Shown in pieces: positions 1-37,806 of a stretch of DNA of 37,806 nt. The notes under the pieces are model-generated. The model was not told where the DNA came from. It saw only the letters and a list, made by a program, of their open reading frames with translations, and did not search any database. The position numbers and the translations under genes were made by a program. Each line of letters starts with the position of its first letter. Position 1 is the first letter of the stretch. Location: NCBI GenBank assembly GCA_017545225.1, contig JAFWPR010000099.1, positions 1-37,806 on the forward strand, read 5' to 3'. This DNA is from Clostridia bacterium (lineage in GTDB: Bacteria; Bacillota; Clostridia; Oscillospirales; CAG-272).

Positions 1-36
1 ATTTCTACAACTATCAGCGAATTCAGTTAAAAACGA

Positions 37-67
37 AACTGACGCCGATGGAACTTCGACGTCAGTT
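37..67 (-). terminator. Probable intrinsic terminator of the lipoprotein gene
   Basis: Perfect 8-bp inverted repeat AACTGACG/CGTCAGTT with a 15-nt loop. Read on the minus strand the stem is followed by TCGTTTTT, which suits termination of the minus-strand gene whose stop lies about 100 nt upstream. Bases 68-169 hold no gene I can support. Confidence 0.45.
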
Positions 68-169
68 CATTGCTTAAAAACTTAATACTGTGTCATAGGG
101 GACCCTTTTTTGTGCTGTCCGTACATATTGGGGCAGTTCAGAGGATCATCCCCTGTTTTATACTCTCAG

Positions 170-835
170 TCAATCTTCCATCAGCTTTTCAAGCTCGGCG
201 TCGGTTTTTCCCTCAAGTTCGCCCATGGGGTAGAAACGGGTCAAAAGAGAGGCGACCGCTTTGTTCTCCACGGCGAAAACGAAGTCGTAATAACCGGGCT
301 CCTCGTCGGGATTTAAGTAGAACTCTCCCCAGTACCCGTCCTCGTCGCGCTCCGATTCGAAAACGGTGACGCATTCGTCGCCGGGATCGGAAAGATCGGT
401 TTTTTCGTAAGAACTCTGGTCTTCCCTGTGCTTAAAGACGTATACGGACATGCGGGTCTCGTCCGTATCCGGCGTCACGCAGACGTACTCGCTCAACTCG
501 AATACGCAGCGGATCCCCTCGGTCGCGGGCTCTTTGGAATTGAATTCCGCGGTGCCCGATCTGTTCCCGGAGAGCGACAAACCGCGAATGATTTTCTCTC
601 CGTCGGGATCGATGAATACGAGTTTGCCGGTGAGACCGGCTTTTTCCGCGTCTTCGTTATCGGAGGTGTCGGGAGCTTCGGCGGTATCCGATCCCACGTC
701 CGCGGTCGCTTCTCCCGCGTCAGCGGTCACGGCTTCCGTATCTTTTCCCTCGCCGCCGTTATCGGCGGTCGAGCCGCATGCTACAAGGCACGTAAGCGTG
801 AGGATCGCAAGAGCGAGCGCGATGAACTTTTTCAT
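170..835 (-). CDS. Secreted lipoprotein of unknown function
   Basis: The 221-residue product starts MKKFIALALAIL and reaches a lipobox ending Leu-Val-Ala-Cys (Cys at about residue 20), so it should be lipid-anchored outside the membrane. An acidic, low-complexity linker rich in Glu, Asp, Ala and Thr follows to about residue 65. The rest is a soluble domain with many Tyr, Asp and Glu residues that I do not recognise. I chose the ATG at 835 because AGGAG lies 7 nt upstream. A TTG seven codons earlier contains that same site as coding sequence and is unlikely. The gene stands alone, divergent from the structured RNA at 1001, with its own promoter. The secretion assignment is firm; the function is unknown. 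Confidence 0.85.
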   Translation of the reverse strand: MKKFIALALAILTLTCLVACGSTADNGGEGKDTEAVTADAGEATADVGSDTAEAPDTSDNEDAEKAGLTGKLVFIDPDGEKIIRGLSLSGNRSGTAEFNSKEPATEGIRCVFELSEYVCVTPDTDETRMSVYVFKHREDQSSYEKTDLSDPGDECVTVFESERDEDGYWGEFYLNPDEEPGYYDFVFAVENKAVASLLTRFYPMGELEGKTDAELEKLMED

Positions 836-867
836 AAAGGTTCTCCTTTTTTTCAAATTTCACGTCC

Positions 868-896
868 AATATACCTCAAAGCGCCTGCTTTGTCAA
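868..896 (-). promoter_or_regulatory. Sigma-A promoter of the lipoprotein gene
   Basis: On the minus strand TTGACA (891-896) is followed by a 17-nt spacer and TATATT (868-873). The transcript would begin about 25 nt upstream of the ATG at 835. Confidence 0.75.
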
Positions 897-964
897 GAAC
901 GGAAGGAGGTGCAAAACGCCCCGCGCCGCGGTTTTCATCATATTAATACTGTGAAAAATAACTA

Positions 965-993
965 TTGACAAAAATGGTCGTAAACTGTATTAT
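965..993 (+). promoter_or_regulatory. Sigma-A promoter of the structured RNA
   Basis: TTGACA (965-970), 17-nt spacer, TATTAT (988-993). The predicted start at about 1000-1001 falls 2-3 nt before the outermost closing stem of the folded RNA, so promoter and RNA are well matched. It may also feed potABCD if the terminator-like hairpin at 1284 is leaky. Confidence 0.75.
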
Positions 994-1000
994 ATACCTT

Positions 1001-1209
1001 GCACGATTTTGCATCTGTGCTGACGACCCGCCGTGAGGCAAAGGAATCGGCGGGCAATAAAACGCAGGACAAGGCCTATGGAGCGTGCCGTCTGTCAGTA
1101 ACCGGTCCGCTCTGGCGGATTATTTCCGCCGCCGGGGCGTTTTGCCTGCGTTCACGTACGGCAGTTTCTTACAGAAACACAAAGATGTCGAGTTTTGATG
1201 CAGAATCGT
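1001..1209 (+). ncRNA. Structured non-coding RNA of about 210 nt, class not assigned
   Basis: The ends form a 13-bp closing stem, 1003-1015 with 1197-1209, interrupted only by one G-U pair. Inside lie a 7-bp hairpin CCCGCCG/CGGCGGG (1027-1033 with 1048-1054), a stem AACGCAGG/CCTGCGTT (1061-1068 with 1145-1152), a hairpin CCGG..GGCGGA/TCCGCC..CCGG (1102-1135), and GTTTC/GAAAC (1164-1178). TGCCGT at 1086-1091 can pair with ACGGCA at 1158-1163. This crosses the AACGCAGG stem and would be a pseudoknot. A consensus promoter sits immediately upstream and no credible reading frame overlaps. The length fits 6S RNA or the raiA-motif class; the branched, pseudoknotted layout argues against 6S. I cannot identify the family. 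Confidence 0.65.
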
Positions 1210-1214
1210 CGTTC

Positions 1215-1254
1215 TTTGCCCCGTGAGGCGTACTGGTGTACGTCGAGGGGCAAA
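1215..1254 (+). other. Stem-loop after the structured RNA
   Basis: TTTGCCCC (1215-1222) pairs with GGGGCAAA (1247-1254), and an inner CGTAC/GTACG stem sits inside. It is not followed by a T tract on the plus strand, so it is probably an RNA domain or processing element and not a terminator. Confidence 0.5.
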
Positions 1255-1283
1255 AACGGCGATAGAAAAAGCACATAAAATGG

Positions 1284-1301
1284 AAAATCCGTAGGATTTT
1301 T
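1284..1301 (+). terminator. Weak terminator-like hairpin
   Basis: AAAATCC and GGATTTT (1284-1290 with 1294-1300) form a 7-bp stem with a 3-nt loop, followed by one more T. It could end the structured RNA transcript. The stem is A+T-rich, so read-through into potA is possible. Confidence 0.4.
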
Positions 1302-1302
1302 A

Positions 1303-1558
1303 CCTTAAAAAGGGAAAGACTAAGGACTTATGAAAACTAAAACAGTTTTCAGCCCGTGCTTTTTCGTTCTGCGCAAAAATCGACGTCTTTGGAAACCGCA
1401 ACTGCAGTCCGCCGAACGGCGGTCCTGTAAAAACTCTTTGCGGGGGTTGCGGCTCAGCCGTAAAGCCGGAGAAAATCCGAATCTTCAAAGGCGTTCGTGG
1501 GTTCGCGCAGAGCTGTATTACGGCTTTCGCGGGTTTTAACCGCAAAGGGGGATGCAAA
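1303..1558 (+). other. Untranslated stretch upstream of potA
   Basis: No convincing gene in either strand. It contains a CCGCCG-AA-CGGCGG inverted repeat (1409-1422) and several short GC-rich repeats such as GCGGG..CCCGC-like pieces near 1520-1545. The open frames here are short and lack ribosome sites. It may be an interspersed repeat or part of a long potA leader. A GGGGG ribosome-site core lies just before the potA ATG. Confidence 0.35.
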
Positions 1559-2666
<1,108 letters not shown>

Positions 2667-2674
<8 letters not shown>

Positions 2675-3506
2675 AAAAAGAAAATTCTCGCCCGGCTCCG
2701 CCTTCCTTAACGCTCCTTATTTCGCGTGGGCGGCTCTGTTCATCGTCATCCCTCTCGCCGTCGTTCTGTTTTACGCGTTCACCGACGGCGACGGACACTT
2801 CACTTTCGACAATATCCTGACGCTGAAGGATTACGGCGGCGTTATCCTGCGCTCGCTCTTATATTCAGTGATCGCGACCGCGGTCACCTTTCTGATCGCA
2901 TATCCCTTTTCGTACGTCGTCTGCCGGATGAGACCCTCGTCGCAGAAGATCGCGAATATGTTCGTTACTCTTCCGATGTGGATAAACCTGCTGATCAAAA
3001 CGTACTGTCTGTCCGCGCTGATGGACGGGAACGGTCTTATAAATCAGGCGCTCCTCGCGATCGGATTCGGCAAGCTCCCGCTGATGAACAACACGGGCGC
3101 GGTCATCTTCGGTATGGTCTACAACTACCTGCCGTATATGATCCTGCCGATCTACAACGTTATGTCGAAGATCGAGCCGTCGCTCCTCGAAGCGGCGTCG
3201 GACCTCGGATGCGGCGCCCTCTCGCGCGTCCGCAGGGTGATCTTCCCGCTGACGGTACCGGGCATAGTTTCGGGAATAATAATGGTGTTCGTGCCGTCGG
3301 TCAGCACGTTCTACATCTCGGCTAAAATGGGCGGGACGGGCGACTTCATGATCGGCGACCTCATCGAGGGACAGATCCACAGCCAGAACAACAACCTGCC
3401 CGTCGCCGCGGCGCTCTCCGCGGTCCTGATGGCGATAATCCTCGTCAGTATGCTCATCCTCAACAGGTTCACCGAAAACGACGAAGGGGGGAGCGTGCTG
3501 ATATGA
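2667..3506 (+). CDS. potB: Spermidine/putrescine ABC transporter permease PotB
   Basis: The 279-residue integral membrane permease has about six hydrophobic segments. The first is near residues 17-37, and others cluster at about 62-85, 97-120, 140-160, 195-215 and 245-265. The cytoplasmic coupling loop carries the EAA-type motif [17 protein letters not shown] near 175-190, which docks onto PotA. Length and order match PotB. The start overlaps the potA stop by 8 nt and the gene overlaps potC by 4 nt (ATGA), so the four pot genes should be co-translated. Confidence 0.93.
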
Positions 3507-4312
3507 AAAAACTCGGCCGGGTCTTTATCGGCATCGTCTATGCGATCCTCTACGCCCCTCTCCTCGTGATGGCGGTCTTTTCGTTCAACTCGGCGAAAAG
3601 CACCACGACGTTCAGCGGTTTCTCGTTCAGATGGTACGTGAATCTGTTTTACGACCGATCCATGCGCGGGATCCTGCTCAATACGCTCCTGATCTCCGCC
3701 TGCGCCGCGGTCCTGGCGACCGTTCTCGGCGTAATAGCGGCGTACGGCATCTACAAAATGAGATCGAAACGGCTCAAGAGCGCGGTAAACACGGTCACGA
3801 ACGTCCCGCTGATCAACCCGGACATCATCACCGGCGTATCGCTGATGCTTCTGTTCACGTTCTTCGGGACGTGGTTCCTTCACAACTCGGCGATCCTCGG
3901 CTTCCCGACCCTTCTGATCGCGCATATCACGTTCAATCTTCCGTACGTGATCCTTAACGTGCTGCCGCGTCTGTACGCTTCGGACGTTTCGCTCTACGAG
4001 GCGGCGATGGATCTCGGATGCACGAAGACAAAAGCGTTCTGGCGGATCGTCTTTCCGGGCATCGTCCCCGGGATCGTGTCGGGCTTCATCATGGCGTTCA
4101 CGCTGTCGCTCGACGACTTCATAATCAGTTACTACACGAACGGCCACTTCAACATTCTCGCAACGAGTCTTTACACGGCGGTCAAAAAGCCGCTGTCGCC
4201 CGAATACTACGCGCTGTACACGATCATTATGCTCGCGATCATGCTTCTTTTGGGCGCGGTAAACTTCATCGAGATCCGTTCCGACAGAAAAAATACCCCG
4301 GTAAAAAAATAG
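3503..4312 (+). CDS. potC: Spermidine/putrescine ABC transporter permease PotC
   Basis: The 269-residue second permease pairs with PotB to form the channel. It has an N-terminal membrane segment (about residues 7-29) and about five more, plus an EAA loop EAAMDLGCTKTKAFWRI near 165-182. The start overlaps potB in an ATGA arrangement. It ends with TAG, one of only two genes here that do, which matters for reading the carA amber codon. potD follows 13 nt later. Confidence 0.93.
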   Translation: MKKLGRVFIGIVYAILYAPLLVMAVFSFNSAKSTTTFSGFSFRWYVNLFYDRSMRGILLNTLLISACAAVLATVLGVIAAYGIYKMRSKRLKSAVNTVTNVPLINPDIITGVSLMLLFTFFGTWFLHNSAILGFPTLLIAHITFNLPYVILNVLPRLYASDVSLYEAAMDLGCTKTKAFWRIVFPGIVPGIVSGFIMAFTLSLDDFIISYYTNGHFNILATSLYTAVKKPLSPEYYALYTIIMLAIMLLLGAVNFIEIRSDRKNTPVKK

Positions 4313-4325
4313 ATTGGAGAATAAA

Positions 4326-5483
4326 ATGAAAAAAATCGTATCGCTCGCACTCGCCGCGATCATGCTCGCGGTCACCCTGATCCTCTCCTCCTGCTCCGGC
4401 GGCGGACTTGCGGATCTCAAAGCAGAACTCGAAGGCAAGCTCGAAGGCAATTACGAAAACGACCTCGCGGGCACCACCCTGTACGTCTACAACTGGGGAG
4501 AATATATCTCCGACGGCGAGGACGACACCCTCGACATCAATGCCGCGTTCGAAGCGGTGACGGGTATCCACGTCGAATACAGCACATACGACAGCAACGA
4601 GTCGATGTACGCGACGGTATCCGGCGGGGGCGTCGAATACGACGTCGTCATCCCTTCCGACTATATGATCGAGCGGCTTATCAAAGAGGACCGTCTCGAG
4701 AAGATCGACGTCTCGAAGCTTCAGAACTACAAATATATCGGCGACGAGTACAAAGATCTCTTCTACGATCCGGACAACGAATATTCAGTTCCCTACGCGG
4801 TCGGTTACCTCTGCCTGATCTACAACAACACGCTCGTCGACCCCGAGGACGTCGAAGACCAGTCGTGGTCGCTCATGTGGAACGAAAAATACAAGGGTCA
4901 GATCCTCGGCATCGACAACGCGCGCGACGCTCTGGCGATCTCGATGTTCTCCCTCGGTATCGACGTGAACACCGCGGATCCCGCCGAATGGGACCGCGCC
5001 GCCGATCATCTGTCCGAGGCGGTTCCGCTCTTCCAGGGATGGGCGATGGACCAGGTATTCCAGAAGATGGAGGGCGAGAACGCCGCGATCGCCGCTTATT
5101 ACGCGGGCGACTATTTCACCATGGTCTACGATATGGACGACTCAAACGGCAACGGCGACCACCTCTCGATGTACTATCCCAAGGACGGAACGAACGTGTT
5201 CTACGACGCGTGCTGCATCCTCAAGGGATCGAAAAACTATGAGGCTGCGCTTCTGTATCTCGACTTTCTGATGGATCCGTATATCGCGCTGCAGAACGCC
5301 GAGTACATCCACTACGCGTGCCCGAACACCGCCGTTTCTTCAAATGAAGAGTACAGCGAATACGGCAACGATATGCTTTATCCGACCGCCGAAGTCAAGG
5401 CGGAAGCATACCATCACCTCGACGACGAGGTGGTGAAACACTACACCGATCTCTGGAACAAGATAAAGAGTTCAAGCAAATAA
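4326..5483 (+). CDS. potD: Spermidine/putrescine-binding lipoprotein PotD
   Basis: The 385-residue substrate-binding component of the polyamine importer is a lipoprotein. The signal MKKIVSLALAAIML runs to a lipobox Leu-Ser-Ser-Cys (Cys23). Residues from about 50 show the PotD/PotF pattern LYVYNWGEYI followed by binding-lobe segments such as YDVVIPSDYMIERL and SVPYAVGYLCLIYN. I chose ATG 4326 because GGAGA sits just upstream; the TTG at 4314 overlaps that site. It is the last gene of potABCD and is followed by a strong terminator. Confidence 0.94.
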   Translation: MKKIVSLALAAIMLAVTLILSSCSGGGLADLKAELEGKLEGNYENDLAGTTLYVYNWGEYISDGEDDTLDINAAFEAVTGIHVEYSTYDSNESMYATVSGGGVEYDVVIPSDYMIERLIKEDRLEKIDVSKLQNYKYIGDEYKDLFYDPDNEYSVPYAVGYLCLIYNNTLVDPEDVEDQSWSLMWNEKYKGQILGIDNARDALAISMFSLGIDVNTADPAEWDRAADHLSEAVPLFQGWAMDQVFQKMEGENAAIAAYYAGDYFTMVYDMDDSNGNGDHLSMYYPKDGTNVFYDACCILKGSKNYEAALLYLDFLMDPYIALQNAEYIHYACPNTAVSSNEEYSEYGNDMLYPTAEVKAEAYHHLDDEVVKHYTDLWNKIKSSSK

Positions 5484-5490
5484 AATAAGC

Positions 5491-5527
5491 AAAGCGCCCG
5501 CCGCGGGGGATCCGCGGCGGGCGCTTT
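5491..5527 (+). terminator. Intrinsic terminator of potABCD
   Basis: A 16-bp perfect stem, AAAGCGCCCGCCGCGG (5491-5506) with its complement (5512-5527), with a 5-nt loop and ending in TTT. It lies 7 nt after the potD stop. Confidence 0.9.
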
Positions 5528-5597
5528 GAGTGAAGAGAGAAGAGAGAAAAGAGAAAAGAAACGGAAGAAAATTGCCGGAGGCAATTTTCAGAATGTG

Positions 5598-5630
5598 AAA
5601 GGACCGCCGCTTTGAAGCGGCGGTCCTTTT
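5598..5630 (-). terminator. Intrinsic terminator of the glycosyltransferase gene
   Basis: A 15-bp stem AAAGGACCGCCGCTT/AAGCGGCGGTCCTTT with a 2-nt loop, lying 8 nt beyond the minus-strand stop at 5638. It has T runs on both strands and can work in both directions. A smaller hairpin ATTGCC-GGA-GGCAAT lies next to it near 5573-5587. Confidence 0.8.
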
Positions 5631-5637
5631 GAAGTTC

Positions 5638-6996
5638 TTATTCTTTCGGCGGTTCGATCTTTTTGTTCTTTTTGCCGCTCTTGACGTCTTCGATCGAGAG
5701 CGATCTGGTGTGTTCGATATGCTTCCAGGAAACCTTCGTGAAGAACGAGGCGACCGCGATCGGAACGTACGTCGTCATGAAGATCGGGAACGTGAACGTG
5801 AACAGGATCTTTTTCCACGCCGGCATGTGTATATACCGCCATTCCGTTATAGTCACGAAGATGCCGAGGACGAACATCATCGCGTTCGCCCGGAGCAGCG
5901 GCCCGATAATGAGCCATATCGCGTGGCCGAACGTGCTTCCGATCTCGAAGAGCGTGACGAGCGTGGCGACCGTTCCGATGATGTCGACCAGAAGGATGAG
6001 CAGCGACAGGATCATCGCGGGCATGATCGACATCGCCATATCGAAGCAGGCGAAATTCGTCCGCGACTCCTCTTCGCTTCCGCGCTTGCGGAAGATCCCC
6101 TTGATGAGCTTGATACCGTAATGTCTGTAGACCTGCAGATATCCGCGGCCCCAGCGCAGACGCTGGTGCCAGGACTGACGGAACTTCGTCGGCTGCTCGT
6201 CGTAGAAATGAGCGGTGCCGCAGTATCCTATCTTGACGCCGGAGAGAATGTTCACCGTCGTGAACTGGATGTCCTCGGTGAGAAGGAAGTATTTCCACTC
6301 GAGCTTCCCGTCCGGTCCCGTCGATACGGTCGAACGGTCGAACAGAAAGCCGGTGCCGGAGACAGCGCAGCTCGTTCCGAGGACCATTCTCGGGGCGTTC
6401 AGGTATCTCGCCTCGCGCAGAAACCAAAGCGCGTAGCCGGCGGAAATCCAGTTGTCTCCGAAATTCTTCGAGTTTCTGTAGCTCGTGACCACCTTGTAGC
6501 CGGCGGAGTACGTCTTGTTGATCTCCTCGATGTAGTTCTCTTCGAGGACGTTGTCCGCGTCGAACACGATGAACGCGTCGAACGCGTCCGCCGGGTAATC
6601 CTCGTTGATGCGTTCCATCAGAAAGTCGATCGCGTATCCCTTGCCTATCTGCGTCAGGTCGTGTCTCTCGTAGACGACCGCCCCGGCCTTCCGGCAGATA
6701 TCGGCGGTCGAGTCGGTGCAGTTGTCCGCCACGACGAACGTCGTGACGAGTTCCGACGGATACGTCTGGTTCTTTATGCTGTCGATAAGCCCGCCGATGA
6801 CCGCCTCTTCGTTGCGCGCCGAGATGATAACGGCGAATTTGTGAGGCACGCCTTCTTTCGGGGTGCGGGGCTTCCGGAACAGGCTGACGGCAATATAGAA
6901 AAACTGATAGGAATAGCACACGAAGAAAACCCACGTGAGTACTCTGTTTATTGTTTGCAGCACCAGCAGGAACTGGGCCATAAAAGTCATGTTCAT
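5638..6996 (-). CDS. Membrane glycosyltransferase, GT2 family
   Basis: A 452-residue polytopic protein. A hydrophobic N-terminal region (about 8-40) precedes a GT-A catalytic domain with the nucleotide-sugar-binding FAVIISARNEE start (54-64), FDADN (DxD-type Asp146 and Asp148), a TED motif (240-242, catalytic base) and QRLRW (278-282). This set is typical of cellulose-synthase-like or hyaluronan-synthase-like processive enzymes that build and export polysaccharide. Several membrane helices follow from about 310 to 430, then a basic tail. It probably makes a surface polysaccharide, but sugar and product cannot be told. AGGAAG lies just upstream of the ATG. The gene stands alone with its own promoter and terminator. 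Confidence 0.9.
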   Translation of the reverse strand: MNMTFMAQFLLVLQTINRVLTWVFFVCYSYQFFYIAVSLFRKPRTPKEGVPHKFAVIISARNEEAVIGGLIDSIKNQTYPSELVTTFVVADNCTDSTADICRKAGAVVYERHDLTQIGKGYAIDFLMERINEDYPADAFDAFIVFDADNVLEENYIEEINKTYSAGYKVVTSYRNSKNFGDNWISAGYALWFLREARYLNAPRMVLGTSCAVSGTGFLFDRSTVSTGPDGKLEWKYFLLTEDIQFTTVNILSGVKIGYCGTAHFYDEQPTKFRQSWHQRLRWGRGYLQVYRHYGIKLIKGIFRKRGSEEESRTNFACFDMAMSIMPAMILSLLILLVDIIGTVATLVTLFEIGSTFGHAIWLIIGPLLRANAMMFVLGIFVTITEWRYIHMPAWKKILFTFTFPIFMTTYVPIAVASFFTKVSWKHIEHTRSLSIEDVKSGKKNKKIEPPKE

Positions 6997-7094
6997 CCGG
7001 ACTTCCTAACCTTTCGCTTGAAACGGCGCGATGACCGGGTCCGTCTGGGGAGGCCGGCGCGGGGGAGACGGATCTTTCCCGCCGCGTAAAATAT

Positions 7095-7123
7095 ATGATA
7101 CCACATTTTTCTGTTTTTTACAA
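7095..7123 (-). promoter_or_regulatory. Sigma-A promoter of the glycosyltransferase gene
   Basis: On the minus strand TTGTAA (7118-7123), 17-nt spacer, TATCAT (7095-7100), giving a leader of about 90 nt. It is divergent from the promoter at 7165. Confidence 0.55.
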
Positions 7124-7164
7124 GCGTTTTGAAAAAACGGGAGGCGTACGAAGGCCCGTTATTA

Positions 7165-7193
7165 TTGACATAGAATAGAATAAAGTATATAAT
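7165..7193 (+). promoter_or_regulatory. Consensus sigma-A promoter of the glycyl radical enzyme operon
   Basis: Perfect TTGACA (7165-7170), 17-nt spacer and perfect TATAAT (7188-7193). The predicted start near 7200 is too close to an in-frame ATG at 7209 for that to be used, supporting the ATG at 7269. Confidence 0.9.
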
Positions 7194-7268
7194 ATATGAT
7201 GTTATATAATGGGTAAACGGGCGCCTCGAATAAAAGAGGACGTTCCGAACCGCCACGGAGGACCGAGG

Positions 7269-9524
7269 ATGGAAAACGTTTTTGAGAAATACGAGTTCAC
7301 CGGAAGAGTGGGCGAAATATATAAAGGCGTACGGGCGAGACTCAAATCGCACGACGAAAGGGAAGGCACGTACACCGGTTTTCCGGACGACGGGAAGACT
7401 CCGTTCGAGGATATGTTCGAAAAGTATGCGAACGAACCTTATATAATCCGCGAGGCGTACGGTATCGTCGAGTCTTGGCTCGTCTCGGAGATCCCCTTCT
7501 TCGAGGGCGATATCATAGTCGGGTTCCCGCGCCCGTGCCGCCCCGTTTACGAGCATTTCTGCCGCGGCATAACGATAGAGGGCGGCGACGGGAGGACGGA
7601 ACGGCTCTCGGGCGAGATGGTCCCGTTCTCCTACGACGAAATGCACAGACGGAGTTTCGAGAGAGTCGGCAAAAGTCAGGAAGAGTACGACGCGATGTGT
7701 TCCTCACTCTGGTGGACGGGGGGTTATCAGGGTCACACCGTCCCGTCTTATCCGAAACTCCTCTCGATGGGTCTTTCCGGCGTCATGGCGCAGATCGACG
7801 AATATGACGCGAAGACCGATCCGTCCGATACCAAAAGACGAGACTTTTACAGGGCGTGCCGCATAATCATAGACGGCATGAGCCGCTGGATAGAACTGCA
7901 CGCCGACAAAGCGGCGTCACTCGCCGCCGAAGCGGAAGGAGAAAAGAGAGAACAGCTCCTGACGATCGAGCGCACCTGCCGCAAGGTCTCCCGCGATAAA
8001 CCTACGACGTTCCTCGAAGCCGCTCAGTTGATGTGGTTCTACTGCCTGTGGGACTGGGTCGACTGCGTGGGCAGATTCGATCAGTATATGTACCCGTTCT
8101 GGCGGGGGGAGAAAGACCTCGATACGCTCGCCGCTATCTTCATGAAAACGTGGGAGCACGGCGTCCACAACATGACCGTCGGCGGCGTCATCCCCGAGAC
8201 GGGCGAGGACGCGACGAACGATATAACGTATAACGTGCTCCGCATCATGAGAACGATGCACGAAACGCACCCGAGGATGACGGTCAGGGTCCACGAGGGG
8301 ACCCCGCACGAACTGTGGCAGCTCATCGTCCTGATGTGGTCGGAGGGCATGTCCGACCCAACGATCGCGTCCGACAAGAACGCGATAAACGGTCTTGTCG
8401 GCTACGGCGTGCCTCTTCGCGACGCGCGCGACTACTCGATCCTCGGATGTCAGGAGATAGAGATCCCCGGAAAGAGCAACTTCGGCTGCGAGGACGGCTC
8501 GATCAACCTCGCCAAGATACTTGAATACACACTCTTCAACGGCCGGGACATGATCACGGGCGAGAAGTGCGGACTCGATGTCGGCAGACTTACCGACTAC
8601 GAAACGTTCGACGGTCTGTGGGCTGCGTACGTGAAAGAGGTCGAATATATAACGGAAATGTTCTGCGACTGCTGCAACATAGGCGTCGACCGCCGCGTCG
8701 CCAACGTGTCGAAGCTCGTCAAGTCGACGATGACGGAGGCGTGTATAGAGCGCGGTCTGCAGCACGACGAGGGCGGCCCCGTCTATAACTACGGAGTCGT
8801 CGAGACGGCGGGTCACGGAGCAGTCGCCGACTCGCTTTACGCGCTCAAAACTCTCGTTTACGAACAGCGCAAACTCACCCTCGAAGAAGTTTACGACGCG
8901 CTCCTCTCGGACTTCGAGGACCGCGAGGATATCCGCAGGATGCTCCTTTCCGCTCCGAAGTTCGGCAACAACGACGAGGGAGCGGACGAGATGGCGGCGC
9001 GCGTCCTCGGACAGTTCTGGTCCGAGATCAGAAAGTACAAGTCCCGCCGCGGCGACGTGTTCACCGGCGCGTGCTCGCTGCTCGGCGGCGGTATAGAATA
9101 CGGAAAAGGCACGTGGGCGATGGCGGACGGCCGGCACAAAGGCGACCCGCTCGGCAACACGATAGGCCCGAGAACGGGATCGGACAAGAACGGTCTGACC
9201 GCGATGCTCTCGTCCGTCGCAAAGATGCCGCTTCACCTCGGCGTCGGCGGCACTACGTGCAACGTCCTGATCCCGACGACGATGACGGCGACGGAGGAGA
9301 TGAGAGAAAACATCATCTCCCTGATGAAAACGTTCTCCGAGACGGGCGGTCAGCTCGCGCAGATCACGACGGCTCCGCTCGAGGACATGAAGGACGCGCA
9401 GATCCACCCCGAGGATCACGGGGATCTGATCGTCCGGCTCGGCGGATTCTCGATGAAATTCATCGATTTCGATACCGAGACCCAGAACGAATTTATAATG
9501 AGATACGCCTGCGCGGCGGAATAA
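7269..9524 (+). CDS. Glycyl radical enzyme, dehydratase-like, substrate unknown (copy 1)
   Basis: A 751-residue member of the pyruvate formate-lyase/glycyl radical family. A thiyl radical at Cys394 in SILGCQE is expected, with Glu396 as the likely base. The Cys-x-Glu pattern is that of glycyl radical dehydratases and lyases, unlike the Cys-Cys of pyruvate formate-lyase. The glycyl radical site is IVRLGGFS near the C terminus (Gly726). WWTGGYQGHTV near 148-158 resembles the substrate-side segment of this family. I chose ATG 7269 because GGAGGA lies 6 nt upstream and the promoter start is near 7200. The next gene is a close paralogue. No activating enzyme is adjacent, and the substrate cannot be inferred. 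Oxygen-sensitive chemistry implies an anaerobe. Confidence 0.9.
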   Translation: MENVFEKYEFTGRVGEIYKGVRARLKSHDEREGTYTGFPDDGKTPFEDMFEKYANEPYIIREAYGIVESWLVSEIPFFEGDIIVGFPRPCRPVYEHFCRGITIEGGDGRTERLSGEMVPFSYDEMHRRSFERVGKSQEEYDAMCSSLWWTGGYQGHTVPSYPKLLSMGLSGVMAQIDEYDAKTDPSDTKRRDFYRACRIIIDGMSRWIELHADKAASLAAEAEGEKREQLLTIERTCRKVSRDKPTTFLEAAQLMWFYCLWDWVDCVGRFDQYMYPFWRGEKDLDTLAAIFMKTWEHGVHNMTVGGVIPETGEDATNDITYNVLRIMRTMHETHPRMTVRVHEGTPHELWQLIVLMWSEGMSDPTIASDKNAINGLVGYGVPLRDARDYSILGCQEIEIPGKSNFGCEDGSINLAKILEYTLFNGRDMITGEKCGLDVGRLTDYETFDGLWAAYVKEVEYITEMFCDCCNIGVDRRVANVSKLVKSTMTEACIERGLQHDEGGPVYNYGVVETAGHGAVADSLYALKTLVYEQRKLTLEEVYDALLSDFEDREDIRRMLLSAPKFGNNDEGADEMAARVLGQFWSEIRKYKSRRGDVFTGACSLLGGGIEYGKGTWAMADGRHKGDPLGNTIGPRTGSDKNGLTAMLSSVAKMPLHLGVGGTTCNVLIPTTMTATEEMRENIISLMKTFSETGGQLAQITTAPLEDMKDAQIHPEDHGDLIVRLGGFSMKFIDFDTETQNEFIMRYACAAE

Positions 9525-9534
9525 GGAGAGTACA

Positions 9535-11775
9535 ATGACCGATATTTTTGAAAAATACGTTTTTGAAGGAAGAGTCAAAAATATCTACGAGGGAGTCAAA
9601 AAGCGCCTGAAGCCTAACCGCGTAAGGGAAGGGACTTACACGGGGTTCCCGGACGACGGAAAGACTCCGTTCGAGGACGCGTTCGAGAAATATGAAAACG
9701 AGCCGTATATCGTCTGCCTCGCGCACGGTATCGCCGACTCGTGGCTCGTCTCGGAGATCCCGTTCTTCGAGGACGACATCCTCGTCGGGTTCCCGCGGCC
9801 CAACCGCAACGTTTACGAGCATTTCAGCTCCGGTCTCATCATCAACGAGGACACGGAACGCATCGAGCGTCTTAAGTCCAGAATGGTGCCGAGAACGTCC
9901 GAACCGATGCACGAGGAGGGAAGGCGCAGATTCGGCGACGATACCGCGTACCGGTACGCGACGGAACGCCTCTGGTGGACCGGCGGATATCAGGGCCACA
10001 CGGTCTCGAACTATCCGAAGCTTCTCTCGATGGGTCTCGACGGCGTCATGGCGCAGATCGACGAATACGACGCGAAAGCCGATCCGTCCGATACCAAAAG
10101 ACGAGATTTTTACAGAGCCTGCCGCATAATTATCGACGGCATGAGCCGCTGGATAGAATTCCACGCCGACAAGGCGGCGTCGCTCGCCGCCGAAGCGGAG
10201 GGAGAGAGAAAAGAGCAGCTCCTCACGATAGAGAAAACCTGCCGCAAGGTCGCGCACGAAAAACCCGAGACGTTCCTCGAAGCCGCTCAGCTTATGTGGT
10301 TCTACTGTCTGTGGGACTGGGTCGACTGCATCGGCAGATTCGACCAGTATATGTACCCGTTCTGGCGGGGCGACGAAGATCTCGATACTCTCGCCGCGCT
10401 CTTCATGAAGACGTGGGAGCACGGAGTCCACAACATGACGATCTCCGGCGTTATCCCCGAGACGGGCGAGGATGCGACGAACGAGATCACCTATCAGGTC
10501 CTGCGCATCATGAGAACGATGCACGAGACGCACCCGAGAATGACGGTCAGGGTCCACGAGGGGACGCCGCACGAGCTGTGGCAGCTCGTCGTCCTGATGT
10601 GGTCGGAGGGCATGTCCGACCCGACGATCGCGTCGGACAAGAACGCGGTCGAGGGCCTTTGCGAATACGGCGTGCCGCTGCGCGACGCGCGCGACTACTC
10701 GATCCTCGGCTGTCAGGAGATAGAGATCCCCGGAAAGAGCAACTTCGGATGCGAGGACGGCTCGATCAACCTCGCGAAGATCCTCGAGTTCACGCTCTTC
10801 AACGGCCGCGATATGCCCGTGAACTACAAAGTCGGCCTCGATCTCGGATGTCTCACCGACTACAAGACGTTCGACGACCTCTGGGCGGCGTACGTGGGGG
10901 AGATCGAATACTTCACGCCGATCTTCTGCGACCTGTGCAACATGGGTCAGATGAAGAGGATCGCCAACGTGTCAAAACTCGTCAAGTCGACGATGACCGA
11001 AGCGTGCATCGAGCGCGGCCTGCAGCACGACGAAGGAGGCACGATCTACAATTTCGGCGTCGTCGAGACTGCGGGAAACGCCGCCGTTTCCGACTCGCTT
11101 TACGCTCTCAAGACGCTCGTTTACGAACAGCACAAACTGTCGCTCGAAGAGGTCTATGAGGCGCTCCTTTGCAACTTCGAGGGTCACGAGGACGTCCGCA
11201 GGATGCTCCTCTCCGCGCCGAAATACGGCAACAACGACGACGGAGCCGACGAGATGGCGGCCCGCGTCCTCGAGCAGTTCTGGCGCGAGATAGGCAAATA
11301 CAAATCGATCCGCGGCGACGTGTTCACCGGCGCGTGCTCTCTGCTCGAGGGAGGCATCGGTTACGGCAACGGAACATGGGCGCTTCCCGACGGCAGACGC
11401 GCGGGCGAAGCGCTCGGCAACACGATCGGCCCGAGAACGGGATCGGACAAGAACGGTCTGACCGCGATGCTCTCATCCGTCGCCCGCATGCCTCTGAAAC
11501 TCGGTATCGGCGGCACGACGTGCAACGTCCTCATCCCGACGACGATGACGGCGACCGAGGAGATGAGAGAAAACATCATTTCCCTCATGAAGACGTTTTC
11601 CGAGACGGGCGGACAGCTCGCGCAGATCACGACGGCTCCGCTCGAGGATATGAAGGACGCTCAGATCCATCCCGAAGCGCACGAGGACCTCATCGTCCGC
11701 GTGGGCGGCTTCTCGATGAAGTTCATCGAATTCAGCAAGGAGACGCAGGACGAATTTATAAAGCGTTACGCGTAA
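9535..11775 (+). CDS. Glycyl radical enzyme, dehydratase-like, substrate unknown (copy 2)
   Basis: A 746-residue tandem paralogue of the preceding gene, with long identical protein blocks and near-identical DNA in places. It keeps Cys393-Gln-Glu395 in SILGCQE and the glycyl site IVRVGGFS (Gly725). Differences concentrate around residues 85-145 and 425-475. These could line the substrate or partner surface, so the copies may have diverged in specificity or may form a heteromer. It starts 10 nt after copy 1 with AAGGAG upstream and is followed after 10 nt by the DUF5662 gene, so all four genes to hom appear co-transcribed. Confidence 0.9.
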   Translation: MTDIFEKYVFEGRVKNIYEGVKKRLKPNRVREGTYTGFPDDGKTPFEDAFEKYENEPYIVCLAHGIADSWLVSEIPFFEDDILVGFPRPNRNVYEHFSSGLIINEDTERIERLKSRMVPRTSEPMHEEGRRRFGDDTAYRYATERLWWTGGYQGHTVSNYPKLLSMGLDGVMAQIDEYDAKADPSDTKRRDFYRACRIIIDGMSRWIEFHADKAASLAAEAEGERKEQLLTIEKTCRKVAHEKPETFLEAAQLMWFYCLWDWVDCIGRFDQYMYPFWRGDEDLDTLAALFMKTWEHGVHNMTISGVIPETGEDATNEITYQVLRIMRTMHETHPRMTVRVHEGTPHELWQLVVLMWSEGMSDPTIASDKNAVEGLCEYGVPLRDARDYSILGCQEIEIPGKSNFGCEDGSINLAKILEFTLFNGRDMPVNYKVGLDLGCLTDYKTFDDLWAAYVGEIEYFTPIFCDLCNMGQMKRIANVSKLVKSTMTEACIERGLQHDEGGTIYNFGVVETAGNAAVSDSLYALKTLVYEQHKLSLEEVYEALLCNFEGHEDVRRMLLSAPKYGNNDDGADEMAARVLEQFWREIGKYKSIRGDVFTGACSLLEGGIGYGNGTWALPDGRRAGEALGNTIGPRTGSDKNGLTAMLSSVARMPLKLGIGGTTCNVLIPTTMTATEEMRENIISLMKTFSETGGQLAQITTAPLEDMKDAQIHPEAHEDLIVRVGGFSMKFIEFSKETQDEFIKRYA

Positions 11776-11785
11776 TTTATCGAAA

Positions 11786-12367
11786 ATGGGTCACATTCTC
11801 ACGGTAATCAGGCACAGACGGGCGGTCAGAAAGAACTGCTTCCGCGCGGGGATCCCCTGGCGCGGGATCGTTCACGATCTGTCGAAATACTCGCCGGCCG
11901 AACTCATCCCCGGGATCCGGTTCTATCAGGGGAACAGAAGTCCGAACGAGCGCGAGCGCGAACTGTTCGGATACTCAAAGGCGTGGCTGCACCACAAGGG
12001 CAGGAACCGCCATCACTTCGAGTACTGGAACGACGTGAATATGACGACCCACCGCTACGAGCCCGTAAAGATGCCGGCGGTCTTCGCCGTCGAGATGTTC
12101 TGCGACAGGGTCGGCGCGAGCAAAGTCTACCGCGGCAAAAACTACACGGACGCGGATCCGCTGAACTATTTCCTGCGCGGCAACGCCAGAGCGAAAATGC
12201 ATCCCGAGACGGCTGACGAACTCGAGCGGCGGCTCCGCCTGCTCGCGGAAAAAGGAGAAAAAGAGGCGTTCGCCGAGATACGGGCGGAGGTCAAAGCCGC
12301 AAGACGCGCTGAAAAAGAAGCGCGCCGCGCGGAAAAGAAAAAACTGAAAGGCAGCCCCGAAAAATGA
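11786..12367 (+). CDS. DUF5662 family protein
   Basis: A 193-residue protein that I recognise as the Firmicutes DUF5662 type by GIVHDLSKYSPAEL near residues 27-40, FYQGNRSPNERE near 46-57 and WLHHKGRNRHHFEYW near 67-81. The many conserved His and Asp residues (HD, HHK, HHF) suggest a metal-binding, HD-like hydrolase fold, but that is inference. The last 45 residues are a very charged Lys/Glu/Ala/Arg helix, likely coiled. The ribosome site is weak (ATCGAAA before ATG), so translation may depend on coupling to the upstream gene. It overlaps hom by 4 nt. Confidence 0.8.
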   Translation: MGHILTVIRHRRAVRKNCFRAGIPWRGIVHDLSKYSPAELIPGIRFYQGNRSPNERERELFGYSKAWLHHKGRNRHHFEYWNDVNMTTHRYEPVKMPAVFAVEMFCDRVGASKVYRGKNYTDADPLNYFLRGNARAKMHPETADELERRLRLLAEKGEKEAFAEIRAEVKAARRAEKEARRAEKKKLKGSPEK

Positions 12368-13593
12368 AGCACATAGCGATATTCGGATACGGAGTCGTCG
12401 GAGGCGGCGTCACCTCGGTCATCGAGGAGAACCGCGAGGCGATCGCCCGCGTCGTCGGCGACGAAGTCGACGTAAAATACATACTCGATCTGCGGGATTT
12501 TCCCGACTCTCCCTACGGCGGAAGAGTCGTTCACGACGCATCGGTGATAATGGACGATCCCGACGTCTGTCTCGTCGCGGAGACGATGGGCGGTTCGCAC
12601 CCCGCGTTCGAACTGAGCACTGAAGCCCTCTCGCGCGGCAAGCACGTCGTCACCTCGAACAAGGAAGTCGTCGCGAACTTCGGCGACAGGCTTCTCGCGT
12701 GCGCCGCTGAGAACGGCGTGTCGTATCTCTTCGAGGCGAGCGTCGGAGGCGGGATTCCGGTCATCAGACCGTTTCTGACTTCTCTCTCAGGCGATACTGT
12801 CGTCGGGATCAACGGGATCCTCAACGGGACGACAAACTTCATCCTCTCCAAAATGAAAAGTGAAAAACGCGCGTTCGACGACGTGCTGAAAGAGGCGCAG
12901 GTGCTCGGTTACGCCGAGCGCGATCCCTCCGCGGACGTCGACGGGATCGACGCGAAGCGAAAAATAATGATACTCACCGCACTCGCCACGGGAATACTGC
13001 CCGACGAAGGCGACGTTTACGCCGAGAGTATCTCGGGCATCACCCCCGAAGACGTATCCGCCGCGGAAAGAGCGGGACGGGTTATAAAACTCATCGGTTC
13101 TTTCCGGTACGAGAAAGGATCCCCGGCGATCTTCGTCTGTCCTCAGATGGTGAAGAAAGACGATATCCTCGCGGGAGTCGACGACGTCTACAACGCGATC
13201 CGCGTCAGATGTTCCGTCACCGGGGACGTCATGTTCTACGGACGCGGCGCGGGACGGTTCCCGACGGCAGGAGCGGTCACTGCCGATATCGTCGCGGCGC
13301 TCTCGGGCGCGGCCGCCGCGGAGCACGCTCCGACCTTTACGAAAAAAAGCGGCTCCGTCGCAGATTTCGACAGAGTACGCTTCTCATACTATATCAGGCT
13401 CGCGGGCGTATCGCCCTCCGACGCAAAGGAGGATCTCTCCCGCTATTTCGACAGAGTCGAGCCCGTGCCCGGCTCTCCCGCCGGGAAGGCGGAATTCATC
13501 TGCGGGGAGGCGTCGGGGAAAGAGCTGCGCGCCTTCCTCTCTTCCCGCGAAAACGTCGAATCCGTTATCCGTCTCGCCGAACAGATCGGATAA
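12364..13593 (+). CDS. hom: Homoserine dehydrogenase
   Basis: A 409-residue enzyme that reduces aspartate semialdehyde to homoserine with NAD(P)H, on the way to threonine and methionine. It has the dinucleotide-binding GYGVVGGG (8-15), the family segment TSNKEVVA near 98-105, FEASVGGGIPVI near 124-135 and the homoserine dehydrogenase signature region GILNGTTNFIL near 150-160 with Asp-rich GYAERDPSADVDG after it. The region past about residue 320 corresponds to the C-terminal regulatory ACT-like part, with weaker similarity. It starts within the stop of the DUF5662 gene (ATGA). No other threonine genes are near, so the operon setting with glycyl radical enzymes is unusual. Confidence 0.93.
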   Translation: MKHIAIFGYGVVGGGVTSVIEENREAIARVVGDEVDVKYILDLRDFPDSPYGGRVVHDASVIMDDPDVCLVAETMGGSHPAFELSTEALSRGKHVVTSNKEVVANFGDRLLACAAENGVSYLFEASVGGGIPVIRPFLTSLSGDTVVGINGILNGTTNFILSKMKSEKRAFDDVLKEAQVLGYAERDPSADVDGIDAKRKIMILTALATGILPDEGDVYAESISGITPEDVSAAERAGRVIKLIGSFRYEKGSPAIFVCPQMVKKDDILAGVDDVYNAIRVRCSVTGDVMFYGRGAGRFPTAGAVTADIVAALSGAAAAEHAPTFTKKSGSVADFDRVRFSYYIRLAGVSPSDAKEDLSRYFDRVEPVPGSPAGKAEFICGEASGKELRAFLSSRENVESVIRLAEQIG

Positions 13594-13659
13594 AGACTCG
13601 CGCACCCTCGCTTCCGCCCGCTGCGGCGCCCACCCGCGATCCGTCCCCCGAATAAAACA

Positions 13660-13700
13660 ATCCCGCTCCGGCTTTCGCCGAAGCGGGATAAATCTGTTTT
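13660..13700. terminator. Bidirectional terminator between hom and the aquaporin gene
   Basis: ATCCCGCT/AGCGGGAT plus CGGC/GCCG with a 4-nt loop, and one C-A mismatch. It is followed by AAATCTGTTTTT on the plus strand and by TTGTTTTATT on the minus strand, so it serves the two converging genes. Confidence 0.8.
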
Positions 13701-13707
13701 TCGTATC

Positions 13708-14376
13708 TTATCTCTTCTCGGGAGCGATGATCTTCCAGATCAGCGCCGCGAGGACGCCGCCGAAGAGCGGCGCGACGATAAACACCCACACGCTCGAGAG
13801 AGCGTCGCCGCCCGCGAAGAGCGCGGGACCGAGGCTCCTTGCCGGGTTGACCGACGTCCCGGTGAAATGAATACCGATGACGTGGACGAGCGTGAGCGTC
13901 AGACCGATCACGACGCCGGCGACCGATCCGTTCTCGACCTTCGAGGTCACCCCGAGGATAGCGAGAACGAAGACGCAGGTGAGGATCGCCTCTATCACGA
14001 GGGACAGGACGATGTTGTTGTCGTACAGACTGTTCGCGCCGAACGAAGCGCCCTTACCGACGAACGGGATCAGCGCGGCGGCTCCGGCGATCGCACCGGC
14101 GAACTGCGCGGCGACGTAGCCGATGAAGTCGATGAGGGAGAGCTTCCCGGTGGCAAACATCGCGATCGAGACTGCGGGGTTGATGTGGCAGCCCGACACG
14201 TTGCCGATCGAGTACGCCATTGCGACGATCACGAGACCGAACGCCAGCGCGGTGAGGAGATAAGCGGCGTCGACCTTACCCTTATCGCAGCCGAGGACCG
14301 TCGCGGTCCCGCATGCGAAGAAGACGAGGACGAACGTTCCGATAAACTCCGCGAAATACTTTCTGAATGTGCTCAT
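13708..14376 (-). CDS. Aquaporin, MIP family
   Basis: A 222-residue six-helix channel with both pore half-helix motifs, HINPAVS (Asn66-Pro-Ala) and SVNPARS (Asn177-Pro-Ala, Arg180 for the selectivity filter). A His at 170 shortly before the second motif fits water-selective AqpZ-type channels better than glycerol facilitators, and the length is also that of AqpZ. AGGAAG precedes the ATG. The gene lies after copA and copZ on the same strand but has its own promoter, so it need not be copper-regulated. Confidence 0.9.
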   Translation of the reverse strand: MSTFRKYFAEFIGTFVLVFFACGTATVLGCDKGKVDAAYLLTALAFGLVIVAMAYSIGNVSGCHINPAVSIAMFATGKLSLIDFIGYVAAQFAGAIAGAAALIPFVGKGASFGANSLYDNNIVLSLVIEAILTCVFVLAILGVTSKVENGSVAGVVIGLTLTLVHVIGIHFTGTSVNPARSLGPALFAGGDALSSVWVFIVAPLFGGVLAALIWKIIAPEKR

Positions 14377-14436
14377 AAGTTTTTCTTCCTTTCCCGCGGC
14401 GTCAGCCGCGCTTTGACCTGAATTCTTCCGTCTTTT

Positions 14437-14465
14437 ATTCTATCACAATCTTTTTTCGTTTTCAA
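14437..14465 (-). promoter_or_regulatory. Sigma-A promoter of the aquaporin gene
   Basis: On the minus strand TTGAAA (14460-14465), 17-nt spacer, TAGAAT (14437-14442). It sits just after the copZ stop. A CGCGGC/GCCGCG hairpin lies in the leader before the ribosome site. Confidence 0.6.
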
Positions 14466-14467
14466 TA

Positions 14468-14680
14468 TCAAACGGACGGTTCAAAACCGACGGATCTGAT
14501 CGCGTCGAGGATCGCCTCTACAGACACGGATCCCGGGTATTTGATTTTCGCTTTTCCCTCGGCGAGCGAAACGTGCGCGCGGCACCCGAGCGCCTCGAGG
14601 GCGTTCGTCACCCTTCCGACGCAGTGCTCGCAGTGCATCCCGTCGATCTTCACTTCGATCTCATTTTTCTTACCGAACAT
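14468..14680 (-). CDS. copZ: Copper chaperone, heavy-metal-associated domain (CopZ-like)
   Basis: A 70-residue single HMA domain with the metal site MHCEHC (Cys17 and Cys20), followed by the expected beta-alpha pattern ending AIRSVGFEPSV. Such proteins carry Cu(I) in the cytosol and hand it to CopA. It is 67 nt downstream of the copper ATPase on the same strand. AGGAAGGGGG lies about 12 nt before ATG, a slightly long spacing. Confidence 0.9.
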   Translation of the reverse strand: MFGKKNEIEVKIDGMHCEHCVGRVTNALEALGCRAHVSLAEGKAKIKYPGSVSVEAILDAIRSVGFEPSV

Positions 14681-14747
14681 TTTTGTAATTATCCCCCTTC
14701 CTGTATCAGTGATTCGTTGAGCATTTTTCCCCGCATCACGGGGATGG

Positions 14748-17060
14748 TTATGCGTCCGATCCGATCTTTTTCTCTGCTTTAACGGGGTCCCACCGGGTCA
14801 GCCTCAAAGCGTTCGTAACGACGCACAAACTCGACAGCGACATCGCCGCCGCCGATATCATCGGCGTGAGCGTCACTCCGAGCGCGGACAGCGCGCCCGC
14901 CGCCACCGGTATCAGAAGGACGTTGTAAAAGAACGCCCACCCGAGATTCTGCTTTATGCATCTCATAACGGCGCGGGAGAGCATCAGCGCCCGCGCTCCG
15001 TCGCAGAGATCGTCGCGCGTGAGCACGACGTCCGCGGATTCGATCGCAACGTCGGCGCCCGCGCCGACCGCGATCCCGACGTCCGCTCTCGCAAGAGAGG
15101 GCGAGTCGTTCACTCCGTCTCCTATCATAACGGTCACCCGTTTCCTCCCGTCGCCCGCGAACGATCCGTCCGCGACCGACGCGACGACGCGGTCTTTCCC
15201 CTCGGGTTTGACGGAGGATATTATATCCCCCGCATCTATCCCCGTCTCTTTACCCACCGCCTCCGCGGTGATCTTATTGTCTCCCGTCAGCATGACTACG
15301 GAACAACCGAGTTTCTTGAAAAGGGAAACGGCGCGCGGGGAGCTCTCTTTGATCCCGTCGCGCACGGCGACGGCTCCGACGGATCCGTCCTCTCCCGCCA
15401 GAACGACGGGCGTTTTGCCTTCCCGGGCAAGTTTTTCGACCGTCGAGAGGACGTCTTCGCCGATTCCCCCCGACAGTTCCGAGACGAATGCGGCGTTGCC
15501 TATTCGGAAAGGCCGCCCCTCGATCTTCGCCTCCACGCCGCCGCCCGCGAACGCGGCGTAATCCTCCGTTCCGCAAGGCGCGATCCCGGCGTCCGCGGCG
15601 TACTTAACTATAGCTTTTGCGATCGGATGCTCGCTCTTCTCCTCGAGAGACGCGGCGAGTCTGACGACTTCGTTTATATCGTTATCTCCGAACGGGACGA
15701 CGTCTGAGACCTCCGTCTCTCCCGTCGTCAGCGTACCCGTTTTATCGGTCAGAATAACTTCCGCTTTCCCGAGCGTCTCGAGCGCGTCGGCGGATTTTAT
15801 CAGTATCCCGTGTTTCGCTCCTCTGCCGACTCCGCACATCACGGCGGTCGGCGTAGCGAGGCCGAGCGCGCATGGGCACGAGATCACAAGAACGCATATC
15901 CCGTATCCGAGCGAACGGTGAAAACCGGCGCCGGAGATCATCCACGCCGCGAACGTGATAACGGCTATCGCTATCACGATCGGCACGAATATCCCGCTTA
16001 TCTTATCGGCGAGTTTTTGAACGGGCGCCTTCGACGACGCCGCGTCCTCGACCAGCGACGCGATCTTCGATACCGTCGTCTCTTCCCCCGTCCTCGTCGC
16101 TTTCATTTTACAAAATCCGGACGTGAACAGCGATCCGGCGACCGCCGCGTCCCCCTCCGACTTGTCGACGGGAACGCTCTCGCCGGTGATTATGCTCTCG
16201 TCTGCGGTCCCGTCCCCCGAGATCACGACCCCGTCGCAGGGGATCCGTCCTCCCGCGCGGAGTATCACGACGTCGTCCTTTTCGATCAGTTCGGCGGAAA
16301 CGGTGAAAATCTCCCCGCCGCGCTCAACTTCCGCCGTATCGGGCGTCAAATCGAGCAGCGCGGTGATCGCCTTCGTCGTTTTTCTGTTCTCCCTCCCCTC
16401 GAGCGTCTTGCCGAGGGAGATGAGGACCGGGATCATGGCGGCGGACTCATAGTACAGTTCCCCGGTCATCGTGTGCGCCTCGCCGCCCGCCGCTGCGGCG
16501 ATGAAAATGCGGACGGTCACGTAAACGGCATAGATATACGACGCCCCCGCGCCGACCGCGATAAGCGTGTTCATGTTCGGCGCGCCGCGGAACGCCGCTT
16601 TTGCGCCGTCTGTGAAAAAGTGAAAGTTTACGATAAGGATCGGAGTCGCGAGCGCGAACTGGATCGCGGCGTATATCGCCGGCGCCAGCCCCGCTCCGTG
16701 CGGATCGGCAAACGGCGGCAGCGGCAGTCCGATCATATGGCCCATCGTTATATACATCAGAACCACGCAAAGCGCCGCGGATATTATCAGCCTTTTCTTC
16801 CTTTTCTCGTATTCGGCGTCCTCCGCGGTGACGCCGCTCTCACGCACGACTCCCGGGGACGCGGAATAACCCGCGCGCTTTACCGCGTCGCAGATCGCAA
16901 GATCGGAGACGACGGATTCGTCGTATTCGACTACCATCGAGTTCGTCAGAAGAGAAACGGCGGCCGAGGTGACGCCCTCCGCGCCCTCGACCGCCCTCGT
17001 CACGGCGGCGGAACAGGCGGAACAGCTCATACCCGTTACGGAAAACTTCTTTTTCGTCAT
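14748..17060 (-). CDS. copA: Copper-exporting P1B-type ATPase CopA
   Basis: The 770-residue pump expels Cu(I) at the cost of ATP. One N-terminal HMA domain (GMSCSAC, Cys13 and Cys16) is followed by the actuator TGES (292-295), the metal-translocation CPC (395-397), the phosphorylation site DKTGT (Asp439), SEHP (His478), TGDN (592-595) and GDGVND (647-652). All are intact. The soluble chaperone gene follows, a classic copper-resistance pair. No CsoR or CopY gene is in view. GGAGGAGGAG precedes the ATG, and the promoter is at 17099-17128. Confidence 0.96.
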   Translation of the reverse strand: MTKKKFSVTGMSCSACSAAVTRAVEGAEGVTSAAVSLLTNSMVVEYDESVVSDLAICDAVKRAGYSASPGVVRESGVTAEDAEYEKRKKRLIISAALCVVLMYITMGHMIGLPLPPFADPHGAGLAPAIYAAIQFALATPILIVNFHFFTDGAKAAFRGAPNMNTLIAVGAGASYIYAVYVTVRIFIAAAAGGEAHTMTGELYYESAAMIPVLISLGKTLEGRENRKTTKAITALLDLTPDTAEVERGGEIFTVSAELIEKDDVVILRAGGRIPCDGVVISGDGTADESIITGESVPVDKSEGDAAVAGSLFTSGFCKMKATRTGEETTVSKIASLVEDAASSKAPVQKLADKISGIFVPIVIAIAVITFAAWMISGAGFHRSLGYGICVLVISCPCALGLATPTAVMCGVGRGAKHGILIKSADALETLGKAEVILTDKTGTLTTGETEVSDVVPFGDNDINEVVRLAASLEEKSEHPIAKAIVKYAADAGIAPCGTEDYAAFAGGGVEAKIEGRPFRIGNAAFVSELSGGIGEDVLSTVEKLAREGKTPVVLAGEDGSVGAVAVRDGIKESSPRAVSLFKKLGCSVVMLTGDNKITAEAVGKETGIDAGDIISSVKPEGKDRVVASVADGSFAGDGRKRVTVMIGDGVNDSPSLARADVGIAVGAGADVAIESADVVLTRDDLCDGARALMLSRAVMRCIKQNLGWAFFYNVLLIPVAAGALSALGVTLTPMISAAAMSLSSLCVVTNALRLTRWDPVKAEKKIGSDA

Positions 17061-17098
17061 TACACTCCTCCTCCTTCGCCGCGAGATTTTTCGTTCCT

Positions 17099-17128
17099 AT
17101 TATAATACCGCCTGCACCGATTTGTCAA
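17099..17128 (-). promoter_or_regulatory. Sigma-A promoter of copA-copZ
   Basis: On the minus strand TTGACA (17123-17128), 18-nt spacer, TATAAT (17099-17104), with transcription starting near 17092. I see no clear CsoR or CopY operator. Confidence 0.75.
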
Positions 17129-17288
17129 ACTTTACCAAATAGAGCAGACTATGAATAATAATTCGTGAGCGATTTTACGCCCGCCGCCCCGCTCCGAAGC
17201 GGATTTTTATGAAAATCGCCCGATACTTTCCGCATATTACACGCCGTTCGGTCGTTTTTCACGAATTTTGAGTTTTTCCCGGAAACGC

Positions 17289-17317
17289 TTGCAAAGAGCG
17301 CAGCACGGTGGTATAAT
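17289..17317 (+). promoter_or_regulatory. Sigma-A promoter of the arginine operon
   Basis: TTGCAA (17289-17294), 17-nt spacer, TATAAT (17312-17317). The start would be near 17324, inside the ArgR-type operator, giving a leader of about 55 nt before argG. Confidence 0.8.
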
Positions 17318-17320
17318 TAG

Positions 17321-17334
17321 TGCATAAAAATTCA
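17321..17334 (+). promoter_or_regulatory. Putative ARG box (ArgR/AhrC operator)
   Basis: TGCATAAAAATTCA matches the ARG-box core TGAATWWWWATTCA with a single mismatch. A further TGAAT half-site begins at 17338 and is followed by an A+T-rich tract, as in paired boxes. Its place over the transcription start suits arginine-dependent repression. The regulator gene is not in the window. Confidence 0.6.
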
Positions 17335-17379
17335 TTTTGAATGTATTTTATTTCATCCAAGCCGAAAGGAACAAAGAAA

Positions 17380-18606
17380 ATGGACAAATCCAAGATCAAA
17401 AAGGTCGTACTCGCCTACTCCGGAGGGCTCGACACCTCCATTATTATCCCCTGGCTCAAAGAGAATTACAACAACTGCGAAGTCATCGCGGTCTCCGGCA
17501 ACGTCGGTCAAGAGGGCGAGCTTGACGGACTCGAGGAAAAAGCGCTTAAAACGGGCGCGTCGAAGCTCTATATCGAGGATCTCACCGACGAATTCGTCGA
17601 CGACTACATCATCCCCACCGTCAAGGCGGGCGCTCTTTACGAGGAATACATGCTCGGCACGTCGTTCGCGCGTCCCGTCATCGCGAAGAGGATGGTCGAG
17701 ATCGCACTTGCCGAGGGGGCGGACGCTATCGCTCACGGCTGCACCGGAAAGGGAAACGACCAGGTCCGCTTCGAACTCGCGATAAAGGCGTTCGCGCCCG
17801 ATATGCCCGTCATCGCCCCGTGGCGCGAGTGGAACATCAAGTCCCGCGAGGAGGAGATCGAGTACGCCGAGGCGCATAACATCCCTCTCAAGATAACCCG
17901 CGAGACGAACTACTCGAAAGACAAGAACCTCTGGCACCTGTCACACGAGGGACTCGACCTCGAGGACGCCGCGAACGAGCCGCTTTACGAAAAGGACGGC
18001 TTCCTCGAGATGAGCGTCTCCCCGCTTCAGGCGCCGGACGAACCCGAATACGTCGAACTCGAATTCGTAAAAGGCGTCCCCGTCGCGCTGAACGGAGAAA
18101 AAAAGTCCGCCAAAGAGATCATTCTCGACCTCAACAAGATCGGCGGCAAGAACGGAATAGGTCTGCTCGACATCGTCGAGAACCGCCTCGTCGGAATGAA
18201 ATGCCGCGGCGTGTACGAAACCCCCGGCGGCGCGATCCTCTATGCGGCGCACAACTACCTTGAAACGGTCACGCTCGACAAAATGACCGCGCACAAAAAA
18301 CAGGAGCTCTCGATCACGTTCGCCGAACTCGTCTACAACGGCCAGTGGTTCACGCCTCTGCGCGAGGCGCTCTCCGCGTTCGTCGACAAGACGCAGGAAA
18401 CGGTCACCGGCACGGTCCGCCTCAAGCTCTACAAGGGTAATATCATCAAGGCCGGCGTAAAGAGCGACTATTCGCTTTATTCGGAAGAGCTCGCAACGTT
18501 CGGCGAGGATCATATCTACAATCAGGCGGATTCCGCGGGCTTCATCAACCTCTACGGTCTTCCGATCGCCGTCAGGGCGCGCCTGAACGAGAAACTTAAA
18601 AAATAA
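17380..18606 (+). CDS. argG: Argininosuccinate synthase
   Basis: A 408-residue enzyme that joins citrulline and aspartate with ATP, the seventh step of arginine synthesis. The N-terminal PP-loop AYSGGLDTS (12-20) and the nucleotide/citrulline segment [14 protein letters not shown] (about 116-129) are clear. I chose ATG 17380, with AAAGGA upstream, because an earlier in-frame ATG at 17341 lies next to the operator and has no ribosome site. It is the first gene of a seven-gene arg operon. Confidence 0.96.
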
Positions 18607-18634
18607 GCCGTAAAAAGGCAAACGGAGATTTAAA

Positions 18635-20023
18635 ATGGAAAAGTTATGGGCGGGAAGGTCGTCGGGATCGGTCGATCCGACAGCTGACGACTTCAACTCG
18701 TCGATCCGCGTAGATTCGCGGATGATCGAAGAGGATATCAAGGGTTCCGTCGCCCACGCGACGATGCTCGGCGCGAAGGGGATCATTCCCGCACACGACG
18801 CGGAGTCGATCGTATCGGCGCTCGGCTCGATCCTCGACGACGTCAAAAGCGGCGCGCTCGCCGTCGACCCGAAGGCGGAGGACGTCCACACGTTCGTGGA
18901 GTCGGTCCTCACCGAAAGGATCGGCGACGCGGGCAAAAAACTCCATACCGCGAGGAGCCGCAACGATCAGGTGGCGCTCGACACGCGCCTTTATCTGAAA
19001 AAGGAAGCGAAGACCGTCCTCGATCTGGTATATGAACTCATCGAAGCGGTCTGCGGCCGCGCCGTCGAGAACAAAGAAACGGTCATGCCGGGCTACACGC
19101 ATCTGCAGAGGGCTCAGCCGATCAGCTTCGGCCATCATCTGATGGCGTACGCGATGATGTTCGCGCGCGACGCGGACAGGATCGTCGACGCCGTGAAGAG
19201 GATGAACTTCTCTCCCCTCGGCGCGTGCGCGCTGGCGGGAACGACGTTCGCCACCGACCGGTTCATGACGGCGGAGGCGCTCGGATTCGACGGACCGACG
19301 CCGAACAGCATCGACTCCGTCTCCGACCGCGACTTTTGTCTGGAGCTGATGAGCGCGCTTTCGATCCTGATGATGCACCTCTCCCGCTTCTCCGAGGAGA
19401 TCGTGCTTTGGTCGTCGTTCGAGTTCCGGTATATCGAACTCGACGACGCTTTCTCGACCGGAAGCAGCATTATGCCGCAGAAAAAGAACCCCGACATGGC
19501 CGAACTCGTCAGGGGCAAGACGGGACGCGTTTACGGCGATCTGCTCTCTCTGCTCGTGACGATGAAATCGCTCCCTCTCGCGTACAACAAGGATATGCAG
19601 GAGGACAAAGAGGCGACGTTCGACGCGTTCGACACCGCGAAGGTCTGCCTTTCCGTCTTCACTCCGATGATAAAGACGATGAAAGTGCGCGCCGACCGGA
19701 TGCTCGACGCCGCAAAGGGCGGATTTATCACCGCCACCGACCTCGCCGACCTGCTCGCTAAGAACGGCGTACCGTTCCGCACGGCGTACAAGATCACGGG
19801 CGAGATCGTATCGTACTGCATCAAGGAAAATATCACGCTCGACGGGATACCGCTTGAAAAATACCGCGAATTCTGCCCGGCGTTCGACGAGTCGCTCTAC
19901 AAGGTCATCGACCCCGCGGAGGCGATGAAAAAGAGAACGTCGTACGGCGGCACGGCGCCGGATTCGGTCGACGCCCAGGCGGAATATATCGGCGCGTTTC
20001 TCTTGTCCCGAAAAAACATCTGA
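18635..20023 (+). CDS. argH: Argininosuccinate lyase
   Basis: A 462-residue enzyme of the fumarase/aspartase superfamily that splits argininosuccinate into arginine and fumarate, the last step. The superfamily signature GSSIMPQKKNPD is at 276-287 with the catalytic Ser in its first residues. HTARSRNDQ (104-112) and PGYTHLQRAQP (152-162) form the substrate pocket. GGAG precedes the ATG and 28 nt separate it from argG. Confidence 0.96.
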   Translation: MEKLWAGRSSGSVDPTADDFNSSIRVDSRMIEEDIKGSVAHATMLGAKGIIPAHDAESIVSALGSILDDVKSGALAVDPKAEDVHTFVESVLTERIGDAGKKLHTARSRNDQVALDTRLYLKKEAKTVLDLVYELIEAVCGRAVENKETVMPGYTHLQRAQPISFGHHLMAYAMMFARDADRIVDAVKRMNFSPLGACALAGTTFATDRFMTAEALGFDGPTPNSIDSVSDRDFCLELMSALSILMMHLSRFSEEIVLWSSFEFRYIELDDAFSTGSSIMPQKKNPDMAELVRGKTGRVYGDLLSLLVTMKSLPLAYNKDMQEDKEATFDAFDTAKVCLSVFTPMIKTMKVRADRMLDAAKGGFITATDLADLLAKNGVPFRTAYKITGEIVSYCIKENITLDGIPLEKYREFCPAFDESLYKVIDPAEAMKKRTSYGGTAPDSVDAQAEYIGAFLLSRKNI

Positions 20024-20045
20024 CGCAATCAAGGACGGTGACCAA

Positions 20046-20984
20046 ATGACAAAAATCTTCGTAGACGGCGGGTCGGGAACGACCGGACTGCGCATAAAAG
20101 AACGGCTCGCCGGAATGAACGGGATCAGGACCGTCACGCTTCCCGACGATATCCGGCGCGACCCCGCGGCGCGCGCGGAGGCGGCGAACGACTCCGACGT
20201 CGTCTTCCTCTGCCTGCCCGACGACGCGGCGCGGGAATCGGTATCTCTGATAAAAAACCCCGACACGGTCGTCATCGACACCTCGACGGCGCACCGGACC
20301 GCGGACGGATGGGTCTACGGATTTCCTGAGCTGTCGGCGGAGCAGAAAGAACTGATAAAGAACTCAAAGAAAATCGCAAACCCCGGCTGCCACGCGAGCG
20401 GCTTCGTCGCTCTCGTCGCGCCGCTTACCGCGGCGGGGATCATCCCGAAGACCGCGCGTCTCTCGGCGACGTCGGTCACCGGTTACAGCGGCGGCGGCAA
20501 GAAAATGATCGCCGATTACGAGGCGGAAGGCGCGGATCTGATCGCGCCGCGGATGTACGGCGTCGGTCAGACGCACAAGCACCTGCCCGAGATGAAGAAA
20601 TTCGGCGGAGTTTACTCCGAGCCGGTCTTCACCCCGATCGTATCGAGCTTTTACTCAGGGATGCTCGTGACCGTCCCGCTGTCGTCGGACGATCTGTCCC
20701 CCGGCTTCCGGGCGTCCGATATCGTCGACTGCTACCGAGAGAAATACTCGGGGCCGGTCATAAAATACGTCCCGTCCGATTCTCCCCTCTTCCCGAACGG
20801 GTTCGTCTCGGCCGCCGCCCTCTCGGGCTCCGACTCGATGGCGGTCACCGTTTTCGGCAACGGCGAACGGACCGTTCTCGCGGCGCTTTTCGACAACCTC
20901 GGCAAGGGCGCGTCCGGCGCGGCGATCCAGTGTATGAACATATCGCTCGGAAGAAACGAAACCGACTCTCTTGAGCTTATCTGA
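20046..20984 (+). CDS. argC: N-acetyl-gamma-glutamyl-phosphate reductase, short type
   Basis: A 312-residue NADPH-dependent enzyme making N-acetylglutamate semialdehyde. The N terminus has the nucleotide-binding FVDGGSGTTGL, and the catalytic thiol is Cys115 in NPGCHASG. The length and the short N-terminal half are those of the type-2 AGPR family and not of the 340-residue type 1. AAGGAC lies before ATG and 22 nt separate it from argH. Confidence 0.94.
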   Translation: MTKIFVDGGSGTTGLRIKERLAGMNGIRTVTLPDDIRRDPAARAEAANDSDVVFLCLPDDAARESVSLIKNPDTVVIDTSTAHRTADGWVYGFPELSAEQKELIKNSKKIANPGCHASGFVALVAPLTAAGIIPKTARLSATSVTGYSGGGKKMIADYEAEGADLIAPRMYGVGQTHKHLPEMKKFGGVYSEPVFTPIVSSFYSGMLVTVPLSSDDLSPGFRASDIVDCYREKYSGPVIKYVPSDSPLFPNGFVSAAALSGSDSMAVTVFGNGERTVLAALFDNLGKGASGAAIQCMNISLGRNETDSLELI

Positions 20985-20999
20985 AAGGAAAACGCAACC

Positions 21000-22211
21000 A
21001 TGAAAATGATCGAAGGCGGCGTCACCGCCGCGAAAGGCTTTACTGCGAACGGGATCCACTGCGGTATCAGGAAAAGCAGGGTCAAGCGCGATCTGTGCCT
21101 GATCCTCAGCGACAGGCCCGCCTCGTCCGCGGCCGTATACACTTCAAATCTCGTCAAAGGCGCGCCGCTCGCTGTTACGAAAAAGAATCTTGAGAACGGC
21201 GTCGCGCGCGCCGTGATCTGCAACAGCGGCAACGCGAACACCTGCAACGCGAACGGTATCGAGATCGCCGAGAAGATGTGCTCGCTGACGGCGGACGCGC
21301 TCGGGATCGACCCCGCGGACGTCATCGTCGCCTCGACGGGCGTCATCGGGGAACCGCTCTCCGTCGACCCGATCGCCGCGGGGATGGCAGACCTCGTCGC
21401 CGGACTCGGCGATCACAACGACTTCGCCGCGGAGGCGATCATGACGACGGACGTGAAGATCAAATCGTTCGCCGTCGAGTTCGAGATCGGCGGGACGACG
21501 TGCCGTCTCGGCGGCATCGCGAAGGGCTCCGGCATGATACACCCGAACCTCGCCACGATGCTCGTATTCATCACGACCGACTGTTCCGTCAGCGCGTCCG
21601 CGCTCAAGGCCGCGCTCCGTTCCGACGTTCAGAACACCTTCAATATGATAAGCATCGACGGGGACACTTCGACCAACGATATGGTCGCCGTCCTCGCGAA
21701 CGGCGCGTCGGGATCGCCCGAGGTGACCGAGGACAGCGAGTATTTCCCCGAATTCATGAAAGCGCTCAACTCCGTCACCGTCGCTCTCTGCCGCTCCATC
21801 GCGGCCGACGGCGAGGGCGCGACAAAGCTCCTCGAGTGCGCCGTGACCGGCGCGAAGTGCGAGGAATGCGCGAAGACCGCGGCGAAAGCCGTCGTCTGCT
21901 CGTCGCTGACGAAGGCGGCGATGTTCGGCGCGGACGCCAACTGGGGACGCGTCCTCTGCGCCGTCGGCTACAGCGGCGCTCCCGTCGACCCCGCAAAGAT
22001 CGGCGTGACTTTCTCGTCCCGCGCCGGCGACGTGGAGGTCTGCCGCGACGGGTCGGGCGTTCCGTTCTCCGAGGAGACAGCTAAGAAAGTCCTCTCCGAG
22101 GACGAGATCGTGATAAAAGTCGACCTCGGCGACGGCGACGCGTCGGCGACCGCGTGGGGCTGCGACCTCACTTACGATTACGTTAAGATCAACGGGGATT
22201 ACCGAACCTGA
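21000..22211 (+). CDS. argJ: Bifunctional glutamate N-acetyltransferase/ornithine acetyltransferase
   Basis: A 403-residue self-cleaving enzyme that moves the acetyl group from N-acetylornithine to glutamate and so removes the need for separate argA and argE. The autocleavage site is in KGSGMIHPNLATML, between Ala185 and Thr186, giving alpha and beta chains with Thr186 as nucleophile. Whether it is bifunctional (using acetyl-CoA too) cannot be read from sequence. The absence of argA and argE here makes acetyl cycling the likely route. A CCGAACC/GGTTCGG hairpin overlaps its stop (about 22202-22221). Confidence 0.95.
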   Translation: MKMIEGGVTAAKGFTANGIHCGIRKSRVKRDLCLILSDRPASSAAVYTSNLVKGAPLAVTKKNLENGVARAVICNSGNANTCNANGIEIAEKMCSLTADALGIDPADVIVASTGVIGEPLSVDPIAAGMADLVAGLGDHNDFAAEAIMTTDVKIKSFAVEFEIGGTTCRLGGIAKGSGMIHPNLATMLVFITTDCSVSASALKAALRSDVQNTFNMISIDGDTSTNDMVAVLANGASGSPEVTEDSEYFPEFMKALNSVTVALCRSIAADGEGATKLLECAVTGAKCEECAKTAAKAVVCSSLTKAAMFGADANWGRVLCAVGYSGAPVDPAKIGVTFSSRAGDVEVCRDGSGVPFSEETAKKVLSEDEIVIKVDLGDGDASATAWGCDLTYDYVKINGDYRT

Positions 22212-22258
22212 CCGGGTTCGGTTCCCCGAATTTCCCTTTTATGGAGGTCAATACGAAA

Positions 22259-23128
22259 ATGACGGTTTCATCTCTTTCGAACGCCGACAGGGCGAAGATC
22301 CTCGTCGAGGCGCTCCCCTACATCCGCAAATACGTAAATAAAGTCATCGTCATCAAATACGGCGGAAACGCCATGACGAGCGACGGGCTCAAATCGGACG
22401 TGATGGGCGATATCGTCCTGCTCACTCTGATCGGAGTCAAGGTCGTTCTCGTCCACGGCGGCGGTCCCGAGATCACCGATATGCTCGCGAAGACGGGCAA
22501 GAAGAGCGAATTCGTCGAGGGGCTCCGCGTCACGGACCGCGAGACCGTCGACATCGTTCAGATGGTCCTCGCAGGAAAGGTGAACAAGGACCTCGTCAAC
22601 CTGCTCGAGACGAAGGGCGGCCGCGCCGTCGGTCTGTCCGGAATAGACGGCAGGATGATAATGGCAAAACCCAAGGACGAGCGGCTCGGATACGTCGGCG
22701 AGATCACGAAAGTCAACCCCGCGCCCGTCTGGGATATGCTCGACCGCGGGTACGTCCCGGTCATCTCCACCGTCGGATGCGACGAGGAGGGAAACACTTA
22801 CAATATCAACGCCGACACGGCGGCGGCGATGATCGCAGGAGCGATCAGGGCGGAGAGTTTCTTCACGCTCACCGACGTACGCGGCATACTTCGCGATAAG
22901 GACGATCCCGAGTCGCTGATCCGCGTCGTCAAGACCGACGAGACGGAGGACCTTATCAAGAGCGGCGTCATAAGCGGCGGCATGATCCCGAAGGTCAGAA
23001 GCTGCACCGAAGCGATTAACGGCGGCGTCAAGAGAGTATTCGTCATCGACGGGCGCATCCCGCACGCCATACTCATCGAGATGCTGACCGACGAAGGCGT
23101 AGGAACGATGTTCACGAAAGGGGAGTGA
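22259..23128 (+). CDS. argB: Acetylglutamate kinase
   Basis: A 289-residue amino-acid kinase that phosphorylates N-acetylglutamate. Motifs are KYGGNAM (33-39, ATP-binding Lys), HGGGPE (66-71) and NINADTAA near 175-182. I chose ATG 22259 because GGAGG at 22243 lies upstream of it. An in-frame ATG at 22241 contains that site and has none of its own. The end has GVGTMFTK, usual in arginine-sensitive forms, so feedback inhibition is possible. It is followed directly by argD. Confidence 0.95.
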   Translation: MTVSSLSNADRAKILVEALPYIRKYVNKVIVIKYGGNAMTSDGLKSDVMGDIVLLTLIGVKVVLVHGGGPEITDMLAKTGKKSEFVEGLRVTDRETVDIVQMVLAGKVNKDLVNLLETKGGRAVGLSGIDGRMIMAKPKDERLGYVGEITKVNPAPVWDMLDRGYVPVISTVGCDEEGNTYNINADTAAAMIAGAIRAESFFTLTDVRGILRDKDDPESLIRVVKTDETEDLIKSGVISGGMIPKVRSCTEAINGGVKRVFVIDGRIPHAILIEMLTDEGVGTMFTKGE

Positions 23129-23133
23129 CCGCC

Positions 23134-24309
23134 GTGGCTGATACTAAATCTCTGGACAGGGAATATATCGTACCGACTTATAAAAGATACGACGTCAATA
23201 TAGTCCGCGGCTCCGGCGCGCTCCTTTACGACGAGACGGGAAAGGAATACGTCGACATGGGCGCGGGGATCGCGACGAATTCGTTCGGCGCGTGCGACCC
23301 CGTCTGGGTCGCCGCGGTGGAGGAACAGCTCGGGAAGATCCAGCACGCCTCGAACCTGTACTACACCGACCCGTGCGCGAAACTCGCAGAACTTCTTTGC
23401 GAAAAGACCGGAATGAAGAAAGTATTTTTCTGCAACTCCGGCGCGGAGGCGAACGAGTGCGCGATCAAGACTGCGAGAAAATGGGCGGCGGAGAACAAGG
23501 GAGAAGAATACTTCACCGTCGTCACGATGAAAAATTCGTTCCACGGCAGGACGCTCGCGACGCTCGCGGCGACCGGTCAGGACGTTTTCCACAAGGATTT
23601 TCTGCCCGTGACTCCGGGGTTCGCGTACGCGGAACCCGAGGATATCGACGGGCTCCGTTCGGTTTTTGAAGATCAAAAATGCGCGGCGGTCCTTTTAGAG
23701 ACCGTCCAGGGCGAGGGCGGCGTCCGCCCGCTCTCTACGGAATATTTGAAAGCGGTTTCCGCTCTGTGCGAAGAATATAACGTTCTTCTTATGATCGACG
23801 AAGTTCAGACCGGCAACGGCAGATGCGGGTATTTCTGCTCGTATATGGAGCACGCGATCGAGCCCGACGTCGTAACGACGGCGAAGGGGCTCGGCGGCGG
23901 TCTTCCCGTCGGCGCGGTCCTCTTCTCGGAGAAGACGGCGGGCGTCCTCACGCCCGGAACTCACGGCTCGACGTTCGGCGGGAATCCCGTCTGCTGCGCG
24001 GGCGCGGTCAGTATCGTCTCGCGTATCGACGGGGACTTTCTCGCGTCTGTTCGCGCAAAATCGAAAAAGATATTCGATACCCTTTCGGACAAACCCGGAA
24101 TCAAGGGCGTTTACGGAAGAGGCCTCCTCGTCGGCGTCGAAGTCGAGGGCGAGCCCGCCGCATTCATAAATAAATGTATTGAAAAAGGAGTCCTCGTCCT
24201 CGGAGCGAAAGGAAGAGTCCGTCTCGCGCCTCCGCTGAATATCCCGGACGAGCTTCTTGACCGCGCACTCGCCGTCATAACGAAGATCGCCGCGGGGGAG
24301 GAGATTTGA
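23134..24309 (+). CDS. argD: Acetylornithine aminotransferase
   Basis: A 391-residue class-III PLP aminotransferase that makes N-acetylornithine using glutamate. The PLP Lys is Lys251 in [23 protein letters not shown] and [10 protein letters not shown] are the other cofactor motifs. I prefer GTG 23134, with GGGGAG 8 nt upstream. A GTG at 23125 in the same frame overlaps the argB stop but is too close to the ribosome site. It overlaps the ribosome site region of argF, so translation is tightly coupled. Confidence 0.93.
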
Positions 24310-24311
24310 AA

Positions 24312-25301
24312 ATGGACCTCAAAGGAAGAGATTTTCTGAAACTGCTCGACTTCACGCCGGAGGAGATCGCGTATCTGCTCGACCTCGCCGCCGACCTGAA
24401 GGACAAAAAGAAAAAGGGGGAACCCCACGACGCCCTCAGGGGCAAAAACGTCGCCTTGATCTTTGAAAAGACGAGCACGCGGACACGCTGTTCGTTCGAG
24501 GTAGCGGCTCACGACCTCGGAATGGGCGTGACGTACCTCGATCCGTCGGGGTCGCAGATCGGCAAAAAGGAATCGATCGCCGACACCGCCCGCGTCCTGT
24601 CGCGGATGTTCGACGGCATCGGGTATCGCGGCTTCGGTCAGGAGCGCGTCGAAACGCTCGCAAAATACTCGGACGTCCCCGTGTGGAACGGTCTGACCGA
24701 CGAGTTCCACCCGACGCAGATCCTCGCCGACTTCCTCACGGCGCGCGAAAAACTCGGGTCGCTGCGCGGCAAAAAACTCGTCTACATGGGCGACGCGCGG
24801 TTCAACATGGGCAACTCGCTGATGGTCGGCTGCGCGAAGATGGGAATGGAGTTCACCGCGTGCGCTCCGCGCGAATATTTCCCGAATGCGGACCTTGTAA
24901 AAACCTGCAAAGAGATCGCCTCCTCGACAGGCTCGATCCTCAACTTCGACGAAAATCCCGCCGGCGCGGTGCGCGGCGCGGATATCATATACACCGACGT
25001 CTGGGTCTCGATGGGCGAGCCCGAGGCGGTCTGGGCGGAGCGGATCGCCGCTCTGTCGCCCTACCGCGTCGATTCCGCTCTCATGGCGGCGGCGGGCGAG
25101 GGCGCGATCTTCATGCACTGCTTGCCCGCTTACCACGACGTGAACACCGAGATAGGAAAAAAGGTGGGCGAGGCGTTCGGTCTCGACTCGCTCGAGGTGA
25201 CCGACGAGGCCTTCGAGTCGGACCGCTCCGTCGTCTTCGACGAGGCGGAAAACAGGATGCATACGATCAAGGCGGTAATGGCCGCAACGCTTCGTCATTG
25301 A
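24312..25301 (+). CDS. argF: Ornithine carbamoyltransferase
   Basis: A 329-residue enzyme that makes citrulline from ornithine and carbamoyl phosphate. It shows the carbamoyl-phosphate site STRTR (55-59), HPTQ (133-136) and the ornithine-side HCLPA (269-273). The anabolic role is inferred from the arg operon. I chose ATG 24312, 8 nt after GGGGGAGGAG; the TTG at 24306 is too close. Its last codons form the left arm of a perfect 14-bp inverted repeat. Confidence 0.95.
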
Positions 25302-25325
25302 TCTGCTTTCCGCAGATCAATGACG
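25293..25325 (+). repeat. Perfect 14-bp inverted repeat over the argF stop
   Basis: CGTCATTGATCTGC (25293-25306) and its exact complement (25312-25325) around a 5-nt loop. It lies between argF and carA and includes the argF stop. TTTTT follows about 12 nt later. It may be a terminator, an attenuator or an mRNA-stability element that sets carAB expression apart from argG-F. Confidence 0.6.
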
Positions 25326-25379
25326 AATAATCTTAATTTTTCGATAAGATCATTTCGGAAAAACCGAAAGGACGGCACA

Positions 25380-26471
25380 ATGAAAAAAAGGTATCTCATA
25401 CTCGAATCGGGCCGCGTGTTCGAGGGGGTCGGCTTCGGCGCGGATCCCTCGCCTGACGGTACGGTCGGCGAACTCGTATTCACGACCGGAATGTGCGGTT
25501 ATCTCGAATGCATAACCGACCCGTCGTATTACGGACAGATCGTGACGCAGACGTTCCCGATGATCGGAAACTACGGCGTGATCTCCTCCGATTTCGAGGG
25601 GCGTCCCGCCCTTTTCGGATACGTCGTCAGGGAGTGGTGTCCCGCGCCGTCGAATTTCCGGTCTGAGGGCGATATCGACTCGTTCCTGAAAGATCGCGGG
25701 ATCCCCGGGATCTGCGGGGTCGACACGAGGGAGATCACTAAACTGATCCGCGACCGCGGCGTCATGAACGCCGTCATCACGGACTGCGAGCCCGATTTTT
25801 CGCTTTACTCGCAGGCGCTTTCGTCATATAAGGTGCGGGGAGCCGTTCCCGCCGTCACGTCGACGCGCCCGAATCTTTTTCCCGCCGAGGGAGATGAAAA
25901 GTTCCGTGTCGTCCTCATCGACTACGGCGCGAAAGCGGGGATAACCGCGGCGCTGCGGGCGCGCGGATGCTCCGTTCTCTCCGTTCCCGCGAACACGGAC
26001 GCGGAGAGCATCCTCGAGATGAAGCCCGACGGCGTCATGCTCTCGAACGGGCCCGGCGACCCGACGGAAAGGCGCGACTGCATAGAAGAACTCAAAAAGA
26101 TATTCGGCAGAGTCCCGATCTTCGGTATCTGCCTCGGCCACTAGCTTCTCGCGCTCTCGACCGGCGCGCTGACCGAAAAACTGAAATTCGGCCACCGCGG
26201 GGCGAATCAGCCCGTCCGCGACGTGAAAAGCGGCAGAACGTATATCACCTCGCAGAACCACGGCTACGCCGTGAGAGTGGGGTCGCTCCGCCGCGGGACT
26301 ATGAGTTTTACAAACGCGAACGACGGGACCTGCGAGGGGATCGACTACGAGGACGAACGCGCCTTTTCGGTGCAGTTCCACCCCGAGGCGAGAAGCGGTC
26401 CTCACGACACAGCGTTTCTGTTCGACCGGTTCGTCCGGATGATGGAGGTGAGACGGAATGCCAAAGGATAG
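25380..26471 (+). pseudogene. carA: Carbamoyl-phosphate synthase small subunit with an in-frame amber codon
   Basis: The glutaminase subunit frees ammonia from glutamine for CarB. Read through, the frame has 363 codons, normal for CarA: the N-terminal domain, then a class-I glutamine amidotransferase with nucleophile Cys251 in FGICLGH. The very next codon, at 26142-26144, is TAG where the family has glutamine (one C-to-T change from CAG). The reading frame then continues without loss through LLALSTGALTEK and the HP-E part of the triad (FHPEAR near the end) to a TAG overlapping carB. A truncated product would lack two catalytic residues. It may be a recent nonsense mutation, a consensus error or a read-through codon. 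I chose ATG 25380, preceded by AAAGGA. Confidence 0.88.
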
Positions 26472-29400
26472 TTCGATCCGCAAGGTGATGGTCATCGGCT
26501 CCGGTCCTATCGTCATCGGTCAGGCGGCGGAGTTCGACTACGCCGGAACACAGGCGTGCCGCGTCCTCGAAGCGGAGGGGATCGAAACGGTCCTCGTCAA
26601 CTCGAACCCCGCGACGGTCATGACGGACACCGACCTCGCCGAGGAAGTCTACCTCGAACCTCTCACCGTCGAGACGGTAAAAAGAATCATAAAAAAAGAA
26701 AAACCCGACTGCCTGCTCGCCGGTCTCGGCGGCCAGACGGGGCTGACGCTCGCCGTAAAGCTTTACGAGGACGGGTTCCTCGACGAGAACGGCGTCCGTC
26801 TCATCGGCTCCAACGTCGACGCGATAAAGAAGTCTGAGGACAGGCAGCTGTTCAAGGACACGATGGCGGCGATCGGCGAACCGACGATCCCGTCGGACAC
26901 CGCGCACGACGTCGAAAAGTCTTTGAAGATCGCCGAAGAGATCGGATATCCCGTCATCGTCCGCCCCGCGTACACGCTCGGCGGAGGCGGAGGCGGCGTC
27001 GCGTATAACGAAGAGGAGCTGAAAACGGTCGCCGCGGCGGGTATCGCCGCGTCGCCGATCGGTCAGATCCTCGTCGAAAAATACATCTACGGCTGGAAAG
27101 AAATAGAATTTGAAACGATGCGCGACGGCAAGGGCAACGTGATCGCGGTCTGCTCGATGGAGAACGTCGATCCGGTCGGCGTCCACACCGGCGACTCCGT
27201 CGTCGTCGCTCCCGCGCTGACGCTCTCGGACAGGGAGTATCAGACGCTGCGCAGCGCGTCGCTCAACATAATCTCGGCGCTCGGTATCGTCGGCGGGTGC
27301 AACTGCCAGTTCGCGCTCGACCCGGAGAGCTTCGACTACGCCGTCATCGAGGTCAATCCCCGCGTTTCGCGTTCGTCCGCTCTCGCCAGCAAGGCGACCG
27401 GCTACCCGATCGCGAAGATCACCGCGAAGATCGCGCTCGGCTACACGCTCGACGAGATAAAGAACGACGTGACCGGAAAGACGTGCGCGTGCTTTGAGCC
27501 CGCGCTCGACTACGTCGTCGTCAAACTCCCGAAATGGCCGTTCGACAAACTCCACGGCTCCTCGCGCAAGCTCGGAACGCAGATGAAGGCGACGGGCGAG
27601 GTCATGGCGATCGCGCCGTCGTTCCCCGCCGCGCTCATGAAAGCGGTCCGCGGCGCGGAGATCGGAACGGAGACGCTCGGCATACGCTTCTTTGAGGGCA
27701 AAACGGAAAAAGAACTGCTCGGTTCGGTCGGCACGTGCGACGACAGACGGCTCTTCGCCGTTTTCGCCGCGCTGAAAGCGGGGATCTCGGTCGATACGAT
27801 CTCAAAGATCACACGCATCGACCCGTTCTTCGTATCGCAGATAAAACGGCTTGCCGATTATGAAAACAGGATCTCGGGCCTCTCGCTCGACTCGGCGGAC
27901 TATCTCGAGGGCAAGAAGCTCGGCTACACCGACGCCGCGCTCGACGCCCTCTCGGGATATCCCCTGCCGTGCCACCGCGAGACGGTCTTCCGCATCGTCG
28001 ACACGTGCGGCGGCGAGTTCGACGCGGAGACTCCCTACTACTATTCCTCGTACGACGAGGACTGTGAGGCGCGCCACGCGGCGCGCGCTCCCGGCAAGAC
28101 CGTCGTCGTCCTCGGGTCGGGGCCGATCAGGATCGGTCAGGGGATAGAGTTCGACTACTCGTCCGTCCATTGCGCGACGACGCTCCGCCGTCTCGGCTAC
28201 GAGGTCGTCATCATAAACAACAACCCCGAAACGGTCTCTACCGACTACGATACGGCCGACAGACTTTACTTCGAGCCGCTGACGCCCGAGGACGTCATGA
28301 ACGTCGTCGCCGTCGAGGAACCGATCGGCGTCGTCGTGGCGTTCGGCGGCCAGACTGCAATAAAACTCACGAAATATCTCGACTCGCGCGGGATCAGAAT
28401 TCTCGGCACGTCGGCCGAGGGCATCGACACGGCGGAAGACCGCGAGCGGTTCGACTCGCTTCTCGGCTCGCTCGGCATAAAGCGGCCCCGGGGAATGGGC
28501 GTCACCGGTACCGACGAGGCGATCCGCGCCGCAAATGAGCTCGGGTACCCCGTTCTGCTCCGTCCGTCGTACGTCATCGGCGGACAGAACATGAGGATAG
28601 TATGGTCCGACCGCGAAGTCAGGGAATACATGGCTCCGATCCTCGAGGCGGGCGTAGACAGCCCCGTTCTCGTCGACAAATACATGAGCGGGATCGAACT
28701 CGAACTCGACGTCATCTCCGACGGCGAGGACGTGCTGATCCCCGGGATCATGGAACACGTGGAGCGGGCGGGCGTCCATTCGGGCGACAGCATCGCCGTT
28801 ATCCCCGCCTACAAACTGAACGACAAGATGACGTCCGTTGTCATAGAACAGGCGACGGCGATCTCGCTCGCGCTCGGCACGCGGGGACTCGTCAACATCC
28901 AGCTTCTGATCTGGCGCGGCGAGCCGTACGTGATAGAGGTCAACCCGCGCGCGTCGCGTACCGTTCCTTATATCAGCAAGGTAACGGGCGTTCCGATGAT
29001 CGAGCTCGCGACCCGCGTCATGGTCGGCGAAAAGCTCGCCGGCATGGGCTACGGAACGGGTCTCTACAAAACGCCGCCGTACTTCGCGGTCAAGGTCCCC
29101 GTCTTCTCGTTTGAAAAACTGCCCGACGCTTTCTCCGGTCTCGGACCGGAGATGAAGTCTACGGGCGAGGTACTCGGGATAGGCAAGGACCTGAACGAGG
29201 CGCTCTTCAAGGGGATGCGCTCGGCGGGACTGCTCCTGCCGTCCTCGCTCCGCCGCGAGGGAGTCGGTTTCTTCCTGCACGCCGACGAAAAGGACGTCCA
29301 CGAGCTGATCGACCTCGCGAAGAAACTCGGCGATCTGCACTTCACGCTCTACGCGTCGAAGTCGACGGCCGAGATGATCTCGAAACTCGGCAGCGAAGTG

Positions 29401-30429
29401 ACCGTCCTCGACGAATCGTGCGCCGACGGAAAACTCCTCTCGCTTCTTGACGGAGGGGATATCAGCTACGTCGTGTACTCGGCGCTCGAGAACGCCGAAG
29501 ACGTCGGAAACTTCGAGACGATCCACGCGCGCGCCATCGCGCTCTCCGTACCGTGCCTCACGTCTCTCGACACGGCGGAGGCGCTCGCGGACATCATCGC
29601 GAGCCGGTACGCCGAGCACAACACCGAGCTCGTCGACATCAACACGATGAGGAGCGAGAGGATGAAACTCCCGTTCTCGAAGATGGAGGCGACGGGCGCC
29701 GACTATATCGTCATCGACGACCGCGACGGGACGATCACGTGTCCCGAATCGCTCTGCATAAAACTCTGCGACCGCCACTACGGCGTCGGCGGGTACGGCA
29801 TCGCCCTGATAGAGAAGCCGGACGACCCCGACGCGCACGTGAAGATGCGCCTGTTCAACAGGGACGGCAGCGAGGGCTTCATCGCCGGAACGTGCATCCG
29901 CTCGGTCGCGAAATACGTTTACGACCGCGGGATCGCGAAAGAGGACGTGATAAAGATCGAAACGGCGTCCGGGATCCGCCCCGTCAGCGTCTACACCTCC
30001 GACGGCAGAGTCACGATGGCGGGCGTCGAGATGGGCCGCGCGGAATTCGCGCCCGAAAAGATCCCCTGCTCGCTTGACGGCGGCGAGATCGTCGACCGAC
30101 CGGTGAAGATTGCGGGCGGCGATTACCGGATCACGTGCCTTTCCGTCGGCAACCCGCACTGCGTCGTGTTCTGCGACAGAGTCGACGGCCTCGACCTCGA
30201 TACGATCGGTCCGAGGTTCGAGTTCGATCCGATCTTCCCGGAGCGCGTGAACACCGAGTTCGTCCGCGTCGTCGACCCGACGACGCTCCGGATGCGCGTT
30301 TGGGAGCGCGGCAACGGCGAGACGTTCGCCTGCGGCACGGCGCCTGCGCGGCGGTCGCGGCGGCGGTCAGGAACGGCTTCTGCCCGAAGGGCGAGGACGT
30401 CACCGTCAAGGTCACCGGCGGCGACCTGA
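26458..30429 (+). CDS. carB: Carbamoyl-phosphate synthase large subunit fused to a DapF-like domain
   Basis: As sequenced the frame has 1323 codons. Residues 1 to about 1063 are a complete CarB: two homologous halves, each with an ATP-grasp domain (SGPIVIGQ near 15, then EVNPRVSR near 300; SGPIRIGQ near 555, then EVNPRASR near 833), and a C-terminal MGS-like allosteric region ending NTELVDIN. It makes carbamoyl phosphate from bicarbonate, ammonia and two ATP. There is no stop after this. The frame passes at Met1069 into a domain like diaminopimelate epimerase. It starts inside the carA stop region (14-nt overlap). A missing base near 30340 makes the last 29 residues out of frame and Arg/Ser-rich; see the next entry. 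Confidence 0.93.
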   Translation: MPKDSSIRKVMVIGSGPIVIGQAAEFDYAGTQACRVLEAEGIETVLVNSNPATVMTDTDLAEEVYLEPLTVETVKRIIKKEKPDCLLAGLGGQTGLTLAVKLYEDGFLDENGVRLIGSNVDAIKKSEDRQLFKDTMAAIGEPTIPSDTAHDVEKSLKIAEEIGYPVIVRPAYTLGGGGGGVAYNEEELKTVAAAGIAASPIGQILVEKYIYGWKEIEFETMRDGKGNVIAVCSMENVDPVGVHTGDSVVVAPALTLSDREYQTLRSASLNIISALGIVGGCNCQFALDPESFDYAVIEVNPRVSRSSALASKATGYPIAKITAKIALGYTLDEIKNDVTGKTCACFEPALDYVVVKLPKWPFDKLHGSSRKLGTQMKATGEVMAIAPSFPAALMKAVRGAEIGTETLGIRFFEGKTEKELLGSVGTCDDRRLFAVFAALKAGISVDTISKITRIDPFFVSQIKRLADYENRISGLSLDSADYLEGKKLGYTDAALDALSGYPLPCHRETVFRIVDTCGGEFDAETPYYYSSYDEDCEARHAARAPGKTVVVLGSGPIRIGQGIEFDYSSVHCATTLRRLGYEVVIINNNPETVSTDYDTADRLYFEPLTPEDVMNVVAVEEPIGVVVAFGGQTAIKLTKYLDSRGIRILGTSAEGIDTAEDRERFDSLLGSLGIKRPRGMGVTGTDEAIRAANELGYPVLLRPSYVIGGQNMRIVWSDREVREYMAPILEAGVDSPVLVDKYMSGIELELDVISDGEDVLIPGIMEHVERAGVHSGDSIAVIPAYKLNDKMTSVVIEQATAISLALGTRGLVNIQLLIWRGEPYVIEVNPRASRTVPYISKVTGVPMIELATRVMVGEKLAGMGYGTGLYKTPPYFAVKVPVFSFEKLPDAFSGLGPEMKSTGEVLGIGKDLNEALFKGMRSAGLLLPSSLRREGVGFFLHADEKDVHELIDLAKKLGDLHFTLYASKSTAEMISKLGSEVTVLDESCADGKLLSLLDGGDISYVVYSALENAEDVGNFETIHARAIALSVPCLTSLDTAEALADIIASRYAEHNTELVDINTMRSERMKLPFSKMEATGADYIVIDDRDGTITCPESLCIKLCDRHYGVGGYGIALIEKPDDPDAHVKMRLFNRDGSEGFIAGTCIRSVAKYVYDRGIAKEDVIKIETASGIRPVSVYTSDGRVTMAGVEMGRAEFAPEKIPCSLDGGEIVDRPVKIAGGDYRITCLSVGNPHCVVFCDRVDGLDLDTIGPRFEFDPIFPERVNTEFVRVVDPTTLRMRVWERGNGETFACGTAPARRSRRRSGTASARRARTSPSRSPAAT

Positions 30430-30506
30430 TCGTCAACTTCCGCGACGACGGGATCACCCTCTCGGGCGATGCGAAACTCGTCTTCGACGGCGTAACGGAA
30501 TATTGA
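29662..30506 (+). pseudogene. DapF-like (diaminopimelate epimerase family) segment, frameshifted at its end
   Basis: This is the C-terminal part of the carB frame, about 281 codons, the usual DapF length. Family landmarks are FSKM, NRDGSEG, FPERVNTEFVRV and RVWERGNGETFACGT. The second catalytic Cys is present (Cys1292 of the fusion). The first, in the usual Met-Cys-Gly-Asn, is Ala1143 (IAGTCIRS), with a Cys three residues on. GND near the start is GAD, and GADG is GGYG. After codon 30337-30339 one G seems missing from ACG-GGC-GCC. In the -1 frame the family's C-terminus continues perfectly (AVAAAVRNGFCPKGED) to TGA at 30504-30506. AGGAG lies 7 nt before its own ATG, so it could be translated separately. 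Confidence 0.75.
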
Positions 30507-30543
30507 AAACGCGCCCCCCGTTCCGGAGAACGGGGGCGCTTTT
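30507..30543 (+). terminator. Intrinsic terminator of the arg-car operon
   Basis: A GC-rich stem GCGCCCCC..GTTC with GAAC..GGGGGCGC around a CGGA loop, followed by TTTT. It begins directly after the TGA that ends the DapF-like frame, which supports that TGA as the ancestral gene end. Confidence 0.9.
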
Positions 30544-30547
30544 CAAC

Positions 30548-30576
30548 TTGACATTCTCACATATGAATGATAATAT
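30548..30576 (+). promoter_or_regulatory. Sigma-A promoter of the lipoprotein/YAGP/radical SAM operon
   Basis: TTGACA (30548-30553), 17-nt spacer, TAATAT (30571-30576), with a start near 30583. It lies right after the car terminator, so this operon is separately transcribed. Confidence 0.7.
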
Positions 30577-30608
30577 AAAATTACAATAAACCCCGGGAGG
30601 AACATGAT

Positions 30609-31400
30609 TTGAAAGCGGAAAAACCGTATCGCGGCGGCGCATCGCGCGCGGCGGTCTGCGCGCTGCTGCTCTTTGTTTTGGGAGGGATCGTTTTGTTCGG
30701 ACTTTTCGGATGCGGCAAAAAAACGCCTGAGTACAAAATCGACTTCTCGGGGGAGGAGTCGTGGTACGAGGGGGCGAAAAAAACGTACCGCGAGGGAGAG
30801 ACGGTCACGCTGTACTATAATCTCATCGCGACGGACACGGACTACAAATTTCTGCTCGACGGAGAACCGATAAACTTCGGTTACGACGACGAACACGGCT
30901 TCGTGATAACGTTCGTCATGCCCGCGCACGACGTGAAACTCGAGTGCGAGACGAGAAACTCGATGGAATACGTCCCGGAGATCGTCCCGGATATCCTTCT
31001 TTTCGACTATTACTCGGCGACGACCGGGACCGACGGGTACGACAGCCACGTCGAGTATACCCTCTCGACGTATTCGAGAGACCAACACCGCCTCTCAGTC
31101 TATGTCAAGGAGTCGCCCGAGGAAGAAGAGACGAGGACCGACTATCTCGTTCCCGCCGAGCTGTCCGAGAAGTGCTACCGCGCCGTATACGAGTACGAAA
31201 TGGACAAGTGGGCGGACCGCGACGATCTTGAGCCGATCGACGGAGCGGTCGTCGTCCTGAAATACAAAAACGGCGAGGAATACGTCAGACTCTCGTCGGA
31301 AGCCGCGCCGTACGGAGGCGTCGCCGAGATGGACTCGATCGGTATGATGCTGACAGAGTACGCTGCCCCCGATTATCTTGAAGAGGAGGGACACGAATGA
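30609..31400 (+). CDS. Lipoprotein with a C-terminal YAAPDYL motif, possible modification substrate
   Basis: A 263-residue exported protein. A basic start is followed by a hydrophobic stretch (about 14-33) and a lipobox with Cys35 (LFGCGKK). Residues about 60-110 resemble the small beta-rich extracellular repeats that end in FVMPAHDV. The rest is acidic and unrecognised. The last residues hold Tyr251-Ala-Ala-Pro-Asp-Tyr-Leu257, the same type of motif that repeats in the next gene. I chose the TTG start at 30609 because GGGAGG lies 8 nt upstream and the nearby ATG at 30604 opens a two-codon frame. The stop overlaps the next start (ATGA). The exported lipoprotein is well supported; the role is inferred. 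Confidence 0.8.
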   Translation: MKAEKPYRGGASRAAVCALLLFVLGGIVLFGLFGCGKKTPEYKIDFSGEESWYEGAKKTYREGETVTLYYNLIATDTDYKFLLDGEPINFGYDDEHGFVITFVMPAHDVKLECETRNSMEYVPEIVPDILLFDYYSATTGTDGYDSHVEYTLSTYSRDQHRLSVYVKESPEEEETRTDYLVPAELSEKCYRAVYEYEMDKWADRDDLEPIDGAVVVLKYKNGEEYVRLSSEAAPYGGVAEMDSIGMMLTEYAAPDYLEEEGHE

Positions 31401-31957
31401 TATTCCGCGACAAGATCTACCCGTGGATCAAGAGCATTTTCAGAAAGAAAAAGCCCGAACAGTACGCCGCGGGCGTCTACGCCGGCCCCGAATCGTTCGG
31501 CGGCGAAACGAAGAAGCTTTACGAGGGGCCCGATCTCGACACGGAGAGCAAGCCCGTCGAGGACGTCTACGCGGGACCCGAATACTATGAGGGCGCTCCG
31601 GTCGAGCCGGAGGAAGGCGGCGACCTGCCCGACGCGCCCGAAGACGGACCGGCGCGCCCCGAAGCAAACGAAGAAGAAACCGAAGAAGACGACAGACCCG
31701 TAATGGCTCTGTACGCCGCGCCGGCATACCTCGCCGATCAGCCCCCGGTCATGTGCGTTTACGCGGGACCCGAGTTTTTCGCAACGCGGCGCGACGGCGA
31801 CGGAGGCGAGTTTGCCCCGGCTCCCGCTCCGGAAGAAGGCGGGAAAGAAACCGCGGAAGGCGAGGACGGACCGCGCTGTCCGACGTGCGGTGCCGCAGTT
31901 CCCGAAGACGCGCCGTTCTGCCATGAATGCGGCACGCCGCTGAAAAAAGATGAATAA
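31397..31957 (+). CDS. YAGP-repeat protein with C-terminal zinc ribbon, candidate radical SAM substrate
   Basis: A 186-residue acidic protein without a signal peptide. A basic, amphipathic N terminus of about 20 residues precedes five copies of a (V/L)Y-x-(G/A)-P-x-x-(aromatic or hydrophobic) motif: VYAGPESF (27-34), LYEGPDLD (41-48), VYAGPEYY (57-64), LYAAPAYL (105-112) and VYAGPEFF (121-128). Between them lie Glu/Pro/Asp-rich linkers. The C terminus is a zinc ribbon with CPTC (161-164) and CHEC (175-178). Short repeated motifs in disordered linkers just before a radical SAM/SPASM gene look like a multi-core precursor. I know of no firm family name. It overlaps the lipoprotein by 4 nt and the radical SAM gene by 8 nt. 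Confidence 0.8.
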   Translation: MIFRDKIYPWIKSIFRKKKPEQYAAGVYAGPESFGGETKKLYEGPDLDTESKPVEDVYAGPEYYEGAPVEPEEGGDLPDAPEDGPARPEANEEETEEDDRPVMALYAAPAYLADQPPVMCVYAGPEFFATRRDGDGGEFAPAPAPEEGGKETAEGEDGPRCPTCGAAVPEDAPFCHECGTPLKKDE

Positions 31958-33002
31958 CGGCTCAACGCGGGACGAATTCCCGTTCCGCCTGCGCTCGTGC
32001 GTATGGGAGATCACGCTCGCGTGCTGTTTCAGGTGCGCCTACTGCGGCTCCCGTGCCGGCGAAGCGAGAGAAAACGAGCTGTCGACGGAAGAGTGCCTTT
32101 CCGTTGCGGAACAGCTCGCCGATATGGGCTGCCGCCGCGTCTCGATGATCGGAGGCGAGGTCTTCATGCGCCCCGACTGGGAGACGATCGTCGGCGCGCT
32201 GACTTCGCGCGGCGTTATCACGTGCATCATAACGAACGGATTCCGCATGACGGAACCGATAATCGCCGCCCTGAAGCGAGTCGGGATCGAGTCGGTCGCC
32301 GTCTCGATCGACGGGGTCGCCGAGGTCCACGACAAATACCGCCTGGCGGGCAGTTACGAACGCGCGATGGCTGCGCTTGACGTCCTCTCCGAGGCGGGGA
32401 TTCCCGTCTCCGTAATCAGCGCTCTGCGCGCGGACAACGCGCCGCGAATCCCTGAATTTTACGAAATACTCAAGACGAAGAAGATATTCGCGTGGCAGAT
32501 CCAGGCGTGCTCGCCGATGGGCAACGCGGCGGGCGACGCCGTCGACGTGAAGTTCGACGCGGAAAAGGTCATGAAATTCGTCGCAGAAAACGCGGGACGC
32601 GACCCGTTCTATATCGGGATCGCGGACAATATCGGCTACTACACGCCCGAGGAGGCGGCGATCCGCGGGAAGCGCGGGCTCGTTTTCGAGGGCTGTTCCG
32701 CCGGACTCACCACGCTCGGCATCGACAGCGTCGGCAACGTGCGCGGGTGCGAGTCGATGTACGATGAGCGTTTCAACGAGGGCAACCTGAGAGAAAGATC
32801 GCTCCGGGACATCTGGCGCGATCCGGACGCGTTTACCTACAACAGGAAGTTCACGCCCGGCATGCTCGCGGGCGGATGCGCGGAATGCCCTAAGGGCCCC
32901 GTATGCGCGGGCGGATGCCGCTCGTACAACTGGTTCACGACGGGAAAACTCTACGAAAACGCGCTTTGCCCCCGCAGCGGGATAAATGTGAACAACGGAT
33001 GA
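31950..33002 (+). CDS. Radical SAM/SPASM domain protein, putative peptide-modifying enzyme
   Basis: A 350-residue radical SAM enzyme. The SAM-binding [4Fe-4S] cluster motif is C-x3-C-x2-C at Cys25, Cys29 and Cys32 (ACCFRCAYCGS). GGEVFMR at 68-74 corresponds to the GGE segment. The C-terminal SPASM part has Cys249, Cys267, Cys310, Cys313, Cys319, Cys323 and Cys340, the seven-Cys pattern that holds auxiliary clusters. SPASM enzymes mostly modify peptides or proteins, for example forming crosslinks in RiPPs or formylglycine. The gene overlaps the YAGP-repeat gene by 8 nt, pointing to that protein as the substrate. No maturation protease, transporter or clear leader-binding partner is adjacent. 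Confidence 0.92.
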   Translation: MNNGSTRDEFPFRLRSCVWEITLACCFRCAYCGSRAGEARENELSTEECLSVAEQLADMGCRRVSMIGGEVFMRPDWETIVGALTSRGVITCIITNGFRMTEPIIAALKRVGIESVAVSIDGVAEVHDKYRLAGSYERAMAALDVLSEAGIPVSVISALRADNAPRIPEFYEILKTKKIFAWQIQACSPMGNAAGDAVDVKFDAEKVMKFVAENAGRDPFYIGIADNIGYYTPEEAAIRGKRGLVFEGCSAGLTTLGIDSVGNVRGCESMYDERFNEGNLRERSLRDIWRDPDAFTYNRKFTPGMLAGGCAECPKGPVCAGGCRSYNWFTTGKLYENALCPRSGINVNNG

Positions 33003-33036
33003 GCCGCGCGCCCCGTTTTTTTCGGAATGTTTTCCA

Positions 33037-33066
33037 TTGACCCGCCGAGTGCGGATATGATAGAAT
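33037..33066 (+). promoter_or_regulatory. Sigma-A promoter of the transaldolase-like gene
   Basis: TTGACC (33037-33042), 18-nt spacer, TAGAAT (33061-33066). The start near 33073 falls at the base of the following hairpin. Confidence 0.6.
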
Positions 33067-33070
33067 TTTA

Positions 33071-33103
33071 TTCGGGACGGAGAGGAGATCTCGCCGTCCC
33101 GAA
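33071..33103 (+). other. Stable 5'-leader hairpin before the transaldolase-like gene
   Basis: TTCGGGACGG pairs with CCGTCCCGAA in a 10-bp perfect stem with a 13-nt loop containing GAGATCTC. It begins at the predicted transcription start, so it may protect the 5' end of the mRNA or regulate it. Confidence 0.5.
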
Positions 33104-33131
33104 AAATCGTTACGAAAGGTCACGGATCAAA

Positions 33132-33818
33132 ATGAACGAACTGATGCTTGACACCGCCAATCTCGAAGAGCTCGAATACGGTCTTTCGAAGTGGCCGGTC
33201 GTCGGGGTCACGTCGAACCCCAGCATTCTCAAAAAGGAAGGCGCGATCGACGTTTACGAAAGGCTAAACACGATCAGACGCCTTTGCACGAACGGACGCA
33301 GTCTTCACATACAGGTAGTCTCCTCGACGACGGACGAAATAATCGAAGAGGCGAAAACGATAATCTCGAAGATCGGTCACGACACGTATATCAAGATCCC
33401 CGTCAGCGAGGCGGGTCTTCCCGCGATCAAGGCGCTCGCCAAAGAGGGCGTCAACGTGACGGCCACCGGCATCTACACGACGATGCAGGGCGTCCTCGCC
33501 GTCCTCGCCGGCGCGAAATACGTCGCAATATACTACAACCGTATGGAGGACAACTGCACGGACGCCGACCGCGTCATCGAACAGATCCGCTCCTTCATCG
33601 ACGAGTCCGGCTCGTCCGCGAAGATCCTCGCCGCGAGCTTCAAGAACGTCGCGGAGATCGTCTCCGCTTTCGCCAGCGGCGCGCACAGCGCGACGGTCAG
33701 CTACGGCCTGATCAAAAAGGCGCTCTCGCTCCCGAGCATCGACTCCGCGGTGGACGTATTCAAACGCGACTTCGAGGAGATCCACGGAGAAGGTCAGACG
33801 ATGGCGTCGATCGCCTGA
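33132..33818 (+). CDS. Transaldolase/fructose-6-phosphate aldolase family protein
   Basis: A 228-residue single-domain TIM barrel of the short TalC/FSA type. It begins MLDTANLEELEYG and has GVTSNPSIL (25-33) and the Schiff-base Lys88 in TYIKIPV. GVNVTATGIYTTMQ near 100-113 fits the family's later strand. Short transaldolases and fructose-6-phosphate aldolases cannot be separated by eye. I chose ATG 33132, with GAAAGG about 12 nt upstream, because residues from here match the family start and the 35 codons before it do not. The gene has its own promoter and terminator. Confidence 0.9.
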   Translation: MNELMLDTANLEELEYGLSKWPVVGVTSNPSILKKEGAIDVYERLNTIRRLCTNGRSLHIQVVSSTTDEIIEEAKTIISKIGHDTYIKIPVSEAGLPAIKALAKEGVNVTATGIYTTMQGVLAVLAGAKYVAIYYNRMEDNCTDADRVIEQIRSFIDESGSSAKILAASFKNVAEIVSAFASGAHSATVSYGLIKKALSLPSIDSAVDVFKRDFEEIHGEGQTMASIA

Positions 33819-33842
33819 AAAACACTTTCAAAAAGACTTTCG

Positions 33843-33870
33843 CCGCCGGATAATCCGACGGCGGTTTTCT
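33843..33870 (+). terminator. Intrinsic terminator of the transaldolase-like gene
   Basis: CCGCC-GGAT pairs with ATCC-GGCGG type arms (33843-33864, one bulged A), followed by TTTTCTTC. Confidence 0.75.
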
Positions 33871-33885
33871 TCGAAACAGCCAAAA

Positions 33886-33924
33886 CCTCTTTTGTCCCGA
33901 AAGACAAAAGAGGTTTCTTTGATG
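33886..33924. repeat. Left direct repeat/terminator hairpin of the islet
   Basis: CCTCTTTTGTC pairs with GACAAAAGAGG. With three flanking bases on each side the stem reaches 14 bp (33883-33916). TTTCTTTGATG follows on the plus strand. On the minus strand TTTTGGC follows, so it can terminate the nuclease gene. Confidence 0.75.
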
Positions 33925-33989
33925 TAAAAGAGCGCGTAAAAGTGCACCAAACCATAGAAAGAACAGCGAAAAGGCACTCCTGTGCAACC

Positions 33990-35960
33990 CTATGTGCTTA
34001 GCTTTCGCCGCCCGGAACAGTACGGGCAACCTTGTCCTCTTGATCGGTGACTTGGCGTAGCCTCGTAGCTATGCCCTTTTGGACATACCCACCAGTATTT
34101 TATGCCACTTCCCCTTGTAACTTTTTCGGGAATCTCACTATTCTTGCTATAGTCCCACTCCTTTGCAATATCTGGCGCAGCAGAGACTAAATCGTTGATT
34201 CCGGGATGGAGTCGAGCCTTTTTCGCAAGTGTACCTCGTCTTTCTTTATAACAAAAAGGACATCCGCGTCCTTTTACTCGGTTTGCAACAGACGCTTCAT
34301 AACTGTGACCTTGTGGGCAGATCCACCAGTATTTTGCGGGGCTTCCGTGTGTAACATTTACGGGAATCTCTTTGTTTCTGGTATAGTCCCACTCCTTTGC
34401 AACATCAGGAGCGACAGTTACAAGATCGTTGATGCCGGGAAGAAAATGCCTCTTTCTGGCGGCCTTGCTCAATTTTGCGCTTTTACATAAAGGACAACCT
34501 CTTCCGTTCACTCTCGAATAAATACCTGCTCTCCAATTATTACCACACTCCCTGCAAATCCACCACGCTTTTATCGCACTATATGCCGGAATACAATCAG
34601 GTTTTAGCCCATAGTTCTTTTCGAAATCCCATTCTTCGACTAGGTTGGGCGCTATAGACGCAAGGGATCTTTCTGCAGCATTCTGCGAGAAGCTAGCTGC
34701 AATTTTGACATTATCTCTATCTATGTCAATTTCTGGGACGGAGTGGCAGATGTTTTCTTCTGCAAGAATCGAAAAGAGTTCTATTAATGCGTCATTGATG
34801 TGCGTAAAGTCTCCTTTTGGCGTTGATGTGAAAATGATTGTGCTTCCGTCATTGATTACAGCACAGTTTGGCTCTCGGATTCTAAACAGACGTATTTGAG
34901 AAGCTATGATAGCCCTTCCTTTGTATTCATCATTTGCTTTCTTTGCTTCTCCATGCCACCGCTGACCATCATATTCTATACCTATTTTACGTGACGGGAT
35001 GAACACATCGATTTCGTTCTTTGCATTAAGCATATAGCCATTCTCGGCATCCGGGAAAACGCTCTTGATGTAATAGAAAAGAATCTGTTCTATCTTGGAA
35101 GTATGAAACCATCTTTTGCATCTTGGGCATGTGGTTTTGGGGCCAGTCCTTGCTGCTACTGTCGTCTTCCACTCATTGCCGCATACAGGACAAAGCCACC
35201 ACACCGATTTGTTGCTTGCGGAAGTAACATCTTCCGGCATAAGAGGAAGATTCTTCTCGGGATGCCATTGTCTGGCTATTTCGGGATATTGTGAAGCAAG
35301 ATCGTTGAATCCTACCAATACAGATCTTCCAGCACAAAATGGGCAGTTCGTACCCCTTTCCGCGGTTCTATTACTGACCTGTGCCCTATACGAGTGACCT
35401 TTAGGACATATCCACCAAGCATAGGTGTGTGTATGGGGGGTAACTTCATCGGGGGCTTTCTCGTTTTTTTCAACATCCCACTCTGCAGCAACCTCTGGAA
35501 ATAGCGTCTTGAGGTCATTTATGCCTTTTGCCAACCTGTGACCGGAGCAGATTGGACATCCAGTTTTCATGTTCACTCTGGTGTTAGGTGACTCTAAGAA
35601 AGAATGCCCTTTATCACATTTCCACCAATACTTTTTTGCAGTATTGGGGAACACTTGGTCGGCGGAAACAGCATTTTTCTCATTGTCCCACTCTTTTGCC
35701 AAATCCGGGAATAGGGCTTTTAAATCATTATGACCAGACCACACTTTTTGATGTGCGCAGACAGGGCAAGATCTCCCACTTGTTCGGTTGCTGATTTCAG
35801 ATTCCCATTCAAATCCGCAGGCAGTACATTTCCACCACACTTTTTTCCTGCTATGAGGATAGTACTGCTCGGGGCGAAATTCATTTCTCTCGTAGTTCCA
35901 CTCTGATGCTATCTCTGGATAGCAGTGTAAAAAGGAACGGTCTGGAGGCGGGTATTTCAT
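33990..35960 (-). CDS. Seven zinc-ribbon repeats with a central Vsr-like nuclease domain
   Basis: A 656-residue protein. Four repeats of about 65 residues, then a nuclease-like domain (about 287-400), then three more repeats. Each repeat has a Glu-Trp near its start, Trp-Trp, a CxxC or C-x-x-G-H and a closing CPxC, the pattern of the DUF4379 treble-clef/zinc-ribbon family. The central domain carries EIDVFIPSRKIGIEYDG (about 316-332), like the PD-(D/E)xK-fold Vsr nucleases, and KIEQ before it. Such proteins may read DNA through the ribbons and cut it, in defence or mobile-element control; that is inference. I chose ATG 35960 because AAAGGA lies 6 nt upstream; two earlier ATGs are worse placed. 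Base composition differs from its neighbours. Confidence 0.88.
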   Translation of the reverse strand: MKYPPPDRSFLHCYPEIASEWNYERNEFRPEQYYPHSRKKVWWKCTACGFEWESEISNRTSGRSCPVCAHQKVWSGHNDLKALFPDLAKEWDNEKNAVSADQVFPNTAKKYWWKCDKGHSFLESPNTRVNMKTGCPICSGHRLAKGINDLKTLFPEVAAEWDVEKNEKAPDEVTPHTHTYAWWICPKGHSYRAQVSNRTAERGTNCPFCAGRSVLVGFNDLASQYPEIARQWHPEKNLPLMPEDVTSASNKSVWWLCPVCGNEWKTTVAARTGPKTTCPRCKRWFHTSKIEQILFYYIKSVFPDAENGYMLNAKNEIDVFIPSRKIGIEYDGQRWHGEAKKANDEYKGRAIIASQIRLFRIREPNCAVINDGSTIIFTSTPKGDFTHINDALIELFSILAEENICHSVPEIDIDRDNVKIAASFSQNAAERSLASIAPNLVEEWDFEKNYGLKPDCIPAYSAIKAWWICRECGNNWRAGIYSRVNGRGCPLCKSAKLSKAARKRHFLPGINDLVTVAPDVAKEWDYTRNKEIPVNVTHGSPAKYWWICPQGHSYEASVANRVKGRGCPFCYKERRGTLAKKARLHPGINDLVSAAPDIAKEWDYSKNSEIPEKVTRGSGIKYWWVCPKGHSYEATPSHRSRGQGCPYCSGRRKLST

Positions 35961-36036
35961 AGTCATTCCTTTCACTTCTCGTTGGGGTGGTGGTAAAGAT
36001 GATCGTTTCATCCAACAAGCTCAATTGACCAGGTTA

Positions 36037-36065
36037 ATTATACCACAGCAAAGCGTGTCAAGCAA
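36037..36065 (-). promoter_or_regulatory. Sigma-A promoter of the zinc-ribbon/nuclease gene
   Basis: On the minus strand TTGCTT (36060-36065), 17-nt spacer, TATAAT (36037-36042). A TTGACA lies closer but with a spacer of only 13 nt. The promoter is inside the direct repeats, so the islet is self-contained. Confidence 0.6.
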
Positions 36066-36073
36066 TAAAATAG

Positions 36074-36112
36074 CCTCTCTTGTCCCGGTAGACAAAAGAG
36101 GTTTCTTTGATG
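36074..36112. repeat. Right direct repeat/hairpin of the islet
   Basis: A near copy of 33886-33924 with three differences. CCTCTCTTGTC pairs with GACAAAAGAGG except for one C-A mismatch. TTTCTTTGATG follows and then, at once, the first decayed tRNA 3' end. Confidence 0.75.
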
Positions 36113-36113
36113 C

Positions 36114-36135
36114 TGGGCTATCAAGGATCTCGAAC
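36114..36135 (-). repeat. Decayed tRNA 3'-end fragment A
   Basis: Matches the 3' end of the intact tRNA at 36467 over about 22 bases with three differences (TGGGCTATCA.. versus TGGGCCATCA..). Nothing resembling the rest of a tRNA follows. Confidence 0.55.
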
Positions 36136-36260
36136 GCGTTGCGGTTTTGCCGCGCCTTTGGCGCGGAGGGACTCGATTCTCGCCTGCGGGCTCGGTCAGC
36201 CCCGGCTCTGACAGCCCACCGGGCTGTCATTCACTACCGGGGCCCTTCGAGTCCCGGCGC

Positions 36261-36301
36261 AAAAAAATATGAGGGCTGCAATGCAGTCCTCATATTTTTT
36301 T
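36261..36301. terminator. Very strong bidirectional terminator hairpin
   Basis: AAAAAAATATGAGG (36261-36274) pairs with CCTCATATTTTTTT (36288-36301), with CTGC/GCAG continuing the stem inside. It has T tracts on both strands and abuts tRNA fragment B. Confidence 0.75.
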
Positions 36302-36322
36302 GGGCCATCAGGAATCTCGAAT
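36301..36322 (-). repeat. Decayed tRNA 3'-end fragment B
   Basis: TGGGCCATCAGGA repeats the 3' end of the intact tRNA exactly, then TCTCGAA after a short difference. Like fragment A it directly follows a terminator hairpin, the same layout as the intact tRNA. Confidence 0.6.
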
Positions 36323-36428
36323 TCGTTGCGCCGACAAAAAGCGTATTTGTCAGACGCCGGGCGCAACGATAAAGAATTGCTGACGCAATTCTTTACCCGA
36401 GGGTTCTCGTCGCGGCAGCGACGCGCAC

Positions 36429-36456
36429 AAAAAAACAAGCACCCATCGGGTGCTTG
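36429..36456 (-). terminator. Terminator of the tRNA gene
   Basis: CAAGCACCC/GGGTGCTTG, a 9-bp stem with a 3-nt loop. On the minus strand it is followed by seven T, about 10 nt beyond the tRNA 3' end. Confidence 0.85.
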
Positions 36457-36466
36457 CTTTTTTGTG

Positions 36467-36540
36467 TGGGCCATCAGGGACTCGAACCCCGGACCGTCCG
36501 GTTATGAGCCGGATGCTCTAACCAACTGAGCTAATGGCCC
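36467..36540 (-). tRNA. tRNA with CAU anticodon (elongator Met or Ile2)
   Basis: A 74-nt cloverleaf. The acceptor GGGCCAT pairs with ATGGCCC. The D arm is GCTCAGTTGGTTAGAGC, the anticodon arm TCCGG-CTCATAA-CCGGA with anticodon CAT, and the T arm CGGGG-TTCGAGT-CCCTG. The discriminator is A and CCA is not encoded. With CAU this is either elongator tRNA-Met or the lysidine-modified tRNA-Ile2. The D-arm and anticodon-arm sequence resembles Bacillus tRNA-Ile2, but I cannot decide. Initiator is unlikely because there is no C-A mismatch at 1-72. Confidence 0.95.
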
Positions 36541-36556
36541 TTTTCGCCGCCGTTAT

Positions 36557-36585
36557 ATTCTATCACGGCGGCATAACGTTGTCAA
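36557..36585 (-). promoter_or_regulatory. Sigma-A promoter of the tRNA gene
   Basis: On the minus strand TTGACA (36580-36585), 17-nt spacer, TAGAAT (36557-36562). A GCCGCCGT/ACGGCGGC inverted repeat overlaps the -10 region (about 36546-36572). Confidence 0.8.
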
Positions 36586-36612
36586 CACTTTTTTCCGCTC
36601 CGGGAGGAGTAT

Positions 36613-37155
36613 TTATTCCCTCACCAGAACTCTCTCTATCTCCCCCACGTACGCCTTGTGAAACCCGCTGTTTTCGTAGTGGGTGAGGCATTCTTTATCG
36701 ATGAATCCGCTCTCTTCTATCGGCGAGGCGTACAGTTTGCGCAGCGTCAGAACGAGGCGCGCTTCACCGAAATACACCGACACACCGCCGTCCTCCTCCG
36801 TGAATACCGGAGTAAGCGAGCACTCGGCCGCCTTGTCGACGTCCCTGCCGCTCTTCGAGCCGCAGAACGCCAGCGCGGGCTTTTTGTCCTCGTCGAAGAA
36901 CGAGAGCGTCATATAATCGGACGCCTCGGCGAACGAATACGTGTACCTCTCCGGTCGGATAAAGACGAACGCCACGGGCTTTCCCCACAGGACGCCGACC
37001 CCGCCCCAGCTCGCCGTCATGGTGTTGTACGTGGAGCCGCAGACGTCGCCCTCGCGCGCGCCGTCCTTCGCCGCGGTGACGAGCATCCACTCGCGGCCGA
37101 TCCGGTCGATCATGTTCCCGCCGACCTCCGACGGGGAAATCTCACGAAAACTCAT
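36613..37155 (-). CDS. Flavin reductase-like FMN-binding protein
   Basis: A 180-residue protein of the FMN-binding split-barrel, flavin-reductase-like family. Recognisable parts are MLVTAAKDGA near 24-33, NTMTASWGGVGVLW near 44-57 (FMN-phosphate loop) and AFVFIRPERYTYSFAEAS near 62-79. It likely binds FMN and passes electrons, but the substrate is unknown. It lies 10 nt after the tautomerase gene and is the last gene of the mrnC operon. Confidence 0.88.
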   Translation of the reverse strand: MSFREISPSEVGGNMIDRIGREWMLVTAAKDGAREGDVCGSTYNTMTASWGGVGVLWGKPVAFVFIRPERYTYSFAEASDYMTLSFFDEDKKPALAFCGSKSGRDVDKAAECSLTPVFTEEDGGVSVYFGEARLVLTLRKLYASPIEESGFIDKECLTHYENSGFHKAYVGEIERVLVRE

Positions 37156-37165
37156 GTTTGTCTCC

Positions 37166-37501
37166 TCAGAAATTGGAGCCGGACCAGCCCCAGGTGCCCG
37201 TTTCCTCGTATTTGACGTAGACCCTGTTCTCCGGCGCGCCGGTCGCCTCCGCGAGCGCGCGGCAGAGCTCTGCCGTCAGTTTGTCGTAAGCGTCGCGGGA
37301 CGCCGCGCCGAACAGGGAGACCTCCGCCATGACGCAGAGTTCCTCCGTTCCGGCGAACGCCATTTTCGCGCCGTCCTCGACCTTCGTCATCAGCCATCTC
37401 TCGGTCTTGCCGGGGATGAGGGCGATAGCCTCGCCGAGTTTCTTTTCAAGTTTGCAGGCGTCCACGCCGGACGCGTTCGTCGTAACTTTGATATAAGGCA
37501 T
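37166..37501 (-). CDS. MIF-like tautomerase
   Basis: A 111-residue protein of the macrophage migration inhibitory factor/phenylpyruvate tautomerase family. After Met removal the N terminus is the catalytic Pro (MPYIKVTTN). Lys32 in IPGKTERW is in the usual place for the second active-site residue. The C-terminal WGWSGSNF matches the family's trimer-interface end. The tautomerase activity is likely; the in vivo substrate is unknown. It lies 2 nt after mrnC and 10 nt before the flavin-reductase-like gene. Confidence 0.9.
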   Translation of the reverse strand: MPYIKVTTNASGVDACKLEKKLGEAIALIPGKTERWLMTKVEDGAKMAFAGTEELCVMAEVSLFGAASRDAYDKLTAELCRALAEATGAPENRVYVKYEETGTWGWSGSNF

Positions 37502-37503
37502 TT

Positions 37504-37806
37504 TTATTCTCCTTCTTCCTTCGTTTCCCGCGGGAAAGCCGTGTCGAACAGCTCCGCGGCGCGCTTCGTCTGCCCCGTGAGGAACAGAAATCCGAAAAGG
37601 GACTCGAATCCCGTCGCCCTGCGGTATTCCGCGGGGCTGGCGCTCTTGGGAACGCCCGTGTGAACGTCGTTCCGTCCTCTTCTGAAAACGTCTTTTTCTT
37701 CTTCCGTGAGAAGCGGCTCGATCCTGTCCGCCGCCGCGCTCTGCGCCGCCGCCGTGACGTATTCGAGCGACCTGACGCTCGGCGACTTGACGCCCTCTTT
37801 CATGAG
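37504..37806 (-). CDS. mrnC: Mini-ribonuclease III (MrnC), C-terminal part, cut by the window edge
   Basis: About 100 residues of the C-terminal part of Mini-III, an RNase III catalytic domain without the double-stranded-RNA-binding domain that matures 23S rRNA ends. LTEEEKDVFRRGRND, then EYRRATGFESLFGFLFLTGQ are the family's C-terminal signatures, with Glu in the second being metal-binding in RNase III folds. The 5' part lies beyond 37806. An ATG at 37803 in the frame is internal and not a true start. Confidence 0.9.
   Translation of the reverse strand, partial: LMKEGVKSPSVRSLEYVTAAAQSAAADRIEPLLTEEEKDVFRRGRNDVHTGVPKSASPAEYRRATGFESLFGFLFLTGQTKRAAELFDTAFPRETKEEGE

What the first reader, a model, noticed from the sequence alone, without database searches (positions are those of the whole stretch)
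30609..33002. Candidate undescribed system: YAGP-repeat protein, motif-bearing lipoprotein and radical SAM/SPASM enzyme in one overlapping operon
Seen: three genes overlap by 4 and 8 nt. The middle protein has five (V/L)Y-x-(G/A)-P repeats in acidic linkers plus a zinc ribbon, and the third gene is a textbook radical SAM/SPASM enzyme. Known: SPASM enzymes mainly modify peptides or proteins, often precursors encoded next to them. Inference: the repeats are modification sites, the zinc ribbon or basic N terminus serves as recognition element, and the Tyr and Pro side chains are the likely targets. I know of no described family with this layout.
Basis: partly seen in the sequence, partly recalled or inferred. 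Interest (0 to 1): 0.85.

Follow-up and report, generated by a model that had tools for sequence, protein, structure and literature searches.

The report
Splicease-like enzyme with YAGP-repeat substrate
Gut Clostridia carry a two-gene unit in which a radical enzyme sits beside a protein with repeated Val-Tyr-Ala-Gly-Pro sites, and its family ties suggest that the enzyme cuts part of each tyrosine out of that protein's backbone, a rare chemistry that would plant reactive ketones in the protein.

Summary
In detail: three genes overlap by 4 and 8 nt; the middle one has five Y-x-(G/A)-P sites and a zinc ribbon; the third is a radical SAM/SPASM enzyme. The pair is conserved: of 80 related loci fetched, all 78 with usable upstream DNA have a protein with such sites directly before the enzyme (75 by script, 3 by eye). 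The lipoprotein is not part of the unit (5 of 81 loci). The enzyme shares a supported clade (98/95.7) with the PlpX type, the GDL-motif type and a clostridial X-Y-G type; 9 of these 13 relatives show X-Y-G/A/M peptides or repeat proteins nearby. [quoted passage not shown] Best reading: V-Y-A-G-P repeats are splice sites, each losing about 135 Da, in a probably cytoplasmic zinc-ribbon protein. This is inferred, not shown. Against it: Ala, not Gly, follows Tyr; no PlpY or Nif11 leader was found; X-Y-G-P-P motifs also occur beside a more distant enzyme family of unknown chemistry. The main splicease survey (Scott 2022) could not be read. New variant of a known kind.

The parts
31397..31957 (+). 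YAGP-repeat zinc-ribbon protein (186 aa), proposed multi-site substrate
   Evidence: a protein with such sites directly before the enzyme in 78 of 78 usable loci
31418..31435 (+). YPWIKS element near the N terminus, proposed recognition element
   Evidence: a YP element in 68 of 75 homologues by regex, not always N-terminal
31475..31489 (+). site 1, VYAGP
31517..31531 (+). site 2, LYEGP
31565..31579 (+). site 3, VYAGP
31709..31723 (+). site 4, LYAAP
31757..31771 (+). site 5, VYAGP (followed by EFF)
31877..31930 (+). C-terminal zinc ribbon CPTCGAAVPEDAPFCHEC
   Evidence: Pfam PF13240, E 4.8e-8; regex hit in 67 of 75 homologues
31950..33002 (+). radical SAM/SPASM enzyme (350 aa), proposed splicease-like maturase
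   Evidence: nearest solved folds PqqE, SuiB and SkfB
32022..32045 (+). CxxxCxxC motif of the radical SAM cluster (C25, C29, C32)
   Evidence: invariant in 32 aligned enzymes
32493..32522 (+). clade signature WQIQ....MG (residues 182-191)
   Evidence: 38 of 38 rows of the joint clade, 0 of 10 others
32625..32639 (+). clade signature DNIGY (residues 226-230)
   Evidence: 38 of 38 rows of the joint clade in the form [DN][NC]xGY, 0 of 10 others
32694..32891 (+). SPASM domain (residues 249-314)
   Evidence: PF13186, E 3e-7
30609..31400 (+). lipoprotein gene overlapping by 4 nt: a neighbour, not a core member
   Evidence: family in 5 of 81 loci by clustering, in one (L052) downstream on the other strand; tblastn adds a 27-aa match in L095

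Best explanation
A two-gene protein-modification unit. The YAGP protein and the radical SAM/SPASM enzyme are made from overlapping genes. [quoted passage not shown] The window's protein would lose up to five such units. The zinc ribbon and/or the Y-P-W-x-K element most likely bring enzyme and substrate together in place of the Nif11 leader and PlpY of the known system. The product is a probably cytoplasmic protein with an array of ketoamides; its likely use is reversible covalent binding of nucleophiles, for instance as a protease inhibitor. Shown here: conserved pairing, site conservation, clade. Inferred: the reaction, the docking, the use.
For: Pairing: 78 of 78 usable loci of 80, and 4 of 4 further genomes (L151-L154), there upstream, downstream or on both sides of the enzyme. 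Overlap or near-contact kept: median gap -4 nt over 75 loci, taking the in-frame start nearest the stop. Beyond the pair no family exceeds 13 of 81 loci, and that one is minus-strand ORFs over the pair. Sites are repeated (median 4, up to 10; 73 of 75 proteins have two or more) and conserved. Clade: the window enzyme scores 249 bits on TIGR04103 and 226 on TIGR03913, next 133; 38 rows (25 YAGP, 8 X-Y-G type, 5 PlpX/GDL) form one side of a branch, support 98/95.7. Neighbours of the relatives, 9 of 13 rows: Nostoc TIGR04103 enzyme (853 bits) with a Nif11 peptide ending LYGLPPELF; two Azospirillum enzymes and one of Aureibacter with DUF1843 peptides LYGG, PYGV, PYGP, MYMA, LYAA, MYAA, PYGA; clostridial enzymes with LYGIEP, LKYGVP, KYGV or LKYGYPCG repeats. 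Pro at Y+3 recurs in YAGP, Nostoc and part of the X-Y-G type. Chemistry of PlpX: passages in PMC11002830 and PMC10533398.
Against: No mass data. Y+1 is Ala in 90% of 309 strict sites and Gly in only 4%; the window has no literal X-Y-G, and site 2 is LYEGP. The TIGR04103 cut-off (725) is far from met. No PlpY-like gene by tblastn in any other held locus (a weak test for so short a protein) and no Nif11 leader. X-Y-G-P-P motifs also stand beside TIGR04133-like enzymes L135, L137 and L139, which lack the clade signatures and whose chemistry I do not know, so the motif alone does not prove splicing. 4 of the 13 relatives show no such neighbour: L133 and L134 (short stretches only), L140 and Tropicibacter L145. 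For L131 it lies about 2.3 kb away (L148). The tree program warned of long branches that meet, also between the PlpX/GDL rows and the YAGP rows. That IPR026482, named for PlpX in the paper, equals TIGR04103 is recalled.
Confidence: 0.6

Rival explanations
1. The repeat protein is the substrate, but the enzyme does another radical SAM/SPASM reaction at Tyr or its neighbours: a mycofactocin-like Val-Tyr oxidation or bond, a cyclophane, an epimerisation or a thioether.
For: SPASM enzymes do many reactions (PMC8326336 passages). V-Y is the C-terminal pair of MftA, and the mycofactocin model is third best on the window enzyme, 133 bits. TIGR04133-like enzymes with X-Y-G-P-P lipoproteins are of chemistry unknown to me.
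Against: Mycofactocin acts on a C-terminal V-Y (for the precursor), whereas these sites are internal and repeated; MftC lies outside the joint clade and lacks both signatures; the relative with a published reaction, PlpX, acts on X-Y-G.
Confidence: 0.27
2. Tyramine excision happens, but the repeats are separate cores of a multi-core peptide precursor: linkers are later cut and short ketoamide peptides are released; zinc ribbon and N terminus are follower and leader. (A rival on the use of the product, compatible with the best chemistry.)
For: Core-like repeats 21 residues apart (median) in acidic, fast-changing linkers; spliceotide products are called protease inhibitors (PMC11117315 passage).
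Against: No protease or exporter family is conserved in the neighbourhood; 0 of 75 proteins has a 19-residue stretch over 1.6 in hydropathy; the related L147 repeats are attached to an inhibitor domain.
Confidence: 0.3
3. The repeat protein is a partner or scaffold of the enzyme, not its substrate.
For: CxxC pairs like zinc ribbons also stand in sister enzymes: C-terminal in Azospirillum and Aureibacter, N-terminal in Tropicibacter, by eye; Pfam support is weak, below cut-offs.
Against: The repeated, conserved Y-x-G-P sites and their likeness to the motifs beside sister enzymes have no role in this reading.
Confidence: 0.06

Closest known systems
PlpX/PlpY splicease and Nif11/NHLP precursors (TIGR04103, spliceotides)
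   Same: Radical SAM/SPASM enzyme next to a substrate with hydrophobic residue-Tyr-small residue and Pro at Y+3 (LYGLP in Nostoc; LYGLP in the splice tag, PMC10533398); same clade; [quoted passage not shown]
   Different: Score 249 against cut-off 725; Ala after Tyr; no PlpY and no Nif11 or NHLP leader found; substrate is a repeat protein, median 193 aa in 75 homologues and mostly with a zinc ribbon, with up to 10 sites.
GDL-motif peptide / DUF1843 system (TIGR03913)
   Same: Enzymes of the sister branch; peptides with X-Y-G or X-Y-A (LYAA, MYAA) and two or three peptide genes per locus; ribbon-like CxxC pairs in the system.
   Different: There the CxxC pairs are on the enzyme; the DUF1843 peptides are 54-70 aa with mostly one candidate site each; window score 226 against cut-off 591.75.
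Clostridial X-Y-G repeat proteins beside TPR-bearing radical SAM enzymes (L146-L149)
   Same: Multi-site proteins or peptides near the enzyme: LKYGVP behind an Inhibitor_I42 domain (L147), LKYGYPCG (L149), LYGIEP (L146), KYGV (L148).
   Different: X-Y-G, not X-Y-A; the enzyme has a C-terminal TPR region in 4 of 4 scanned; no zinc-ribbon match on the three of these substrates scanned (L146, L147, L149).
TIGR04133/TIGR04134 radical SAM with lipoprotein
   Same: TIGR04133-like enzymes (255-280 bits, cut-off 425) next to small proteins with X-Y-G-P-P.
   Different: Enzyme outside the joint clade and without its signatures; the motif follows a lipobox-like stretch. The window's own genome has no TIGR04134 match, nor do the three lipoproteins match an NCBIfam model.

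Membership tests
PlpX-type splicease (TIGR04103) | radical SAM CxxxCxxC and SPASM domain | tested here: met
PlpX-type splicease (TIGR04103) | score over the curated cut-off | tested here: not met
   249 against 725 bits
PlpX-type splicease (TIGR04103) | literal X-Y-G site in the neighbouring precursor | tested here: not met
   window sites are VYA, LYE, VYA, LYA, VYA; Y+1 Gly in 4% of 309 strict sites
PlpX-type splicease (TIGR04103) | Nif11 or NHLP leader | tested here: not met
   no such Pfam match in the repeat protein
PlpX-type splicease (TIGR04103) | PlpY partner gene | tested here: inconclusive
   tblastn of the 71-aa Nostoc ORF found only itself, and that this ORF is PlpY is my guess from size and place; no further family is widely conserved beside the pair; PqqD-like genes of the genome lie on other contigs
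splicease clade (PlpX + GDL + X-Y-G type + YAGP) | common clade against MftC and other clostridial SPASM enzymes | tested here: met
   98/95.7 with 45 rows; 87 SH-aLRT in a quick 48-row tree with more outgroups; long-branch warnings in both
splicease clade (PlpX + GDL + X-Y-G type + YAGP) | tyramine excision | not testable with these tools
   needs mass spectrometry
GDL-motif system (TIGR03913) | score over cut-off and DUF1843 peptide | tested here: not met
   226 against 591.75 bits; no DUF1843 match in the repeat protein
mycofactocin (TIGR03962) | score over cut-off and C-terminal Val-Tyr precursor | tested here: not met
   133 against 265 bits; motifs are internal
TIGR04133/TIGR04134 radical SAM with lipoprotein | enzyme over cut-off and lipoprotein family match | tested here: not met
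   130 against 425 bits; no TIGR04134 match in the genome

The most novel reading that the evidence does not exclude
A dedicated system for endogenous protein modification, not natural-product making: an X-Y-A-G-P-specific splicease that works without PlpY or a leader and turns a cytoplasmic zinc-ribbon protein into a polymer-like carrier of up to ten or so alpha-keto-beta-amino acids, spread as a two-gene cassette among gut Clostridia.
Probability: 0.35. Interest if true: 0.8.

Novelty: new variant of a known kind. Interest (0 to 1): 0.62.

Why it matters
Excision of tyramine from the backbone is a rare way to put beta-residues and ketones into genetically encoded proteins, and it is already used as a labelling tool (PMC10533398 passages). 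A compact enzyme of about 350 aa with no evident partner gene and a short, clear V-Y-A-G-P site could be a second, possibly orthogonal, tag. It would also raise the question why gut Clostridia keep ketone-bearing zinc-ribbon proteins.

Tried and rejected
Lipoprotein as third member: rejected (5 of 81 loci by clustering, plus a 27-aa tblastn match in L095; motif not kept). Fusion of substrate and enzyme in one ORF (L117): the called enzyme ORF starts 66 nt upstream of the match and holds no repeat. Mycofactocin-type maturase: rejected as membership. A clean outgroup without X-Y-G neighbours failed: TIGR04133-like enzymes have X-Y-G-P-P lipoproteins, which widens the motif and weakens it as proof.

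Literature searched: 'YAGP' with 'radical SAM', 0 papers; VYAGP, YAGPEYF, YAGPEFF, CVYAGP, one unrelated paper; radical SAM + zinc ribbon + RiPP + precursor, 0; splicease + clostridi, one bacteriocin review seen in the listing only; model names, only PMC11002830; general splicease searches. Passages, not whole papers, were seen of PMC8326336, PMC10533398, PMC11002830, PMC11117315, PMC10373908 and PMC12710340. Not held: Scott 2022, Morinaka 2018, Richter 2024. So I cannot say that this clade is unpublished.

Limits of the counts: 8 family genomes also have the repeat protein beside the enzyme, but most look like the same contigs as loci (equal contig lengths), so I do not add them to the 78. 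The scan kept 80 of 206 relatives. The signatures were read off the same sequences.
Full report
What is there. The window (one contig of a 2.33 Mb, 87% complete genome) holds three + strand genes: a lipoprotein (30609-31400), a 186-aa repeat protein (31397-31957) and a 350-aa radical SAM/SPASM enzyme (31950-33002), overlapping by 4 and 8 nt. The repeat protein has five Y-x-(G/A)-P sites, a YPWIKS element and a C-terminal zinc ribbon.

The pair is conserved. A scan of a collection of 84,980 species genomes with an alignment of eight enzymes found 206 relatives, of which the best 80 were kept; they match at 61-94% identity; 63 of 80 titles point to ruminant gut, 2 to horse, 15 to neither. A script found an ORF with at least one [VLIAM]-Y-x-[GA]-P ending next to the enzyme match in 75 of 80. 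Of the five misses, two have no usable upstream DNA (0 and 52 nt), and three (L092, L114, L115) carry VYAPP or VYASP variants just upstream, seen by eye. So 78 of 78 usable loci. 73 of the 75 proteins have two or more Y-x-[GAPSC]-P sites; L046 and L066 have one, and L066 has a second repeat gene upstream. Four further genomes from a class-level search also have such proteins upstream, downstream or on both sides of the enzyme (L151-L154). The gap between the two genes has a median of -4 nt (nearest in-frame start chosen). A strict DNA pattern for V-Y-A-G-P-[ED]-[YF]-[FL] and close variants occurs in 5 of 146 family genomes; all five are among the nine that have the enzyme at E 1e-60 or better, and all eight hits lie at the locus.

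What is not conserved. Clustering of called ORFs within at most 6 kb in 81 loci gave the enzyme in 69, the repeat protein in 42 (linkers diverge, and the greedy caller lost some genes), then 13 loci with minus-strand ORFs over the pair, then 9 with an upstream gene of another kind, and 5 or fewer for the rest. The lipoprotein family is in 5 of 81 loci, once downstream on the other strand, plus a 27-aa tblastn match in L095, and its C-terminal YAAP reads YATP, YASP or YAAG or is missing in the four homologues. I leave it out of the unit.

The sites. In 75 repeat proteins there are 309 strict sites: residue before Tyr Val 88%, after Tyr Ala 90%, then Gly 90% or Ala 10%, Pro (by definition), then Glu 45%. 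V-Y is followed by Pro at Y+3 in 280 of 292 cases against 23 of 558 in 889 control ORFs. Sites per protein: median 4, up to 10; spacing median 21 residues. Against the two nearest homologues, site residues are kept in 25 of 25 and 21 of 25, ribbon residues in 15 and 9 of 18, the rest in 106 and 52 of 143. A zinc ribbon is found by regex in 67 of 75, a YP element in 68 of 75. None of 75 has a 19-residue stretch over 1.6 in hydropathy, so the protein is probably cytoplasmic.

Which enzyme it is. NCBIfam gives TIGR04103 (249 bits, cut-off 725) and TIGR03913 (226, cut-off 591.75) well ahead of the next model, mycofactocin (133). In a 45-row tree the YAGP enzymes (25 rows, 100/99), the PlpX/GDL type (5 rows, 100/99) and a clostridial X-Y-G type (8 rows, 100/99) together form one side of a branch (98/95.7) against two MftC and five other clostridial enzymes; three of those five were tested and are nearest TIGR04133. 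Three long-branched outgroups had been dropped after a quick 48-row tree, in which the same 38 rows had SH-aLRT 87. The program warned of long branches that meet in both trees. All 38 rows share WQ[ILV]Q....MG and [DN][NC]xGY; none of 10 others does. W182, Q183 and Q185 fall in a strand of the predicted structure (181-185; mean pLDDT 78.6, block 181-190 at 74). Nearest solved folds are PqqE, SuiB and SkfB; no entry named as a splicease was among the 11 sequence matches in the PDB.

What stands beside the relatives. The Nostoc enzyme, over the TIGR04103 cut-off (853 bits), sits by a Nif11 peptide that ends LYGLPPELF. Two Azospirillum enzymes (annotated as GDL; the one scanned, 768 bits, is over the cut-off) and an Aureibacter enzyme (best on the same model at 535 bits, under the cut-off) sit by DUF1843 peptides with LYGG, PYGV, PYGP, MYMA, LYAA, MYAA or PYGA. 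Clostridial X-Y-G-type enzymes, with TPRs in 4 of 4 scanned, stand near proteins with LYGIEP (L146), LKYGVP behind an Inhibitor_I42 domain (L147), KYGV (L148, about 2.3 kb away) and LKYGYPCG (L149). In all, 9 of the 13 non-YAGP rows of the clade have such a neighbour. PlpX is published to excise tyramine at Xaa-Tyr-Gly and leave an alpha-keto amide (PMC11002830 passage); it acts on MYG and LYG, needs no leader and can be used on proteins (PMC10533398 passages); the products are reported to inhibit proteases (PMC11117315 and PMC10373908 passages). That PlpX's IPR026482 is TIGR04103 is recalled.

Reading. Enzyme kinship, site conservation and the shared X-Y-(G/A) pattern, often with Pro at Y+3, make V-Y-A-G-P most likely a tyramine-excision site and the protein a multi-site splicease substrate. 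Ribbon-like CxxC pairs are on the enzyme in Azospirillum, Aureibacter (C-terminal) and Tropicibacter (N-terminal) by eye (Pfam zinc-ribbon matches there are below cut-offs), but on the substrate here, which suggests, without proof, that they serve docking. I put 0.9 on 'the repeat protein is the substrate' and about 0.6 on the splicing chemistry.

Results against. Ala, not Gly, follows Tyr; model cut-offs and the Nif11 leader are not met; no PlpY was found. X-Y-G-P-P also stands beside TIGR04133-like enzymes (255-280 bits, cut-off 425), which lack the signatures. Four of 13 clade relatives show no X-Y-G neighbour in what I looked at: L133, L134, L140 and Tropicibacter. The most relevant paper could not be read, so novelty is stated with reserve.

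Noticed in passing
L135:863-1240, L137:2507-2809, L139:2575-2874: TIGR04133-like radical SAM enzymes sit beside small lipoprotein-like ORFs with X-Y-G-P-P after a lipobox-like stretch, repeated in L135 and L139. This may be a membrane-anchored cousin of the YAGP system.
   Followed up: partly
L147:2293-3237 and L149:2845-3789: X-Y-G repeat proteins beside TPR-bearing radical SAM enzymes; the L147 one begins with a chagasin-type inhibitor domain (Inhibitor_I42, E 5.3e-12), which fits a protease-inhibitor role for ketoamide products. L149 looks alike by eye, but Pfam does not report the domain there.
   Followed up: partly
window 26458-30506 +: Carbamoyl-phosphate synthase large chain fused to diaminopimelate epimerase; the epimerase end seems to continue in another frame, 30135-30506, so a frameshift or assembly error is likely here.
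   Followed up: partly
window 33990-36011 -: 673-aa protein with seven DUF4379 treble-clef zinc-finger stretches.
   Followed up: no
window 37166-37501 -: Bacterial MIF-family protein, E 6.5e-11.
   Followed up: no
L066, L096, L101, L152, L153: Two YAGP-repeat genes at one locus, in L152 and L153 on both sides of the enzyme.
   Followed up: partly
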